From Roseicella sp. DB1501 (GTDB lineage: Bacteria; Pseudomonadota; Alphaproteobacteria; Acetobacterales; Acetobacteraceae), in NCBI RefSeq assembly GCF_013112485.1, contig NZ_JABFHG010000008.1, forward strand, positions 124,001 to 188,000: a stretch of DNA of 64,000 bases, given 5' to 3'. Under the pieces are notes generated by a model. That model was not told the DNA's origin. It saw only the letters and a program-made list of their open reading frames with translations, and made no database searches. This document shows positions 1-64,000 of the stretch, piece by piece. Made by a program: the position numbers and the translations under genes. Position 1 is the first letter of the stretch, and each line of letters opens with the position of its first letter.

Positions 1-48
1 CAGGGTGACGACGTGGTCGCTCTCTTCGTAGGTGACGTAGTCGGACAT
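1..48 (-). CDS. N-terminal fragment of a CoA-pathway protein, possibly enoyl-CoA hydratase
   Basis: Only the first 16 codons are inside the window; the gene runs off the left edge. They read MSDYVTYEESDHVVTL, which resembles the first beta strand of the crotonase fold seen at the start of many enoyl-CoA hydratases. The gene lies 29 nt downstream of the short acyl-CoA dehydrogenase on the same strand, so co-transcription with the dehydrogenase pair is likely. The family call rests on very few residues and on context. Confidence 0.45.
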   Translation of the reverse strand, partial: MSDYVTYEESDHVVTL

Positions 49-77
49 GCCTGGTCGTTCCGTCTGTGGGATCGGGG

Positions 78-1073
78 TCAGCGCGCGGTGAGGTCGGGCC
101 AGAGCGCCGCGCCGCCGCGCTCGAGCGCCGCCTGGCCGAGCCGCCGGGCCCAGACCCGCTCCGCGCCGCAGCCGTCGCGCCATTCCCAGAGGCGGCGGGT
201 GAAGAGGTGCAGCGCGTGCTCATCGGTGAAGCCGATGGCGGCATGCACCTGATGCGCGATGGCCGCGACCGTGCCGGCCGCCTCGCCCGCCACCACCTTG
301 GCCGAGGCGATCTCGAAGGCCGCGCCGGCGAGGCCGTACCGGTCCGCGGCGCGGCCGGCATGGGAGGCGGCGACGGCAACCGCCGCCACCTCGCCGGCGG
401 CACGCGCCAGGAGTTGCTGCACCGCCTGGAAGCCGCCGATCGGCCGGCCGAATTGCTTGCGGGTGTTGGCGTAGTCGACCGTCATGTCGAGCACCGCCTC
501 CAGCGCCCCGGCGATCCGCGCCGCGTTCAGCAGCGCCCCGGCGAGCAGGTCCGCCTCCGGGCCGAAGCGCTCCGGCAGCCGCCCCTCATCGGCCGGCACG
601 CCGGGCGCGACGCGGTCGGCCGGCTCGCGGCTGGTCGGCGCCAGGCCCTGGCGCGTCGCCGGTCCCGGCTGCAGCAGCACCGCGCCGCCCGAGACCATCA
701 CCACCGCCGCCGCCCGGCGACCCCAAGGCACCGGCGCGCCGGCGACCGCAAGGCCAAGCGGCCCCGGGCGCGGCGCGATGCCGCCGGCCGCCAGCAGCGC
801 CGCGGCGACCATGCTCTCACCGAGCGGGATCGGCGCGCCATGCCGCCCCAGCACGTGCCAGATCGCCACCACATCGCCCCAGCCGAGACCAGCGCCGCCC
901 TTCTCCTCGGGCGCCAGCGCGGTCGGCAGGCCGAGCGCCTCGGCCTCGGCCCAGAGCGCCTCGGGCCACACCCCGCGCTCGTTCGCGCGCAGCGTGTCGG
1001 GGCCGGCGCGGTCGGTCAGCAGGCGCTCCACCTGGTCGAGCAGGATGGCGCGGAGATCGTCGGTTTCGCTCAT
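78..1073 (-). CDS. Acyl-CoA dehydrogenase, short (non-canonical) subunit
   Basis: A 331-residue acyl-CoA dehydrogenase family protein, about 50 residues shorter than usual. The N-terminal helical domain and the C-terminal helical domain (TRKQFGRPIGGFQAVQQLL) are recognisable. The central beta domain is shrunken, and I see no catalytic GG-x-x-E motif near the C-terminus. It starts 2 nt after the stop of a full-length acyl-CoA dehydrogenase on the same strand. Adjacent long and short dehydrogenase pairs of this kind form alpha-beta heterotetramers in steroid and side-chain degradation (ChsE/IpdE type). A heteromeric flavoenzyme here is inferred from that arrangement; the substrate is unknown. 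Confidence 0.85.
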   Translation of the reverse strand: MSETDDLRAILLDQVERLLTDRAGPDTLRANERGVWPEALWAEAEALGLPTALAPEEKGGAGLGWGDVVAIWHVLGRHGAPIPLGESMVAAALLAAGGIAPRPGPLGLAVAGAPVPWGRRAAAVVMVSGGAVLLQPGPATRQGLAPTSREPADRVAPGVPADEGRLPERFGPEADLLAGALLNAARIAGALEAVLDMTVDYANTRKQFGRPIGGFQAVQQLLARAAGEVAAVAVAASHAGRAADRYGLAGAAFEIASAKVVAGEAAGTVAAIAHQVHAAIGFTDEHALHLFTRRLWEWRDGCGAERVWARRLGQAALERGGAALWPDLTAR

Positions 1074-1075
1074 GG

Positions 1076-2215
1076 TCAGCGCAGCCCCAGCTGGCGGGCG
1101 ATGATGCCGCGCAGGATCTCGCGGGTGCCGCCGCGGAGCGAGTAGCTGCGGGCGACCATGGTCATGAGGCGCTGCATCTCCAGCACCTCCTCCGGCGTGC
1201 GGCCGGGCTGCATGAGCTCGCGCAGCGTCTCCGGCAGCACCTGCTCGTAGTCGTTGCCGGCATCCTTCACCAGCGCCGCCTCGCGCGCCGGCGTCTTGCC
1301 GTCCTGCAACATGCCGGCCACGGCGAGCGACATCTGCCGCAGCGTCCCGGCCCGCGCCAGCAGCCGCCCCACCGTCTCGGGCGCCGCCGGCTCGGCGCGC
1401 AGGTCATCCAGCGCCGCCGTCAGCAGCGGCAGCGAGGAGAGGTAGCGCTCCGGCCCGGCGCGCTCGAAGGCGAGCTCGGCCGTCGCCTGCTCCCAGCCAT
1501 TGCCCTCCTTGCCGACCAGCAGGCTGTCGGGGACGAAGACGTCGTCGAAGGTGATCTCATTGAACCCCTCCTCGCCCAGCAGGTCGAGGATCGGCCGGAT
1601 GGTGATGCCGGAGCTGCGGCAATCGACCAGGAACTGGCTCAGCCCCTGATGCTTCTGCTTCGGGTCCGGCGCCGGCGCGGTGCGCAGCAGGGCGATCATG
1701 AAGTCGCATTTGTGCGCGTTGGTGGTCCAGACCTTGCGGCCGTTGATCTTCCAGCCACCCGGCACCTTCTCGGCCCGCGTGCGCAGGCTGGCGAGGTCGG
1801 AGCCGCTGTCGGGCTCGGACAGGCCGATGGCGAAGGCCAGCTCGCCGGAGACGATGCGCGGCAGGAATTCCCGCCGCTGCTCCTCGGTGCCGAGGCGAAG
1901 GATGAGCGGGCCGGATTGCCGGTCGCCGATCCAGTGGGCGCCGACCGGGGCGCCGACGGCCAGCATCTCCTCCAGCACCACGTAGCGCTCGAGCGCCGTG
2001 CGCTCGCCGCCGCCATAGGCCTTCGGCCAGGTCATGCCGATCCAGCCGCGCTTGCCCACCTCGCGCGAGAAATCGCGGTCGAAGCCCATCCAGGAATAGG
2101 CGCGCACCCGCGGCGACCAGGCGCGCCCGGCCTCGGCGAGAAAGCCGCGCAGCTCGGCGCGCAACGCCTCCGCCTCCGGCGGGATGTCCCGCAACTCGAA
2201 GCGCAAGCCCGCCAT
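1076..2215 (-). CDS. Acyl-CoA dehydrogenase, full-length subunit
   Basis: A 379-residue FAD-dependent acyl-CoA dehydrogenase that would introduce the alpha-beta double bond into an acyl-CoA. Visible motifs are the FAD-binding stretch IGLSEPDSGSDLASLRT in the central domain and the C-terminal GGTREILRGIIARQLG with a glutamate at the usual catalytic-base position. The frame is open further upstream, but the ATG at 2215 is chosen because GGAGGGG lies just upstream and the family N-terminus begins there. It is followed after 2 nt by the short subunit. It is divergent from the PrpF-family gene, with about 110 nt between the two starts. Confidence 0.9.
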   Translation of the reverse strand: MAGLRFELRDIPPEAEALRAELRGFLAEAGRAWSPRVRAYSWMGFDRDFSREVGKRGWIGMTWPKAYGGGERTALERYVVLEEMLAVGAPVGAHWIGDRQSGPLILRLGTEEQRREFLPRIVSGELAFAIGLSEPDSGSDLASLRTRAEKVPGGWKINGRKVWTTNAHKCDFMIALLRTAPAPDPKQKHQGLSQFLVDCRSSGITIRPILDLLGEEGFNEITFDDVFVPDSLLVGKEGNGWEQATAELAFERAGPERYLSSLPLLTAALDDLRAEPAAPETVGRLLARAGTLRQMSLAVAGMLQDGKTPAREAALVKDAGNDYEQVLPETLRELMQPGRTPEEVLEMQRLMTMVARSYSLRGGTREILRGIIARQLGLR

Positions 2216-2327
2216 ATGCGTCCCCTCCGGCTTATCGGCCCCCTTCCTCGCCCATTCCGCCCCGCCGCGCCACCCCCCCTCTCGACAGGCCGGCCGGCCA
2301 GGGCTTTCCTCGCCCCGGAGACCCAGA

Positions 2328-3464
2328 ATGACCCAGCGCTTCCTCCCCGCCGTCTTCATGCGCGGGGGCTCCTCCAAGGGCGTCTTCTTCCTGGCCCGCG
2401 ACCTGCCCGCCGACCGCGCGGCGATCGACCCGATCCTGCTCGGCGTGCTCGGCAGCCCCGACCCCTATGGCCGGCAGCTCGACGGCATGGGCGGCGGCAT
2501 CTCCTCCCTCTCCAAGGCCGTCATCATCGGCCCGCCGAGCCATCCGGAGGCGGATATCGACTACACCTTCGCCCAGGTCGCGGTGGACCGGCCGGCGGTG
2601 GACTGGAAGGGCAATTGCGGCAACCTCTCCGCCGCCGTCGGCCCCTTCGCGGTGGATGCGGGGCTGGTGCGGGCCGCGGAGGGCGAGACGCTGGTCCGCA
2701 TCCACCAGGTGAACACGCGGAAGCTCATCCATGCCCGCTTCCCGGTGCGGGAGGGCCGCGCCGAGACGCGCGGCGATTTCGCCATCGCCGGCGTCGCCGG
2801 GACCGGCGCGCGCATCCGCCTCGACTTCCTCTCGCCCGGCGGCTCGCAATGCGCCGGGCTGCTGCCGACCGGCCGCGCGGTGGACGTGCTGGATGTCCCG
2901 GGCCTCGGGCCGCTCCGCGCCAGCCTGGTCGATGCCGCCAATCCGGCGGTCTTCGTCGATGCCCGCGACCTCGGCCTCATCGGCGCGGAATCCCCCGATG
3001 CCATCGAGGCGGATGCGGCGCTGATGGCGCGGCTCGACCGCATCCGCCGCATCGCCGGCGTCGCCATGGGCCTCGCCGCGACGGAGGCGGAGGTCAGCCT
3101 CGCCAATCCGCGCGTCGCGCTCGTCGCCGGGCCGCTGGCGGCGCGCGCGCTGGACGGCGCGGTGCTCGACCCCGCGGCGCATGACGTGACCATCCGCATG
3201 CTGTCGATGGAGCGGCCGCACCGCGCGGTGCCGATGACCGGCGCCATGGGCCTCGCCGTCGCCTGCCGCATCGAGGGCAGCATCCCGCATGCGCTGGCGC
3301 GCCGCGGCGCGCGGCCAGAGGAGATCCGCGTCGCGCATCCCTCCGGCATGCTGACGGTCGGCGCCGAGGTGCGGCAGGCCGCCGAGGGCTGGGTGGCCGA
3401 CAGCGCGGTGGTGTTCCGCACCGCGCGGCGGCTGATGCAGGGCGAGGTGGCGGTGCCGGGATAG
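2328..3464 (+). CDS. PrpF/4-oxalomesaconate tautomerase family isomerase
   Basis: A 378-residue protein of the PrpF (DUF453) family: FMRGGSSKGVFF at the N-terminus, NWGKGNC-type loop DWKGNCGNLSAAVG around residue 100, and a second half repeating the diaminopimelate-epimerase-like fold. Members isomerise unsaturated tricarboxylates (2-methylaconitate, 4-oxalomesaconate) through conserved cysteine and lysine residues. The ATG at 2328 follows GGAG at the right distance; upstream codons in the same frame lack family similarity. No prpB/prpC/acnD lies beside it, so the substrate cannot be assigned. It is divergent from the acyl-CoA dehydrogenase pair. Confidence 0.88.
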   Translation: MTQRFLPAVFMRGGSSKGVFFLARDLPADRAAIDPILLGVLGSPDPYGRQLDGMGGGISSLSKAVIIGPPSHPEADIDYTFAQVAVDRPAVDWKGNCGNLSAAVGPFAVDAGLVRAAEGETLVRIHQVNTRKLIHARFPVREGRAETRGDFAIAGVAGTGARIRLDFLSPGGSQCAGLLPTGRAVDVLDVPGLGPLRASLVDAANPAVFVDARDLGLIGAESPDAIEADAALMARLDRIRRIAGVAMGLAATEAEVSLANPRVALVAGPLAARALDGAVLDPAAHDVTIRMLSMERPHRAVPMTGAMGLAVACRIEGSIPHALARRGARPEEIRVAHPSGMLTVGAEVRQAAEGWVADSAVVFRTARRLMQGEVAVPG

Positions 3465-3485
3465 GAAAGGCGCCGGGGCGGGCCC

Positions 3486-3911
3486 TCACCCCGCCTCCGG
3501 CATATCCCCGATCCAGCGCAGCAGCGGCCGCAGCGCCGCATCGGTAACCTTTCGCAGCAGCCGGGCATCGGCCGTCACGAAGGGAATGTCGAGATCACGG
3601 GCCAGGGCGAGGTAGAGGGCGTCATAGACCGTGACGCCGTTCCCGACCGCGATCGCGAAGGCGCTCGGCATGAGGGAGGCGATCGGCACGGCCTGGATCG
3701 GCGCGCGCAGCAGGAGGTCCAGCCGCGCCTCGGCCTCCGCCACCGTCAGGTCGCCGAATTGCTGCTTCGACCACAGGACATTGACCGCCTCGGCCTGCCA
3801 GTGATCAGGGGCGTAGAGCGCCTCAAGGTCCAGCAGGGCCGCCGCCGCCTCGGAATGCGCTTCCGCCACCACCCATTTGGCGGCGACGGAGGCATCCACG
3901 ACAACCCTCAA
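3486..3911 (-). CDS. vapC: PIN-domain toxin VapC
   Basis: A 141-residue PIN-domain ribonuclease, the toxin of a type II toxin-antitoxin pair. The four acidic metal-binding positions are visible: D6 (VVVDAS), E41 (AEAVNVLW), D97 (VYDALYLALA) and D115 (VTADARLL). The length matches the VapC/FitB group. Its ATG overlaps the last four bases of the antitoxin gene, so translation is coupled. It probably cleaves RNA when the antitoxin is degraded; the RNA target cannot be read from the sequence. Confidence 0.9.
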   Translation of the reverse strand: MRVVVDASVAAKWVVAEAHSEAAAALLDLEALYAPDHWQAEAVNVLWSKQQFGDLTVAEAEARLDLLLRAPIQAVPIASLMPSAFAIAVGNGVTVYDALYLALARDLDIPFVTADARLLRKVTDAALRPLLRWIGDMPEAG

Positions 3912-4153
3912 GGCGCCGAGCCGCGGTTCCGGTCACGATCCGCCCGCAGCAGATCGGCGCTGTCGGTGCGCTGCTGGGGCGATTGGGCGCGCAGCCGCGC
4001 CGCGACATCGGCGAAGCTCTCCATCTCCGGGCCGAGCACTTGCTCCAGGATCGCCCGGTGCTCCGCCTCCACCGAGCGGCCTGCCCGGGCCGCGCGTTGC
4101 CGCAGCGTCCGGATGATCCGCTCGTCCAGGCCCCGGACCAGAAGCTGTCCCAT
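3908..4153 (-). CDS. vapB: Antitoxin, FitA/VapB type (ribbon-helix-helix)
   Basis: An 81-residue antitoxin. The first about 40 residues (MGQLLVRGLDERIIRTLRQ, then a RAARAGRS turn) fit the Arc/MetJ ribbon-helix-helix DNA-binding fold of FitA-like antitoxins, and the polar C-terminal half would wrap the toxin. AGGAGG precedes the ATG. A perfect 9-bp inverted repeat starts 10 bases upstream of the ATG and touches the Shine-Dalgarno sequence, as expected for autorepression by the VapBC complex. The gene overlaps vapC by 4 bases. Confidence 0.88.
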   Translation of the reverse strand: MGQLLVRGLDERIIRTLRQRAARAGRSVEAEHRAILEQVLGPEMESFADVAARLRAQSPQQRTDSADLLRADRDRNRGSAP

Positions 4154-4163
4154 CGCCCGCCTC

Positions 4164-4186
4164 CTGATATCAGATGATGATATCAG
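4164..4186. promoter_or_regulatory. Probable VapBC autoregulatory operator
   Basis: Perfect inverted repeat CTGATATCA-N5-TGATATCAG immediately upstream of vapB. It is AT-rich in otherwise GC-rich surroundings, and its left end overlaps the AGGAGG ribosome-binding site. Position and symmetry fit binding of two ribbon-helix-helix dimers. The sequence is seen directly; the operator role is inferred from how such systems work. Confidence 0.7.
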
Positions 4187-4247
4187 TGGGCGGGCAGTAG
4201 CGGCAAGCGCCGATGGTGGCGGCCGTGCTCTCGGTACGGCCGTCCCA

Positions 4248-4508
4248 TCACCGCCAGTGCCCCGGTACCCAATAGCCGTAGCGGTCGAGATGCGGCGGCA
4301 CCCAGACGGGGCGCCAGACGGGGGGGTGGACCGGCGCCGGCACCACCAACAGGGGCGGCGGCAACCGCACCGGCCGCGGCACCACCCGGGCCGGGCCGGG
4401 ATGCCAGCCGCCCCGGCCCCACCACGCCCGGGCCGGGCTGGGCGCGAGCAGCGGCAGGACGAGCAGCGTGGTGGCCAGCAGGGCGGATCGCAGGGTGAAG
4501 CGGGTCAT
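4248..4508 (-). CDS. Small secreted proline/tryptophan-rich protein
   Basis: An 86-residue protein with a clear Sec signal peptide (hydrophobic core ALLATTLLVLPLLAP, cleavage after ARA near residue 28). It is followed by a Pro/Trp/Arg-rich mature part that ends in a PPHLDRYGYWVPGHWR-like tail. Similar VWVPPHWDR-x-G-x-WVPGHW tails occur in small secreted proteins of Acetobacteraceae and relatives; their function is unknown to me. About 135 nt without a gene separate it from the end of metH. Confidence 0.65.
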   Translation of the reverse strand: MTRFTLRSALLATTLLVLPLLAPSPARAWWGRGGWHPGPARVVPRPVRLPPPLLVVPAPVHPPVWRPVWVPPHLDRYGYWVPGHWR

Positions 4509-4643
4509 GACAGCCTTCTTCAGCTATCCCCCGCTTCCTGCACGCGCCGGCCTTGCCCCATCCTGGCCAGCTCATGAAAGCCGGGCCCTGCCGCAGTCAC
4601 GCGGTGACACAGGCTGCGTCATGCGCCGCGGCCGCCGGCCCCA

Positions 4644-7600
4644 TCACACGGAAAAATACTTCGCCCGCGGATGATGCAGCACGATGGCGCTGGTGCTCTG
4701 CTCCGGGTGGAGCTGCCATTCGTCGCTGATCGAGACGCCGATCCGCTCCGCCCCCAGCAGCCGCAGCAGCGGCACCTGGTCCTCCAGCCGCGGGCAGGCC
4801 GGATAGCCGAAGGAGTACCGGCCGCCGCGATAACCCTGCTGCAGCATCTTCTCCATGTCGCGGTCGTCGGAATCGGAGAAGCCCCATTCGGCGCGGATGC
4901 GCTTGTGGGTGTATTCCGCCATCGCCTCCGCCATCTCGACCGAGAGGCCGTGCAGGTAGAGATAGTCCTGGTAGCGGTTGTCCTCGAACCACTCCCGCGC
5001 CATGTCGCTGGCCTTCTGGCCGACGGTGACCACCTGCAGGCCGATGACGTCGCGCGCCAGCGGCCCGTCCTCGATGTCGCGGACGAAATCGGCGATGCAC
5101 TCGCCATCCTGCTTCGGCTGGCGCGGCAGGGTGAAGCGGCAGGCCTCGGTCGTGCCATCCGGCTCGAACAGCACCAGGTCGTTGCCCTGGCCGGCGCATT
5201 TCCAATAGCCGTAGATCGCCTGCGGGCGGAGGATCCGCTGCTCCTCGGTCAGCGCCAGCATGCGGCGCAGCACCGGCCGCAGCTCCTGCTTCGCCCAGCC
5301 GAGGAAATCCTCGAGGCTGCGACCCTGCTTCCGGAAGCCCCACTGGAATTGGTAGAGGCTGCGCTCGTTGATGAAGGGGACGATGGCCTTCGGCGCCGCC
5401 TCGATCACCCGCGCGCCCCAGAAGGGCGGGTCCGGCACCGGCTCGCCGGCGACGACCCGGCGGCGCCGCTCCTGCGCGTAGTTGACATCGACCGGCGCGA
5501 AGCCGCGCGGATCCGCCTGGCCGAGGGTGCGGCTCTCGTTGCGCGCCTTGCCCTTGCGCTTCTGCTGGATGGCGGCGAGGTAGTCGTCGAAGCCGTTGCC
5601 CGTCACCTTGTCCATCAGGTGCAGCCCGTCGAAGGCGTCGCGGGCATAGGCGACGCGCCCAGTCGTCTCGCCGCCGGCATAGGCGCGGACGCAATCCTCC
5701 TCGACGTAATTGCGGGTCAGCGCGGCGCCGCCCAGCAGCACCGGCACGTCGAGGCCGATGCGGCTCATCTCCTCGAGATTCTCGCGCATCACCACGGTCG
5801 ACTTCACCAGCAGCCCGGACATGCCGATGGCATGCGCCCGATGCTCCTTCACCGCCGCCACCATGTCGGCGAGCGGCACCTTGATGCCGAGATTGATGAC
5901 TCGGTAGCCGTTGTTGGTGAGGATGATGTCGACCAGGTTCTTGCCGATGTCGTGCACGTCGCCCTTCACCGTGGCGAGGACGATGGTGCCCTTCTCCTGT
6001 CCCTCCGCCTTCTCCATGAAGGGCTCGAGATAGGCGACGGCAGCCTTCATCGTCTCGGCGCTCTGCAGCACGAAGGGAAGCTGCATCTTGCCCGCGCCGA
6101 ACAGCTCGCCCACCACCTTCATGCCGTCGAGCAGGATGGTGTTGATGATGTCGAGCGGCGCGATGCCCTTGTCGAGCGCGTCCTGCAGCTCCTCGTTCAG
6201 CCCCTTGCGGTCGCCATCGACGATGCGGTCCTTGAGGCGGCCCTCCACCGTCTCGGCCTTCACCTTCTTGGCGGCATCCGCCGCCTTGCGGCCGGCGAAC
6301 ATCTCCAGCAGCCTCTGCAGCGGGTCGTAGCCCTCGGCGCGGCGGTCGAAGATCAGGTCCTCGGCGACCTTCACCTCCTCCGGCGGGATGGCGTGCAGCG
6401 GCTTGATCTTGGAGACGTGCACGATGGCGCCCGTCATGCCCGCCTTCACGGCATGGTCGAGGAAGACGCTGTTCAGCACGTGCCGCGCCGCCGGGTTCAG
6501 GCCGAAGCTGATATTGGACAGGCCGAGGATGATCTGGATGTCCGGGAATTCCTCCCGGATCATGCGGATGCCCTCGAGCGTCCAGAGGCCGAGCTTGCGG
6601 TCGTCCTCGTTGCCGGTCGCGATGGTGAAGGTCAACGGGTCGATCAGCAGGTCGCTCTGCGGCAGGCCGTGCCGGGTGCAGGCGAAGTCGACCAGGCGGC
6701 GCGCGATGCGCAGCTTGTCCTCGGCGGTCTTCGCCATGCCCACCTCGTCGATGGTGAGCGCGATGACCGCGGCGCCGAACTTCTTCGCCAGCCGCATGCG
6801 GTCGGTGGCATGGCCCTCGCCGTCCTCGAAATTGATCGAGTTGATGATCGGCTTGCCGCCATGCAGCTTCAGCGCCGCCTCGATCACCGGCGTCTCGGTG
6901 GAGTCGATCACCAGCGGCGCGTTGACGCTGCCGGTGAAGCGGCGGACCACCTCGTTCATCTCGACCATCTCGTCGCGGCCGACGAAGGCGGTGCAGATAT
7001 CGAGGGAATTGGACCCCTCGCCCACCTGCTCGCGGCCCATGGCGACGCAGCCATCCCAGTCATGCGCCGCCTGCCGCTCGCGCCAGGCCTTGGAGCCGTT
7101 GGCGTTGCAGCGCTCGCCGATGGAGAAATAGGCATTCTCCTGCCGCAGCGCGGTCGCGCCGTAGAGCGAGGCGACGGAGGGCACCCAGTGATGCGTACGG
7201 GCGGCCGGGGCCGGGCGCCAGGGGGCATGCTTCCGCAGCATGGCGTCGAGCGCGGCGATATGCGGGGTCGAGGTGCCGCAGCAGCCGCCGATCAGGTTCA
7301 CCCCGTCCTCGCGGACGAAGCGCTCCATCCAGCTCGCCATCTCCTCGGCGCCGAGGGGATAGTGGGTCTTGCCGTCGACCAGCTCGGGCAGGCCGGCATT
7401 GGGCTGCACGCTGATCAGGCCCGGCCAGTTCTGGCTGAGCCAACGCACATGCTCAGCCATCTCCTGCGGCCCGGTCGCGCAATTGAGGCCGATCAGCGGC
7501 ACGTCGAGGGCATGCACCACCGTCGAGGCCGCGGCGATGTCGGGGCCGACCAGCAGCGTGCCGGTGGTCTCGACCGTGACCTGGACGAAGATCGGGATGT

Positions 7601-8150
7601 CGGCGCCGCTCGCCAGGATCGCCGCCTTGGCGGCGTTGACGGCCGCCTTGATGTAGAGCGTGTCCTGGTTGGTCTCGGTCAGCAGCGCATCGACGCCGCC
7701 GGCGATCAGGCCGCGGCACTGCTCCTCCAGCGCCGCCTGCAGCCGGTCGTATTCGATATGGCCGAGCGAGGGCAGCTTGGTGCCGGGGCCGATATCGCCG
7801 ATCACCCAGCGGTCGCGGCCATCGGCAAAGCTCTCCGCCGCCTCGCGCGCCAGCTCGCCGGCGATGCGGTTGATGGCGAAGGCCTCGCCCTCCAGATCGA
7901 ACTCGCCGAGCGTGACCGGGCTGCCGCCGAAGCTGTTGGTCAGCACCATGTCGGCACCGGCCGCGTAATAGCCGCGATGGATCTCCCGTACCAGATCGGG
8001 GCGGGAGAGGTTCAGCACCTCGGTGCAGTTCTCCTTGCCGCGATAGTCCCGGTCGATATCGAGGGTGAGCGCCTGCACGCGGCTGCCCATGCCGCCGTCG
8101 CAGAGCAGCACGCGGTCGCGGAGGGCATCGAGCAGATGGGGACGGGCCAT
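4644..8150 (-). CDS. metH: Cobalamin-dependent methionine synthase
   Basis: A 1168-residue B12-dependent methionine synthase, close to full length. Domains in order: homocysteine methyltransferase (1-310, zinc ligands C224, C290, C291 in GGCCGTSTPH), pterin-binding domain for methyl-THF (about 340-600), cobalamin cap and binding domains (about 640-870, with D731-V-H733-D-I-G, H733 being the cobalt ligand), and the AdoMet-dependent reactivation domain (about 890-1168, with RAEWGFSDSDDRDMEKML). It lies 33 nt downstream of an ArsR-methyltransferase regulator on the same strand and is probably in its operon. I found no cobalamin riboswitch in the short upstream gap. Confidence 0.98.
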   Translation of the reverse strand: MARPHLLDALRDRVLLCDGGMGSRVQALTLDIDRDYRGKENCTEVLNLSRPDLVREIHRGYYAAGADMVLTNSFGGSPVTLGEFDLEGEAFAINRIAGELAREAAESFADGRDRWVIGDIGPGTKLPSLGHIEYDRLQAALEEQCRGLIAGGVDALLTETNQDTLYIKAAVNAAKAAILASGADIPIFVQVTVETTGTLLVGPDIAAASTVVHALDVPLIGLNCATGPQEMAEHVRWLSQNWPGLISVQPNAGLPELVDGKTHYPLGAEEMASWMERFVREDGVNLIGGCCGTSTPHIAALDAMLRKHAPWRPAPAARTHHWVPSVASLYGATALRQENAYFSIGERCNANGSKAWRERQAAHDWDGCVAMGREQVGEGSNSLDICTAFVGRDEMVEMNEVVRRFTGSVNAPLVIDSTETPVIEAALKLHGGKPIINSINFEDGEGHATDRMRLAKKFGAAVIALTIDEVGMAKTAEDKLRIARRLVDFACTRHGLPQSDLLIDPLTFTIATGNEDDRKLGLWTLEGIRMIREEFPDIQIILGLSNISFGLNPAARHVLNSVFLDHAVKAGMTGAIVHVSKIKPLHAIPPEEVKVAEDLIFDRRAEGYDPLQRLLEMFAGRKAADAAKKVKAETVEGRLKDRIVDGDRKGLNEELQDALDKGIAPLDIINTILLDGMKVVGELFGAGKMQLPFVLQSAETMKAAVAYLEPFMEKAEGQEKGTIVLATVKGDVHDIGKNLVDIILTNNGYRVINLGIKVPLADMVAAVKEHRAHAIGMSGLLVKSTVVMRENLEEMSRIGLDVPVLLGGAALTRNYVEEDCVRAYAGGETTGRVAYARDAFDGLHLMDKVTGNGFDDYLAAIQQKRKGKARNESRTLGQADPRGFAPVDVNYAQERRRRVVAGEPVPDPPFWGARVIEAAPKAIVPFINERSLYQFQWGFRKQGRSLEDFLGWAKQELRPVLRRMLALTEEQRILRPQAIYGYWKCAGQGNDLVLFEPDGTTEACRFTLPRQPKQDGECIADFVRDIEDGPLARDVIGLQVVTVGQKASDMAREWFEDNRYQDYLYLHGLSVEMAEAMAEYTHKRIRAEWGFSDSDDRDMEKMLQQGYRGGRYSFGYPACPRLEDQVPLLRLLGAERIGVSISDEWQLHPEQSTSAIVLHHPRAKYFSV

Positions 8151-8183
8151 GAGGGGGCGTTCCGCGAGATCAGAAGGTCGAGA

Positions 8184-9134
8184 TCAGAAGGTCAGGGCAG
8201 GCTGGGCGGGCACGGCGCCGGCGACGCGGCGGGCGGACCAGAGGCGGACGGCGATCGGGCCCGAAATCTCGGTCGAGGCCGGGGCGACGCAGCCGGCGCC
8301 GCCGAGCCATTGCGCCATCTCGTCATCGTCGAAGCCGAGCCAGCGATGCGCGTGGTCGGTGGCGAGCTCCACCTTGCCATGCGGGCCGAGATCGAGGACG
8401 AGCATCAGCCCGTCCGGCCGCAGCACCCGCGCCGCCTCGGCCAGCGCCGCCCCGGGATCCTCGGCATAGTGCAGGACCATCTGCAGGGTGACGAGGTCGA
8501 AGCAGGCATCCGGCAGGGGCAGGCGGTACATGTCGGCCTGGCGCACCGCGCAATGCGGGCCGAGGCCGCGCTCGGTCAGCCGCGCCCGGGCCAGGGCCAG
8601 CATGTCGCGGCTGGCATCGACGCCGAGGGCGCTGTCGGCGCGGCCGGCGAGCAGTTCCAGCAGCCGGCCGGTGCCGGTGCCGATATCGAGCACCCGGCCA
8701 GGCCGGTCCGGCAGGGCGGCGAGCAGTGCCGCCTCGATCGCCTCGGCGGGCAGGCCGAGGGCGCGCACCTCATCCCAGTCGGCGCCGTGGCGGCGGAAGC
8801 TGTCGGAGGCGGCGCGGGCGCGCTCGGCGGCCAGCCGCGCCGCCTGCCGCCGGTCGGCGGCGAGCTGCGGATCCTCCTCCGGCAGCCGCGCGAGGAGCTG
8901 GTGCACGAGATTGGCGCCGGGCGGCACCTGGAAATAGGCGTTGGCGCCCTCCGGGATGCGCTCCAGCAGCCCGGCCTCGACCAGCAGCCGGAGATGCCGC
9001 GACAGCCGCGGCTGCGATTGGCCGAGCACCTCGCACAGATCGGTCACGCAAAAAGCCCCGCGCGCGCAGAGCGCCAGCAACCGGAGCCGCGTCGGCTCCG
9101 CAGCGGCGCGCAGCTGGGCCAGAAATTTTTCCAT
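8184..9134 (-). CDS. ArsR-family regulator with SAM/SAH-binding methyltransferase domain (SahR-like)
   Basis: A 316-residue fusion. Residues about 1-85 form an ArsR winged helix-turn-helix (TDLCEVLGQSQPRLSRHLRLL). Residues about 125-270 form a class I methyltransferase fold with the SAM loop VLDIGTGTGRLLELL. Proteins of this architecture next to SAM-cycle genes include SahR, which senses S-adenosylhomocysteine and represses metH, ahcY and related genes; the methyltransferase domain is then used as a ligand sensor. Location directly upstream of metH and a near-palindrome 15 nt before its own start support that role. Whether it methylates anything is unknown. Confidence 0.85.
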   Translation of the reverse strand: MEKFLAQLRAAAEPTRLRLLALCARGAFCVTDLCEVLGQSQPRLSRHLRLLVEAGLLERIPEGANAYFQVPPGANLVHQLLARLPEEDPQLAADRRQAARLAAERARAASDSFRRHGADWDEVRALGLPAEAIEAALLAALPDRPGRVLDIGTGTGRLLELLAGRADSALGVDASRDMLALARARLTERGLGPHCAVRQADMYRLPLPDACFDLVTLQMVLHYAEDPGAALAEAARVLRPDGLMLVLDLGPHGKVELATDHAHRWLGFDDDEMAQWLGGAGCVAPASTEISGPIAVRLWSARRVAGAVPAQPALTF

Positions 9135-9148
9135 GGTCTGACATATGG

Positions 9149-9166
9149 CATAAAGATATCCTTATG
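9149..9166. promoter_or_regulatory. Palindromic operator for the ArsR/SahR-like regulator
   Basis: The 18-bp sequence CATAAAGATATCCTTATG is symmetrical except for one base pair and stands out as AT-rich. It lies between the divergent starts of the regulator-metH operon (start 9134) and the small Cys-rich gene (start 9187 or 9193), so one bound dimer could control both directions. The sequence is seen directly; the binding protein is inferred from position. Confidence 0.65.
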
Positions 9167-9186
9167 TCCAGCCAAGGACCCGATAT

Positions 9187-9567
9187 GTGACGATGACGTG
9201 GCACCTCGATGCGCGGATACCCCTGCTGGTGACCGGCGATGCGGCGGCGCTGGAACGGGCGCTGGCCACAAGGCCGGGCGCCGCGGTGCTGGCCGAAGCA
9301 CCGCCGCCGCCCCTGCCGGCCGGCGCGGTGGCGCTGGCGAGCTTCGATCCGGCCATGCCGCATGCTGCGGCCTGCGCCTGCTGCGGCGGCCGCCTGCCCG
9401 CCGCAGCAGCACTGGACCGGCTGTTCCAGGCGCGGGTGCGCAATCAGTGCCCGTGGTTCGAGCGGGTGGTGGCGCTGGCCGAGACGGCGGCGGCGCGGGA
9501 CGCCATCGCCGCCGCGCTCGCCGGGGATGCGGTGACCGCCGCCCGCTTCCGGGCGGTGGAGAGCTAG
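9187..9567 (+). CDS. Small uncharacterised protein with CACC motif, divergent from sahR-metH
   Basis: About 126 residues, starting with GTG at 9187 or ATG at 9193; I cannot decide between them. The middle contains HAACACCGGR followed by a helical stretch (LDRLFQARVR, FERVVALAETAAARDAI). Three cysteines within four residues suggest a metal site. I do not recognise the family with confidence. Codon use is like the neighbours, and the coding strand is supported by its own divergent promoter region with the palindrome. Its TAG stop and the TAG stop of fghA on the other strand share one CTAG tetranucleotide (9564-9567), so the two genes converge exactly. Confidence 0.7.
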   Translation: MTMTWHLDARIPLLVTGDAAALERALATRPGAAVLAEAPPPPLPAGAVALASFDPAMPHAAACACCGGRLPAAAALDRLFQARVRNQCPWFERVVALAETAAARDAIAAALAGDAVTAARFRAVES

Positions 9568-10415
9568 GCCCGGGCCAGCCGCGCCGCATGCCAGCGGAGA
9601 TGGTCCTCCACGAAGCTGGCGATGAAGAAGTAGGAGTGGTCGTATCCTTCCTGCCGGCGCAGGGTCAGCGGGATGCCGGCCTTGCGGCAGGCCTCCTGCA
9701 GCAGCTCGGGCTTGAGCTGCGCCGCAAGGAAGCTGTCCGCCGTCCCCTGGTCCACCAGGATGTCCGGCACCCGCGCCCCGTCCTCGATCAGCGCCGTCGC
9801 GTCATAGGCCCGCCAGGCGGCACGATCCGGGCCGAGATAGCCGGACAGCGCCTTCTCGCCCCAGGGGCAGCGCAGCGGCGAGCAGATCGGCGCGAAGGCC
9901 GAGACCGATGCGTAGCGGCCCGGATTGCGCAGCGCGATGGTCAGCGCGCCGTGGCCGCCCATGGAATGCCCCATGATGCCCTGCTGCTCGAGATCGGCCG
10001 GCAGCTCGGTGCCGATCAGCGCCGGCAGCTCCCGCTCGATGTAGCTCCGCATGCGGTAATGCGTCGCCCAGGGCTGCTGCGTGGCATCGACGTAGAAGCC
10101 GGCGCCCAGCCCGAAGTCGTAGGCCTTCTCGGGGTCGTCCGGCACGTCCTCGCCGCGCGGCGAGGTGTCGGGCGCGACCAGCAGCAGGCCGAGCTCGGCC
10201 GCGACGCGCTGCGCCCCAGCCTTCACCGTGAAATTCTCCTCCGTGCAGGTGAGGCCGGCGAGGAACCACACCACCGGCACCTTCGCCCCGTCCAGCGCCT
10301 GGGGCGGCAGATAGGCGGCGAAGCGCATCTCCGTCCCCGTCTCGGCGGAGCGGTGGCGGAGCACGCGCTGCTCGCCGCCGAAGCAGCGGGCGCGCGAGAC
10401 GATCTCCGCCGCCAT
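9564..10415 (-). CDS. fghA: S-formylglutathione hydrolase
   Basis: A 283-residue esterase-D type alpha/beta hydrolase that converts S-formylglutathione to formate and glutathione, the second step of glutathione-linked formaldehyde detoxification. The nucleophile elbow GHSMGGHGAL, the N-terminal VVWFLAGLTCTEENF oxyanion region and a C-terminal GYDHSYFFIASF with the catalytic histidine are all present. Its ATG is one base beyond the stop of the S-(hydroxymethyl)glutathione dehydrogenase gene, so the two steps are encoded in one transcript. Confidence 0.97.
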   Translation of the reverse strand: MAAEIVSRARCFGGEQRVLRHRSAETGTEMRFAAYLPPQALDGAKVPVVWFLAGLTCTEENFTVKAGAQRVAAELGLLLVAPDTSPRGEDVPDDPEKAYDFGLGAGFYVDATQQPWATHYRMRSYIERELPALIGTELPADLEQQGIMGHSMGGHGALTIALRNPGRYASVSAFAPICSPLRCPWGEKALSGYLGPDRAAWRAYDATALIEDGARVPDILVDQGTADSFLAAQLKPELLQEACRKAGIPLTLRRQEGYDHSYFFIASFVEDHLRWHAARLARA

Positions 10416-10416
10416 G

Positions 10417-11553
10417 CTAGAAGATCACCACCGAGCGGATCGACTTGCCCTCGTGCATCAGGTCGAAGGCCTCGTTGATCCGGTCGAGCGGCATGGTGTG
10501 GGTGATCAGGTCGTCGATGTTGATCTTCCCCTCCATGTACCAGTCGACGATCTTCGGCACGTCGGTGCGGCCGCGCGCCCCGCCGAAGGCGGTGCCCTTC
10601 CAGACCCGGCCGGTGACGAGCTGGAAGGGCCGCGTGGCGATCTCCTTCCCTGCCTCGGCGACGCCGATGATGATGCTCTGGCCCCAGCCGCGATGGCAGC
10701 ATTCCAGCGCCTGGCGCATGACGTTGACGTTGCCCGTCGCGTCGAAGGAGAAGTCGGCGCCGCCATCCGTCAGGTCGGCGATGGCCTGCACCACCTTGTC
10801 GTTGCCGACCTCCTTCGGGTTGACGAAGTGGGTCATGCCGAACTTCCTCGCCATCTCCTGCTTCGCCGGGTTGATGTCGACGCCGATGATCTTGTCCGCG
10901 CCCACCATGCGGGCGCCCTGGATCACGTTCAGCCCGATGCCGCCGAGGCCGAAGACCACCACATTGGCGCCCGGCCAGACCTTCGCGGTGTAGATCACCG
11001 CGCCGATGCCCGTCGTCACGCCGCAGCCGATGTAGCAGATCTTGTCGAAGGGGGCGTCCTCGCGCACCTTGGCGACCGCGATCTCCGGCAGCACGGTGAA
11101 GTTCGAGAAGGTGCTGCAGCCCATGTAGTGGTAGACGGTGTTGCCCGAGGGCGCACTGCGCCCCGCCGGCTCGCAATGGAAGCGGCTGGTGCCGTCCGGC
11201 ATCACGCCCTTGCCCTGGGTCGCGCGGATCGCGGTGCAGAGGTTGCTGCGCTGGCTGAGGCAGGTTTTGCACTGCCGGCATTCCGGCGTGTAGAGCGGGA
11301 TCACGTGGTCGCCCGGCTTCACGCTGGTGACGCCGGCGCCGACCTCGCGCACGATGCCGGCGCCCTCATGGCCGAGGATGGCAGGAAACAGCCCCTCCGA
11401 ATCCAGCCCGTCCAGCGTGTAGGCGTCGGTATGGCAGACGCCGGTCGCCATCACCTCGACCAGCACCTCGCCGGCCTTCGGCCCCTCCAGATCGACGGTG
11501 TCGATGGTGAGCGGCTTCTTGGCCTCCCAGGCGACGGCGGCGCGCGTCTTCAT
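10417..11553 (-). CDS. frmA: S-(hydroxymethyl)glutathione dehydrogenase (class III alcohol dehydrogenase)
   Basis: A 378-residue zinc-dependent class III alcohol dehydrogenase that oxidises S-hydroxymethylglutathione to S-formylglutathione with NAD. Visible are [12 protein letters not shown] (catalytic zinc cysteine and histidine), [12 protein letters not shown], the structural-zinc cluster [15 protein letters not shown], and the Rossmann glycine motif [15 protein letters not shown]. Length is typical. It is the first gene of the pair with fghA; its upstream region is a 700-bp stretch holding only a gene relic and a repeat. Confidence 0.98.
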
Positions 11554-11828
11554 CCGGCTCCCTCCCTTGCGACATGCATGGCCCGACAGGATGCCTGTCG
11601 GATGTGTGGGCCGATCCTGCCCTCACAAGAGGTTATCGGGAAACCCTGACTAAGGTAGCGGGACGTTCTCTTCCCCGGCGTGGGAGAGGCGAAAGCCGAA
11701 GCCTCACGGCAAGAGAATCATGGCTGGCACATCTTAACGATATATCTGAATATATTCAGATACGCTCTTTTTGCCTGTGCCGCTCCCCTAGCCAGGATCC
11801 CCCGCTCGGACAAGACCATCACCCGTCG

Positions 11829-12071
11829 CGTGAGATGGCGGAGAAGGCCGGACTCGCGGCGCATGTCGACGTCCTCGTCGGCGACACGGTGGCGATGATC
11901 CGGGCCCTGCCGGGCAAGATCGACGTCGTGCTGATCGATCTATGGAAGGATCTCGACCTCCCCTGCCTCGATGCCTTCTACCCGCGCCTCAATCGCGGCG
12001 CGATCATCGTCGCCGACAACATGATCCACCCCGGCAATGCCGATGTGCGGCACTCAAGCGTGATCGCTTGA
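11829..12071 (+). pseudogene. C-terminal remnant of an O-methyltransferase-like gene
   Basis: From about residue EMAEKAGL onwards the frame reads like the SAM-binding and later strands of a class I O-methyltransferase: VDVLVGDTVAMIRALPG, IDVVLIDLWKDLDLPCL, then GAIIVADNMIHPG. The upstream half of the enzyme is missing; the 240 nt before it translate to nothing similar and include an unusually AT-rich patch near 11735-11770. The reading frame ends inside the conserved end of a dispersed repeat at 12057. This is best read as a decayed or truncated gene. Confidence 0.6.
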
Positions 12072-12158
12072 GGCGGACTCACCGGAAAGCGTGACTCACG
12101 CGATCAAACAACCGCCTGGACCATGATCCGCGACCCTGTGTGAGCGGATCATGGTCCA
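12057..12158 (+). repeat. 102-bp dispersed palindromic repeat, copy 1
   Basis: This element matches the segment 46092-46193 base for base apart from about nine differences, with the same length and orientation. The right part is a perfect 14-bp hairpin (TGGACCATGATCCG at 12117-12130, its complement at 12145-12158, 14-base loop). The left part contains AGCGTGATCGC and the short palindrome GCGTGACTCACGC. No open frame of note lies inside. The stretch 12159-12270 up to the sensor kinase stop holds nothing I recognise. Confidence 0.85.
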
Positions 12159-12270
12159 TGGCGAGGCAGTGCGCGCCAGGCCCGGCATAGGCAGCGTGCT
12201 GCTGCCGGTCGGCAGGGGCATCGAGGTGAGCCGCTTCCTGCCGGATGAGGGCCGCCTCAGGTGCCGGGCG

Positions 12271-15200
12271 TCAGCCGGCGAGCACCTCCCGGATGCGGCT
12301 CGCCAGCGCCTCGGTGGTGAAGGGCTTGGTCATGACATGCATGCCGGGGTCGAGATGGCCGTTGCCAATGACCGCGTGCTCGGCATAGCCGGTGATGAAC
12401 AGCACCTTCAGCCCCGGCCGGCGCTGCCGCGCCGCATCCGCCATCTGCCGACCGTTCATGCCGCCGGGCAAGCCGACATCCGTCACCAGCAGGTCAATCC
12501 GCGCCGGGGATTGCAGCAGCGCCAGGCCGCTGGCGGCATCGACCGCCTCCAGCACCGCATAGCCGAGATCGCCGAGCACCTCCGAGGCGAAGGTCCGGAT
12601 CGTCGGCTCGTCATCGACGACGAGCACCGTCTCGCCCGGGCTGGCCTGCGGCGCCGGCGAGCCGGGCAGCGCCTCGCCCACCTCGGCATCGCCGCGATGG
12701 CGCGGCAGGTAGAGCCGCATCGTCGTGCCCTGGCCGGGCTCGGAATAGATGCGCGCCTGGCCGCCGGATTGCCGGGCGAAGCCGTAGATCATGGAGAGGC
12801 CGAGCCCGGTGCCCTGGCCGAAGGGCTTGGTGGTGAAGAAGGGATCGAAGGCCCGCGCCGCCACCTCCGGCGTCATGCCGACGCCGGTATCGGTGACGGC
12901 GATCGCCACATACTGCCCGGGCGGCAGGTCGCGCTCGCGCGCGGCTCGCGCGTCCAGCCGGGTGTTCGTCGTCTCGATGGTCAGCCGGCCGCCATCGGGC
13001 ATGGCGTCGCGGGCATTGATGCAGAGGTTGAGCAGCGCGTTCTCGAGCTGGTTCGGATCGACCAGGGTCGGCCAGAGCCGCGGCGCGCCCACCACCTCGA
13101 GCGCGATGGCCGGGCCGATCGAACGCCGGATCAACTCTTCCATGCCGGCGATCAGCCGGTTCACCTCGGTCGGGCGCGGATCCAGCGTCTGCCGGCGGGA
13201 GAAGGCGAGCAGGCGGTGGGTCAGCGCCGCGGCGCGCTTCGCCGCGCCCTGGGCGGTGGTGATGTAGCGCCCGGTCTCGGCGAGGCGGCCCTCCTGCAGG
13301 CGGCGGTTCAGCAGCTCCAGCGCGCCGATGATGCCGGTGAGCAGGTTGTTGAAATCATGCGCGATGCCGCCGGTGAGCTGGCCGACCGCCTCCATCTTCT
13401 GGCTCTGCCGCAGCTGCGCCTCCAGCGCCCGCTGCTCGGTGACGTTGTGGCCGGTGGCGTAGATCTCCTCGCCTTCCGGGATGCAGGTCAGGCTATGGCT
13501 GCGATAGCTGCCGTCGCGGTGGCGCAGCCGGATGTCGAGGCCGCGGACCGGCTCGCCGGCGAGCAGGCGCTGCCAGGCCGCCTGCAGCTCCGGCATGTCC
13601 TCCGGATGCGCCAGATCGGTGTAGAGCATGTCGTGCAGCACCTCCGCCGGATGGCCGAGATCCGTGGTCCAGGCGGGGTTGACCGCCTTGGCGCGCCCGT
13701 CGCGCCCCCAGATGGACAGCAGGTCGGTGCTGACGGTCCAGATGCGGTCGCGCTCGCGCGTGCGGTTCTGGACCAGCTGCTCGAGGCCGGTATTCATGGC
13801 CTGCAGCGCCGACTCGGCGCGCTTGCGGTCGGTGATGTCGAGCACGGTGCCGATCAGCCGCACCGGCGCACCCTGCTCGAAATGCGTCTCGCCATTGGCG
13901 GAGACCCAGCGCTCGATCCCGTCCTCGATGCCGATGGTGCGGTATTCGCAGCGGAACTGGCCGGTGCCCGCCGGGTCGAGCGCGCCGCGGACCGCCGCAT
14001 CCGCCCGCGCGCGGTCCTCGGGATGCAGGCCGGCGAGGAAGGTGCCGGCATAGGTGACCGGGGCGTCCGGCGAGAGGCCGAAGAGCGCGCGGCAGCGATT
14101 GTCCCAGATGAGCGAGTCGCTGCGCACGCGGTAGTCGAAGGTGCCGATCCCGGCGGCGGCGGTGGCGAGGCGCAGCCGGTCGTCGCGGTCGCGCAGGGCG
14201 GCATCGGCGCGCTCCAGCTCGCTGCGGTCGAGCATGGCACCGATCATGCGGATGGCGCGGCCATCCTGGTCGCGGATGACATAGCCGCGGTCGCGTACCT
14301 GGGCGTAGCTGCCATCGGCGCGGCCGAAGCGGTACTCGCCGGACCAGCTCGTGCCGGTGCCCTCGATCACCGCGTGGATGTCGCGGTCCACGCGCTCGCG
14401 GTCCTTGGGATGGATGGTGGCGAGCCACCAGGCGCCGGTCGGCTCCACCGCCTCCGGGGTCCAGCCATAGGCCGATTCCAGCGCCTCGTTCCAATGCACG
14501 GCGTTGGTCGTCAGGTCCCAGTCCCAGATCGCGTCGCGCGCCGCCCGCTGCGCCAGGCGGTAGCGCTCGTTGATCGCCTCGGCCCCCTCGCCGGTGCTGC
14601 GTTGCTGCGTGCGGTCGCGCAACACCTTGAGGAAGCCGACCTGCTCGCCGGTCTCGTCGCGCAGCGGCAGCATCTCGGCGGCGGCCCAGATGCGGCTGCC
14701 ATCCTTGCGCTGGTGCCAGCGTGTCTCGCCGGTCCGGCCATGCTGCCGGCTCGCCCGCATCTCCGCCGCCGGGAGCTGCGCCGCACGATCCTCCGGCGTG
14801 AAGATCAGCGCCAACGGCTGCCCGAGCGCCTCCGCGGCGCTCCAGCCGAACAGGGTCTCGGCGCCGGTGTTCCAGCCGGTGATGCGGCCCTCGAGGTCGG
14901 TCGCCAGGATGGCGATGTCGACCGCGCTGTCGAGCGTGCGGCGGCGCAGCGCATCGGCGCGGTCGCGCCGGGCGAGCTGCGCCTCGCGCTGCGCCAGCGC
15001 CCGGCGCAGCGCGATCTGGGTGCTGGCCTGGCGGGCAAGCGCCTGGAGCAGCCCGCGCTCCCGCGCATCGAGCCCGGCCGGGCGCGGCTGGGTATCGAGG
15101 ACGCAGAGCACGCCGACCGGCAGTCCCTCGGCACGGACCGGCATGCCGGCATAGAAGCGCAGGCCGGGGCTGCCGGTGACGAGCGGGTTGCCGGCGAAGC

Positions 15201-15492
15201 GCGGATCCTGCGTGGCGTCGGGGATGACCAGACCGTCCGGCTCGTGCAGCGTGACCGGGCAGAAGGCGAGGGCCCGGGGCAGGCTGCCGCGGGCGAAGCC
15301 GAACGTCGCCTTGCTCCACTGCCGGATCTCGGCGACGAGTTGCAGCGCCCCCATCGGGGCCCCGAGCAGTTCGGCCGCCAGCCGGGCGAGGTCGTCGAAG
15401 CTGTCCTCGGACGGCGTATCGAGGAGGCCGGTCCGGTGCAGGGCCTCGAGGCGCTCGGCTTCGGTCCAGCCGGGCGGTTGCGGGTCGCTCAT
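12271..15492 (-). CDS. Hybrid sensor histidine kinase (GAF-multiple PAS-HisKA-HATPase-REC)
   Basis: A 1073-residue soluble sensor kinase without evident membrane segments. Order: GAF domain (about 25-170, [16 protein letters not shown]), four PAS/PAC units (about 185-690; repeated [13 protein letters not shown]-type and [19 protein letters not shown]-type sequences), HisKA with the phosphorylated histidine in [13 protein letters not shown] (about 705), HATPase with [14 protein letters not shown] and [16 protein letters not shown] boxes, and a C-terminal receiver with VLVVDDEP and [11 protein letters not shown]. It would sense a cytoplasmic signal and pass phosphate to its own receiver. No partner response regulator lies next to it. 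The target is unknown. Confidence 0.95.
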
Positions 15493-15729
15493 GCCGGATG
15501 GCTCATGCCGGGCGGACGGCCCGCGGCCGCGCAGCCATCGGTCCGGTGGGCATGAGACGCAGGTTGTAGGCGGCCGATGGCATTCGCAGCCTCTAACAGG
15601 CGTGCTTGGCCCACGAAATGCCCATCCTCGTCATTGCGCCGGGCCCGACGGGGCGTCACGCAGGTGTGTGGCGGCACTCCTTCGCCGTTCGGCTTTGCGG
15701 TCCGCCCAACCCGTCCTTGGGAGCTGGCC

Positions 15730-15835
15730 CTACAGCGGATTGCGTTCAAGATCGAACGCCACTCCGCTGCAGCCTGTTGTTTTCAATGCAAATTCAAGCG
15801 TCCGGTCGGTCTCGTCCTTCCGCGATCCGCTCTAG
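15730..15835. repeat. MITE-like element with imperfect terminal inverted repeats
   Basis: The 106-bp segment begins CTACAGCGGATTGCG and ends CGCGATCCGCTCTAG; these ends are inverted copies with two mismatches. An internal hairpin pairs CAGCGGATTGCGTTC with GAACGCCACTCCGCTG imperfectly. The rightmost CTAG contains the TAG stop codon of the SDR gene read on the minus strand, so the element starts within that stop. It may act as a transcription terminator there. The rest of the gap, 15493-15729, shows no gene and no structure I can name. Confidence 0.7.
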
Positions 15836-16635
15836 TCCGGCGCCTCCCCGGCCGCGCCATAGGCCATCCAGCCGCCATCGACCGGCAGGGTGATGCCGGT
15901 GACGTAGCTCGCCGCCGGCGAGGCGAGGAACCAGGCAGCCTCGGCGATCTCCTCCGGCCGCGCCAGGCGCCCGAGCGGGGCGCGGCGGGCGATGGCACCG
16001 GTATCGATCTTGCCGTCGCGCTCCAGCGCCTCGACCAGTGGCGTGCGCACATAGCCAGGGGCAATGGCGTTCACCCGGATGCCGTGCCGGCCCCATTCGG
16101 CGGCGAGGCTGCGGGTGAGGGCGATGATGCCCGCCTTGGCGGCACCGTAGCCGTTCCGCCGCGGCAGGCCGGTGAGCCCGGCGATGGAGGCGAGGCCGAT
16201 GATCGCGCCGCGCCCCTCCTCCCCTCCCCCGCCTGGCGCCGCCGCGCGGGCCAGCATCGCCTTCGCTGCCTCGCGGGCGCAGAGGAAGCTGCCCTTCAGG
16301 TGGATGTCGAGCTGGCGGGCGAAATGCGCGCCGCTCTGCTCCAGCGTCGGCTGGATGCTGTCGGCGATGCCGGCATTGTTCACCAGCACGTCGAGCCGGC
16401 CGAGGCGCTGCGCGACCTCGACCACCATGGCGACGACCTGCGCCTCCTCGGCGACGTCGCAGGCCAGGCCGAGATGCCCCTCGCCGAGCTCGCGGGCGCG
16501 GGCCTCGGCCGCCGCCTGCCGCAGATCGGCGATGACGATGCGGTGCCCGCCCGCCGCGAAGCGCCGGGCGATGGCCCAGCCGATGCCGTCCGCCCCGCCG
16601 GTCACCAGCGTGACCGGGCTGCCCTGTTGCGCCAT
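15832..16635 (-). CDS. Short-chain dehydrogenase/reductase
   Basis: A 267-residue classical SDR that would reduce or oxidise a hydroxyl/keto group with NAD(P). Motifs: LVTGGADGIGWAIARRF (cofactor glycine loop, slightly unusual GGADGIG), DVLVNNAG, the catalytic serine region GLASIAGLTG and YGAAKAG for Tyr-x3-Lys, and the C-terminal GITLPVDGGWM. GGAGACAG precedes the ATG at 16635; the longer open frame upstream has no family similarity. Substrate is not predictable. The stop codon is provided by the end of a dispersed repeat. Confidence 0.92.
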   Translation of the reverse strand: MAQQGSPVTLVTGGADGIGWAIARRFAAGGHRIVIADLRQAAAEARARELGEGHLGLACDVAEEAQVVAMVVEVAQRLGRLDVLVNNAGIADSIQPTLEQSGAHFARQLDIHLKGSFLCAREAAKAMLARAAAPGGGGEEGRGAIIGLASIAGLTGLPRRNGYGAAKAGIIALTRSLAAEWGRHGIRVNAIAPGYVRTPLVEALERDGKIDTGAIARRAPLGRLARPEEIAEAAWFLASPAASYVTGITLPVDGGWMAYGAAGEAPD

Positions 16636-16724
16636 CTGTCTCCTCCCGGGCCTTCTCCGGCGCAGCATCCCCCGGAAGCGCCGCCCGGGACAGCCCCGGC
16701 CCGCGTCGCTGCGGTCCGTTGTTT

Positions 16725-16761
16725 CCAGAGCAGAGTCACGCCTTCCCGCGATCTGCTCTGG
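16725..16761. terminator. Hairpin between the secreted-protein gene and the SDR gene
   Basis: A perfect 10-bp inverted repeat, CCAGAGCAGA at 16725-16734 and TCTGCTCTGG at 16752-16761, with a 17-base loop. It lies just downstream of the minus-strand gene 16772-17110, where it may end transcription. Read on the minus strand it contains AGAGCAGATCGCGGGAAGG, which resembles the ends of the dispersed repeats at 15730 and 37531, so it may be a degenerate member of the same family. Confidence 0.5.
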
Positions 16762-16771
16762 GGTGCCGGGG

Positions 16772-17110
16772 TCAGTTGATGGCGACTGGGGTCGGGTGGC
16801 GGACCAGGACGGTATCATCGCGGCGGCTGATCTCGATCTGCTCGGGCGCCGCATCCGCGGCCCGCGGCGCCGAGAGCAGCACGCTCTGGCCGGGGACGAG
16901 CCGGGTCTCGAGGCGGAGCGGGGTCGCATCCGGGCTTGCCAGGGTGACGACCAGGCGGTAGCCCTCCGGCTCGACCGTGTAGTAGGCGATGCCGGCGGCC
17001 TCGCCCAGCGCGATGCTGCGGGCCTCGACCGGCCGCAGCTCCTGGGCCGGCGCGGGGGCGGTGGCGGCGAGCGCGAGCCCGGCCGCCAGGAGAGTGGAAC
17101 GAAGGATCAT
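16772..17110 (-). CDS. Small secreted protein of unknown function
   Basis: A 112-residue protein with a standard signal peptide (LLAAGLALAATAPAPAQE, cleavage after AQ near residue 23). It has a beta-rich mature domain of about 90 residues (YYTVEPEGYRLVVTL, LETRLVPGQSVLLSA). I see no catalytic motif. It is divergently transcribed from the LysR regulator gene, with about 90 nt between the two starts, and so may be a regulated target. The hairpin at 16725-16761 follows its stop. Confidence 0.7.
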   Translation of the reverse strand: MILRSTLLAAGLALAATAPAPAQELRPVEARSIALGEAAGIAYYTVEPEGYRLVVTLASPDATPLRLETRLVPGQSVLLSAPRAADAAPEQIEISRRDDTVLVRHPTPVAIN

Positions 17111-17182
17111 TGCGTATCGACCTCTGTCGGGCCCCGGTGATGCGGGGCGTTGCGAGTGAGATGGTCGAGGCGGGATGATTGG

Positions 17183-17196
17183 TCCAACCGATTGGA
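17183..17196. promoter_or_regulatory. Candidate LysR operator
   Basis: Inverted repeat TCCAA-N4-TTGGA in the intergenic region between the divergent secreted-protein gene and the LysR gene, seven bases before the chosen LysR start. Its dyad symmetry and location suit autoregulation by a LysR protein, but the arms are short, so chance cannot be excluded. Confidence 0.35.
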
Positions 17197-17202
17197 TCGA
17201 TC

Positions 17203-18138
17203 ATGGCTATCGACCACGCTCATCTCGCCCGGCTCGATTTGAACCTGCTGGTCGCCCTTGATGCCCTGCTCACCGAATGCAGCGTGACGCGGGCGGCGGC
17301 GCGGGTGGGCCTCGGCCAGTCGGCGATGAGCCACAACCTCGCGCGGCTGCGCCGGCTCTTCGGCGACGAGCTGCTCACCCGCGCGCCGGAAGGGATGCGG
17401 CCAACGCCGCGCGCGATGGCGCTGGCCGAGCCGGTGCGCGCGACGCTGGTGCGGATCCAGGCGCTGATGTCGCGCGAGGACCGCTTCGACCCGCGCACCG
17501 CCGAGCGGACCTTCCGCATCGGCCTGCCCGACAGCGCCGAGGTGCTGCTCGCCTCCGCCCTGCTCGCGCATCTGACGGCGACGGCGCCGGGGATCCATCT
17601 GCGGCTGCACAACATCGATTCGACCCGGTTGCTTGACGACCTCGATGCCGACCGGCTCGACCTTGCCATCGGCCTCGGCGAGTTCGCGGCCGGCCAGGCG
17701 CACCACAAGCGGCGGCGACTGATGACCGAGCCCCATCTCTGCATGTTCGATGCGGCGCGCACCGGTGTCACGCCGCCGATCTCGCTCGAGGACTATGTCC
17801 GGCTGCCGCATGTGCTGACCAGCCTGCGCGAGGGCGAGCGCGGCGTGGTGGATGATGCGCTCGCCGGGCTCGGGCTGCGGCGGACCGTGGTGCTGACGAC
17901 GCCGCGCTTCCTCGCCGTTCCCTATCTCGTCGCCCGCGCGCCGGTCGTCGTCACCATGCTGGGGCGGCTCGCGCGCTTCTTCGCCGCCGAGCTCGGGCTG
18001 AGCCTCAGCCCGCCGCCGGTCGCGCTGCAGGATGTCGCCGTCTCGCTGCTCTGGCATGCCTCCTACGACCAGGATCCGGCGCATGCCTGGCTGCGGCAGG
18101 AGATCCTGCGGATCGCCCAGGAGGTCGCGGCGGGCTGA
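17203..18138 (+). CDS. LysR-family transcriptional regulator
   Basis: A 311-residue LysR-type regulator. The winged helix occupies roughly residues 8-65 (LDLNLLVALDALLTECSVTRAAARVG with the recognition helix near SAMSHNLARLRRLF), followed by the two-lobe effector domain. It resembles the NodD-like branch with ARLDLNLLVALDAL. The start is taken as ATG 17203; a TTG eight codons upstream is the only longer option and would place the candidate operator inside the gene. The inducer is unknown. Divergence from a small secreted protein suggests that gene as a target. Confidence 0.92.
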   Translation: MAIDHAHLARLDLNLLVALDALLTECSVTRAAARVGLGQSAMSHNLARLRRLFGDELLTRAPEGMRPTPRAMALAEPVRATLVRIQALMSREDRFDPRTAERTFRIGLPDSAEVLLASALLAHLTATAPGIHLRLHNIDSTRLLDDLDADRLDLAIGLGEFAAGQAHHKRRRLMTEPHLCMFDAARTGVTPPISLEDYVRLPHVLTSLREGERGVVDDALAGLGLRRTVVLTTPRFLAVPYLVARAPVVVTMLGRLARFFAAELGLSLSPPPVALQDVAVSLLWHASYDQDPAHAWLRQEILRIAQEVAAG

Positions 18139-18338
18139 CGGCGTGCCAGCACCCGCCCGGGTTGGCCAAGCCCCGGCATCGCCGCCACGCAATTCCCGCT
18201 GATCACGGCATAGTACATTCGCATGAACCGGTCGCAGTCCCCGAGGAACGCGAAAAATATTATTCATTGAAGATCGACAGGAATATTAATGGAATTCCTT
18301 GACGCCAGCCATCATTTCCAAATCACGGGAGGGGAGGA

Positions 18339-18508
18339 ATGTCAGTATTCAGGGCACCACCTGGACTGCGCATGTCCCGCGCTTCGCTCTCGCCGCCTTG
18401 CTCTGCCTGGGCCTTGCCGCTGTTCCTTCCGCAGCACAGCAGAATGCGCCTGCGGCGCGGCCGGACGATGCCCGCCTGCGGAACGTAGCGAGCGGCCGTG
18501 CGGCATGA
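18339..18508 (+). pseudogene. Possible decayed 5' end of a secreted-protein gene
   Basis: An AT-rich leader (18240-18300) and a strong GGGAGG before ATG 18339 look like a gene start, but that frame gives no family similarity. A different frame over the same stretch encodes a good signal peptide, RFALAALLCLGLAAVPSAAQQ, and ends at 18508. A frameshift would join the two. The remainder of any such gene is absent. This may be a relic; it could also be chance. The gap 18139-18652 otherwise contains only the hairpin at 18525. Confidence 0.3.
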
Positions 18509-18524
18509 CCGGGCGGATGACCGA

Positions 18525-18552
18525 GGCGGGCCGGAGGGACCTCCGGCCCGCC
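18525..18552. terminator. GC-rich hairpin
   Basis: Perfect 11-bp stem, GGCGGGCCGGA at 18525-18535 pairing with TCCGGCCCGCC at 18542-18552, with a 6-base loop. It follows the possible relic at 18339-18508 and precedes the beta-lactamase-like gene. There is no run of T on either side, so intrinsic termination would be weak; the structure itself is certain. Confidence 0.45.
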
Positions 18553-18652
18553 ATCCTCCTCCGGCAGGAATTCCAGGAACTTCGAAAACCCGTCCCTGCC
18601 GATGCCGGCGGCGTCTGCAATGATCGGCGCGTCGGCATGGAGGCACGACGAC

Positions 18653-19654
18653 ATGGGCATTGCAGGCAGGCGGATGCTGATGGGCGGCGCAGCGGCCTGC
18701 GGCCTGGCGCCGCCGCTGGCCCGGGCCACCGAGACGACGGCGCGGCAAGGCGGGCTGCAGGCGCGCATCCGGGCGCATTTCAGGGGCATGCCTGGGACGC
18801 GCGCCATGAAGATCTGGGCGCCGGCAACCGCCTCGGGGCCGGAGTTGCTCATCGCCGAGAATGCCGGTGAGCAACTCTTCATCGGCAGTGCCATCAAGGC
18901 CTTCGTGCTCTGCGAGCGGTTGCGCCAGCTCGATTCCGAGGATGTGGCGAGCCGGATCGTCGCCAACCAGCTTGCCCTCGACGAATCCGTCTGGTCGGCG
19001 GACAGCGCGAGCTTCAACCCGCCCAATCTCACCGGCAAGGTCTCCGAGCGCACCGCGATGGAGGCGATGATCCTCCACAGCGACAACACGGCGACCGACA
19101 TGGTGCTGAAGGCGACCGGGCCGGACCGGGTGCGCGCCTTCCTCGCCGAGGCAGGCCTGCGGAACAGCCTGATCCCGGACAGCACGCGCAGCTTCTTCGC
19201 CTACCTCCTCGGCGCGCCCGATTACCGGAGCTTCACCTGGGCCGAACTGCTCGCCGCCGACGACAAGCCGATCGTGAACTCGCCGCTCAATCCGGAGCAG
19301 AGCTTGGCCTCCTCGGCCGAGGATCTCGTCGCCTTCTACGCAGACTCGGTGCAGGGCAGGTTCTTCCACCATGCGGCAAGCTTGCAGGAATACCGCAACG
19401 TGCTGTCGCTCGGCGACGTCATCCATCGCGTCCTGCCGCTGGGCGGCAGCGCCTTCGCCAAGGGAGGCAGCATCGATGTCCGCGGCTACCATGCGCTCTG
19501 CGCTCCCGGCGCAGTGTTCCTCGCTGGCCGCTGGCTGTACTTCGCCTTCATCCTGAACTGGTACAGCGCGGCGGAGACCGATCCGACGACGGTGGCGCGC
19601 TACCTCGCCGCGGTGCAGGCCGCGATGGTCGATCTCTACGCGGCCCTCGGCTGA
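18653..19654 (+). CDS. Class A beta-lactamase-like serine hydrolase
   Basis: A 333-residue exported serine hydrolase. The N-terminus has twin arginines before a hydrophobic run (GRRMLMGGAAACGLAPPLARA), suggesting Tat or Sec export. The three penicillin-recognising motifs are present: S79-x-x-K82 (GSAIKAFV), S143-D-N145 (HSDNTATD) and K270-G-G272 in place of the usual KTG/KSG (FAKGGSID). I could not identify a clear omega-loop glutamate, so true beta-lactamase activity is doubtful. It may be a related esterase or peptidase. ATG 18653 is preferred over an upstream frame extension lacking a signal peptide. Confidence 0.82.
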   Translation: MGIAGRRMLMGGAAACGLAPPLARATETTARQGGLQARIRAHFRGMPGTRAMKIWAPATASGPELLIAENAGEQLFIGSAIKAFVLCERLRQLDSEDVASRIVANQLALDESVWSADSASFNPPNLTGKVSERTAMEAMILHSDNTATDMVLKATGPDRVRAFLAEAGLRNSLIPDSTRSFFAYLLGAPDYRSFTWAELLAADDKPIVNSPLNPEQSLASSAEDLVAFYADSVQGRFFHHAASLQEYRNVLSLGDVIHRVLPLGGSAFAKGGSIDVRGYHALCAPGAVFLAGRWLYFAFILNWYSAAETDPTTVARYLAAVQAAMVDLYAALG

Positions 19655-19666
19655 CCGGCGACAACA

Positions 19667-20155
19667 TCAGAAAATGCCCATCGCCAGCCCGGCCGCGAGC
19701 GCCGCGCCCAGCTCCTCGCAGCGCCGCAGCTCATCGGCGGGCAGGCGCTTCTCCGCCAGGATCGCCTCCGGCGTCTGCGCCGCGGTGCAGACCAGCACCG
19801 GCGCCGCCACCTCGCGCAGGCGCCAGCCGGTGGCGATGCGCGCCATCTGCCGCAGCGCGCCCTGCCCGTCGCTGCCGGCGCAGACCATCCGCGCATAGGG
19901 CCGGCCGTTCAACCGGTCGAGCACCGGATAGTAGCACCGGTCGAAGAACTCCTTCATCGCCCCCGAGAGCGCCGCCAGGTTCTCCGGCGCGGCGAAGAGA
20001 TAGCCGCCGGCGGCGAGCAGCTCCTCCGGCCCCGCCGCCTCGGCCGGCAGCAGCCGCGCCGGCGCCGCCTCCGCCTCCGCGCCGCGCGCCGCCGCCTCGG
20101 CCATCTGCCGTGCGCCGCCGGTGCGGGAATGGTAGACGATCAGCAGCCCCGCCAT
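19667..20155 (-). CDS. Flavodoxin/NAD(P)H-dependent FMN reductase-like protein
   Basis: A 162-residue flavodoxin-fold protein. IVYHSRTGGARQMAEAAARG at the N-terminus fits the FMN phosphate loop, and LFAAPENLAALSGAMKEFFDR and YPVLDRLNGRPYARMVCAGSDG match the second and third flavin loops of WrbA/NADPH-dependent FMN reductase relatives. It would shuttle electrons in the cytoplasm. Its start faces that of the Hsp70-like gene 154 nt away on the other strand. Confidence 0.82.
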   Translation of the reverse strand: MAGLLIVYHSRTGGARQMAEAAARGAEAEAAPARLLPAEAAGPEELLAAGGYLFAAPENLAALSGAMKEFFDRCYYPVLDRLNGRPYARMVCAGSDGQGALRQMARIATGWRLREVAAPVLVCTAAQTPEAILAEKRLPADELRRCEELGAALAAGLAMGIF

Positions 20156-20309
20156 GCGCGCCCTTCCCTGCCCTGTCCGCGCCGAAAATGGGGCGGCGCA
20201 GCGGGCCCGGCATCCCCCGGGCCGGCCTTTGCGGGCCCCTGCCTCGCCGGACTTGCCAGATGGCGCCGCGGCTGCTCCAAAGCGCCCCCTTCCCAATCCG
20301 CGGACCGGC

Positions 20310-21557
20310 ATGCGCCCCGTCATCGGCATCGATTTCGGCACCACCAACAGCGTCGTCGCCGCCCTGCGCCCGGATGGCGGCGTGGCCACGCTCGACCACG
20401 CGGCCGGCGCCGTCTTCCGCTCCGTGCTCTGCCTTTGGCAGGCGGCGCAGGGCGGCACGGCACTGGCGGCGGGCCCGGCGGCGATCGAGGCCTATCTCGA
20501 CGATCCGCTGGCCAGCCGGCTCATCATGTCGATGAAGAGCTACCTGGCGCAGCGCAGCTTCCGCGAGACCCGCATCCATGGCCGCGGCTGGACGCTGGAG
20601 GCGCTGGTGGCCGCCTTCCTGCGGGCGCTGCTCGCGCCCTTCGCGGCCGAGCTTGCCGGGGCCCGCATCGTGGTCGGCCGGCCGGTGCAGTTCGCCGGCG
20701 AGACGGCGGATGACGGCTTCGGCGAGGCGCGGCTGCGCGCCGCCTTCGCCGCCGCCGGCCTGCCGGAGGTGATGGTGGCGCTGGAGCCGGCGGCGGCCGG
20801 GCACCGCTTCGCCGCCGGGCTGGGCCAGGCGGCCACCGTGCTGGTCGGCGATTTCGGCGGCGGCACCAGCGACATCTCCATCCTCCGCTTCGAGCCGGGG
20901 CCGCCGCGGCGGGTGACGCCGCTCGGCCATGCCGGCCTCGGCCTCGCCGGCGACGCGCTCGACTACCGCATCATCGACCATGCCGTCTCGCCCCTGCTCG
21001 GCAAGGGCGGCAGCTACACGGTGATGGGCAAGCCGATGCCGATCCCGGTCGGCTGGTACCTGAATTTCGCGCAGTGGCATCGCCTCTCGCTGATGCGGGC
21101 CCCGCGGGTGCTGGCGGATATCCGCGAGGTGGCCCGCACCGCCGAGGCGCCGGAGCGGCTGCACCACCTCCTGCAGCTGGTCGAGGAGGAGGCAGGCTAT
21201 GCGCTCTACCGTGCCGTCTCCGGGGTGAAGGCGGCGCTCTCGGGCACCGAGAGCGCGGTGCTCGACTTCCGGCATGAGGGCTTCGCGGTGCGGCGGGAGA
21301 TCGCGCGGACCGAGTTCGAGAGCTGGATCGCCCCCGAACTGGCCCGCATGGATGCCGCGGTGACGGCGGCGCTGGCCTATGCCGGCCTGCCCGCCGCGGC
21401 GGTGGACCGCGTCTTCCTCACCGGCGGCACGGCACTGGTGCCGGCGGTACGGCGGCTCTTCGAGGCGCGCTTCGGCGCCGAGCGCATCGCCGGCGGCGGC
21501 GAGTTCGTCTCGGTGGCGGAGGGGCTGGCGCTGATCGGGGCCGAGGCGGCGGACTGA
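20310..21557 (+). CDS. Hsp70-like protein, YegD type (short)
   Basis: A 415-residue protein that is essentially the actin/Hsp70 ATPase core: phosphate 1 IGIDFGTTNSVVAAL at the N-terminus, phosphate 2 VGDFGGGTSDISIL near residue 180, and the adenosine motif VFLTGGTALVPAVRRLFE near 370. The substrate-binding domain of DnaK is absent, as in E. coli YegD. The chaperone role is therefore uncertain. ATG 20310 begins the conserved strand directly. Confidence 0.9.
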   Translation: MRPVIGIDFGTTNSVVAALRPDGGVATLDHAAGAVFRSVLCLWQAAQGGTALAAGPAAIEAYLDDPLASRLIMSMKSYLAQRSFRETRIHGRGWTLEALVAAFLRALLAPFAAELAGARIVVGRPVQFAGETADDGFGEARLRAAFAAAGLPEVMVALEPAAAGHRFAAGLGQAATVLVGDFGGGTSDISILRFEPGPPRRVTPLGHAGLGLAGDALDYRIIDHAVSPLLGKGGSYTVMGKPMPIPVGWYLNFAQWHRLSLMRAPRVLADIREVARTAEAPERLHHLLQLVEEEAGYALYRAVSGVKAALSGTESAVLDFRHEGFAVRREIARTEFESWIAPELARMDAAVTAALAYAGLPAAAVDRVFLTGGTALVPAVRRLFEARFGAERIAGGGEFVSVAEGLALIGAEAAD

Positions 21558-21616
21558 TCCGAACCGGGCATGGCGCTTGCTATCATCCTGGGCGAACCCC
21601 AGCGGAGGACTGCCCC

Positions 21617-22267
21617 ATGTCGAACCCCGATGCCGATATCTATGCCGCGCGCGGCTATGGCAGCCGTCCCCTGGGCTTCGGCGCCAAGCCCGGCCTGGTC
21701 GTGGTCGATTTCCAGCGCGGCTTCACCGAGGCGGGCTTCCCGATGGGCGGCGCGCCGATGGTCGATGCCGCGGTGCGCAACACGGTGCCGCTGATCGCCG
21801 CGGCGAAGCGGGCCGGGCTGCCGGTGATCGCCTGCGTCAACGGCTATGACAGCCCGCGCGCGGCGCCGCATTGGAAGGCGGCGCCGGTCTTCGACCTGCT
21901 ACAGGGCACGCCGGCGGTGGAGCTTGATCCACGCATCGCCGCCGCCGGGCCGGATGTGGTGCTGATGAAGACCGCGCCCTCGATCTTCTTCGCCAGCCCG
22001 GCCGCCGCCATCCTGACGAAGGAGCGGGTGGATACGGTGATCGTCGCCGGCTGCATCACCTCGGGCTGCGTCCGGGCGAGCGTGATCGACGCCTTCTCGC
22101 TTGGCTTCCGGGTGATGGTGCCGGAGGATTGCGTCGGCGACCACGACCCCGTCGCGCATGCGCAGAACCTGAAGGATGTGGAGCGGCGTTATGCCGACGT
22201 GATCGACGGCGCCGCCTGCCTCGACGCCATCGAGCGCTGGCGGGCAGCGAACGACCGGGAGGGATGA
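21617..22267 (+). CDS. Isochorismatase-like cysteine hydrolase
   Basis: A 216-residue isochorismatase-fold amidohydrolase. The catalytic triad is visible: D in [11 protein letters not shown] in [11 protein letters not shown] and C in [13 protein letters not shown]. It resembles N-carbamoylsarcosine amidase and other cysteine amidases more than isochorismatase itself. Its TGA overlaps the ATG of the following polysaccharide-deacetylase-like gene, so the two products are made together and probably act in sequence on one C-N-bond substrate. Confidence 0.88.
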
Positions 22268-23148
22268 CGATGCCAAAGGAGATCCTCTGCGCCTTCAGCA
22301 TCCATTGCGACGCCGTGGCCGGCTGGCTCGGCAGCTATATGGGCGAGGACAGCCCGGGCGACATCAGCCGCGGCGTCTTCGCCGCCGAGGTCGGCATGCC
22401 GCGCATCCTGCGGCTCTTCGAGCGCTTCGGGCTGAAGCAATCCTGGTTCATTCCCGGCCATACCATCGAATCCTTCCCGAAGGAGACCGAGATGGTGGCC
22501 AAGGCCGGGCATGAGATCGGGCTGCACGGCTACAGCCACGAGAACCCGCTCGCCCTCTCCCGCGCGCAGGAGGAGGCGATCTTCGACAAGTGCATCGAAC
22601 TGATCGAGCGGCATTGGGGCCGCAAACCGGTCGGCTATGTGGCGCCCTGGTGGGAGGTGAGCGCGACCTCGATCGAGATCCTGGTCGAGCGCGGCATCGC
22701 CTATGACCACAGCCTGATGCACCACGACTGCGAACCCTATTACGTCCGCACCGGCGATGCCTGGGTGCCGATCGACTATGCGCAGCCGGCCGAGCGCTGG
22801 ATGAAGCCCTTCACCAAGGGCCGGCCCACCGGCCTCGTCGAGATCCCGGCCTCCTGGTATCTCGACGACCTGCCGCCGATGATGTTCATCAAAAAATTCC
22901 CGAACAGCCACGGCTATGTCTCGCCGCATCAGCTCGAGCAGATCTGGCGCGACCATTTCGACTTTATCTACCGTGAATACGACTATGCCGTGGTGCCGAT
23001 GACCATCCACCCGGACGTCTCGGGCCGGCCGCAGGTGCAGCTGATGCTCGAGCGGCTGATCGCGCACATGCTGAGGCATCCCGGCGTGCGCTTCGTCACG
23101 CTCGAGGAGATGGCGGCGGATTTCCGCCGCCGCAGCCCCGCCCCCTGA
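22264..23148 (+). CDS. Polysaccharide deacetylase family hydrolase (PuuE/PgdA-like)
   Basis: A 294-residue NodB-homology (CE4-like) metal hydrolase. Metal and catalytic residues are in [13 protein letters not shown] (Asp), [14 protein letters not shown] (two His) and the C-terminal [11 protein letters not shown]. The HGYSHE form and the [11 protein letters not shown] stretch are typical of the branch with allantoinase PuuE, cyclic-imide hydrolase and Helicobacter PgdA. It lacks a signal peptide, so it acts in the cytoplasm on a small molecule rather than on a cell wall. ATG 22264 overlaps the preceding stop (ATGA). Confidence 0.88.
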
Positions 23149-23200
23149 TCGGCGCGCGGGGCAAGAGCGCGGTCAAAGGCTGAAGACGTCTGTCGGAACC

Positions 23201-23247
23201 GTCGCTGCCCGTTGCCCTGCCGCGGCTTCGCCGTGGCAGGCTGTGAC
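23201..23247 (-). repeat. Dispersed hairpin repeat, copy 1 (minus orientation)
   Basis: Read on the minus strand this 47-bp core matches 28263-28309 with six differences. It contains a hairpin, CTGCCACGGC-GAA-GCCGCGGCAG. Weaker similarity continues for another about 60 bp on one side (GCTTTGCGGGGGGCCC here, GTCTTCGCGGGGCCCC at the other copy). Both copies sit in the space between converging genes, which fits a bidirectional terminator. Confidence 0.65.
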
Positions 23248-23311
23248 GGATCTTGGGCGCGACGGACCTTATGGGCCCCCCGCAAAGCCGCAAAGCGGTT
23301 CTGTGGGGAGA

Positions 23312-25645
23312 TTACTCCGCCGCGACCGGCAGCGCCTCCGGCGGCGCATAGGCGCGGATCGGCGGCAGGTTGCCGGTGAAGCGCTCCACCTCCACGGCGG
23401 TGAGCTGGCCGGTGCAGCCCTGGGCGAGGCGCGAGGTGCCGACATCGCGCGTCAGCACGTTCGGGTTGCCATGGACGCAGAGAGGCCGGTCCTCCGCCGG
23501 GTCTTCCGGGTCGTACCAGGCGCCGGTCGGCAGGTTGACGACGCCCGGCATCACCGCCTCGCTCAGCTCCGCCGCGGCGAGGCAGGCGCCGCGGGCATTG
23601 AACAGCCGCACGATGTCGTCCTGGCGGATGCCGCGCGCCGCGGCGTCCGTCGGGTGGATGCGCATCACCTCCCGCCCGCGATGCTTGCGCTCCTGGCTGT
23701 GGCCGCCGAAATCGAGCTGGCTGTGCAGCCGCGTCGCCGGCTGGTTGGCGACGAGGCGGAGCGTTGCCTCGGGGCCCGGCACGTCCTGCGGCGGCAGCCA
23801 GGCGGGATGGCCCGGGCAATCGGCATAGCCGAAGCCGGCGATGGTGCTGGAGTGCAGCTCGATCCGCCCGCTCGGCGTCGGCAGGGGCGCGCCCTCCGGA
23901 TCCTCGTGGAAGGCGCGCAGCATGCCGCCGGTATCCGGACCCTCCGGCAGGGGCAGCGAGCCCTGCCGCCAGAATTCCTCGAAGTCCGGCGCCGGGAAGC
24001 CCTTGTCGCGCAGATCCTGCGCGGTGCGGTCATAGAGATGGCGCAGCCAGTCGCGGGCGCTGCGGCCCTCGGTGAAAGCCTCCTCGCGGCCGAGCCGGCG
24101 GGCAAGCTCGGTGAAGATGGCGTAGTCGTCGCGCGCCTCGGCGAAGGGCTCGGCGAGCTGCTTCATGGCGACCATCAGCGGGTCGGTCTGGCTGCTGCCG
24201 ATATCCTCGCGCTCCAGCGTCATCGTCGCCGGCAAGACGATATCCGCATGCCGCGCCGTCGCGGTCCAGGCGAGCTCATGCACCACCAGCGTCTCGACGC
24301 GCCGGAAGGCCTCGCGCAGCCGGTTGAGATCCTGGTGGTGGTGGAAGGGATTGCCGCCGGCCCAGTAGACCAGGCCGATATCGGGATAGGTCAGGCGCTG
24401 GCCGTTATAGTTGTAGCTCTCGCCCGGATGCAGCAGCATGTCGGCGATGCGGGCAACCGGGATGAAGGCGCCGACCCGGTTGCGCCCCTGCGGCAGCGCC
24501 GCGGTCGAGACCAGGTTGGTGCGGCGCCCGGTATGGCCGAGGGCGCCGAGCGCATAGGTGTAGCCGCCGCCGGGCAGGCCGGTCTGCCCCAGCATCGCCG
24601 CGAGCGCGACGCCGGCCCAGACCGGCTGCTCGCCATGCTCGGCGCGCTGCAGCGAATGCGCGACGGTGACCAGCACCCGCTTGCCCGCGAGGCGATGCGC
24701 CAGCGCCGTGATCCGCTCGGCCGGGATGCCGGTGATCGGCGCCGCCCAGGCGGCATCCTTCGGCTGGTCGTCCCCGCGGCCGAACAGGTAATCCTCCAGC
24801 ACCGGCCAGCCGGTGGTGTAGCGGTCGAGGAAGGCGCGGTCGTGCAGCCCGGCGCTCGCCAGGCCGTGCATCAGCGCCAGCATCAGCGCCGTATCGGTGT
24901 TCGGCACCAGCGGCAGCCATTCCGCCTTCGCCTCCTCGGGCATGTCGTCGCGCAGCGGCCCGATCAGGACGAACTCGCAGCCGCGCGCCGCGGCCGCCGC
25001 CATGGAGCCGCGCTCGATATGGCGGCTGATGCCCCCGCCCGCGACCATGCTGTTCTTCAGCGCCATGCCGCCGAAGGCCAGCACCAGCTCGGAATGCTCC
25101 GCCACCTGCTCCCAGGAGACGTTGCGCCGGCTGATCTCCTCCATCGGGCCGAGCACATGCGGCAGGATGACGTTGGAGGCGCCGGCCGAGTAGCTGTTGA
25201 CGCTGCGGACATAGCCGCCGACCGCCGTGTTCAGGAAGCGGTGCACCTGGCTCTGCGCATGGTGGAAGCGGCCGGCCGAGGACCAGCCATAGGAGCCGCC
25301 GAAGATGCGCTCCATCGGCACCCGCCGCAGCTCCGCCGTCACCAGGTCGAGGGCGCGGTCCCAGGAGACGGGCACGTACTCGTCCCGGCCACGCCGCGGA
25401 TCGGCGCCCGGGCCGCGCTCCAGCCAGCCGCGACGCACCATGGGCCGGGCGATGCGCGCCTCGTGCCGCAGGGCCTCGGGAAAGTTCTGCAGGATCCGGT
25501 TCGGGTCGGGATCATCCGGATGCGGCCGGACCACCAGCGCGCCCTGCTTCCAGGCGGCGGAGAAGACGCCCCAGTGCGCGCTGTGCGGGCGGAATTCCGT
25601 GTCGCCCTCGGCTCCCGTCATGCGTTCCAATTCCCTTCCCGTCAT
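23312..25645 (-). CDS. bisC: Molybdopterin-dependent reductase, BisC/DMSO-reductase family
   Basis: A 777-residue enzyme with bis-MGD molybdenum cofactor, matching biotin sulfoxide reductase/DMSO reductase. The N-terminal HSAHWGVFSAAWKQG, the GSYGWSSAGRFHHAQSQVH segment with the serine that would ligate Mo, and the C-terminal molybdopterin-binding part (ATRLHSQLDFG, ARGIRQDDIVRLFNARG, TGAWYDPE) are clear. There is no Tat signal and no iron-sulfur cysteine cluster, so it is cytoplasmic, as BisC is. It probably rescues oxidised biotin or methionine sulfoxide. ATG 25621 is an alternative start. Confidence 0.9.
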   Translation of the reverse strand: MTGRELERMTGAEGDTEFRPHSAHWGVFSAAWKQGALVVRPHPDDPDPNRILQNFPEALRHEARIARPMVRRGWLERGPGADPRRGRDEYVPVSWDRALDLVTAELRRVPMERIFGGSYGWSSAGRFHHAQSQVHRFLNTAVGGYVRSVNSYSAGASNVILPHVLGPMEEISRRNVSWEQVAEHSELVLAFGGMALKNSMVAGGGISRHIERGSMAAAAARGCEFVLIGPLRDDMPEEAKAEWLPLVPNTDTALMLALMHGLASAGLHDRAFLDRYTTGWPVLEDYLFGRGDDQPKDAAWAAPITGIPAERITALAHRLAGKRVLVTVAHSLQRAEHGEQPVWAGVALAAMLGQTGLPGGGYTYALGALGHTGRRTNLVSTAALPQGRNRVGAFIPVARIADMLLHPGESYNYNGQRLTYPDIGLVYWAGGNPFHHHQDLNRLREAFRRVETLVVHELAWTATARHADIVLPATMTLEREDIGSSQTDPLMVAMKQLAEPFAEARDDYAIFTELARRLGREEAFTEGRSARDWLRHLYDRTAQDLRDKGFPAPDFEEFWRQGSLPLPEGPDTGGMLRAFHEDPEGAPLPTPSGRIELHSSTIAGFGYADCPGHPAWLPPQDVPGPEATLRLVANQPATRLHSQLDFGGHSQERKHRGREVMRIHPTDAAARGIRQDDIVRLFNARGACLAAAELSEAVMPGVVNLPTGAWYDPEDPAEDRPLCVHGNPNVLTRDVGTSRLAQGCTGQLTAVEVERFTGNLPPIRAYAPPEALPVAAE

Positions 25646-25746
25646 GGCCTGCCGGTCCCAGGCCGATGCCCCATGCTACGGGTGATCGGCCCAGGCTGGA
25701 ATACCCGAGTGCCGGGATCGGACGGAGGCGCCGCCCGCGCCGGGGT

Positions 25747-26157
25747 TCAGCCCTTCGGCTTATCGAGCTCGGCAAAGACCTCCATCGCCGCCCGCACCGC
25801 CGCGACCGCGGTCGGCACGCCGGCATAGACGCCGACATGCAGGAAGATCTCCTTCAGCTCCTCCCGCGTCAGGCCATTGTTCAGCCCCATGCGGATATGC
25901 GACTTCAGCTCCTCGGTCCGGCCGAGCGCCGTCAGGACCGAGATGGTGATGGTGCTGCGCGTCACCCGCTCCAGCCCCGGCCGGTTCCACACCGCGCCGA
26001 AGCAGTGCTCGAAGAGGAATTGCCGCAGGTCGCGCGTCATCTCGTGCTGGGCGGCCTCGTCCATCGCCTTCTGCGCGACCGCGGGGCCGCGCATCTCGAA
26101 CCAAACCTCCTTGCCGGCCTGGAAGAAGGCGTTCTCGTCGAAATCGAGCTTGCTCAT
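25747..26157 (-). CDS. Carboxymuconolactone decarboxylase family protein
   Basis: A 136-residue AhpD/CMD-fold protein resembling the gamma-carboxymuconolactone decarboxylase branch (PcaC): the RSTITISVLTALGRTEELKSH helix and GLTREELKEIFLHVGVYAGVPTA are characteristic. It has no CxxC redox pair, so peroxidase activity of the AhpD kind is unlikely. It is 11 nt downstream of an enoyl-CoA hydratase-like gene. No other protocatechuate genes are here, so the exact reaction is open. Confidence 0.85.
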   Translation of the reverse strand: MSKLDFDENAFFQAGKEVWFEMRGPAVAQKAMDEAAQHEMTRDLRQFLFEHCFGAVWNRPGLERVTRSTITISVLTALGRTEELKSHIRMGLNNGLTREELKEIFLHVGVYAGVPTAVAAVRAAMEVFAELDKPKG

Positions 26158-26168
26158 GGCTGTCTCCC

Positions 26169-26933
26169 TCAGCGGCCCTGGAAGTCCGGCAGGCGACGTT
26201 CCGCCGTGGCGCGGATGCCCTCCTGGAAATCCGCCGTCTTGCGCAGCCAGTCCTGCTCGACCAGCTCACGCTCCGTCGCCTGCTCGACCGCATCGGCGAA
26301 GCCGCGGCGCAGCGTCTCGCGCGTCGCCAGCACGCCGAGCGGCGAGGATTGCGCGATCTCGGTGGCCAGCGCCGCCGCTGCCTGCCGCAGCTCGGCCTGA
26401 GGCACGAGCTGGTCGGCGAGGCCGAGGCGCACCGCCTCCTCGCCGTTGATCCGCCGCCCCGTATAGAAGAGCAGCGCCGCCTGCTGCTGCCCGACCAGCC
26501 GCGGCAGCGTCGCCGTCAGGCCGAAGCCGGGATGGAAGCCGAGGCGGGTGAAATTGGCGCTGAACCGCCCCTCGGGGCAGGTGATGCGGAAATCCGCCAT
26601 GCAGGCGAGGCCGAGCCCGCCGCCGATCGCCGGCCCCTGCACCGCGGCGATGATCGGCTTGCGGGTGCGGAACAGGCGCAGCGCCTCCTTGTAGAGATGC
26701 CGCCCCGGCCGCTGGTCGCCGACATCGCGGCGGGAGAAGTCGGCGCCGGCGCAGAAGGCCTTGCCCTGGGCCACCAGCAGCAGGGCGCGCACGCCGGGAT
26801 CGGCATCCGCCGCCTCGAAGGCGGTGGCGATCTCCTCGATCAGCGTGATGTCGAAGAAATTATTCGGCGGGCGCTGGATCTCGACCGTGGTGACGGCGCC
26901 GTTGCTGAAGACGCCGATGCTGGTGAAGGCCAT
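26169..26933 (-). CDS. Enoyl-CoA hydratase/isomerase family protein
   Basis: A 254-residue crotonase-fold protein. The CoA-binding and oxyanion-hole segments are present (GKAFCAGADFS; VQGPAIGGGLGLACMADFR). At the position where hydratases carry PE-x-x-LG the sequence reads NFTRLGFHPGFG, so one of the two catalytic glutamates is missing. It may therefore be an isomerase, hydrolase or decarboxylase rather than a hydratase. ATG 26933 is chosen for its GAGG at the correct spacing over an ATG 11 codons upstream. Confidence 0.88.
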   Translation of the reverse strand: MAFTSIGVFSNGAVTTVEIQRPPNNFFDITLIEEIATAFEAADADPGVRALLLVAQGKAFCAGADFSRRDVGDQRPGRHLYKEALRLFRTRKPIIAAVQGPAIGGGLGLACMADFRITCPEGRFSANFTRLGFHPGFGLTATLPRLVGQQQAALLFYTGRRINGEEAVRLGLADQLVPQAELRQAAAALATEIAQSSPLGVLATRETLRRGFADAVEQATERELVEQDWLRKTADFQEGIRATAERRLPDFQGR

Positions 26934-27091
26934 GGAACCTCGCTCTGGGGTTGGCGTGCGGGTCATCGCGGAGGGATCGGGGCGCCCGCGCCGTGGCGCG
27001 GCCGTCGCCGGCGATCCGGCCCTGGCCCTTTCGGCCCGTCCCCTCCCGAAGGCCGCGCCGCACCGCAGGGCGGCCGGGCGACGCGGTGAGG

Positions 27092-27196
27092 CTAGAGCAG
27101 ATCCCGATCAGGTAGAACCACCCGATCGGGCGAAGATCCTCCGAAAACAAAAGGCTAGAGCATTTGCCGCGAACGCAGGTGAGCGGCAAGTGCTCT
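27092..27196. repeat. Double-hairpin dispersed repeat
   Basis: Two consecutive stem-loops in the 390-nt gap between the enoyl-CoA hydratase and TauD genes. The first pairs CCCGATCAGGT (27103-27113) with ACCCGATCGGG (27120-27130), one mismatch. The second pairs AGAGCATTTGCCGC (27157-27170) with GCGGCAAGTGCTCT (27183-27196), one mismatch. Both units begin with CTAGAGCA, the same terminal word seen in the repeats at 15730 and 37531. No coding potential is evident. The rest of the gap, 26934-27091 and 27197-27326, shows only the likely promoter and ribosome-binding site of the TauD gene. Confidence 0.65.
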
Positions 27197-27326
27197 GGAG
27201 CGCGATGGCCCCAGGGGAAAGAAGGCCGGGGAGCGCCGGCGCCATTGCATGCGGCTGCGGAGGGGCGCAGGAATCGGGAAACAGGCCGGGACAGGATCAC
27301 GGCCGATGCAGCGGGAAGGAACGACC

Positions 27327-28199
27327 ATGGACGGGCTGAGCAACAGCGAATACCGCCATATCGAGGTCAGCCCGATCGCCGGCGCCCTCGGCGCCGAGGT
27401 CTCGGGCGTCGATCTGGCCGGCGACATCCCGGCCGAGGTGCAGGCCGAGCTGCGCCGGGCCCTGCTCGACAACCTGGTGATCTTCTTCCGCGACCAGCGC
27501 CTGACGCCGGAGACGCAGCTCGCCTTCGCCCACCGCTGGGGCGAGATCCACCTGCACCCCTACATGGCCGGGATGGACGACTACCCCGAGGTGCTGGAGA
27601 TCGTGAAGACGCCGGCGGACAAGAAGAATTTCGGCGGCTCATGGCATTCCGACCAGGCCTTCACCGCGAAGCCGGCCATGGGCACCATCCTCTATGGGGT
27701 CGAGATCCCCTCGGCCGGCGGCGACACGCTCTGGACCAACCAGTACCTCGCCTATGAGGCGCTCTCGCCCGGCATGCGGCAGATGCTGGACAGGCTGAAG
27801 GGCGTCTACCGCGGCGACAATTTCGGCAGCCATGACGGCAAGACGCGGCGCGAATACTATGCCGACAAGCTGTCGATGAAGGTGATCGACCCGGGCAACA
27901 CCCAGACCGTCTCCACCCATCCGCTGATCCGCACGCATCCCGAGACCGGCCGGCGCGTGCTTTATGTCGGCGGCCATCTGCACCGCTTCGAGGACATGAC
28001 CGAGGCGGAAAGCAAGCCGCTGATCGATTTCCTGATGCAGCATTCGACGCGGCCGGAATTCACCTGCCGCTTCCGCTGGCGCAGCGGTTCCCTCGCCTTC
28101 TGGGACAATCGCTGCACCATGCATTTCGCGATCAACGACTATCCGGCCGAGACGCGCATCATGCATCGCGTCACCATCTGCGGCGACGCGCCCGTCTGA
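27327..28199 (+). CDS. TauD/TfdA family 2-oxoglutarate-dependent dioxygenase
   Basis: A 290-residue Fe(II)/2-oxoglutarate dioxygenase of the TauD/TfdA type. The iron ligands are H-x-D in SWHSDQAF and the distal histidine region near MHRVTICGD; the 2-oxoglutarate arginine lies in PAETRIMHR. The N-terminal IAGALGAEVSGVDL and IFFRDQRLTPETQ are standard for the family. Members hydroxylate sulfonates, phenoxyacetates and related acids to release the leaving group; the substrate here is unknown. ATG 27327 has GAAGGA upstream; ATG 27306 is possible. Confidence 0.92.
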   Translation: MDGLSNSEYRHIEVSPIAGALGAEVSGVDLAGDIPAEVQAELRRALLDNLVIFFRDQRLTPETQLAFAHRWGEIHLHPYMAGMDDYPEVLEIVKTPADKKNFGGSWHSDQAFTAKPAMGTILYGVEIPSAGGDTLWTNQYLAYEALSPGMRQMLDRLKGVYRGDNFGSHDGKTRREYYADKLSMKVIDPGNTQTVSTHPLIRTHPETGRRVLYVGGHLHRFEDMTEAESKPLIDFLMQHSTRPEFTCRFRWRSGSLAFWDNRCTMHFAINDYPAETRIMHRVTICGDAPV

Positions 28200-28262
28200 A
28201 ATCCCTGCGAAGCCGCTGCGCGTCTTCGCGGGGCCCCGTGAATCCCTCATGGCCGGAGAGGC

Positions 28263-28309
28263 GTCACAGCCTGCCGCGGCAAAGCCACGGCGGGGCAACG
28301 GGAGGCGAC
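28263..28309 (+). repeat. Dispersed hairpin repeat, copy 2 (plus orientation)
   Basis: A 47-bp core matching the minus strand of 23201-23247 with six differences and able to form the same hairpin (GCCGCGGC-AAA-GCCACGGC). It lies between the converging TauD and CitE-like genes. The surrounding gap 28200-28365 contains nothing else recognisable. Confidence 0.65.
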
Positions 28310-28365
28310 AGGCGAGGCAGGCATCTTGAGCCCGGCGGGATGTGGCGGCGTGCGGGAAGCGGCTC

Positions 28366-29253
28366 CTAACGGTCCAATCCCGCCGCGGCGAGCACCCGCT
28401 CGGCCTGGCGCAGATGCGGCCGGTCCAGCATCTTGCCATCCATTCCCACTGTGCCGATGCCTGGGCTGGCAGCGAAGGCGGCGACGACGCGGCGGGCGAA
28501 GGCGACCTCCGCCTCCGTCGGCCGGAAGCCCTCGTTGATCGGCCCGACCTGCGCCGGATGGATGGCGATCTTGCCGGTGAAGCCCTCCCGCCGCGCCGCG
28601 GCGCAGGCAGCGCGCAGCCCGGACTCGTCGCGGAAATCCGGCTCCAGAGAATCGATCGGCTGCGCCTCGGCGGCGACCGCGGCGAGCAGGCAGGCCGAGC
28701 GCGCCATGCGGTAGGTGAGCGAGAGCGGCCCCTCGGCATCGCGGTTGCTGCTGGCGCCGAGCGCCGCCGAGAGATCCTCGGCGCCCCAGGTCAGCCCATG
28801 CAGCCGCGGCACGGTTTCGCGCGCATAGTCGCCGAGGCCGAGCACCGCGGCCGCCGTCTCCGTGGCGACGGCGAGCAGGCGGATGCCGCCCGGCGGCAGC
28901 CCGTCCCGCGCCTCCAGCGCGTCGAGCCAGTGGGAGAGGCGCAGCAGCTCGGCCGGCCCGGCCACCTTCGGCACCACCAGCCCGTCCGGCGCGGCGCGCA
29001 CCACCGCCGCGGCATCGGCGAGCCCCTCGCCATCGAGCGGGTTGATGCGCACCCAGAGGCGCGGCCGCCGCGCCGCGCCAACATGCGCGGCGAGGTAGTC
29101 GGCGATCATGCCGCGCGCGACGGGGCGGCGGTCGGCGGCGACGGCGTCCTCGAGATCGAGGATCAGCGCATCAGCGCCGCTCTCGCCCCCTTTGGCCAGC
29201 TTGCGCTCGCTGTCGCCGGGGACGAAGAGCCAGGAGCGCGGCGGCGCGCTCAT
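28366..29253 (-). CDS. HpcH/HpaI-CitE family CoA lyase
   Basis: A 295-residue CitE-like lyase: [13 protein letters not shown] at the N-terminus, [16 protein letters not shown] with the metal-binding acidic residues, RINPLDGEG, and the C-terminal [20 protein letters not shown]. Such enzymes cleave or form malyl-CoA, beta-methylmalyl-CoA, citramalyl-CoA or related esters with Mg2+. It is the last gene of a four-gene set with thiolase-like, DUF35 and MaoC proteins, and its ATG overlaps the MaoC stop by four bases. A role in the final cleavage of a CoA intermediate is inferred. Confidence 0.9.
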
Positions 29254-29717
29254 GCCGCGTCGCCCGCCGGCCGGCCCTTCATCAGGGCGGAGCGGCGGCA
29301 ATGCGCCACCAGCTCGCCCTTCTGGTTGAAGGCACGATGGATGAACTCCACGATGCCCTGGCCGGGCCGCGACTTGCTCGGGCGCTTGGCGATGACCTCG
29401 GATTCGACGCGCAGCGTGTCGCCATGGAAGAGCGGCTTCGGGAAGCGCACCTCGTCCCAGCCGAGATTGGCGACGGTGGTGCCGAGCGTGGTGTCGCCCA
29501 CCGAGATGCCGACCATCAGCCCGAGGGTGAAGGCGCTGTTGACGATGCGGGTGCCGAACTCGGTCTCGGTCCGGCAATATTCCTCATCGAGATGCAGCGC
29601 CGCCGGATTGTGCGTCAGCGCGGAGAACCAGACATTGTCGGCCTCGGTGATCGTCCGCCGGATGCCGTGGCGGAAGATCTGGCCGATCTCGAATTCCTCG
29701 AACCACAAGCCGGCCAT
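29250..29717 (-). CDS. MaoC family dehydratase
   Basis: A 155-residue single hot-dog-fold protein of the MaoC group. It shows [20 protein letters not shown], the active-site-like helix [18 protein letters not shown], and [18 protein letters not shown] near the C-terminal half. Members hydrate or dehydrate enoyl-CoA or mesaconyl-CoA. GGAGGG-like sequence precedes the ATG at 29717; the open frame upstream of it overlaps the DUF35 gene and is not family-like. Translation is coupled to the downstream CitE-like lyase, which supports a shared pathway. Confidence 0.88.
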
Positions 29718-29736
29718 GCGGCCCTCCCGTTCTGCG

Positions 29737-30186
29737 TCAGACCTTGAGGCGCCACTGCACCAGCGTGTAGGGCGGATCGGCCTGGTCATGCGGCTCGAAC
29801 ACCGCCTCCACCGCGGCGCCGATCTCCACCTTGGCATCGGGCGGGCAGAGCAGGTTGCCGACCATGCGCACGCCATCCGCCTCCGGCAGCTCGACCAGCA
29901 CGATGGTGTAGGGGCCGAAGCCGTTCAACGCCGGATGGACCGGATGGTGCGGCCGCTGCCAGGACCAGATGCGGCCGCGCGGCGCCACCTCCTCCCAGGC
30001 AAGGTCGAAGGAATGGCAGCGATGGCAGACCCATTCCGGCCCCCATTGGTGCTTGCCGCAGCCCTGGCATTTCTGGATCACCAGCTTGCCGGCGCGCGTG
30101 CCCTCCCAATAGGGCTTGGCGATCGGCTCCTGCGCCGGCGCCGGCAGCCCATCCGGCAGGGCGCGCGTCTTGGTCGTGCTGCTCAC
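29737..30186 (-). CDS. Zinc-ribbon OB-fold protein (DUF35 type), thiolase partner
   Basis: A 149-residue protein with an N-terminal zinc ribbon, [18 protein letters not shown], and a C-terminal OB fold ([35 protein letters not shown]). Such proteins bind thiolase-superfamily enzymes and help them handle acyl-CoA. The GTG start at 30186 overlaps the thiolase stop by four bases (GTGA), so stoichiometric synthesis with the thiolase-like protein is expected. Confidence 0.88.
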
Positions 30187-31373
30187 AGGCTGGCCTCCGT
30201 CCCGACCACCAGGCTGCTGACCGGCGTGACCATCGGCCCGCCGAGCACGGCAACCACGTTGCTGTCCGGCACCTGGTTGATCGCGGTGCCGCGGAGCTGC
30301 CGCACCGCCTCGTTCACCATCTCGAGCCCGTGCATGTAGCATTCGGCGAGGTTGCCGCCCGAGGTGTTCATCGGCATCTTCCCCTTGCCACCCGGCGCCA
30401 GCAGGCGGTCCAGCACCAGCTCCTCATTCGCCGTCCGCGGATCGACGAAGCCGTGCTCCACCAGGCTCAGCAGCACGCCGCCGGTGAAGTTCTCATAGGC
30501 CTGCACCACGTCGCAGTCCTTCGGGCCGAGCTTCGCCATCTCCCACATGTTGCGCGCCACGGTCTTGAAATGCGCCGAGGCGTAGTCGGGCGCGTTGTGC
30601 ACCGGCGCGGCGCTGCGGTGATGCCCGCCCTGGGCGGCGCCGAGCAGATAGACCGGCTTCTGCGGCAGGTCCTTCGCGCGCTCCGCCGGCACCACCAGCA
30701 CCGCCGCCGCGCCGTCATTCTCCTGGCAGCAGTCGAAGAGCCGGTGGAAGGGCTCGATGATCCAGCGCGAGGCGTCGTATTTCTCTTCCGAGAGCGGCCG
30801 ACCGCGCATCACCGCATTCGGGTTGCTCTGCGCATGGTGGTAGGAGGCCATGGCGATAGCCCGCAGCGCCTCGTGCCGGATGCCGTTCTCTGTCATGAAG
30901 CGGGTGATCTTCATGGCGAAGCGCTGCGCCGGCGACATCAGCCCATAAGGGGCGAGGAAGGCATCGTCGCCCGCCGCCGCCGCCGCCTGGGCGCCACGGC
31001 CGTAGCGGGCGAACTGCCCCTGGGCGAGGGAGCGGAAGGCGATGACGCAATTCGCCATGCCCGACTGCACCGCCGCCCCGGCATTGGCGATGGCCGCCGC
31101 CACGCCGCCGCCACCGCCGCCCCAATGCATGTTGGAGAAGCGCAGCTCATCCACCCCGAGCGCCGCCGCCAGCCGCGGCCCGTCCGAGCGGTCATTGCCG
31201 TAGGAGGCAAAGCCGTCCACCTCGCGCGGATGGATGCCGGCATCCTTGCAGGCGGCGAGGATCGCCTGCAGCGCCAACTTGAACTCGGCATCCGGCGACT
31301 GGCCGTGCTTGTAGTAGATGGTCTCGCCGATCCCGGCGATCGCCACCTTGCCGCGCAGCGTGCGCTCGCTCAT
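30183..31373 (-). CDS. Thiolase superfamily protein (SCP-x/acetyl-CoA acetyltransferase type)
   Basis: A 396-residue thiolase-fold protein of the lipid-transfer (SCP-x) branch: VAIAGIGETIYYKHG at the start, GVAAAIANAGAAVQSGMANCVIAF around residue 90, the VVQAYENFTGGVLLSL region with a histidine-poor active site, and the C-terminal NTSGGNLAECYMHG. The usual thiolase catalytic cysteine context is not evident, which is common in this branch; DUF35 partners often complete the function. It heads the operon with DUF35, MaoC and CitE-like genes. Tandem palindromes lie upstream of its start. Confidence 0.88.
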   Translation of the reverse strand: MSERTLRGKVAIAGIGETIYYKHGQSPDAEFKLALQAILAACKDAGIHPREVDGFASYGNDRSDGPRLAAALGVDELRFSNMHWGGGGGGVAAAIANAGAAVQSGMANCVIAFRSLAQGQFARYGRGAQAAAAAGDDAFLAPYGLMSPAQRFAMKITRFMTENGIRHEALRAIAMASYHHAQSNPNAVMRGRPLSEEKYDASRWIIEPFHRLFDCCQENDGAAAVLVVPAERAKDLPQKPVYLLGAAQGGHHRSAAPVHNAPDYASAHFKTVARNMWEMAKLGPKDCDVVQAYENFTGGVLLSLVEHGFVDPRTANEELVLDRLLAPGGKGKMPMNTSGGNLAECYMHGLEMVNEAVRQLRGTAINQVPDSNVVAVLGGPMVTPVSSLVVGTEASL

Positions 31374-31403
31374 GCGCCCTGCCTCCTCCCCTTCCCTTCC
31401 AAC

Positions 31404-31429
31404 GGACCGGTCCTCGGACCGGTCCGAGG
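31404..31429. promoter_or_regulatory. Tandem palindromes upstream of the thiolase operon
   Basis: The palindromic decamer GGACCGGTCC occurs twice, at 31404-31413 and 31416-31425, and the second is embedded in the perfect 18-bp palindrome CCTCGGACCGGTCCGAGG (31412-31429). They lie 30-56 nt upstream of the thiolase start, where a repressor of the TetR or similar dimeric kind could bind. No regulator gene is adjacent, so the partner is unknown. Confidence 0.5.
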
Positions 31430-31499
31430 CCCGCCGCTCATGCGGCGAAGCCAAGCAAACCGGAGATTCGCGCCCGGCGCCAAAGGGACGCCGAATGGA

Positions 31500-31527
31500 G
31501 GCCGTTGACGAGTCACCCTCAACGGCC
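31500..31527 (-). terminator. Probable terminator of the acyl-CoA dehydrogenase gene
   Basis: A 9-bp stem, GGCCGTTGA at 31500-31508 and TCAACGGCC at 31519-31527, with a 10-base loop. It is directly downstream of the minus-strand acyl-CoA dehydrogenase stop at 31535. It has no clear U-tract. It separates that gene from the thiolase operon. Confidence 0.45.
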
Positions 31528-31534
31528 GTTGGAA

Positions 31535-32689
31535 TCAAGCCGTGGCGAAGAGCCGCCGGCCGATGATCTCCTTCATCACCTCGGCTGCACCGCCGGCGAT
31601 GCGGCTGACGCGGGCATCCGCCCAGGCGCGGCCGATCGGGCTCTCCGCCATGTAGCCGGCGCCGCCGAAGAGCTGCAGGCAGCGGTCGATCACCTCGCAT
31701 TGCAGGTCGGTGCAGAACAGCTTGGCCATGCCCGCCTCGACCGGGTCGAGGCTGCCCTCGAGCTGCCGGGCGATCAAGCCATCGGTCAACGCCCGCGCCG
31801 CGGCGGTCTTGGCGGCGAGCTCGGCGAGGACGAAGCGGGTGTTCTGGAAGTCGGCGATGGTGCGGCCGAAGGCCTTCCGCTCCCGCGTATGGGCAACGGT
31901 CCAGCCGATCGCCGCCTCCGCCACCGCGGTGCCGCGCACCGCCTGCACCAGGCGCTCGCGCGCCAGGTTGGTCATCAGCATGGGGAAGCCCTGCCCCTCC
32001 TCGCCGAGGCGGTTGCCGACCGGCACCCGCACCTCGTCGAAGAACAGCTCGGAGGTATCCGCCGCATGCATGCCGATCTTGGCGAGGTTGCGGCCGCGGC
32101 GGAAGCCGGGCATGCCGGCCTCGACCACGATCAGGCTCATGCCATGCGCGCCCGCCGTCGGGTCGGTCTTGGTCGCGGTGATGACGAGATCGGCGTTCTG
32201 GCCGTTCGAGATGTAGGTCTTCTGGCCGCGGATGACGTAGTGATCGCCGTCGCGCTCGGCGCGGGTGCGGATCGCCTTCACGTCGCTGCCGGCATCGGGC
32301 TCGGTCATGGCGATGGCGCCGATCAGGCTGCCGTCGCACATGCCGGGCAGCCAGCGGCGCTTCTGCGCCTCGGTGCCGAAGCGGGCGATGTAGGTCGCCA
32401 CCATGTCGGAATGCACGATGAAGCCGGGGCCGGAGAGGTTGGCGCGCGCCAGCTCCTCGGTCACCACGGCGCAATGGCCGAAATCGCCGCCCGGCCCGCC
32501 CCAGTCGGCGGGCACGTCGCAGCAGAGCAGCCCGGCCTCGCCAGCCTTCCGCCAGGCCTCGCGCGGGACGATGCCGGCTGCCTCCCAGGCGTCGTTCTGC
32601 GGCACCAGCTCCGCCTCGACGAAGCGGCGCACCGCGTCACGGAAGATCGCGTGCTCCTCGCCGAGGACCGTGCGCGGCCGGTCGAGCAT
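31535..32689 (-). CDS. Acyl-CoA dehydrogenase
   Basis: A 384-residue flavin acyl-CoA dehydrogenase, standard length. IGAIAMTEPDAGSDVKAIRT and YISNGQNADLVITATKT mark the FAD-binding central domain, TRERKAFGRTIADFQNTRF the C-terminal dimer contact, and GGAAEVMKEIIGRRLF holds the catalytic glutamate. It resembles long-chain or isovaleryl-type dehydrogenases rather than the short partner at 78. It is divergent from a second acyl-CoA dehydrogenase 141 nt away, with a direct repeat in the shared promoter region. Confidence 0.93.
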   Translation of the reverse strand: MLDRPRTVLGEEHAIFRDAVRRFVEAELVPQNDAWEAAGIVPREAWRKAGEAGLLCCDVPADWGGPGGDFGHCAVVTEELARANLSGPGFIVHSDMVATYIARFGTEAQKRRWLPGMCDGSLIGAIAMTEPDAGSDVKAIRTRAERDGDHYVIRGQKTYISNGQNADLVITATKTDPTAGAHGMSLIVVEAGMPGFRRGRNLAKIGMHAADTSELFFDEVRVPVGNRLGEEGQGFPMLMTNLARERLVQAVRGTAVAEAAIGWTVAHTRERKAFGRTIADFQNTRFVLAELAAKTAAARALTDGLIARQLEGSLDPVEAGMAKLFCTDLQCEVIDRCLQLFGGAGYMAESPIGRAWADARVSRIAGGAAEVMKEIIGRRLFATA

Positions 32690-32713
32690 CGACCTCTCTC
32701 CCCAAGCTTATTA

Positions 32714-32740
32714 TAAGCATGCGCATCGTAAGCATGCGCA
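32714..32740. promoter_or_regulatory. Direct repeat in a divergent promoter region
   Basis: TAAGCATGCGCA occurs twice in a row (32714-32725 and 32729-32740) with three bases between. Each unit contains the palindrome GCATGC. The repeat lies 25 nt upstream of the minus-strand acyl-CoA dehydrogenase start and 91 nt upstream of the plus-strand one. It is a plausible binding site for a fatty-acid or acyl-CoA responsive regulator, by position only. Confidence 0.5.
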
Positions 32741-32830
32741 ATAGTTCGGCGCAAGCCTCGGGCCCGCCATGCCCTTCCCTCAGAGTGCGGGGAGGACGAC
32801 AGTCGGGGCAAGGACGGAGGAAGGGTTAGC

Positions 32831-33997
32831 ATGGATTTCGGTCTCTCCCCCGAGCAGGAGGCGATCCGCGAGGGCGTCGCCGCCGTCTGCCGCCGCTTCG
32901 GCGACGATTACTGGCGGGATTGCGAGGCCGAGGCGCGCTTCCCGCGCGAATTCCACAAGGCCATGGCCGAGGGTGGTTGGCTCGGCATCACCATGCCGGC
33001 CGCGCAGGGCGGCGCCGGCCTCGGCGTGACCGAGGCGGCGATCATGATGCACACCGTCGCCCGCAGCGGCGGCGGCATGGCGGCCGCCTCCTCGCTGCAC
33101 ATCAACATGTTCGGCCCGCACCCCATCGTCGTGCATGGCACGCCGGAGCAGCAGGCGCGCTGGATCCCGCGCCTCGTCGCCGGCGAGGACCAGGCCTGCT
33201 TCGGCGTGACCGAGCCGAATGCCGGGCTCGACACGACGAGCATCAGCACCTACGCGCAGCGGGTGCCGGGCGGCTACCGGGTGAACGGGCGCAAGATCTG
33301 GACCTCCACCGGGCAGGTGGCGAACAAGATCATGCTGCTGACGCGCACCGTGCGGAAGGAGGAGGCGCGCCGCCCGACCGAGGGCATCACGCTCTTCTAC
33401 ACCGATCTCGACCGCAGCAAGATCGAGGTGCAGCGCATCCCGAAGATGGGCCGCGCCGCCGTCGATTCGAACATGGTCTTCATCGACGACCTCTTCATCC
33501 CCGAGGTGGACCGGATCGGCGAGGAAGGGCGCGGCTTCTCCTACCTGCTCGACAGCCTGAACCCGGAGCGCGTGCTGGTCGGGGTGGAGGGCATCGGCAT
33601 CGGCGAGGACGCGCTGGACCGCGCCGCCCGCTACGCGCGGGAGCGCAGCGTCTTCGGCCGGCTGATCGGGCAGAACCAGTCGATCCAGCACCCGCTTGCG
33701 GAATGCTGGACGGCGCTGGAATCCGCCAAGCTGATGGCGATGAAGGCGGCCTGGCTCTACGACAACGGCCGGCCCTGCGGCGCGGAGGCGAATGCGGCCA
33801 AGCTGCTCGGCGGCCGTGCCGGCTACAATGCCTGCCTGCAGGCGGTGATGACGCATGGCGGCATGGGCTACGCCAAGGAATACGTGGTCGAGCGGCTGCT
33901 GCGCGAGGTGATGATCACCCGCATCGCCCCGGTCTCGGAGCAGCTCGTCCTCTCCTTCATCGCCGAGCGCGTGCTCGGTCAGCCGAAATCCTACTGA
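32831..33997 (+). CDS. Acyl-CoA dehydrogenase
   Basis: A 388-residue acyl-CoA dehydrogenase. CFGVTEPNAGLDTTSISTYAQ and VNGRKIWTSTGQVANKIML form the flavin site, and RSVFGRLIGQNQSIQHPLAE is the C-terminal signature. The last helix reads VVERLLREVMITRIAPVSEQL rather than the usual GG-x-x-E, so the catalytic base may be placed differently, as in isovaleryl- or long-chain enzymes. It is followed after a single base by a CaiB-type CoA transferase, so an acid is probably activated by CoA transfer and then dehydrogenated. Confidence 0.92.
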   Translation: MDFGLSPEQEAIREGVAAVCRRFGDDYWRDCEAEARFPREFHKAMAEGGWLGITMPAAQGGAGLGVTEAAIMMHTVARSGGGMAAASSLHINMFGPHPIVVHGTPEQQARWIPRLVAGEDQACFGVTEPNAGLDTTSISTYAQRVPGGYRVNGRKIWTSTGQVANKIMLLTRTVRKEEARRPTEGITLFYTDLDRSKIEVQRIPKMGRAAVDSNMVFIDDLFIPEVDRIGEEGRGFSYLLDSLNPERVLVGVEGIGIGEDALDRAARYARERSVFGRLIGQNQSIQHPLAECWTALESAKLMAMKAAWLYDNGRPCGAEANAAKLLGGRAGYNACLQAVMTHGGMGYAKEYVVERLLREVMITRIAPVSEQLVLSFIAERVLGQPKSY

Positions 33998-33998
33998 G

Positions 33999-35195
33999 AT
34001 GACGCCGCTCGCCGGGCTGAAGGTGCTCGACTTCTCCAAGGTGCTGGCCGGCCCGCTCTGCGGCCAGTGGCTTGGCGATCTCGGCGCCGATGTGGTCAAG
34101 GTGGAGCCGCCCGGCACGGGCGACGACACGCGCGGCTGGCCGCCCTTCCGCGAGGGCCCGGGCGGCCGCGCCGGCGCCGTCTTCCTCGCCGCCAACCGCA
34201 ACAAGCGCAGCCTGGCGCTCGACCTGAAGACGCCGGAGGGCCAGGCGGCGGCGCGCCGCATGGCGGCCGAGGCCGATGTGGTGATCGAGAGCTACGCGAC
34301 CGGGGTCGCCGAGCGGCTCGGCATCGGCGCCGAGGCGTTGCGCGCCGCCAATCCGCGGCTGATCCATTGCAGCATCTCCGGCTTCGGCCGCAGCGGGCCG
34401 TTGGCGCAAGGGCTCGGCTACGACGTCATCCTGCAGGCCTTCTCCGGCATCATGGCGATGACCGGCGAGCGCGAGGGCGGGCCGATCCGCAGCCCCTTCT
34501 CGCCGATCGACCAGGCGACGGGGATGCAGGCCTTTTCCGGCATCCTCGCCGCGCTGCTCGAGCGGGGTCGCACCGGCCAGGGCTGCCGGCTGGAGGTCTC
34601 GCTGCTCGAGACGGCGACGGCGCTGCTCGGCTACTCGCTGCAAATCTTCTGGGAGAAGGGCGCGCTGCCGGAGAAGAGCGGCTCCGGCCATGAATCCCTT
34701 TGCCCTTACCAAGCCTTCGAGGCGAGCGACCGGCCGGTGCTGATCGGCATCGCCAGCGACAATCTCTGGCGCCGCTTCGCCGCCGGCATCGGCCGGCCGG
34801 AACTCGCCGAGGATCCGCGCTTCCGCACCAATGCCGACCGGGTGGCGCATTTCGCCGAGACGGTCGCGCTGGTGCAGGACATCGTCCGTGCCGAGAGTGC
34901 CGATCACTGGGTGGCCTTCTGCGGCCGCATCGGCATCCCCTGCGCCGCCATCAACACGCTGGCCGAACTGGCCGCGCATCCGCAGATCGCGGCGCGTGGC
35001 ATGGTGATGCAGTACGAGCACCCGGCGCTCGGGCCGCTGAAGACGGTCGCCCAGCCCATCCAATTCGACGGCAAGCCGCGCCAGGTCCGGTCCCCGCCGC
35101 CGCTGCTCGGGGCACATGGCGCCGAGGTGCTGCAGGGCTATGGCTTCAGCACGGCGGAGATCGCGGCGCTGCGGGAGGCCGGAGCGCTGGGCTGA
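33999..35195 (+). CDS. CaiB/BaiF family (family III) CoA transferase
   Basis: A 398-residue family III CoA transferase that moves CoA between carboxylic acids through an aspartyl-CoA intermediate. The N-terminal LKVLDFSKVLAGPLCGQWLG, ADVVKVEPPGTGDDTR, NRNKRSLALDLKTPEG and the SPFSPIDQATGMQAFSGILAAL region are typical. It probably forms an operon with the preceding acyl-CoA dehydrogenase (1-nt gap). Substrate unknown. Confidence 0.94.
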   Translation: MTPLAGLKVLDFSKVLAGPLCGQWLGDLGADVVKVEPPGTGDDTRGWPPFREGPGGRAGAVFLAANRNKRSLALDLKTPEGQAAARRMAAEADVVIESYATGVAERLGIGAEALRAANPRLIHCSISGFGRSGPLAQGLGYDVILQAFSGIMAMTGEREGGPIRSPFSPIDQATGMQAFSGILAALLERGRTGQGCRLEVSLLETATALLGYSLQIFWEKGALPEKSGSGHESLCPYQAFEASDRPVLIGIASDNLWRRFAAGIGRPELAEDPRFRTNADRVAHFAETVALVQDIVRAESADHWVAFCGRIGIPCAAINTLAELAAHPQIAARGMVMQYEHPALGPLKTVAQPIQFDGKPRQVRSPPPLLGAHGAEVLQGYGFSTAEIAALREAGALG

Positions 35196-35316
35196 GCGCC
35201 CCCGGACTGAGACCCTTGGGCTGCCGCCGGTGCCGGTTGCGCGATCCGGGCGCTTCGGCCTTCGGGATGGCGGGCGGGCTGCGATAGGCTCGTGCCGCCG
35301 CGAGGGAGACACCAGG

Positions 35317-35775
35317 ATGACCGAAGCGAAGCTCGCCCCCAACCTGCCGCAATGGATGCAGGAGCATGCCGAACGCTATCTGTCGAGCGGCGGCAGGGAA
35401 GGGCATATCTACACCGTCTCGCCGCCCGGCTATGGCGAGTTGAAGGTACCGTCGCTGCTGCTGACGACGACCGGCCGCAAGTCCGGCGAGAAGTACATCT
35501 TCCCGCTCTTCTACGGCACCGCCGGCAAGGGCTGGTTCGTCGTCGCCTCGAAGGGCGGCGCGCCGGAGCATCCCGGCTGGTACCGCAACCTGCTGGCCGA
35601 TCCGATGGCGGAGGTGATGGTCGGCACGGAGAAGGCGCAGGTCCGCGCCCGCACCGCGACCGGGGCGGAGCGCGAGGCGCTCTGGCAGCAGGCGCTGGGC
35701 TTCTGGCCGCCCTATGCCGACTACCAGAAGAAGACGACGCGCGAGATCCCGGTGGTGGTGCTCGACCGGGCCTGA
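35317..35775 (+). CDS. Nitroreductase/deazaflavin-dependent oxidoreductase family protein
   Basis: A 152-residue split-barrel protein of the DDN-like family. Key segments are LLLTTTGRKSGEKYIFPLFY, WFVVASKGGAPEHPGWYRNL and VMVGTEKAQVRAR. In actinobacteria these use F420 or bind quinone or fatty acids; in alphaproteobacteria the cofactor is usually unproven. GGGAGACACCAGG precedes the ATG. It is transcribed with the CoA transferase direction but 120 nt downstream, so it may have its own promoter. Confidence 0.85.
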   Translation: MTEAKLAPNLPQWMQEHAERYLSSGGREGHIYTVSPPGYGELKVPSLLLTTTGRKSGEKYIFPLFYGTAGKGWFVVASKGGAPEHPGWYRNLLADPMAEVMVGTEKAQVRARTATGAEREALWQQALGFWPPYADYQKKTTREIPVVVLDRA

Positions 35776-35790
35776 GCCCGGTCGCCATCA

Positions 35791-36516
35791 TCAGACATGG
35801 ACGTTGCCATGGGCGAGTTCCCCCGATTTCTGTCGCTTCCTGAAGGTCAGGTAGGTCAGGGAGAGATAGAAGACGGCGACGCAGACCAGCACCAGCCAGC
35901 CGGGCACCGGCCCGAAGGCCAGGTTCTGCACGGCGCCGGGCACCGGCTTCGAGGGATCCACCTCGACCTCGTCCATCAGGAGCCGGGCCGAGGAGATCTT
36001 CAGCACCCAGGCCGCCAGGAGCACCAGGAACATCCAGAAGTAGTTCCGCCTGAGCCGGCGGGACATGGCGGCGGACAGCGAGATCCGGAAGCATGGCGCG
36101 CGCAGGTCCTGCCCGAGGCTGCGCACCCAGTCGGTGTCCTGGGCCGGGTTCGGCGCGAAGATTTGCGCGAAATAGCCGCGCTCGAGCTGCCGCACCCGGG
36201 TCCGGTACACGTCGAAGAAGCGGTAGCGCCGCGCCTCGATGACCAGCAGCAGGAAGACCAGGATCATGGCGAAGATCAGCACGCCATGATGCGCCGCGGG
36301 CGTCGAGAGCGACAGCGAGAGCATGCCCGCCACCACCGTGATCGCCCAGTTCGTCGTCCGGTCGATGCGGTCTCGCCAGCCTGTCATGCGGCCCATCTCG
36401 GCGCGGTGGAAATGCGCCAGCGCGTTGATGGCCTCGGTGGAGGTCGAGGGCAATGGCAGTTGCATCGGGCGTCCGACCCCGGCGGGATGGCCCGCCTCGC
36501 CGTGCCGAATGTCCAT
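35791..36516 (-). CDS. DUF2270 membrane protein
   Basis: A 241-residue protein with the DUF2270 signature: ALAHFHRAEMGRMTGWRDRI, DRTTNWAITVVAGMLSLSLS, then a second hydrophobic run (GVLIFAMILVFLLLVIEARR) and two further membrane segments (YFWMFLVLLAAWVLKI, GWLVLVCVAVFYLSLTYL). Four transmembrane helices are expected, with a cytoplasmic central loop rich in arginine. Its function is not known. It converges on the deazaflavin-type gene. Confidence 0.88.
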   Translation of the reverse strand: MDIRHGEAGHPAGVGRPMQLPLPSTSTEAINALAHFHRAEMGRMTGWRDRIDRTTNWAITVVAGMLSLSLSTPAAHHGVLIFAMILVFLLLVIEARRYRFFDVYRTRVRQLERGYFAQIFAPNPAQDTDWVRSLGQDLRAPCFRISLSAAMSRRLRRNYFWMFLVLLAAWVLKISSARLLMDEVEVDPSKPVPGAVQNLAFGPVPGWLVLVCVAVFYLSLTYLTFRKRQKSGELAHGNVHV

Positions 36517-36715
36517 GGCCGTTCTCCTCGCTGCGTCAGACGGAGAACGGAACGTCCTCCACGGCCCGAAGTCGCTGCGGCATCGGATGGCCGGCCCCTC
36601 CTGCCGGCGCCGTGGTCGACCGACCTAGCGGCCATTTCCCTCCGGCGCGGACCGCGCCAAGATGGTCCGGTCGAGGGCAATGAACCGGCATGGCCATGCC
36701 GATGGAGGAACGGAG

Positions 36716-37495
36716 ATGGCGATCCTGGCATCGGGCGATGTCGCGCGCGGCAGCCGCCGCGCCATCGTCTCCAACGGCGTCTCGGCCTTCCTCACCACCT
36801 ATATCGGCAGCAACCGCTACAACGCCGCGCCGGCCGCGCCGGAGCCGCCGGGCGCCGAGACGGTCTATCCGATGGCCTTCCTGGTGGAGCAGCCCGCCGG
36901 CTCGGTGGTGCAGGCGCATTTCCACGAGGCCAACCAGTTCCAGATCGTGGTGGCCGGCAGCGGCAGCCTCGGCAAGCATGCCCTGCAACCCATCGCCGTG
37001 CATTACAGCAACGCCTACAGCGCCTATGGGCCGATCACCGCGGGACCCGACGGGCTGCACTACCTGACGCTGCGCAACGGCTATGACCGCGGCGCCCGCT
37101 ACCTGCCCGCCGCGCGCGGCGAGCTGCGCGGCATCCGGCGGCGCTTCCGGGAGGCGGTCGGCGAGCCGGCCCCCGCCGCCGCTGCCGCCCCGGCCGCCCT
37201 CGCCGTCGAGCCCCTGCTGCCCGCGGCGGCCGATGGCATGGCGGCCTGGCGCTATCGCCTTCCCGCCGGCGCGACGGTCATGGGGCCCGACCCGGCCTCG
37301 GGCGACGGACAATTCTGGGTGGTGGCGCGCGGCGCGATGGCAAGCCCCGACGGCACCCTGCTGCCGCTCTCCTGCGCCTTCATCGGGCCCGACGAGCCCG
37401 CCTTCGCCGCGAGCGCGGGGGAGGACGGGCTCGACCTGGTGGTGGTGCAGTTCCCGCGCGGCCGCGACCACCTGCCGGAGGCCGACATCGGCTGA
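36716..37495 (+). CDS. Cupin-like protein of unknown function
   Basis: A 259-residue protein with beta-barrel character. VVQAHFHEANQFQIVVAGSG in the N-terminal half carries histidines placed as in a cupin metal site. A second, weaker copy is suggested by YRLPAGATVMGPDPASGDGQ and FIGPDEPAFAASAGEDG, joined by an Ala/Pro linker near residue 155. GGAGG lies 12 nt before ATG 36716. I do not recognise a specific family. It is a stand-alone gene between DUF2270 and dnaN, pointing toward dnaN. Confidence 0.75.
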   Translation: MAILASGDVARGSRRAIVSNGVSAFLTTYIGSNRYNAAPAAPEPPGAETVYPMAFLVEQPAGSVVQAHFHEANQFQIVVAGSGSLGKHALQPIAVHYSNAYSAYGPITAGPDGLHYLTLRNGYDRGARYLPAARGELRGIRRRFREAVGEPAPAAAAAPAALAVEPLLPAAADGMAAWRYRLPAGATVMGPDPASGDGQFWVVARGAMASPDGTLLPLSCAFIGPDEPAFAASAGEDGLDLVVVQFPRGRDHLPEADIG

Positions 37496-37530
37496 CGACG
37501 CGCGCGGCAGGCCCGGCCGCGGCGGCCGGC

Positions 37531-37667
37531 CTACAGCGGAGCAACGTTCACCACTGGACGCTGCTCCGCTGCCGTTCAGCGGATTCATGCGTCCGGGCGT
37601 TCACGCCCTCCCACGAATCGCGTGCTTCACGCCTTCGGTGATTCCACCTCAGGCGATCACGCTCTAG
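37531..37667. repeat. Dispersed palindromic repeat at the end of dnaN
   Basis: The segment begins CTACAGCGGAGCA and ends GATCACGCTCTAG. A hairpin pairs CAGCGGAGCA with TGCTCCGCTG in the left part. The right 55 bp, read on the minus strand, start CTAGAGCGTGATCGCC and align with the left half of the 102-bp repeat at 46092 (CTCGAGGTGAAAACACCG there, CTGAGGTGGAATCACCG here). The terminal CTAG includes the TAG stop codon of dnaN. The gap contains no gene. Confidence 0.7.
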
Positions 37668-38791
37668 ACCCGCATCGGCATCAGCACGTAGAGCGCCTCT
37701 GGCTTCGAGGCGTCGGTCACCACGGTCGGCGCGCTGCCATCGGCGAAGCGGAACTCCACCTGATCGCTGATCTGGTCGGTGATGTCGTTGAGGTAGCGCG
37801 CCTGGAAGCCGATCTCGAGCGGCGTGTGCTCGTACTTCACCACCTCGGCGTCCAGCTCCTCCTGCGCCTGGCCCTGCTCGGCGGAGGAGGCGGAGAGCAG
37901 CAGATGGTTGCGGTCGAGCGAGAGCTTCACCGGCCGCGAGCGCTCGGAGCTGATGGCGGCGACGCGCCCGACCGCCTCGGCGAACTCCTTCTTCGAGACG
38001 GTCAGCACCTTGTCGTTGCCGCGCGGGATGACGCGGTCGTATTCCGGGAAGGTGCCGTCGATCAGCTTGCTGGTGAGCTGCACCGGGCCGATGTCGAAGC
38101 GGATCTTGGTGTCGGAGAGGCGGATGGCGATCTCGTCCTGCACCTCCTCGGCCAGCTTGCGCAACTCGTTCACCGTCTTGCGCGGGATGATGACGCCCGG
38201 CATGCCCTCCGCGCCCTTGGGCAGCGGCTCCTCGACCCGGGCGAGACGGTGGCCATCCGTCGCCACGGCGCGCAGCACCTTGCCGCCCTCACCTTCCGCG
38301 GCGTGCAGGTAGATGCCGTTCAGGTAGTAGCGGGTCTCCTCGGTGGAGATGGCGAAGCGCGTGCGGTCCACCAGCTCGCGGAGCTGGCCCGCCGGCAGCG
38401 CGAAGCCATGCGGCAGCTTCCCCTCGGTCATGGAGGGGAAGTCCTCGACCGGCAGCACGGCGAGATCGGTGTTGAAGCGGCCGGCGCGCAGCTTCAGCGC
38501 CGCATCACCGCCGGCATGGTCGAGTTCGACCTTGGCGCCATCCGGGAGCTTGCGGACGATCTCATAGAGCGTCGCCGCCGGGGCCGTGGTGCGGCCCGGC
38601 CGGGCGACCTGGACGCCGGCCACCTCCTCCACGACCGCGATCTCCATATCGGTCGCGGTCAACCGCAGCGTGCCGTCCTGCACGGCGATGAGGACATTGG
38701 CCAGGATCGGGATGGTGTTGCGACGCTCGACCACGCTCTGCACATGCGCGAGGGCCTTGAGCAGGATCGCCCGTTCCACCGTGAACTTCAT
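37664..38791 (-). CDS. dnaN: DNA polymerase III beta clamp
   Basis: A 375-residue sliding clamp that encircles DNA and tethers polymerase III. The N-terminus MKFTVERAILLKALAHVQSV, RNTIPILANVLI, and the C-terminal end PEALYVLMPMRV are diagnostic, and three similar clamp domains of about 120 residues fill the length. It lies 215 nt downstream of dnaA on the same strand, the usual order. recF and gyrB, which often follow, are absent; instead there is a repeat and a converging unrelated gene. Confidence 0.98.
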   Translation of the reverse strand: MKFTVERAILLKALAHVQSVVERRNTIPILANVLIAVQDGTLRLTATDMEIAVVEEVAGVQVARPGRTTAPAATLYEIVRKLPDGAKVELDHAGGDAALKLRAGRFNTDLAVLPVEDFPSMTEGKLPHGFALPAGQLRELVDRTRFAISTEETRYYLNGIYLHAAEGEGGKVLRAVATDGHRLARVEEPLPKGAEGMPGVIIPRKTVNELRKLAEEVQDEIAIRLSDTKIRFDIGPVQLTSKLIDGTFPEYDRVIPRGNDKVLTVSKKEFAEAVGRVAAISSERSRPVKLSLDRNHLLLSASSAEQGQAQEELDAEVVKYEHTPLEIGFQARYLNDITDQISDQVEFRFADGSAPTVVTDASKPEALYVLMPMRV

Positions 38792-39006
38792 GCCACCCAG
38801 GCTCCCCCGACGGTCCGTTCAGTCGCACATGCATCCTGGCCCGCCTCCCCGGACGGGCCGCTGGGCCGCGGAGAATACCAACTCCCGGTCGCGGCGATAA
38901 GCTGTCGCAGCACACGAGTCTATAGTCCCCGCAGGGGCCGCGGCACAGGGAACGTTCTTCCATCGTATGGATATGGGGCTGGCGAGCCGATGCAAACCCT
39001 TCGGCC

Positions 39007-40425
39007 TCAGGTCTCCAGCATCTTCCGCAGCAGCGCCACATCCTCGGCGAAGCCGGCATCCTGGGCGATCAGCTCGGAGACGCGGGAGACGGCATGCATC
39101 ACCGTCGTATGGTCGCGGTTGCCGAAGCGGCGGCCGATCTCGGGCAGGCTCCGCTGCGTCAGGTGCTTGGCGAGGTACATCGCCACCTGGCGCGGCCGCG
39201 CGACGTTGCGGGCGCGGCGGGCGGAGACCATGTCGGTCAGCCGCAGGTTGTAGTGCTCGGCGACCTTGCGCTGGATCTCCTCGATCGAGACGCGCTTCTC
39301 ATGCGCGCGCAGCACGTCGTGCAGCACCTCATGCGCGCTGTCGATGGTGATCGGTCGGCCGAACAGGTTGGCATGCGCCACCAGCCGGTTCAGAGCGCCC
39401 TCGAGCTCGCGGACATTGGTGGTGATCTTGGTTGCCAGCAGCTCCATCACCTTCGCCGGCACCAGCACCTGTGCCGCCGCGGCCTTGGCCTGCAGGATCG
39501 AGAGGCGCAGCTCGTAGGTCGTCGCGTGCAGGTCGGCGACCATGCCGCAGCCGAGCCGGGTGCGCAGCCTGTCCTCGATGCCGGCGAGGTCGGAGGGCGG
39601 CTTGTCCGAGGAGACGACGATCTGCTTGCCCTGGTCGACCAGCGCGTTGAAGGTGTGGAAGAACTCCTCCTGCGTGTTGTCCTTGCCGATCAGGAATTGC
39701 AGGTCGTCGATCATCAGCACGTCGACAGCGCGCAGCGTCTCCTTGAACTCCATCGTGCTCTGGCTGCGCAGCGCCGCGATGAAGCGGTACATGAACTTCT
39801 CGGCGCTCATATAGGCGACGGTGCGCGCCGCCTCGCCCTCGCGGATCGACCAGGCGATGGCGTGCATCAGATGCGTCTTGCCAAGCCCGACGCCGCCATA
39901 GAGGAAGAGCGGGTTGAAGCCCGGGCTCGCCGGCCGCTCCGCCACGCGCCTGGCGCAGGCATGGGCGAACTCGTTCGGCTTGCCGACGACGAAGGTGTCG
40001 AAGGTGAAGCGCGCCTCGAGCGGCACCACCCAGTCCGAGCGCGGCTCCGGCGCGCGGATCTCGGCCGGGCGCGAGGGCGGCGAAAGGCTCTCGGCGAGAC
40101 CGGCCGGCTCGGCGCGGGCGACCACCGCCTCGCCATCGGCGAGGACCGGCTCGGCGCTGGCGACCTGGGCAACGCGAATCTCGACGCGGCGGATCGCCGC
40201 ATCCTCGGCCTGCCAGAGCGCGCGCAGGCGATCGCCGTAATGACTGTTTACCCAGTCCCGCAGGAAGCGCGTCGGCAGCAGGATGACCGCTTCCTCGCCG
40301 TCGATCCCCTCAAGAGTCATCTGCCGCAGCCAGGTGCGGTACTCGACCTCGCCCACCTCATCCCGCAGGCGTCCGCGGATGCGGGCCCAACACGCGACCA
40401 TGTGTCCGGACGTTTCGGGCGGCAA
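39007..40425 (-). CDS. dnaA: Chromosomal replication initiator DnaA
   Basis: A 472-residue initiator. Domain I (about 12-80, WARIRGRLRDEVGEVEYRTWL), a variable linker, AAA+ domain III with Walker A GGVGLGKTH (177-185) and Walker B MIDDLQF (238-244), and domain IV with GNRDHTTVMHAVSRV for DnaA-box binding. The TTG at 40425 is preferred to the ATG at 40401 because GAAGGAGG sits seven bases before the TTG and nothing comparable precedes the ATG. It is flanked by rpsT upstream and dnaN downstream. Confidence 0.97.
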   Translation of the reverse strand: MPPETSGHMVACWARIRGRLRDEVGEVEYRTWLRQMTLEGIDGEEAVILLPTRFLRDWVNSHYGDRLRALWQAEDAAIRRVEIRVAQVASAEPVLADGEAVVARAEPAGLAESLSPPSRPAEIRAPEPRSDWVVPLEARFTFDTFVVGKPNEFAHACARRVAERPASPGFNPLFLYGGVGLGKTHLMHAIAWSIREGEAARTVAYMSAEKFMYRFIAALRSQSTMEFKETLRAVDVLMIDDLQFLIGKDNTQEEFFHTFNALVDQGKQIVVSSDKPPSDLAGIEDRLRTRLGCGMVADLHATTYELRLSILQAKAAAAQVLVPAKVMELLATKITTNVRELEGALNRLVAHANLFGRPITIDSAHEVLHDVLRAHEKRVSIEEIQRKVAEHYNLRLTDMVSARRARNVARPRQVAMYLAKHLTQRSLPEIGRRFGNRDHTTVMHAVSRVSELIAQDAGFAEDVALLRKMLET

Positions 40426-40432
40426 CCAGCGG

Positions 40433-40440
40433 CCTCCTTC
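40433..40440 (-). promoter_or_regulatory. Shine-Dalgarno sequence that selects a TTG start for dnaA
   Basis: On the minus strand this reads GAAGGAGG, seven bases before TTG at 40425. It is the only strong ribosome-binding site near the beginning of dnaA. A TTG start with a strong site would limit the rate of initiator synthesis, as in other bacteria that use rare dnaA start codons. Confidence 0.75.
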
Positions 40441-40687
40441 TTATCCCAGATGCCCCTCGGCCCAGGGACGATGCCCGGCCCGCCTGCCCGCGGAGCGGAG
40501 CAGCGGCCGGGACGTCCGGCGTGGGGCGCAGGGTCAGGGCCCCTCCGCCCTGGCGGAAGCGATGTTACCTCGGACCCCAACTGGGCGCCAATAGTAACTT
40601 AGCGAAATCGAATGCCGATTAATGTATTTACGATAACCATCACGCTGGCGCAGACTACCATGCTTGAGCATAAGAACTCAAAAAGAG
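40441..40687. other. Upstream region of dnaA without a gene
   Basis: About 250 bp between the dnaA ribosome-binding site and the rpsT terminator. The part nearest rpsT (about 40590-40685) is clearly AT-rich for this genome and probably holds the dnaA promoter. I searched by eye for clustered DnaA boxes (TTATCCACA or one mismatch) and found none convincing; TTATCCCAG at 40440 is the closest. A replication origin here is therefore not supported. Confidence 0.5.
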
Positions 40688-40725
40688 AACGCGCAAGAAC
40701 AGGTTATTTCCCGTTCTTGCGCGTT
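40688..40725 (-). terminator. Intrinsic terminator of rpsT
   Basis: A perfect 13-bp stem, AACGCGCAAGAAC at 40688-40700 pairing with GTTCTTGCGCGTT at 40713-40725, with a 12-base loop. On the minus strand the stem is followed by CTCTTTTTG, giving a classical terminator 36 nt after the rpsT stop. The plus strand also has TTTCTTTTC after it, so it could work in both directions. Confidence 0.9.
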
Positions 40726-40761
40726 TCTTTTCAGGCTCTGGATATGCCAGGCGCGACCAGC

Positions 40762-41040
40762 TCAGGCCTGGGCAGCAGCGCCCAGCGACTTGATGCGGGC
40801 CGAGAGGCGCGACAACTTGCGGGCGACGGTGTTCGGGTGGAACACCCCCTTGGTCGCGGCGCGATGCAGCTCGGGCTGCGCCGCCTGCAGCGCGTCCCGC
40901 GCCTGCGCCTGGTCGCCGCCGGCGATCGCCTGCTCAACCTTGCGGAGGAAACCCCGCACGCGGGAGCGGCGCGCACGATTGCGGATGGTGCGCTTCTCGG
41001 TCTGGCGGATGCGCTTGCGGGCAGAGGCCGTGTTCGCCAT
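40762..41040 (-). CDS. rpsT: 30S ribosomal protein S20
   Basis: A 92-residue basic ribosomal protein; [20 protein letters not shown] at the start and a three-helix pattern ending [15 protein letters not shown] match bS20. It binds 16S rRNA in the small subunit. A strong intrinsic terminator follows, so it is transcribed apart from dnaA. The rpsT-dnaA adjacency is common in Rhodospirillales. Confidence 0.98.
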
Positions 41041-41171
41041 GGGCTGTGGTTTCGACTCAATACGAAGTGATGGGAGGGCGTACCGGCGGGCACGCAGGAA
41101 GGGGGCTTCTACAGGCGGCGGCGGCGCGGCGTCAAGCGAAGGGGGCGAGAGGCTGCCGCTCGCCCGCGCGC

Positions 41172-41951
41172 TTAGCGGTTCTGGAAGTTCGCCTTCCGCT
41201 TCTCGGCGAAGGCCGCCATGCCCTCCTTCTGGTCGGCCGTGGCGAAGAGCGCCTGGAAGACGCGCCGCTCGAACTTCACGCCTTCGGCCAGGGTGGTCTC
41301 GTAGGCGCGGTTGACCGCCTCCTTCGCCACCGCGACCGCCGGCGCCGACAGCCCGCCGATCCGCTCGCCGATCTTCACCGCCTCGGCCAGCAGCTCGGCC
41401 GCCGGCACCACGCGGCTGACCAGGCTCGCCCGCTCAGCCTCCGCCGCATCCATCATGCGGCCGGTGAGGATCATCTCCATCGCCTTGGCTTTGCCGACCG
41501 CCCGCGTCAGGCGCTGCGTGCCGCCGGCGCCGGGGATGACGCCGAGGTTGATTTCCGGCTGGCCGAACTTCGCGGTATCCGCCGCGAGAATGATGTCGCA
41601 CATCATCGCCAGCTCGCAGCCGCCGCCCAGCGCATAGCCCGCGACCGCCGCGATCACCGGCTTCTGCACGAAGGTCACCGCCTCCCAGCGCTTGCCGATG
41701 AAGTCGTCGAGATAGACGGCCGGATAGCTGCGCGCCTGCATCTCCTTGATGTCGGCGCCGGCGGCGAAGGCCTTCTCGCTGCCGGTGAGGACGATGGCGG
41801 CGATCGCCGGATCGGCATCGTAGCCGCGCAGCGCCTGGCCGAGCTCGTCCATCAACTGGTCGCAGAGCGCGTTCAGCGCCTTCGGGCGGTTGAGGCGGAT
41901 GACGGCGACGCGCCCCTGCACCTCGGTCAGGATCATCTCGTAGCCGGCCAT
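41172..41951 (-). CDS. Enoyl-CoA hydratase
   Basis: A 259-residue crotonase-family hydratase of fatty-acid beta-oxidation type. The substrate pocket [12 protein letters not shown], the oxyanion segment [15 protein letters not shown] and [17 protein letters not shown] with both catalytic glutamates are intact, in contrast to the paralogue at 26169. It would add water to trans-2-enoyl-CoA. The gene is followed by rpsT and preceded by mutM, an arrangement seen in related alphaproteobacteria. Confidence 0.95.
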
Positions 41952-41981
41952 GCGCGTCTCCCCTGCCCTGCCGTCACTCTA

Positions 41982-42827
41982 TCAGCGCTGCGTCCGCGGG
42001 CAATGGAAGCTGGCACGGCCCGCCTGCACGATGCGCTGGATCCCCGGGCAGGGCGGCACGCCGGGGCAATGCTCGCAAGGCAGGCCGGCGCGGTCATAGA
42101 CCTTGAAGCGCTCCTGGAAGAAGCCGATGCCGCCATCCGCCTGCACATAGTCGCGCAGGGAGGAGCCGCCGGCGGCGATGCTCTCCTCCAGCACCGCCCG
42201 GATCGCCGGCACCAGCCGCTGCAGTCGCGCCCCGGTGACGCTCGCGGCCAGCCGGCGCGGCGAGATGCCGGCGCGGAACAGCGCCTCCGAGACGTAGATG
42301 TTGCCCAGCCCGGCGATGATCCGCTGGTCCAGCAGCGCCGCCTTGATCGGCGTCCGCTTGCCGGCCAGGGCGGCGCCGAGCACCGCCGGCGTGAAGCCGG
42401 GCTCGAGCGGCTCCGGGCCGAGCCCGGCGAGCAGCCGGTGCCCCTCCTCCGCCGCCGTCGGCACCAGGTCGACGCAGCCGAAGCGGCGCGGATCGACGAA
42501 GCCGACGCGCACGCCCTCCTCCGTCTCCAACGCCAGATGCTCGTGCGCGACCGGGGCGTTCGGACGGTCCATGGCGTCGCGCGCCACCATCCGGCCTGAC
42601 ATGCCGAGATGGATCAGCACGCTGTCGCCGCCCGAGAGGCGCATCAGCATGTATTTCCCGCGCCGGCGGAAGCCCTCCACGCGTGCCCCGGTCAGGCGCA
42701 GCGCCAGCCCCTCGGGGAAGGGCCAACGCAGGTCCGGCCGCGCCACGCTGGCGGCGCGGATCAGCCGACCCTCCAGCACCCGGCGCAGCCCGCGCATCAC
42801 CGTCTCGACTTCCGGCAGTTCCGGCAT
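41982..42827 (-). CDS. mutM: Formamidopyrimidine-DNA glycosylase
   Basis: A 281-residue Fpg/MutM that removes 8-oxoguanine and ring-opened purines and nicks the abasic site. The mature N-terminus PELPEVETV with catalytic P2 and E3, the conserved K58 in RGKYML and the helix-two-turn-helix ([18 protein letters not shown]) are present. The C-terminal zinc finger is atypical: it reads [14 protein letters not shown] and ends FHCPRTQR, so the normal fourth cysteine is a threonine while an additional cysteine lies in the first loop. It is divergent from ubiE. Confidence 0.96.
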
Positions 42828-42865
42828 ATGTCCCTGCCCTCCCGCCGGGGCTATGCTGGCCGGGC

Positions 42866-43627
42866 ATGAGCGAACGCAAGAGCCATTCGGCGGATGAGAC
42901 GATCGACTTCGGCTACCGCGCGGTGCCGAAGACGGCGAAGGCCGGCCTGGTCCGCCAGGTCTTCGACAGCGTGGCGCCCCGCTACGACCTGATGAACGAC
43001 CTGATGTCGCTCGGCCTGCACCGCGCCTGGAAGCAGGCCTTCGTCGCGGCGATCGCCGCCTCGCCGCGCGAGACGCTGCTCGATCTCGCGGGCGGCACCG
43101 GCGACATCGCCTTCCGCGCGCTGGAGCGCGGCGCCGGGCGCGTCATTCTCTCCGACATCAACCCGTCCATGCTGCAGGTGGCGCAGGGCCGCGCGCTGGA
43201 ACGCGGCCTCGCGGCCGGGCTCGGCTTCCTCTGCGCCGATGCCGAGCGCCTGCCGCTGCCCGACCGCAGCCTCGAGAAGATCTCCATGGCCTTCGGCCTG
43301 CGCAACTGCACCGACAAGCCCGCGGTGCTGCGCGAGGCGCGGCGCGTGCTGCGTCCCGGCGGCCGCTTCCACTGCCTGGAGTTCAGCCGCGTCGAGGTCG
43401 CCGCGCTGGCGCCGCTCTACGATGCCTGGTCCTTTCGCGTGCTGCCCGAGCTCGGCCGGCGCGTCGCGGGCGATGCCGAGAGCTACCAGTACCTCGCCGA
43501 GAGCATCCGCATGTTCCCGGACCAGGAGAGCCTGGCGGCGATGATGCGCGAGGCCGGGATGGAGCGCGTGCGCCACCAGAGCCTCTCCGGCGGCATCGTC
43601 GCCATCCATACCGGCTGGCGCTTCTAG
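42866..43627 (+). CDS. ubiE: Ubiquinone/menaquinone biosynthesis C-methyltransferase
   Basis: A 253-residue class I methyltransferase that C-methylates the demethoxy-quinol ring in ubiquinone biosynthesis. Signature elements are [19 protein letters not shown], the SAM loop [13 protein letters not shown] and [18 protein letters not shown] 42866 begins the usual N-terminal tail; a longer in-frame extension overlaps mutM and is rejected. The gene is divergent from mutM with 38 nt between starts. Its TAG stop is followed by AGCGTGG, echoing the CTAGAGCGTG end of the dispersed repeats. No ubiB follows. Confidence 0.97.
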
Positions 43628-43817
43628 AGCGTGGACACCGCGGCCGGAACAGCCGGCCCGCAAGCCGGTTGCATGCCGTCGCCGGGGTAACGACGGACGG
43701 TTTCCGCGGCGCAAACGGTGGTATGTCCGGGCGTTAAGAAGGTATACGATCCGCCCTGGGGGGCTTCGGCACGCGGGGGCGCGCCGAAGACATGCGTGCA
43801 GGGGGACATCGCAAACC

Positions 43818-45047
43818 ATGGTGCAGCAGCACGACAGTCTTTACGATCTCGACAAGCCCGGCCCTGACGGCGCGACGCCGCCACCGTCACCGCCGCGGCC
43901 GCCGGCGCTTGTCCTGCCGCCCGGCTGGGTTGGACTCGAGCGCTGCAACCTCAGCCCCGTTCCCGGCCAGACGGTGGCGGTGCGGCACGTCCTGCTGCAT
44001 CCCTTCGTCGGCATCGCGCTGATCGACATCGCCCCGGATGCGGCGCATGGCGCCGAGCCGGCACTGCGCGCGCGACTCGATGCGGCGCACTTCAGCGCCA
44101 TCTTCCCGGGCCATCTGCCGGTGGTGCATCTGCAGGTGACGCCGCAGGAGCTGCGTCTGCTCGACACCATCCTGCCGGCCGCCTTCGCCAACCTGCCGCC
44201 GATCAGCCTGCCGGGGGGCGATGGCTGGGTCAGCGTGGTGCGGCGCGCGCTGACGCCGCGCAGCCCCGGCCGTGGTCCCTCCCCGGCGGCGCCGGGCCGG
44301 GCCGGCCGGGCGCCGATGCTGAACCGCGAGGTCGCGGCCCAGCGCGTCGGCCTGCCGCCGGCCTCCGTCCGCCTGCCCATGCAGCCCTATGGAGCCGGCG
44401 GCTCGCGGCGGTCCGGCTTGCTGGTGGCGCTCGCCCTCGGCAGCGTCGCCGCCGTCACCGCGGCGGTCGCCGTGCTCTGGGGTGGCACGCCGGCCACCGA
44501 GCCGGCCCCTGCCCCTCTCGCGGCGGCGCCCGCGCCGCAAGCCGCGACCCCACCAGGCGCGACGCTGGGCGCGTCTCAGGGCACGACCCAGGGCACGACG
44601 CAGGCCGGCGCGCCGGGCATCGCATCGGCGCCGAGCTCGGCCGGCGGCGCAGCCACCAACCCGGCGACGGCCACCGCGCCCGCGGCGCCGACCGGGCCCG
44701 CGCCGGCCGCCGAGCGCCCGGCCACGGCCGCAGCAACGCCGGCGCCCGCCCCGGCCCCCTTCCCGGCCCAGGCCTTGCGCGACCGCGCCCCCGCCCCCGC
44801 GGCACCGGCCCGCGAGCAGCTCGCCACCGCCGCGCCGGCGGAGACCGCCGGGCCCGGATGGGTGACGCCGCGCACCGGCACCAACCTGCGCACCGCGCCG
44901 AACAACAGGGCCAGCGTCCTGCGCACCGTGCCGGCCGGCGAGGTGATGCAGGAGCTGGAGCGCAGCGCCGATGGCTGGGTGCATGTCAGCAATGCCCGGT
45001 CGCAGGGCTGGATGTTCGGGAAGTTCCTGGTCCCGGCGAAACCCTGA
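43818..45047 (+). CDS. Membrane-anchored SH3-domain protein with Ala/Pro-rich linker
   Basis: A 409-residue protein. Residues 1-190 form a soluble region of unknown family; about 199-221 is a single transmembrane helix (SGLLVALALGSVAAVTAAVAV); 225-340 is an extended Ala/Pro/Thr-rich linker; 345-409 is a bacterial SH3 domain (PRTGTNLRTAPNNRASVLRTV, SDGWVHVSNARSQGWMFG). Topology suggests the SH3 domain is periplasmic, where it could bind peptidoglycan. It is a single gene after ubiE with its own 190-nt upstream region. Confidence 0.82.
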   Translation: MVQQHDSLYDLDKPGPDGATPPPSPPRPPALVLPPGWVGLERCNLSPVPGQTVAVRHVLLHPFVGIALIDIAPDAAHGAEPALRARLDAAHFSAIFPGHLPVVHLQVTPQELRLLDTILPAAFANLPPISLPGGDGWVSVVRRALTPRSPGRGPSPAAPGRAGRAPMLNREVAAQRVGLPPASVRLPMQPYGAGGSRRSGLLVALALGSVAAVTAAVAVLWGGTPATEPAPAPLAAAPAPQAATPPGATLGASQGTTQGTTQAGAPGIASAPSSAGGAATNPATATAPAAPTGPAPAAERPATAAATPAPAPAPFPAQALRDRAPAPAAPAREQLATAAPAETAGPGWVTPRTGTNLRTAPNNRASVLRTVPAGEVMQELERSADGWVHVSNARSQGWMFGKFLVPAKP

Positions 45048-45066
45048 GCCCTGAACCCTGGCGGCC

Positions 45067-45867
45067 TCAGCCCTCAGGGGCCAGCGCCGCCGCGATGCCA
45101 CGGGTCCAGGCGCCGGCGCCGGCGAGCAGCAGGCCGAGATCGGTCTGGGTGGTGAGGAAGCGGGCGCCGCGCCGGATCATCGCCGCCTGCGCCGCCGGGT
45201 CGCGCTGCCCGCCGCAGCCGACATGCCGGCCATGCGCGTGGCAGGCGGCGAAGACCCGGTCGAGCGCCACTTGGAAACCCGCATCCTCGTAGCGTCCCGG
45301 CATGCCCATATCGGTCAGCAGGTCGTTCATGCCGACATGGATGACGTCGATGCCGGGCACCGCGGCGATCGCCTCGATCGCCTCGACGCCGGCACGGGTC
45401 TCGATCATGCAGACGAGCAGCGTCGACGCCTCGACCGCCGGCAGCGCCTCGGCCGGCGGCACGGCGGCATAGTCGAAATGCGGATAGCCGCCGGTCACGC
45501 TGCGCCGGCCGAGCGGCGCGAAGCGCACCGCCTCCACCGCCGCCCGCGCCTCCGCCGCGCTGCCGATATCCGGGAAGACGATGCCGGTAACGCCGTTGTC
45601 GAGCAGCGCCTGCACGTCCGGGTCGCGCACCGAGCGCAGCCGCGCGACCGGTGCGACGCCGAGCGCCGCCGCCGCCTGCGCGATATGGCCGATGGTGGCG
45701 AGGTCGTAGAGCCCGTGCTGCACGTCGATGAACAGGAAGTCGTGCCCGGTGGCGCGGGCGATGCGCGCGATCTCCGCCGAGCGCATCAGCCGCAGCCCGA
45801 GCCCGAGCGCGGTGCCGCCGGAGGCCAGCTTCTCCTTCACCGGATTGCCGATGCGTGGCGTCACCAT
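45067..45867 (-). CDS. HpaI/HpcH-type class II aldolase
   Basis: A 266-residue metal-dependent aldolase of the 4-hydroxy-2-oxoheptanedioate/2-dehydro-3-deoxyglucarate aldolase family. DFLFIDVQHGLYDLATIGH, VARLRSVRDPDVQALLDNG, GIVFPDIGSAAEA and the metal-binding CMIETRAGVEAIEAIA are characteristic. It cleaves or forms 2-oxo-acid aldols with pyruvate. GGGAGGG precedes the ATG at 45867. No hydroxyphenylacetate genes are near, so the physiological aldol is open. Confidence 0.92.
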   Translation of the reverse strand: MVTPRIGNPVKEKLASGGTALGLGLRLMRSAEIARIARATGHDFLFIDVQHGLYDLATIGHIAQAAAALGVAPVARLRSVRDPDVQALLDNGVTGIVFPDIGSAAEARAAVEAVRFAPLGRRSVTGGYPHFDYAAVPPAEALPAVEASTLLVCMIETRAGVEAIEAIAAVPGIDVIHVGMNDLLTDMGMPGRYEDAGFQVALDRVFAACHAHGRHVGCGGQRDPAAQAAMIRRGARFLTTQTDLGLLLAGAGAWTRGIAAALAPEG

Positions 45868-45949
45868 GCGCCGTTCCCTCCCCCGATCCCGGCGGACATG
45901 CCAGCATCGCCGCGGGCGCGCCGCAAGGCAGCCAATGGGGGAAACAGCG

Positions 45950-46098
45950 ATGCGCGTGACGGTGCTTCGCGCGGGGCAGTCGGCGGCAGGCCGGCGGCGA
46001 GGCTGGCGCGCGCCGGCCTGTCGGTCGCGGTGCTGGCCGGCCTCCACGGGCTGGTCCGGCTGCTTGCGGCGAAGGCGGTCGGTCGGATTAGAGCGTGA
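45950..46098 (+). pseudogene. Possible remnant of a FAD/NAD-binding oxidoreductase N-terminus
   Basis: An ATG at 45950 with GGGGGAAAC upstream gives MRVTVLRAGQS; a shifted frame then reads GGRPAARLARAGLSVAVLAG, which resembles the first strand-loop-helix of a Rossmann fold (GAG-x-GG-x-AA-x-LA-x-AGLSVAVLE). No further part of such an enzyme follows; the 102-bp repeat begins at 46092. This may be a 5' relic truncated near the repeat. Similarity is short and could be chance. Confidence 0.3.
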
Positions 46099-46193
46099 TC
46101 GCTCGAGGTGAAAACACCGAAAAGCGTGACTCACGCGATCAAGCAACGGCCTGGACCATGATCCGTGACCCTGTGTGAGCGGATCATGGTCCA
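46092..46193 (+). repeat. 102-bp dispersed palindromic repeat, copy 2
   Basis: Same length and orientation as the element at 12057-12158, with about nine base differences. The perfect 14-bp hairpin TGGACCATGATCCG (46152-46165) and its complement (46180-46193) is unchanged, while most differences lie in the left part. It is preceded by TTAGAGCG, close to the CTAGAGCG end of the repeat at 37531. It lies in the 369-nt gap between the HpaI-type aldolase and a small gene. Confidence 0.85.
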
Positions 46194-46236
46194 GGCCCGC
46201 CTTCGAGCGAAGCGGTTCACCGACCGCTGCTTGCGA

Positions 46237-46425
46237 TCAGCGTTCCTGCTCGACCACCGGTGCCTCGGGATCGCGCGGCGTGCCGGTGCTGCCGGGCGGC
46301 GCGGGCGCATCCTCGGCCGGCGTGACGACCATGGGCTCGGCGGGAGGCTTGCCGGGCGCGGCGCGGCCCGGATCGTCGGGGGCCTCGCCCGGACGGATGG
46401 GCTTCGGTGCGGTGCTGTCGGTCAT
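46237..46425 (-). CDS. Small proline-rich hypothetical protein
   Basis: A 62-residue Pro/Ala/Glu-rich polypeptide (MTDSTAPKPIRPGEAPDDPG onward) with no hydrophobic segment, probably disordered. Starting at ATG 46425 gives the best compositional fit; there is no strong ribosome-binding site, and the frame remains open further upstream across DUF1272. Reality of the gene is uncertain. Short Pro-rich proteins of this style are common in Acetobacteraceae genomes. Confidence 0.45.
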   Translation of the reverse strand: MTDSTAPKPIRPGEAPDDPGRAAPGKPPAEPMVVTPAEDAPAPPGSTGTPRDPEAPVVEQER

Positions 46426-46519
46426 GCCGGGGCAACGCCGCCCGACCGGGCCGGGTTCGCCGCCTTGACCCGGCGGCGAGGGCTGCGGAGGCTGCGTCTC
46501 CCGCTGGGAGGATAACGCC

Positions 46520-46765
46520 ATGCTCGAACTCCGCCCCTGCTGCGAGTGTTGCGGCACCGACCTGCCGCCCGCCAGCCTCGCGGCGCGCATCTGCTCCTTC
46601 GAATGCACCTTCTGCACCGCCTGCGCCGAGGGCGTCTTGCAGGGTCGTTGCCCGAATTGCAGCGGGGAGCTGGTGCGGCGGCCGGTGCGCCCGGCCGACC
46701 GGCTGGCGAAATTCCCCGCCAGCACGGCGCGGAAGGTCAAGCCGCAGGGCTGCGTCGCGGCCTGA
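46520..46765 (+). CDS. DUF1272 zinc-binding protein
   Basis: An 81-residue protein matching DUF1272: MLELRPCCECCGTDLPP, ARICSFECTFCTACAE and GRCPNCSGELVRRP. Ten cysteines arranged in CxxC pairs imply at least two structural zinc ions. The function is unknown; the protein is cytoplasmic. GGAGG upstream of the ATG supports the start. It is a single-gene unit. Confidence 0.92.
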   Translation: MLELRPCCECCGTDLPPASLAARICSFECTFCTACAEGVLQGRCPNCSGELVRRPVRPADRLAKFPASTARKVKPQGCVAA

Positions 46766-46807
46766 TGGCGCCGAGGGCCGAGCAGCGGCGCCCGGCGCCT
46801 CCTGCCG

Positions 46808-47947
46808 CTACAGGCCGGCGAGCGGCGTCGCGCCGAGGCCGAGCGCGGCGCGCAGCCGCGTCGCGGCTAGGCGCTGCGCCTCGACCGCATCCGGCACCAC
46901 CGGGGCGAGGCCGAAGAACTCATGCGTCGCGCCCGGCCAGGTGCGCTGCTCCGCGGCCACGCCGGCCGCCCGCAGCTTCTCCGCCAGCATCTCGCCATCC
47001 GAGCGCAGCGGGTCGATCCCGGCATTGATGATCGTCGCCGGCGGCAGGCCGCGCAGATCGGCCTTGCCGATGACGTCGAGGCGCGGGTCCTGCAGGTCGA
47101 GCGGCGAGCGGGTCAGCTTGTCGACGAACCACAGGATGTCGGCGCGGCCGAGCGGCACGGCGGCCGTGTTCTCGAGATAGGAGGGCGTGCGGGTATCGGT
47201 CCCCGCCACCGGATAGACCAGCAGCATGTGCGCCGGCATCGGCATGCGCTGGTCGCGCGCCCCGAGCGCCGTAGCGATGGCGAGGTTGCCGCCGGCGCTC
47301 TCCCCCGCCACGGCCACGCGCCCACGATCGGCGCCGAGCCGTTCGGCATGGCCCACCGCCCAGGCATAGGCGGCGAGCGCGTCGTCATGCGCGGCGGGGA
47401 ATTTGTGCTCAGGCGCCTGGCGGTAATGGCAGGAGAGCACGATGGCGCCGGTCTCGGCGGCGAGCGCGCGGGCCGAGGCGTCGTAGGTGTCGAGATCCGC
47501 GATCACCCAGCCGCCGCCATGCCAGTAGACAATGAGCGGCAGCCGCTCCCGGCCGGCGCCGCCCGGATTGTAGAGGCGGGCCGGGATGCGCCCCTTCGGC
47601 CCGGGGATCATCAGCTCGGCCACCTGGGCCACCGGTCGCGGCGTGATCGGCATGCCTTTCTGCTGCATCACCCGGCGGGCCGCATCAGCCATGCTCGGCT
47701 GCCGCCGCGCCTGCTCGACGGTCAGGGTGGAGACCGGCTTGGCGCCGAGATCGATCAGCGCCTGCACAACCTGGCCCATCGGCTGGTCGGCCTTGTTGGC
47801 CGAGAGCAGGGCGGCGGGCCTGCCGGCCCCGCTGCTGGCACCGGCGACGGTGCCGGTTCCGGAAAGATCCATGGCCGTGGTCTGGCAACCCGCGAGGGCG
47901 AGGGCGCCGAGCAGCGTGCCGCGACGCGAGAGGCGGGGATGAGTCAT
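46808..47947 (-). CDS. Exported lipoprotein esterase of the HSL-type alpha/beta hydrolase family
   Basis: A 379-residue hydrolase. The N-terminus SRRGTLLGALALAGCQ combines a twin-arginine-like start with a lipobox (LAGC), indicating a membrane-anchored lipoprotein. The hydrolase core has the oxyanion motif YWHGGGWV, nucleophile GESAGGN, an acidic residue in INAGIDPLRSDG and the histidine in GATHEFFG, as in hormone-sensitive-lipase-like esterases. Residues about 50-110 are an extra domain. It lies downstream of the carotenoid operon on the same strand, but 110 nt away, so co-expression is not certain. Confidence 0.9.
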   Translation of the reverse strand: MTHPRLSRRGTLLGALALAGCQTTAMDLSGTGTVAGASSGAGRPAALLSANKADQPMGQVVQALIDLGAKPVSTLTVEQARRQPSMADAARRVMQQKGMPITPRPVAQVAELMIPGPKGRIPARLYNPGGAGRERLPLIVYWHGGGWVIADLDTYDASARALAAETGAIVLSCHYRQAPEHKFPAAHDDALAAYAWAVGHAERLGADRGRVAVAGESAGGNLAIATALGARDQRMPMPAHMLLVYPVAGTDTRTPSYLENTAAVPLGRADILWFVDKLTRSPLDLQDPRLDVIGKADLRGLPPATIINAGIDPLRSDGEMLAEKLRAAGVAAEQRTWPGATHEFFGLAPVVPDAVEAQRLAATRLRAALGLGATPLAGL

Positions 47948-48057
47948 GCAGGCTCCGAGAGGGTTCGGCGGGAGCAACGCCGCGTCTTCGGTCCGGTTCG
48001 GCATCGGCTCCGTCACGCGCCCGCGGCCATTCGGTTGCCGTGACGGTGGTTGGATCG

Positions 48058-49422
48058 TCAGCGCAGGATGCGCCGCACCAACCGTCGCGCCGACGCGCCA
48101 CGCGGCGGGTCGAGCAGCCGCGCCAGGCTCCAGCGGCCATGCGCCACCCGGCTGCGCAGCAGGCTGAACTCGCGGAAGCCGGCCTCGCCGTTGCGCCGGC
48201 CGAAGCCAGAGGCGCCGCTGCCGCCGAAGGGCAGGTCCGGGAAGGCGGCGAAGTCCAGGCACTGGCCGTGGAGGATGGCGCCGCTGCGCGTGCCGGCGGC
48301 GACCGCGTCCTCCTCCGCCCGCGTGGCGCCGAACAGGGAGATGGCGAGCGGGCGCGGCCGGGCGGCGATCCAGGCGATGGCCGCCGTAAGGTCCGGCACG
48401 GGCTGCAGGGCGAGCGCCGGGCCGAAGATCTCGGCCGCATGCAGGGGATGCCCGGGCGGCGCCTCGGCGAGGACCAGCCCGCGCCGGCGGCCGGGTCCGT
48501 CGGCGGCGAGCGGCGTCAGCGCCGCCCCGGCCAGCAGCCCGTCCAGCCGTGCCGCCTGCCGGTCGTTCACCAGCGCCGTCTCCGGCTGTCCGAGGCCGCT
48601 GGCGCGGCAGGCCGCGACGAAATCGGCTGCCGCATGCCCGACCAGCAGCACGGTGTCGGGCGCGATGCAGGTCTGCCCGGCATTCACCTGCTTGCCGGCG
48701 AGGATGGCCCGCGCCGCCGCGGCGAGGTCGGCGCCGGGCAGGACCAGGGCCGGACATTTGCCGCCGAGCTCGAGGGTCAGCGGCACCAGATGCTCGGCCG
48801 CCGCTCGCATCACCCGCCGCCCTGTCTCGGTGCCGCCGGTGAAGACCAGATGGTCCCAGGGCTGCGCGGCGAAATCCGCCGCGACGGCGGGCCCGCCCTG
48901 CACCACCCGGGCGATGCCCTCGCCCCAGGCCTCGGCCAGCAGATCGGCGAGCAGCGCGGCGGTGCGCGGCACGGCTTCCGAGGGCTTGATCGCCACGCGG
49001 TTGCCGGCCCCGAGCGCATCCACCGCCGGCCAGAGGGCGAGCTGCAGCGGGTAATTCCAGGGCGCCATGATGCCGACGACGCCCTTCGGCACCGGTTCCA
49101 CACGGGCGCGGGCCGGGCGGAAGGGCAGGGGCACGCCGGCGCGGCGCGGCCTCGCCCAGCGCGGCAGATGCGCCGCGGCGTGGCGGGCGGCATCGACCAC
49201 CAGCTTCACCTCGGCGAGCAGGGTTTCCTCGGCGCAGCGCCCGCCGAAATCGGCATCGACCGCGGCGGCGGCCGCCTCGGCGCGACGCAGCAGCACCGCC
49301 GCCAGGGCGCGCAGCAGCGCCTGCCGGCGGGCGAGATCGAGCATGCCCTCGCGCGCCTCGGCAGCGCGCAGCCCGGCGAGGGCGGCGGCGGGGTCGTCCT
49401 CCGGCGGGGCGAGGCCCGGCAA
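48058..49422 (-). CDS. Aldehyde dehydrogenase of the carotenoid cluster
   Basis: A 454-residue NAD(P) aldehyde dehydrogenase of the coniferyl-aldehyde-dehydrogenase-like group. GIMAPWNYPLQLAL, HLVFTGGTETGRRVM, LELGGKCPALV with the general-base glutamate and NAGQTCIAPD with the catalytic cysteine are intact. The TTG start at 49422 lies three bases from the hpnE stop; ATG 49344 is an alternative. As the last gene of the carotenoid operon it probably oxidises a terminal C30 carotenoid aldehyde to the acid, as the aldehyde dehydrogenase does in staphyloxanthin synthesis. The substrate is inferred from context. Confidence 0.88.
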   Translation of the reverse strand: MPGLAPPEDDPAAALAGLRAAEAREGMLDLARRQALLRALAAVLLRRAEAAAAAVDADFGGRCAEETLLAEVKLVVDAARHAAAHLPRWARPRRAGVPLPFRPARARVEPVPKGVVGIMAPWNYPLQLALWPAVDALGAGNRVAIKPSEAVPRTAALLADLLAEAWGEGIARVVQGGPAVAADFAAQPWDHLVFTGGTETGRRVMRAAAEHLVPLTLELGGKCPALVLPGADLAAAARAILAGKQVNAGQTCIAPDTVLLVGHAAADFVAACRASGLGQPETALVNDRQAARLDGLLAGAALTPLAADGPGRRRGLVLAEAPPGHPLHAAEIFGPALALQPVPDLTAAIAWIAARPRPLAISLFGATRAEEDAVAAGTRSGAILHGQCLDFAAFPDLPFGGSGASGFGRRNGEAGFREFSLLRSRVAHGRWSLARLLDPPRGASARRLVRRILR

Positions 49423-49425
49423 GGC

Positions 49426-50646
49426 CTAGCCCGCCGCCAGCAGCGCCTGCGCCGCCGCCTCGCCGCTGCGCACCGAAGCTTCGATGGTCGCGGGCAGCGG
49501 CGGGTCGGTCCAGTCACCGGCGAGGGCAAGGTTGCCGAGCGGCAGGCGCGGCGGGCGCAGCGCCGTACCCGGCCGGTGGCGCGGCGTCGCCCGCCGCTCC
49601 TTCACCACCCGGCAGGGTGGCGCCGCCTCCGGCCAATCGCCGGGGAGCCCGAAGGCGAGCGCCGCCCGGCGCAGCTCGGCCCAGGCGCGCGGGCCAAGCG
49701 TCTCGGCCTCCTCGCGCACCGCGGCATCGCCGGCGCTGACCGTGACGCTGACGCCAGCCGGGCGCACCAGCACCCATTGGCAGAGCGCCTCCAGCATCCC
49801 GAGGAAGCGCAGCGGCCCCGGCGTGGGATGGGCGAAATGCAGGTTGACGATCGGCACATGCGCCGCCGGCGTCTCGAGATGCGGCAGCAGGCGCTGCGAT
49901 TCCCAGGGCGGCGTCGCCAGCACCGCCGCATCCCCCGCCCCGAGGGCGATGGCGTCCTCGCCGAAATCGAGCCCGGTCAGGCGCCCCTCCGCGCTCTCCA
50001 GCCGGCGCAGCCGGGCGCCGAAGCGGATCGTCGCCCGCAGCCGGGCCAACCGGGCCAGCGCCGGCGCCACCAGATCCGGCCCGAGGCCGCGCCGCGCCAC
50101 CAGCAGCCGCGTCGCGCCGCGGCCGCCGAGGCGGCGCAGCACGGCGCCGAGCCGCTGCGCCGAGGCGTCCTCGCTCGGCGTGTTCAGCGCGGCGATGACC
50201 AGCGGCTCGACGAAGCCACGATGGAATTCCGGATAACCCGCCATGGCGGCGCCGACCGCGCGGTCCCGCCCCGGCAGGGCAAGGCGCGCCAGCGCCAGCA
50301 GCGCCCCGGCGGAGAGGCCGGGCGGGCGCAGCGCCGGATTGCCCCAGGCGAGCGGAGAGAGGGCGACGCGGAAGGCGCGGCCGTCGCGGAGGTCGAGCAC
50401 CGGCAGCCCTTCCGGCTCCGGCTCCACCCAGCCCCCGCGCGCACCGATGCGGGCGAGGAAGCCGAGCGCCGCATGGTTGGCGCCGAGCAGCGCATGGGTG
50501 CCGTTGTCGGTGCCGTCCGGCAGGGCGCGGCAGCGGCCGCCGGCGACCGGCGCCGCCTCGTGCAGGGCGACCGCCCGGCCGGCCTCGGCCAGCGTCAGCG
50601 CCGCGGCGAGGCCCGCGACGCCGGCGCCGATCACATGGATGGTCAT
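49426..50646 (-). CDS. hpnE: Hydroxysqualene dehydroxylase HpnE
   Basis: A 406-residue FAD-dependent amine-oxidase-fold enzyme. The dinucleotide motif IHVIGAGVAGLAAALTLAEA, GGRCRALPD, ALNTPSEDASAQRL and LVARRGLGPDLVAPAL match HpnE (squalene-associated desaturase), which removes the hydroxyl of hydroxysqualene to give squalene. It lies 37 nt downstream of the fused hpnC-hpnD gene, completing the HpnCDE pathway from farnesyl diphosphate. No hopanoid cyclase is in the window, so the squalene may feed the carotenoid branch. Confidence 0.92.
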   Translation of the reverse strand: MTIHVIGAGVAGLAAALTLAEAGRAVALHEAAPVAGGRCRALPDGTDNGTHALLGANHAALGFLARIGARGGWVEPEPEGLPVLDLRDGRAFRVALSPLAWGNPALRPPGLSAGALLALARLALPGRDRAVGAAMAGYPEFHRGFVEPLVIAALNTPSEDASAQRLGAVLRRLGGRGATRLLVARRGLGPDLVAPALARLARLRATIRFGARLRRLESAEGRLTGLDFGEDAIALGAGDAAVLATPPWESQRLLPHLETPAAHVPIVNLHFAHPTPGPLRFLGMLEALCQWVLVRPAGVSVTVSAGDAAVREEAETLGPRAWAELRRAALAFGLPGDWPEAAPPCRVVKERRATPRHRPGTALRPPRLPLGNLALAGDWTDPPLPATIEASVRSGEAAAQALLAAG

Positions 50647-50683
50647 GGCGCGGCGACGGTCTCCCCGGCGGGCAGGGCTGCCG

Positions 50684-52369
50684 TCATGCCGCCCGTCCGA
50701 AGCCGAGCGCCATCCAGGCCATGCGCAGCTTCTCGGCCTTGCCGAGGCTCGGCCGCGGCCTCTCCCCCGCCCAGCCGCGCGCCCGCATGCGGTCGAGCAG
50801 CCGGCCATAGCCCCACATCATCACCGCCGCCGGCAGCAGCGCCTGGCGGTCGAAGCGGGCGATGTCGCGCCGGGCGCGGGCGAAGCCGGCCTCGGCCCGC
50901 TCGCCGAGCCGGGCGCAGATGGCGGCGAAGCGCGGATGCGCGACGATCTCCCGCGCCGGCCCGTCCGGGATGCCCTCCGCCGCCAGCAGGTCGCGCGGGA
51001 TGTAGACCCGCTCGCGCAGCGCATCCTCGTCCACGTCGCGCAGGATGTTGGTGAGCTGGAAGGTGTGGCCGAGATCGAGGCCGAAGCCCTCGGCCTCCGG
51101 CGCCCCGAAGATGCGCACGCTCATCGCCCCGACGCTGCCGGCGACGCGGCGGCAATAGAGGTCGAGATCGGCCTCGGTCGCCAGCCGCAGCCGGTCGGCG
51201 CTGTCGGTCTCCATGCCGGCGATCATCGCCTCGCATTCGGCGAGCGGCACGCCGTAGGCGGCGCGCGCCCAGGCGAGCTCGCGCGAGAGGATGCAGTCCG
51301 GCCGCTGCAGCTTGCCGCGCCAATCGGCGAGGAAGCGGCGCTTCTCGGCCTCGGGCATGGCGCCGTCGGCGATGTCGTCCACCGCGCGGCAGAAGGCATA
51401 GACCGCCCAGAGCGCCCGCCGCCGCTCGCCGCGCAGCGCCGCCATGCCGCGGGCGAAGGAGGAACCGGCGCGGGAGACGCGGCCGGCGACCACCGCCGCA
51501 TCGGCGGGGCCGCGCCGCAGCGCGCCGGCGAGCGCCCCGGACAGTGCCTGGGCGAAATCCGCCTTGCCGAGGGCGACGCGGCCGGTGACCGGATCGCCGC
51601 GCCGCAGCCGCGCCAGCAGCCGGCGGGCACAGCGGATGGTCATGGCGCTCTGCACGGCGAGCCGGCGCGAGCGCAGCAGCCGCGGCAGGATGGCGGCGCG
51701 GTCGAGCTGCTCCTCCACCCGGTCGAGCGCGGCGTCCAGCACCTCGCGCCGCCGTGCGGCATTGGCCGGGTCGAAGAAGCCCGCCTCGCCGCCGGCGAGC
51801 GCCATCCAGCATTGCGGCAGGTAGATGCGGTCGAGCGCGTCGCGGTCCGGCACCAGGTCCTGCAGGTGGTTCAGGACCTGCAGCGCGGTGCAGAGCGCGT
51901 CGGCCGCCGCCTCGGCCGGGACATTGCCGCCATCGCCGTGCAGCCGCAGCAGCATCCGCCCGACCGGATCGGCCGAGCGGCGGCAGTAATCGACCAGCTC
52001 CTCCCAATCGGCATAGCGCCGCTTCACCGCATCCTGGCGGAAGGCGGAGAGCATGCGCCGCGCCTCCTCGGTGCCGGTGCCGGCGCGGTGCAGGGCGGCG
52101 GCCTCGGGCACTGCGGTCGCCGGGTCGTCGAGCGCAAGCTCCATCGCATCCAGCCGGCGCAACTTCTCCTCGGGCGCGAGGTCCGGGCTGTCGCCTATGT
52201 CGTCGGCGGTGCGGACGAAGCGGTAGAACGCCATGACCTGGGCCCGCACCGGCCGGGCGAGCAGCAGCGAGGCGGTCGGGAAGTTCTCCGTGTCATGGTC
52301 ACGGGTCGGCGCCGCGGAGACGGCCAGACTCGATCCCCCAGGAGGGGTGGGCGCAACGGGGGCGTTCAT
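50684..52369 (-). CDS. hpnCD: Fused presqualene diphosphate/hydroxysqualene synthase (HpnC-HpnD)
   Basis: A 561-residue fusion of two trans-isoprenyl diphosphate synthase domains usually encoded separately. Residues about 20-275 are HpnC-like (RFVRTADDIGD; LNHLQDLVPDRDALDR). Residues about 285-555 are HpnD-like (AFCRAVDDIADG; TNILRDVDEDALRERVYIPRDLL). Both first aspartate-rich motifs are intact. HpnD makes presqualene diphosphate from two farnesyl diphosphates, and HpnC converts it to hydroxysqualene. The ATG overlaps the stop of the upstream glycosyltransferase (ATGA). The fusion could channel the intermediate. HpnCDE squalene feeds C30 carotenoids in Methylobacterium. Confidence 0.92.
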   Translation of the reverse strand: MNAPVAPTPPGGSSLAVSAAPTRDHDTENFPTASLLLARPVRAQVMAFYRFVRTADDIGDSPDLAPEEKLRRLDAMELALDDPATAVPEAAALHRAGTGTEEARRMLSAFRQDAVKRRYADWEELVDYCRRSADPVGRMLLRLHGDGGNVPAEAAADALCTALQVLNHLQDLVPDRDALDRIYLPQCWMALAGGEAGFFDPANAARRREVLDAALDRVEEQLDRAAILPRLLRSRRLAVQSAMTIRCARRLLARLRRGDPVTGRVALGKADFAQALSGALAGALRRGPADAAVVAGRVSRAGSSFARGMAALRGERRRALWAVYAFCRAVDDIADGAMPEAEKRRFLADWRGKLQRPDCILSRELAWARAAYGVPLAECEAMIAGMETDSADRLRLATEADLDLYCRRVAGSVGAMSVRIFGAPEAEGFGLDLGHTFQLTNILRDVDEDALRERVYIPRDLLAAEGIPDGPAREIVAHPRFAAICARLGERAEAGFARARRDIARFDRQALLPAAVMMWGYGRLLDRMRARGWAGERPRPSLGKAEKLRMAWMALGFGRAA

Positions 52370-53460
52370 GCCGCCTTTGTGGCGGGATATGCGCGACCTT
52401 TCCAGCCCGCCGGCCGCCCCAGCAGCCAGCGGCCGAGCGCCCAGTACTGGATGGCCAGGGCCACCAGCATGGTCGCCGGGTGCAGCGGCACGGTCCACCA
52501 GGGCTCCCGCGCCCGGCGTGTGACGGCGATCCGCAGCCCGAAGCCGAGCAGCAGGGCGAGGGCCGCCGGCCAGGCGGGCAGCAGCGCCCAGGGCCAGAGA
52601 TGTGCGCCGCCCAGCATCACCGTCCAGACCGGCAGGCCGAGCGGGGTCGCCATTCCCTCCCGGGCATTCTTCAGGAAGCCGGCCCAGCACTCGGCGAAGC
52701 CACGATACATGCGGCATTCGGCGAGCGGGGCGCCGTCCACCACCTCGGTCCGGTGCCCGGCGGCGCGAAAGCGGCGGGCCAGGGCCAGCCCCTCATGCAG
52801 CACGCCGCGCACCGCCCCATGGCCGCCGACCGCAGCGTAGGCACGGGCCTCGCAGAGCAGGAGCTGGCCGCAGGCGGCGGCGAGGCCGGGCTGCCGGGTC
52901 TCCGCCCTGCCGCCGCCGGGGAGATAGCCGAGGAGGAGGAAGTTGATGGCTGGCACGGTCAGCGCCTCGCCGAGCGAGCCGATCCGCTGCCGCGGCACGG
53001 CGCTCGCCATGGCCAGGCGGTGGCGGGCGGCATGCGCGGCCAGCGCCGCCGCCGCCTCCGGGGCGAGGCGGACATCGGCATCGAGGAAGAGCAGCCAGTC
53101 GCCCCGGGCCGCCTCGGCCAGCCGGGCGCAGGCATGCACCTTGCCCGTCCATCCCGGCGGCAGCGGCGGCGCGGCGAGCAACCGCAGGCGCGGGTCGGCC
53201 GCGGCGCGGCGGCGGACGATCTCCGGCGTGCCGTCGGTCGAGCCGTCATCCATCACCACCACCTCGATGGCGACGCCCCGGCTGGCCAGGGCGGCATCCA
53301 GGCAGGCCTCGATATTGGCCGCCTCGTCGCGGGCGGGGATCAGGATGGAGACCAGCCCCGCCGCCCCCTCCGCCCGCGGCCGGGGAAGCCGCCAGAGGTT
53401 GTGGGCGCCGAGCGCCGCGGGCAGCGCGGCGAGGCCGAGGCTGATCAGGCCCCATTCCAT
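52366..53460 (-). CDS. crtQ: Carotenoid glycosyltransferase, CrtQ-like (GT2)
   Basis: A 364-residue membrane-associated family 2 glycosyltransferase. An N-terminal helix, VSILIPARDEAANIEACLDA, VVMDDGSTDGTPEI, LLFLDADVRL (metal-binding DxD region) and two C-terminal hydrophobic segments are visible. The segments GWTGKVHACARLAE, AECRMYRGFAECWAGFL and the C-terminal GWKGRAYPATK align with Staphylococcus CrtQ, which attaches glucose to a C30 carotenoid acid. HpnB-type hopanoid glycosyltransferases are the alternative. It overlaps its neighbours by 1 and 4 bases. Confidence 0.85.
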   Translation of the reverse strand: MEWGLISLGLAALPAALGAHNLWRLPRPRAEGAAGLVSILIPARDEAANIEACLDAALASRGVAIEVVVMDDGSTDGTPEIVRRRAAADPRLRLLAAPPLPPGWTGKVHACARLAEAARGDWLLFLDADVRLAPEAAAALAAHAARHRLAMASAVPRQRIGSLGEALTVPAINFLLLGYLPGGGRAETRQPGLAAACGQLLLCEARAYAAVGGHGAVRGVLHEGLALARRFRAAGHRTEVVDGAPLAECRMYRGFAECWAGFLKNAREGMATPLGLPVWTVMLGGAHLWPWALLPAWPAALALLLGFGLRIAVTRRAREPWWTVPLHPATMLVALAIQYWALGRWLLGRPAGWKGRAYPATKAA

Positions 53461-54269
53461 CAGCCCGCCTCCCCCGCCGAGGGATCGTGGCGCGGGTCGA
53501 AGCGCCGGCCGCGCAGCAGGGCCCCGGCATGCCGCCAATGCTGGTAGAGGCCGCCCATGCCGGCGCGGCCCCGCAGCAGCGGCTGGAAGCGCGCCGGGTC
53601 GCGCGCCATGGCATCGCCGGCGAGCCGGTCCATCGCCGCCTCCAGCGCCCGGGCCAGGCTCTCCGCCCGCGCCTCGCGCGGCTGGCCGGCGAGCGCCGCG
53701 CCCTCGAGCGGCGGACCGAAGCCGGCCAGCATCTCGGGCGCCCGTTCCGACCAGAAGGGATATTCCAGCGCCAGCGGCAGGAAGCGCGCCCGCGGCGCCA
53801 GCTCGGCGAGGCGGACGAGGCCGGGCGCCACCGGCACCGGCCGCTCCCGCACATCCATGAAGCGGCCGGGCGCGTTCATCCAGAGCATGTGCGAGGGCTC
53901 GGCCAGCACCGCCCCGGCGGCGCGGAGAAAGGCGACGGCGCCGCGCGGCGAATCCCGCTCCACCCCGAAGACGCCGAGGCGGCACATGAAGCGGTAGCGC
54001 GCCAGCGCCGCCGCCTCCATCGGGATGAACATGCGCCGGCCCGGAAACAGCGCCGTCGCGTAGAGCATGAAGGCGACGCCGTCCCACCAGGAGGGGTGGT
54101 TAGCATAGACGACGAGCGGCCGGCCCGGCTCCTCGGGCGGCGGCGCGCCCCAGCGGGCGAGGCGCACCGCCCGCAGGTGGCGTCGGGCGAAGCGGGCGAA
54201 GATGAAGTGGAAGAAGGCGTGGCGCGCCGGCGAGAAGAGCTCGACCGGCGATGCCTCGGCCGCCGCCAC
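53460..54269 (-). CDS. PlsC-like acyltransferase of the carotenoid cluster
   Basis: A 269-residue 1-acylglycerol-3-phosphate acyltransferase-fold protein. The catalytic box is NHPSWWD (H-x4-D), followed by MFIPMEAAALARYRFM and GVFGVERDSPRGAVAFL for acceptor binding. It is placed between a CrtI-type gene and the glycosyltransferase, so it probably esterifies the glycosyl carotenoid with a fatty acid, a step done by the unrelated CrtO in Staphylococcus. The start is the GTG at 54269, four bases after the preceding stop; upstream codons overlap the neighbour and are not family-like. Confidence 0.82.
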   Translation of the reverse strand: MAAAEASPVELFSPARHAFFHFIFARFARRHLRAVRLARWGAPPPEEPGRPLVVYANHPSWWDGVAFMLYATALFPGRRMFIPMEAAALARYRFMCRLGVFGVERDSPRGAVAFLRAAGAVLAEPSHMLWMNAPGRFMDVRERPVPVAPGLVRLAELAPRARFLPLALEYPFWSERAPEMLAGFGPPLEGAALAGQPREARAESLARALEAAMDRLAGDAMARDPARFQPLLRGRAGMGGLYQHWRHAGALLRGRRFDPRHDPSAGEAG

Positions 54270-54273
54270 CGCG

Positions 54274-55881
54274 CTACTCGGCCGCGAGGCGGGGGCGCAG
54301 CGCGTCGCGCTGGCCGGCCTGCTCCGCCGCCTCGCCCATGCCGCGGCCGCCGAGGTCGCGGTCCAGCGCATCGGCGGCGATCCAGCCGCTCATCATCACC
54401 ATCGGCATGCCCGGCCCGGGATGCGCCGCGCCGCCGGCGAGATAGAGGCCGCGCACCGCCTTGGAGCGGTTGCCCGGCTTGAAGGCGCCGGTCCAGCGGC
54501 CATGGCTGGCGAGGCCGTAGATGGCGCCGTCCAGCACCTTGTAGCGGGCATGGATGTCGGCCGGGGTCAGCGCCCGCTCCACCACGATGCGCTCCTCGAT
54601 ATCCTCCATGCCGGCGCAGCGCTTCAGCTTGTCGAGGATCACCTGCCGGTAGGGGGCCAGCATGCGCGACCAGTCGTGGTGCGGCCGCAGCCAGGGGGTG
54701 TGGACCAGCACGTAGAGCGCCTCGCCGCCCTCCGGCGCGACCTCGGGATCGGTCGCCGAGGGCGCGGCGAGATAGGCGGTCGGGTCGGCGGCCGGCTCGC
54801 CGCGGCGGTAGATGGCGTTGAACTCCTCCTCGGCATCGCGGGAGAAGACGAAGTCGTGGTGCGCCAGATGCTCGTAGCGGCGGCTGAGGCCGAGATAGAG
54901 CACCACGCCGGAGCAGGCGGGTTCGTAGCCCTTGCGGGCATAGCGGCGCCCGGGCGCGCCGCCGACCAGCTCGGCATAGGTGCGGATGGCGTCCATGTTG
55001 GAGATGACGGCGTCGCAGGCGATCCGCTCGCCCGCCGTGGTGCGCACCGCCCGGACGGCGCCATCCTCGATGTCGAAGCCGTCCACCTCCACCCCGGTGC
55101 GGAGATCGGCGCCGAGCCCGGCCGCGAGCTCCGCCAGGCCGAGCGCCACGGCGCGGGTGCCGCCGACCGGGTACCAGACGCCCTCGCTCGCCTGCATGTC
55201 GCCGATGGAGCAGAGCACCGCCGGGGCGAGATAGGGGCTGGAGCCGACATACTGGCAGAAATGGTCGAGCATCTGCGCCAGCCGCGCATCGGGCACATGG
55301 CCGCGGATCACCTTCGCCACCGTCCGGCCCATGCGCAGCGCCAGCACGTCGCGCATGGTCGAGGGGTCGAAATTGGCGCGCAGGTCCATGGTGTCGGCGA
55401 TGCTCTCGACCGACTTCCAGAAGAAGAACTTCTCCGAGATGCCGTGCAGCGTCTCCGCCACCTGCTGGAAGCGGCGATAGCCCTCGCCCTGGCCGGTGCC
55501 GGGCGCGAACGCGTCCATCGCCCGCGCCATCGCCGCGACGTCCTGGCACAGGTCGATCCGCGTGCCGTCCGCGAAGAAGCAGCGCCATTGCGGGTCGAGC
55601 CGGATCAGCGGCAACTCCCGCGCCTGGTCGCGCCCGGCCTCGGCATAGATGCGGCGCAGCACCCGCGGCATGGTGAGGATGGTCGGGCCCATGTCGAAGC
55701 GGAAGCCCTGGTTGCCGCGAGGGCGTGAGGGATCCTCGAGCCGCAGCTCCGCCGCCTTGCCGCCGAGCCAGGGATTCTTGTCGAGCAGCGTCACCCGGTG
55801 GCCGCGCGCCGCCGCCGTCGCCGCCGCGGCGAGGCCGCCGAGGCCGCCGCCCACCACCACCACATGCGAGGTCATGGTCAT
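54274..55881 (-). CDS. crtP: CrtI-family FAD oxidase/desaturase (CrtP-like)
   Basis: A 535-residue CrtI-type flavoprotein. HVVVVGGGLGGLAAAATAAA is the FAD motif, FRFDMGPTILTMPRVLRRIY the substrate entry region, and the C-terminal GLYLAGGAAHPGPGMPMVMM the second FAD motif. The TILTMP form and length resemble the CrtP/CrtNb branch (diaponeurosporene oxygenase), which oxidises the C30 end group to an aldehyde. A role as a second desaturase cannot be excluded. It is 16 nt downstream of another CrtI-family gene. Confidence 0.85.
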   Translation of the reverse strand: MTMTSHVVVVGGGLGGLAAAATAAARGHRVTLLDKNPWLGGKAAELRLEDPSRPRGNQGFRFDMGPTILTMPRVLRRIYAEAGRDQARELPLIRLDPQWRCFFADGTRIDLCQDVAAMARAMDAFAPGTGQGEGYRRFQQVAETLHGISEKFFFWKSVESIADTMDLRANFDPSTMRDVLALRMGRTVAKVIRGHVPDARLAQMLDHFCQYVGSSPYLAPAVLCSIGDMQASEGVWYPVGGTRAVALGLAELAAGLGADLRTGVEVDGFDIEDGAVRAVRTTAGERIACDAVISNMDAIRTYAELVGGAPGRRYARKGYEPACSGVVLYLGLSRRYEHLAHHDFVFSRDAEEEFNAIYRRGEPAADPTAYLAAPSATDPEVAPEGGEALYVLVHTPWLRPHHDWSRMLAPYRQVILDKLKRCAGMEDIEERIVVERALTPADIHARYKVLDGAIYGLASHGRWTGAFKPGNRSKAVRGLYLAGGAAHPGPGMPMVMMSGWIAADALDRDLGGRGMGEAAEQAGQRDALRPRLAAE

Positions 55882-55897
55882 GTCCTCCGCTCCCCCG

Positions 55898-57496
55898 TCA
55901 TGCCGATGGCGTTGCCTGCAGGGCCGGCGACAGCCCGCCGAGCGGCTGCGGCGTCGCGCCCGGGCGCAGGCCGAGATCCTGCGCCAGCAGCCGGGCGGTG
56001 ATGCGCGCGCCCTCGTAGATCACCGGCAGGCCGCTGCCGGGATGCGTGCCGCCGCCGACGAGATAGACGCCCTCCGCCCCGGCGAAGCGGTTCTGCGGCC
56101 GGAAGCAGAGCATCTGCCCCAGGTCGTGGCTGAGGTTGAAGGTGGCGCCATGGCCGACGGCGTAGCGGTCCCGCCAGTCCTGCGGCGTGACCATGCGCTC
56201 GTAGCGGATGCGCGGCTCGATATCGCCGAGGCCGAGCTGCGCCAGCCGATCGAGCACCAGCCGGCGGAAGCGCGGCGCCTCCTCCTCCCAGTCGAGCCCG
56301 CCCTGCCGCCGCGCATCGCGCAGGTTCGGCACCGGGACAAGGAGGTAGAGGGCGGAATGGCCGGGCGGCGCCATGCTGCGGTCGAGCAGGCTCGGATTGT
56401 GCAGGTAGAGGCTGGGCTCGTCCGGCAGGATGCCGGTCTCGAGCTGGCGGATGTTCCGCGCATAGCCACGGGAGAGCATCACCGTGTGATGCGCGAGCGT
56501 CGGGCAGTCGCCCTCGATGCCGAGATAGAGCATGAAGGTGGAGCAGGAATAGCGCGCGCCGGCGATCTTGCGGTCGTTCCAGCGCGGCCGCAGCGCCTCG
56601 GGCACCAGCCCCGGCATGGCATGCGCGAAATCGGCGTTGACGATGACGGCCTCGGCCGGGTGCCGCCGCCCGCCGGCCTCGACGCCGCGCGCCCGGCGCC
56701 CCTCGAAGGCGATGCGCTCGACCGTGGTGCCGAGGCGAAGCTCGACGCCGAGCCGCTCCGCGACGCGCGCCATCGCCTCCGAGATGGCGCCGCAGCCGCC
56801 CTCGATATGCCAGATGCCGTGCTCGTATTCGAGGAAGCTGAGGATGGTGAAGAGGCTGGGGCAGCGGAAGGGACTCATCCCCAGGTATTTCGTCTGGAAA
56901 GAGAAGGCGAGCCGCACCAGCGGATGCCGGAAATGCCGCGCCAGGTCGCGGTCTACCGTGCTGTGCGGCCGCAGCAGCGGCAAGGCCCGCACCATCTCGG
57001 GATGCAGGAAGCGGAGGACGGAATCGAAGGGCTTCTCGAGCGCCGGGCGGAAGGCGGCGAGCTTGGCGCGGTTCTCGGCGAGGAAGGGCCGGAAGCCAGC
57101 AGCATCGGCGGGGCAGAGCCGGGCGATCTCTGCCTCCATCCGCTCCGGCTCGGCCGAGGCGTCGATGCGGCCCGCCCCCTCGAAGACGAGGCGGTAGAGC
57201 GGGTCGACCCGCATCAGCCGCACCTCCTCCTCCAGCCGCGCGCCGACGCTCTCGAAGATCTCGGAGATGACGCGGGGATAAAGGAAGAAGGTCGGGCCGA
57301 GGTCGAAGCGGTAGCCCTCGGGCGTCGCCAGGGTGCGGGTGCGGCCGCCGACCACCGAGTCCTTCTCGATGATGGTGACCTGCGCGCCCTGCGCGGCAAG
57401 GATGATGGCGGCAGCGAGGCCGCCTGGACCGGCCCCGACGATGATGATGCGGGGACGGCCGGTCCTGAATGCAGGGGCGGCAAGCGGGGCGTTCAT
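55898..57496 (-). CDS. crtN: CrtI-family squalene/diapophytoene desaturase (CrtN-like)
   Basis: A 532-residue CrtI-type desaturase. The FAD motif IIIVGAGPGGLAAAIILAAQ, VGGRTRTLATPEGYRFDLGP and the C-terminal VYLVGGGTHPGSGLPVIYEG are standard. The RFDLGPTFFLYPRVI and FQTKYLGMSPF stretches match the branch found in Methylobacterium-type clusters, where squalene is desaturated to the C30 polyene. It is the first gene of the seven-gene operon; an upstream 152-nt gap separates it from the acyl-CoA dehydrogenase, where the promoter should lie. Confidence 0.85.
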   Translation of the reverse strand: MNAPLAAPAFRTGRPRIIIVGAGPGGLAAAIILAAQGAQVTIIEKDSVVGGRTRTLATPEGYRFDLGPTFFLYPRVISEIFESVGARLEEEVRLMRVDPLYRLVFEGAGRIDASAEPERMEAEIARLCPADAAGFRPFLAENRAKLAAFRPALEKPFDSVLRFLHPEMVRALPLLRPHSTVDRDLARHFRHPLVRLAFSFQTKYLGMSPFRCPSLFTILSFLEYEHGIWHIEGGCGAISEAMARVAERLGVELRLGTTVERIAFEGRRARGVEAGGRRHPAEAVIVNADFAHAMPGLVPEALRPRWNDRKIAGARYSCSTFMLYLGIEGDCPTLAHHTVMLSRGYARNIRQLETGILPDEPSLYLHNPSLLDRSMAPPGHSALYLLVPVPNLRDARRQGGLDWEEEAPRFRRLVLDRLAQLGLGDIEPRIRYERMVTPQDWRDRYAVGHGATFNLSHDLGQMLCFRPQNRFAGAEGVYLVGGGTHPGSGLPVIYEGARITARLLAQDLGLRPGATPQPLGGLSPALQATPSA

Positions 57497-57648
57497 GCGC
57501 GTCGTGCGGTCCTGCACTTTAGTAGGATGTAGCGCAGATATGGCCGAACCGGTTTCGCGCAAGGCGCACCGCCGGTGCGGCATTCGACCGTTCCGGCGGC
57601 GGCCGGCGCGGGCCGCGCCGCATCAGGCACAGGGGGCAGGCACCGGGG

Positions 57649-59298
<1,650 letters not shown>

Positions 59299-59421
59299 GA
59301 TAGTGTCTCGACCCCTCCAGCGGACGATCCCGGGGCCGGACGGCCCGGGCGGGCGCCCACCATGCCTCTTCGGCCCCGAGGTGCCAATGCGGCAGCAGGG
59401 GCCGGAGGGAAGGCAATTGAG

Positions 59422-59456
59422 GGGGCGCCCGCGGCCGGGCCGGCCGCGGGCGCCCC
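59422..59456 (-). terminator. Very GC-rich perfect palindrome after the histone-like gene
   Basis: Thirty-five bases form a perfect palindrome (GGGGCGCCCGCGGCCGG at 59422-59438, complement at 59440-59456, one central base); it would fold with a small loop by opening some central pairs. It starts 5 nt after the minus-strand stop at 59461 and so probably ends that transcript, though no U-run follows. The stretch 59299-59421 beside it shows no gene. Confidence 0.6.
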
Positions 59457-59460
59457 TCGC

Positions 59461-61185
59461 CTATTTGCGGCTGCGGCTGGTCGTGCCGCGCCGCGTCCCA
59501 CTTGAGCGGCCGCCCTTGGCCGCCGCCGAGGTGCGGCCGGCGGCGCCGCGCTTGCGGGTCGCGCCGGTGGCGCGCTTGGCCGCGGTGCCGGTGGCGCGCT
59601 TCGCCGTCGCGCCGGTGGTGCGCTTGGCTGCCGTGCCCGTGGCGCGCTTCGCGGCCGCGCCGGTCGCCCGCTTGGCGGTGGCACCCGTGGTCCGCTTCGC
59701 AGCCGTGCCGCTGGCGCGCTTGGCGGTGGCGCCCGTCGCGCGCTTGGTCGTGCTGCGCGTCGTCCGCTTGGCGGCCGTGCCGGTCGAGCGCTTGGCGGTC
59801 GCGCCGGTGGCGCGCTTGGTGGTCGCACCGGTGGTGCGTCTGGTCGCGGTTCCCGTCGCGCGCGCCGTGGTGCTGCGGGTCGTGCGCTTCGCGGCGGCGC
59901 CCGTCGCGCGCGTCGTGCGCTTCGCGGCGGTGCCGCTGGCGCGCTTGCTGGCGGTGCCGCGCGTCGCCGTGCTCTTGCCGGCGGCGTTGCGGGTGGTCTT
60001 GCGAGCCGTTCCCGTGGCCCGGCCCGTCGCCGCCCGCTTGGCGCCCGTGCCCCGGCTCGCGGTACCACGGCTGGAGGCGCGACCGCCCTTGGCGGCGGCG
60101 GCGGTGCGGCCGGCGGCGCCGCGCTTGGGCGCCGCCTTGGCCGCCGTCGTGCGGCGCGGGCGCCGGGCCGGCGCCTCCTCGTCGTCCGACTCCGTCGTCG
60201 CGGCGCTGCGGCGTTGGCTGCTGCGCGGCTTGGTCTCGCCATCCGTCGCCGCCGTGCTGCGGCGGCTGCGGCTCGGGCTGGCGCGGCGGCGGCGCGGCGC
60301 CTCCTCGGCGGCCGGCTCCTCCACGGGGGTGTTCTCGGGGCTTTCATCCTGCATGGCATGTTCCTCCTCGGCCTGATCGTCATCCCGGCCGGCTTTGTCG
60401 TCCTCGCTGCTGCCGCGCCCCGCGCTGTCCTGCAGCGGGTCATGGCCCCAGTTCATCAGCGAATAGCGCCAGCGCGTCTCGCTGACATCGCCCTCGGGCC
60501 GCTGCGCGAGATGACGCCGGATGTAGCCGACCACCTTCTCCAGGAAGTCGGCATCCTCCGCATCCGGCGCGCCGCGCTCCAGGATCTCGAGGATCTTCCG
60601 GCCGGACTGGTGCCCGACCGCCTCATCCTCTCCCTCATGCGTCCAGCCGACGCTCCGACTGTCCTCCGTCTCGAGCCAGTCGCGCAGTGCCGCGGCGCGC
60701 ATGTTCACCAGTTCGCGGAACGCGCGCGCGGTCGTATCCTCCTGTTCGTCCATACCGTGTCCTTTCGCCTGCTGGGCGCGCCCGCGCCGCTGCTTGCGTG
60801 CCGCCGCCGCCTTCGCGGCGACGTCGTCGGGCTGCGCCGAGTATTGCCGCCCCTGCCGCAGGTCGCGGCGCTTGGCGGCCGTGCTCCGGTCGTATTCCTC
60901 CGGCGAGAGCGCTGCGCGCGCGGCCTGCGGCAGGTAGCGCTCGCCGCTCTCGAGCGAGTCCTGGCCCGAGCGCGTGCCCCACGCCTCGTCGGTCCATGCG
61001 TCTAGATGGTTGTCCGCCGCCTTGCGGCCGACATAGCCGCCGCCGCAGCGCTGGTATTCCTGCGCGGCCATCTGCGCCTTGCGCGCCGACCATTGCCCCG
61101 GCTTGCCGCCCTTGTCGCCTTCGGTGATCTCGGACTTCACGCGGTCCCACAGCGCAGGATCGGATTTGCGTGCAATGCCGGCCAT
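59461..61185 (-). CDS. DUF5872-DUF3140-histone H1-like fusion protein
   Basis: A single 574-codon frame with three parts. Residues 1-75 resemble DUF5872 (KSDPALWDRVKSEITEGDKG, QMAAQEYQRCGGGYVG). Residues about 145-250 resemble DUF3140 (RAFRELVNMRAAALRDWLET, GHQSGRKILEILERG, RRHLAQRPEGDV). From 278 on there is an acidic patch and then a very basic Ala/Thr/Lys/Arg tail like bacterial histone H1 (HctB/AlgP type). Strong ribosome-binding sites precede the internal ATGs at 60753 and 60354, so the parts may also be made separately. A nucleoid-binding role is inferred from the tail; the two DUF domains have no known function to me. Confidence 0.8.
   Translation of the reverse strand: MAGIARKSDPALWDRVKSEITEGDKGGKPGQWSARKAQMAAQEYQRCGGGYVGRKAADNHLDAWTDEAWGTRSGQDSLESGERYLPQAARAALSPEEYDRSTAAKRRDLRQGRQYSAQPDDVAAKAAAARKQRRGRAQQAKGHGMDEQEDTTARAFRELVNMRAAALRDWLETEDSRSVGWTHEGEDEAVGHQSGRKILEILERGAPDAEDADFLEKVVGYIRRHLAQRPEGDVSETRWRYSLMNWGHDPLQDSAGRGSSEDDKAGRDDDQAEEEHAMQDESPENTPVEEPAAEEAPRRRRASPSRSRRSTAATDGETKPRSSQRRSAATTESDDEEAPARRPRRTTAAKAAPKRGAAGRTAAAAKGGRASSRGTASRGTGAKRAATGRATGTARKTTRNAAGKSTATRGTASKRASGTAAKRTTRATGAAAKRTTRSTTARATGTATRRTTGATTKRATGATAKRSTGTAAKRTTRSTTKRATGATAKRASGTAAKRTTGATAKRATGAAAKRATGTAAKRTTGATAKRATGTAAKRATGATRKRGAAGRTSAAAKGGRSSGTRRGTTSRSRK
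59548..59949 (-). repeat. Tandem 24-bp coding repeats in the basic tail
   Basis: Residues 413-546 of the fusion protein are built of octads of the form T-G-x-x-A-K-R-x. From residue 449 to 545 a K or R recurs exactly every eight residues, thirteen times (449, 457, 465 and so on to 545). At DNA level this is an imperfect 24-bp tandem array. Such arrays change length readily by slippage in frame. Confidence 0.8.
60352..60369 (-). promoter_or_regulatory. Internal ribosome-binding site and ATG for the histone-like part
   Basis: On the minus strand GAGGAGGAA (60361-60369) precedes ATG at 60352-60354 with good spacing, at codon 278 of the fusion frame, just where the acidic/basic histone-like part begins. 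A comparable site, GAAAGGACACGGT before ATG 60753, marks the beginning of the DUF3140 part. Separate translation of these modules is therefore possible. Confidence 0.6.
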
Positions 61186-61273
61186 GCTGGGTTCCGTGTC
61201 GGGCGGTTGCGGCAGGGAACGTCACGACACGGCAAGCGTTCCCGCGCGCCGCCCGATGCGGCACGGCACCGCC

Positions 61274-62185
61274 TCAGCCGTTGCGCGCGATCCGCAGCGC
61301 GGCATCGAGCGACTCGCCGGGCGCGAGCAAGGCCAGCGGACCGAAGCGCGCGAAGTCGGGTCGGTTCGGCGCATCGGGCACATGGCTCACCGGCTCGACG
61401 CAGAGGATGGAGCTGCCGGCAGGCGCGAAGACCTGCAGGTTGCCCGCCCAGGCGCCGCGCGCGACGAGGCGGAGTGCGAGATCAGGCCGGAGGATCTCGG
61501 CGATGCCGTCCCAGCCGGCGAAATGCGTGTCGAGTCCCTCATAGGCGGACTCGTCGCCATCCAGCCCGCCGCAGGGCTGCGCCGCGATGGGCAGGGTGCG
61601 GGCATCGCGCGCGAAGCGCGTGGTCGCGGCGAAGCGCAGCCGCGTGCCGGCAGGCCGCAGGAAGAAGGGGTGCCAGCCGCAGCCGAAGGGAAAGGGCATG
61701 TCGCTGCGGTTCGTCAGCGTCAGCGCGATCGCCAGGCCCGCCGCGTCGAGCCCGACCTCGAGTCGCGCCTGCCAGCGCCAGGGCACGCCGACCGCCGCCG
61801 CATCGCCGGCTTGCGTCAGCACGACGCGCGCCGGCGCGGCCTCCTGCACCTCCCAGGCGGCGTCGCGGACGAGCCCGTGGATGGCGGTGTCGTCGATCGG
61901 GCGGTTGATCGGCAGGCGATAGACGGTGCCGCCGACCGGCAGCCTTCCGCCATCCAGCCGGTTGGTCCAGGGCGCCATGAAAAAGGCGCCGGCGAAGCTC
62001 GCATTCGGATCGGCGCCGAGCGGCAGCGGCGTCAGCACCTCGATGCCGTCGCAGGCGAGGCGGGCGAAGGCGGCGCCGTGCCCGGGCAGCAGCACTGCCT
62101 CCCAGCCGCCCTGCGCCAGCGCCAGCCCGCCGGGCACCCCATTGGGCACCCCATTGGGCGGCGCCATGGCTGCCGGGCCGTCCAT
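61274..62185 (-). CDS. Aldose 1-epimerase
   Basis: A 303-residue galactose-mutarotase-fold enzyme. FMAPWTNRLDGGRL, AIHGLVRDAAWEV with the catalytic-type histidine, GWHPFFLRPAGTRL and the C-terminal ILCVEPVSHVPDAPN with the glutamate base match aldose 1-epimerases. It interconverts anomers of sugars, probably of the aldoses or uronates made by the neighbouring xylanase and uronate dehydrogenase. The ATG shares one base with the stop of the uronate dehydrogenase gene (TGATG). ATG 62167 is an alternative. Confidence 0.9.
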   Translation of the reverse strand: MDGPAAMAPPNGVPNGVPGGLALAQGGWEAVLLPGHGAAFARLACDGIEVLTPLPLGADPNASFAGAFFMAPWTNRLDGGRLPVGGTVYRLPINRPIDDTAIHGLVRDAAWEVQEAAPARVVLTQAGDAAAVGVPWRWQARLEVGLDAAGLAIALTLTNRSDMPFPFGCGWHPFFLRPAGTRLRFAATTRFARDARTLPIAAQPCGGLDGDESAYEGLDTHFAGWDGIAEILRPDLALRLVARGAWAGNLQVFAPAGSSILCVEPVSHVPDAPNRPDFARFGPLALLAPGESLDAALRIARNG

Positions 62186-63030
62186 CAGTCGAGCGCGAAG
62201 GCGTCGCGGGGCGAGGGCGTGTCGCGCGAATAGTCCTTCGCCGTGTAGCCGCCGCCCTGGTAGCGCTCGGTGACCGGATTGCCGGAGGTGATGCCGCCGA
62301 CCTTGTCGCGCCAGGCTTCGGCGCTGTCCTGCGGCTGCCAGCCGATACGCGCGCGGTGGTCGGCGCCCCAGAAGCTCGCGGGGTTGTCGGAACAGGCCCA
62401 GATGACGCAATGGCCGGTACGCGGCGCGGTGACCGCCGCCTCGCAGAGCCGCAGCAGATCGGCATAGGACAGCCAGGTGGAGAGCATCCGCGCATCGGTC
62501 GGCTCGGGGAAGCAGGAGCCGATGCGGAGATTGACGTTCTCGACCCCGTGCTTGTCCCAGTAGAGCCGGCCCATCAGCTCGCCATAGGCCTTGGAGAGGC
62601 CGTAGAAGCTGTCCGGGCGGAAGGTGCAATCGGCCTCCAGCCGGTCATTCGCCTGGCCCGGCCGTTCGTGGAAGCCGATGGAATGGTTGGAGGAGGCGAA
62701 GACGACACGCGCCCCCTCCCGCCGCGCCGCCTCGTAGACATGGTGAAGGCCCTGGAGGTTGGGGCCGAGCACGGTGTTGAAGGGCTGGTCGGTGCTGACG
62801 CCGCCGAAATGCAGGATGGCGCCGCAGCCCTCGGCGAGATGCAGCAGGTCGACGCCCTCGGCGAGATCCATGCGCTCGAAGCGCGCCCGCTCGGGCAGCG
62901 GATCCGGGAAGGGCGCGATATCGGTCAGGCGAAGCGTCCAGCCGCGCTCGGCCAGCCCGCGCGCCAGGGCGCGGCCGAGATTGCCGGAGGCGCCGGTGAG
63001 AAGCACCGGCCGGGCGGGGGCTGCTGGCAT
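62185..63030 (-). CDS. udh: Uronate dehydrogenase
   Basis: A 281-residue NAD-dependent extended SDR. VLLTGASGNLGRALARGL binds NAD, ILHFGGVSTDQPFNTVLGPN and FASSNHSIGFHERPG are specific for uronate dehydrogenase, and the catalytic DSFYGLSKAYGELM provides Tyr-x3-Lys. It oxidises glucuronate or galacturonate to the aldaric lactone. AGGGAGA precedes the ATG at 63030. Placed between a GH10 xylanase and an aldose epimerase, it fits use of glucuronic acid side chains from xylan. Confidence 0.94.
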   Translation of the reverse strand: MPAAPARPVLLTGASGNLGRALARGLAERGWTLRLTDIAPFPDPLPERARFERMDLAEGVDLLHLAEGCGAILHFGGVSTDQPFNTVLGPNLQGLHHVYEAARREGARVVFASSNHSIGFHERPGQANDRLEADCTFRPDSFYGLSKAYGELMGRLYWDKHGVENVNLRIGSCFPEPTDARMLSTWLSYADLLRLCEAAVTAPRTGHCVIWACSDNPASFWGADHRARIGWQPQDSAEAWRDKVGGITSGNPVTERYQGGGYTAKDYSRDTPSPRDAFALD

Positions 63031-63097
63031 CGAATCGTCTCCCTGAATGGCTGCTAGACTGACTCCCGCGCGCCGTGGGGAGAAGGGCAACCGGCGC

Positions 63098-64000
63098 TCA
63101 GCCGGCACGCCCGGCGAAGGCCGCGGCCAGGGCATGCCACATCGGCTTGCGACGCCCTTCGGCATCCAGCGGCAGGCCGCGATGCGCGGCGCCATCGCGT
63201 CGCGCCACCTCCTTGTCCCGCACCAGCCAGCTATCCTTGTCCGACAGCCCCCAGGTGAGGACGGTGCGGCAGCCCGCCTGCAGCGCGGTGCCGACCACGG
63301 CCTGCACCCGGGCCGCCACCAGCGCGTCGCGCGCCGCCAGATCGGCCGGGATGGTCTTGGCCTCGCGCAGGTCGAGCTCGGTGATCAGCACGGCGAGGCC
63401 GAGGCCGCGCACCTCCTTCAGGAAGGCGGCGAAGGGCTCGGGCCGGAAGGGCTCGTCGAGCTGCAGATGCGCCTGCAGGCCGAGCGCGTCGACCGGCACC
63501 TGCGCCTCCACCATGCGCCGCAGCAGGCGCAGCACCCGCCGGCGCTTCTCCTCGGCGAAGGGATTGTCGCCCTCGAGCCCGTAGTCGTTGTAGGTGAGGC
63601 GGAGCGTCGGGTCGCGCTCGCGCGCCAGGCGGAAGACCAGATGCACGTAATCCGGCCCGAGCGCTCGCAGCCAGGGCGTGTCGCGCAGATCCCCCACCGC
63701 CGGCGTCTGGTCCAGGAAGGGGCCGCCGGGATTGGCGACCGCTTCGTTCACCACGTCCCAGTCGCGGATCACCGGGGCGGTGCGGGAGAGCACCACGTCC
63801 AGATGCGCGATCAGCGCGCCATGCGAGCGCGCGGGGCCGGAGGCGAGGGCGGCGGTCAGCCAGGCCGGCATGGCCTGGTGCCAGACCAGCGCATGGCCGC
63901 GGAGCTGCTGGCCGTGCCGGCCGGCGAAGTCGATCAGCGTCTCCAGCGGGGCGAAGTCGAAGCGCCCCTCCTCCGGCTGCAGCGCCGCCCACTTGCCCTC
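63098..64000 (-). CDS. GH10 endo-1,4-beta-xylanase (5' end outside window)
   Basis: The C-terminal 300 codons of a glycoside hydrolase family 10 xylanase; the gene continues past the right edge. Inside the window the frame starts [16 protein letters not shown] and [16 protein letters not shown], the conserved substrate-binding strand. The acid/base glutamate is in [13 protein letters not shown] and the nucleophile in [25 protein letters not shown] is the last conserved strand. It would cut xylan internally. A signal peptide cannot be assessed. Confidence 0.95.

Follow-up and report, generated by a model that had tools for sequence, protein, structure and literature searches.

Apparent fusion of an overlapping DUF5872-DUF3140 gene pair into one basic-tailed protein behind a putative general stress promoter in Acetobacteraceae

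AlgP and HupB/HupS carry a long basic, nearly acid-free C-terminal tail. One paper describes AlgP as helping the even spacing of polyphosphate granules (PMC9239181), and two others link overlaps such as ATGA or GTGA between neighbouring genes to translational coupling, with such pairs reportedly often encoding subunits of a complex (PMC6728339, PMC10666635). For DUF3140 and DUF5872, no described function was found in the full text of 5.39 million open papers, where DUF3140 is not named and DUF5872 is named in one paper, in a gene table. Here, we analyze a gene of Roseicella sp. DB1501, located in a stretch of 64,000 nucleotides (the window), which joins a DUF5872-like module, DUF3140 and a basic tail. 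Comparison with relatives indicates that the gene almost certainly arose by fusion of a coupled two-gene pair; the broader proposal, that a stress-induced, DNA-associated pair has been fused into one chain, has in our judgement an even chance of being right.

The fused gene is a single open reading frame on the minus strand (59461-61185; all features below lie on this strand unless stated otherwise), which encodes 574 amino acids followed by a stop codon and, in a genome match search, has one match, itself, in its own genome. Module 1, which is DUF5872-like, spans residues 1-131 (60793-61185) and is followed by a linker that differs between orthologues in the locus comparison (residues 132-144; 60754-60792). 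Within module 2, the Pfam profile and the fold model place DUF3140 (PF11338) at residues 156-244 (60454-60720). An acidic stretch with a net charge of -10 (residues 254-300) leads to the tail (residues 301-574; 59464-60285), a segment of Ala, Thr, Gly, Lys and Arg with 27% Lys/Arg, 3% Asp/Glu and a net charge of +66, in which Ala, Lys, Arg, Thr, Gly and Ser together make up 95% of the residues. Part of it is encoded by a tandem array of a 24-bp repeat (59533-59838), corresponding to an 8-residue unit. Residues 276-574 match no Pfam family at E ≤ 10, and the whole protein matches no NCBIfam family at E ≤ 1. The first-pass annotation, made from the letters alone, rightly described one frame joining two small domains to a basic tail.

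The same annotation's assignment of DUF3140 is borne out by the Pfam search (102.8 bits, the cut-off being 25; E 1.4e-29, covering positions 2-92 of the 92-position profile); the domain occurs once in the genome. The model of module 2 is confident (pLDDT 93.6, pTM 0.86), consists of six helices and matches no solved fold (best Foldseek E 2.9, best Z 3.2), and its sequence finds no solved structure at E ≤ 1. With a net charge of -11, module 2 of the window protein is acidic compared with a family mean near zero. The name DUF5872 for module 1 appears to hold by family and not by direct score: module 1 of the window has no Pfam match even at E ≤ 10, whereas its relatives straddle the 27.5-bit cut-off of DUF5872 (PF19197). 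A module in genome G021, 64% identical to that of the window, scores 30.7 bits, followed by those of Azospirillum (28.5, annotated as DUF5872), Stutzerimonas (27.6), Marivita (27.3) and Phaeobacter (26.3); module 1 of Pseudomonas locus L043 gives no DUF5872 match.

Judged by its profile matches, module 1 is itself a compound of two phage families, its N-terminal half (residues 11-51; 61033-61155) matching phrog_17747 (E 1.3e-13) and its C-terminal half (residues 55-131; 60793-61023) matching phrog_14910 (E 1.6e-22), neither of which has an assigned function. The two halves are encoded by separate, overlapping genes in Pelagibacter phage HTVC035P (1 nt overlap), Roseobacter phage CRP-9 (4 nt) and Methylophilales phage MEP401 (8 nt); we note these split pairs at L203 4938-5365, L214 2845-3614 and L215 2953-3370. 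In MEP401 the large terminase gene comes immediately after the two halves, in S-CRES1 both are in one gene with a lysozyme gene nearby, and in HMO-2011 the best place, situated where the lysozyme and terminase genes are, takes in just the second half. Two joined pieces were present in 9 of 20 matched phage records, with the frames examined in five records. A scan of viral contigs confirmed at least 598 of 600 candidate stretches. Mean charge per 100 residues is +19 for viral and +8 for bacterial versions of module 1. The fold model (pLDDT 85.3, pTM 0.54) is confident on either side of residues 51-70, which form a loose stretch, and resembles viral predicted structures only, among them the DUF5872 protein of giant virus CeV-01B (Foldseek probability 0.99, E 0.024) and, for the first half, a 57-residue phage protein; against solved structures, the best matches were E 0.86 in the PDB and Z 2.3 for the model, and E 0.25 for the sequence. 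DUF5872 proteins appear to be shared with phages and giant viruses.

Modules 1 and 2 lie in one frame in six genomes (G000, which is that of the window, G002, G004, G039, Belnapia arida and a Craurococcus bin), the last two being loci added by the collection of named loci alongside many separate pairs. Because the fusion is common to six genomes, sequencing error, the alternative that the first-pass annotation had proposed to check by comparison with relatives, is ruled out as its cause. Where the two modules are separate neighbors, as in G010 and G021, the gene ends overlap in all 25 pairs counted among the matches listed: by 4 nt in 22 (ATGA in 15, GTGA in 7), by 8 nt in two and by 17 nt in one, the lengths being taken from the nearest in-frame start candidate and the count leaving out G052 and G044, in which module 1 precedes a broken or fragmentary DUF3140. 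Even in Marivita, where the module order is swapped, there is a 4-nt ATGA overlap. The named loci are the best 80 of 564 confirmed and the viral loci the best 80 of at least 598, so that shares computed from them are not unbiased frequencies. Since overlapping genes are out of frame with each other, joining them took a frame change in addition to the loss of a stop codon. The first-pass notion of three cistrons merged by stop loss is thus right in that two genes have merged, as 25 separate overlapping pairs and six fused genomes attest, and wrong in the mechanism of stop loss alone. For the tail as a third original cistron, the notion is unsupported: when the 1.5 kb that follow module 2 in the named loci (less where a locus is cut short) were scanned by composition, no separate tail gene was found, the sole hit, in L085, lying in another frame of module 1. 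Beyond the synteny within Acetobacteraceae, no other recurrent neighbor emerged among the matches listed. By eye, the linker of the fused genes L059 and L065 is new sequence compared with L011 to L014.

Matches to the fused gene were found in 13 of 99 genomes, its own included, mostly from the same genus and family. In a tree of 85 mutually related DUF3140 rows, which omits DUF3140 segments shorter than 85 amino acids and five loci without DUF3140, 13 tailed rows form a clade with support 99/91; nested inside is a clade of eight, comprising the six fused genes together with G003 and G001, with weak support (90/52, SH-aLRT 52). Across the tree, six rows are fused to module 1, 17 are labelled long-tailed (six fused, six beside module 1, four alone, one with a decayed module 1) and the other 68 are neither. 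The fused label requires three changes on this tree, which may represent one gain of the fusion and two losses. In G003, a sister species, module 1 has decayed, showing stop codons, frameshifts and missing conserved residues, with module 2 and the tail intact; this pseudogene occupies about 1496-2000 of L015, where the promoter and the internal start are still in place. At the locus of the fused gene, module 1 was not found in the stretches examined of G001, G025, Siccirubricoccus and Roseomonas mucosa; G001 and G025 have module 2 with the tail there, and G001 carries a copy of module 1 elsewhere (L024). Module 1 has been lost or broken twice within the genus; in the stretches examined of G007 and G020 it is present without a recognised DUF3140 beside it. 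Such erosion would suit a reading in which the fusion is a neutral accident without a function of its own, in a clade that is losing the module 1 partnership. We regard this as quite improbable, given that, in the four fused genomes compared, dN of module 1 is 0.17-0.24 against a dS of 0.47-0.62, which argues that the module is under selection where it is kept (dN was below dS in all 21 pairs computed), and that the promoter and the joined frame are common to at least three genera.

Whether the old junction still serves as a start is a separate question. The first-pass annotation had placed an ATG with a strong Shine-Dalgarno sequence before each of modules 2 and 3; the ATGs exist, M145 at 60751-60753 and M278 at 60352-60354, but a strong signal at both is not confirmed. 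The AAAGGA stretch preceding M145 (60760-60765) has an anti-Shine-Dalgarno energy of -4.6 kcal/mol, equalled or beaten upstream of 31.5% of the 577 codons of the frame. The energy of -11.3 kcal/mol at AGGAGGAA (60361-60368), preceding M278, is reached upstream of only 1.6% of the codons, yet in 80% of 500 trials a synonymous reshuffling of the Glu-rich peptide yields a signal no weaker, so that the strong signal is explained by the Glu codons of the encoded peptide. Signal strength as evidence for nested starts was accordingly rejected, being not significant in the window under synonymous resampling. At the position of M145 the signal is stronger in G002, G004 and G039 than in the window, and it exceeds the chance given by the peptide only in Belnapia and Craurococcus (P 0.01), which have no Shine-Dalgarno sequence at the position of M278. 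These energies are what one would expect if only the full-length fusion were made and the internal ATGs were leftover methionine codons with no initiation today, and the junction codon of G039, which is GTG, fits this reading, too; we consider it a serious contender that falls somewhat short of an even chance. Against it, a start codon is found at the junction in all eight fused or once-fused genes (ATG in seven, GTG in G039), and G003 and G001 retain module 2 and the tail without a working module 1 at the locus, together with the junction start codon and the promoter. With module 1 broken in G003 and missing at the G001 locus, the internal start must serve if a protein is made at all; this evidence, better than that of the energies, lends support to an internal start of module 2. 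For the window itself, we weigh internal initiation at M145 as evenly balanced; initiation at M278, a doubtful third start in view of the locus comparison and the energies, seems improbable. Nested products, as the annotation proposed, are therefore plausible for module 2 with the tail, the third start being only suggestive.

Upstream of the fused gene, a motif scan identified a perfect match to GGAAC-N16-CGTT (61242-61218), with the -35 box GGAAC at 61238-61242 and, 16 nt from it, the -10 box CGTT at 61218-61221, ending 32 nt before the start codon. This is the arrangement of an EcfG-type promoter: general stress promoters of Sphingopyxis have the form GGAAC-N16-CGTT, GGAAC and GCAAC being the two most frequent -35 boxes (PMC7083833), and the Sphingomonas motif is GGAAC-N17-20-GTT (PMC6599016). 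The entire window contains two matches against 0.24 expected, the second (plus strand, 61216-61240) being a near-palindromic overlap of the same site. Within the tailed clade, 12 of 13 genes have the EcfG-type motif in front of them, farther upstream (-313) in Siccirubricoccus, and the thirteenth, that of Roseomonas mucosa, has GCAAC-N17-CGTT. Among 43 mostly alphaproteobacterial rows, which are not independent, GGAAC-N16/17-CGTT occurs within 180 nt in 12 and GCAAC-N16/17-CGTT in 14 others (background per 180 nt, 0.005 and 0.008, respectively), leaving 17 with neither form. The genome encodes an ECF sigma factor that reaches 29.7 bits with Pfam PhyR_sigma2 (cut-off 27) and also passes the general ECF cut-off, but passes no specific NCBIfam cut-off among the 25 matches listed; the adjacent NepR-like gene stays below its cut-offs (Pfam 23 bits against 25.7, NCBIfam 17.9 against 100). 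Located at 712-1329 and 1441-1599 of L213 (G000:C45), with a further sigma-like gene seen by eye upstream, these two genes are possibly the core of the general stress response of this bacterium. We conclude that the fused gene is likely transcribed from the EcfG-type promoter during general stress. Of the first-pass guess at a stress-linked or nucleoid role, the former gains strong regulatory support, whereas the latter is supported only indirectly.

Gene neighborhoods indicate that DUF3140 has two alternative partners, Hva1_TUDOR or module 1, with both families occurring alone as well. Of the 85 tree rows, 41 among the matches listed (L068-L120) have an Hva1_TUDOR gene (DUF2945, PF11160) directly before DUF3140; 38 of these are actinobacterial, and the others come from Azohydromonas, Truepera and a Gemmatimonad, for a total of four phyla. 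When the nearest start candidate is taken, the two genes overlap in 31 of the 41 pairs and are separated by 2 to 14 nt in the remainder; alternative starts exist at some loci. Another 31 rows have module 1 as a neighbor of DUF3140 or joined to it, and one has it in decayed form; 12 rows have neither partner, and none of the 85 has both. Upstream of the DUF2945-DUF3140 pair, GTTT-N13-17-GGGTA, a site of the SigB type (PMC8346170), is found in 19 of the 38 actinobacterial loci (background 0.006 per 250 nt), all in Micromonosporaceae, where it precedes 19 of 20, and in none of the 18 others, including 11 from Streptomyces; a looser GNNT form occurs in nine of the 38, including one Actinomadura. 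The Roseicella genome encodes one DUF2945, on another contig, and the best match of the DUF2945 sequence among solved structures has an E of 0.075. Genes annotated next to DUF3140, each in single records, encode a catalase-peroxidase, a catalase family protein, trehalose synthesis and UdgX, with nothing telling in other records; in Caballeronia (L205), the genes after DUF3140 bear the annotations radical-SAM DNA modification/repair protein and UdgX.

The partnership of module 1 with DUF3140 has limits. Five named loci among the matches listed (L046, L049, L051, L057 and L061) have module 1 without DUF3140, as do plasmid records of Azospirillum and Phaeobacter, where no DUF3140 is annotated nearby. 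Among plasmids, the two-module query finds 71 records and DUF3140 finds 18, none with a single place covering 80% of the two-module query. A survey of 337 genomes of the class, including that of the window, found module 1 in six and DUF3140 in two, both families thus being sparse in the class. In G340 (L032, L040), some 18 kb of the same contig separate module 1 from DUF3140, and a GGAAC-N16-GGTT site precedes module 1.

In the scenario that we favor, a two-gene operon of module 1 and DUF3140 became one frame with a basic tail in a single Acetobacteraceae/Roseomonadaceae clade, and the EcfG-type promoter would turn the fused gene on in general stress. Modules 1 and 2 would likely be held side by side in fixed stoichiometry, probably touching, and the tail would likely anchor the unit to DNA in the manner of AlgP or HupB/HupS. 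The start at M145 would, with moderate confidence, yield a second product of module 2 and the tail, so that a stressed cell makes both forms. Its most likely task would be to cover or shield DNA, or some other polyanion, while the cell is stressed or not growing. That the target is DNA is a fair guess, suggested by Rho_N-like or H1-like additions in relatives, the composition of the tail and the basic viral relatives. Against the scenario count the acidic charge of module 2 and its lack of a solved structural match, promoters that are matches to a consensus and absent in both forms from 17 of the 43 rows, the weak signal before M145, and a pairing with many exceptions. The Rho_N profile passes its cut-off on module 1 of Phaeobacter and Marivita, stays under it in four others and has no Pfam match in the window protein; by eye, module 1 of Roseomonas and Pararoseomonas loci L056, L058, L060, L062 and L067 has an H1-like tail of its own in place of a Rho_N-like end. 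An unlikely variant is that the fusion organizes a non-chromosomal object, for instance polyphosphate or storage granules, with the tail binding a polyanion as in AlgP, which this tail resembles in kind, instead of acting as a nucleoid protein. Stress control would suit starvation granules; against this variant speak the Rho_N-like ends that module 1 has in relatives, which suggest nucleic acid, and the position of some of its phage relatives close to genes for lysis or packaging.

Returning to a DNA-associated role, a generalization that we advance tentatively, and would sooner doubt than accept, is that DUF3140 may be the fixed half of an undescribed general-stress chromatin module. Its gene, overlapping or abutting that of the partner, would often pair with either of two unrelated small proteins, Hva1_TUDOR in Actinobacteria plus a handful of other bacteria and a DUF5872 protein in Proteobacteria, and would stand under stress control in two phyla, through EcfG-type promoters in Alphaproteobacteria and SigB-type ones in Micromonosporaceae; the fusion in the window would then show that the partners act together, in two nested products sharing a DNA-binding tail. 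Be that as it may, the frequent coupling of the genes and their natural fusion, along with stress-type promoters in members of two phyla, a choice of partners and relatives in viruses, turn two orphan families into a testable pair and provide concrete leads for the widespread DUF3140. The locus also offers a case of a coupled gene pair becoming one gene, in which decay of one half re-exposed the old start.

Compared with the systems closest to it, the window protein combines familiar parts in a distinct way. Its module 2 is a clear member of the DUF3140 family, but the fusion and the long tail are absent from 68 of the 85 rows. The Hva1_TUDOR-DUF3140 pair likewise places a small, on average basic protein before DUF3140; the partner family differs, however, and by Pfam the window protein has no Tudor module. 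Module 1 matches both phrog_17747 and phrog_14910, without a direct DUF5872 score in Pfam, and is one unit where phages HTVC035P, CRP-9 and MEP401 have two overlapping genes. With AlgP and H1-like proteins, the tail agrees in composition only, with no family match. Like HupB/HupS, the protein is basic-tailed, but Pfam, which finds only DUF3140 in it, detects no HU domain. Unlike AlgP and HupB/HupS, its body consists of two domains of unknown function, and its tail is built from an 8-residue repeat of Thr, Gly, Ala, Lys and Arg.
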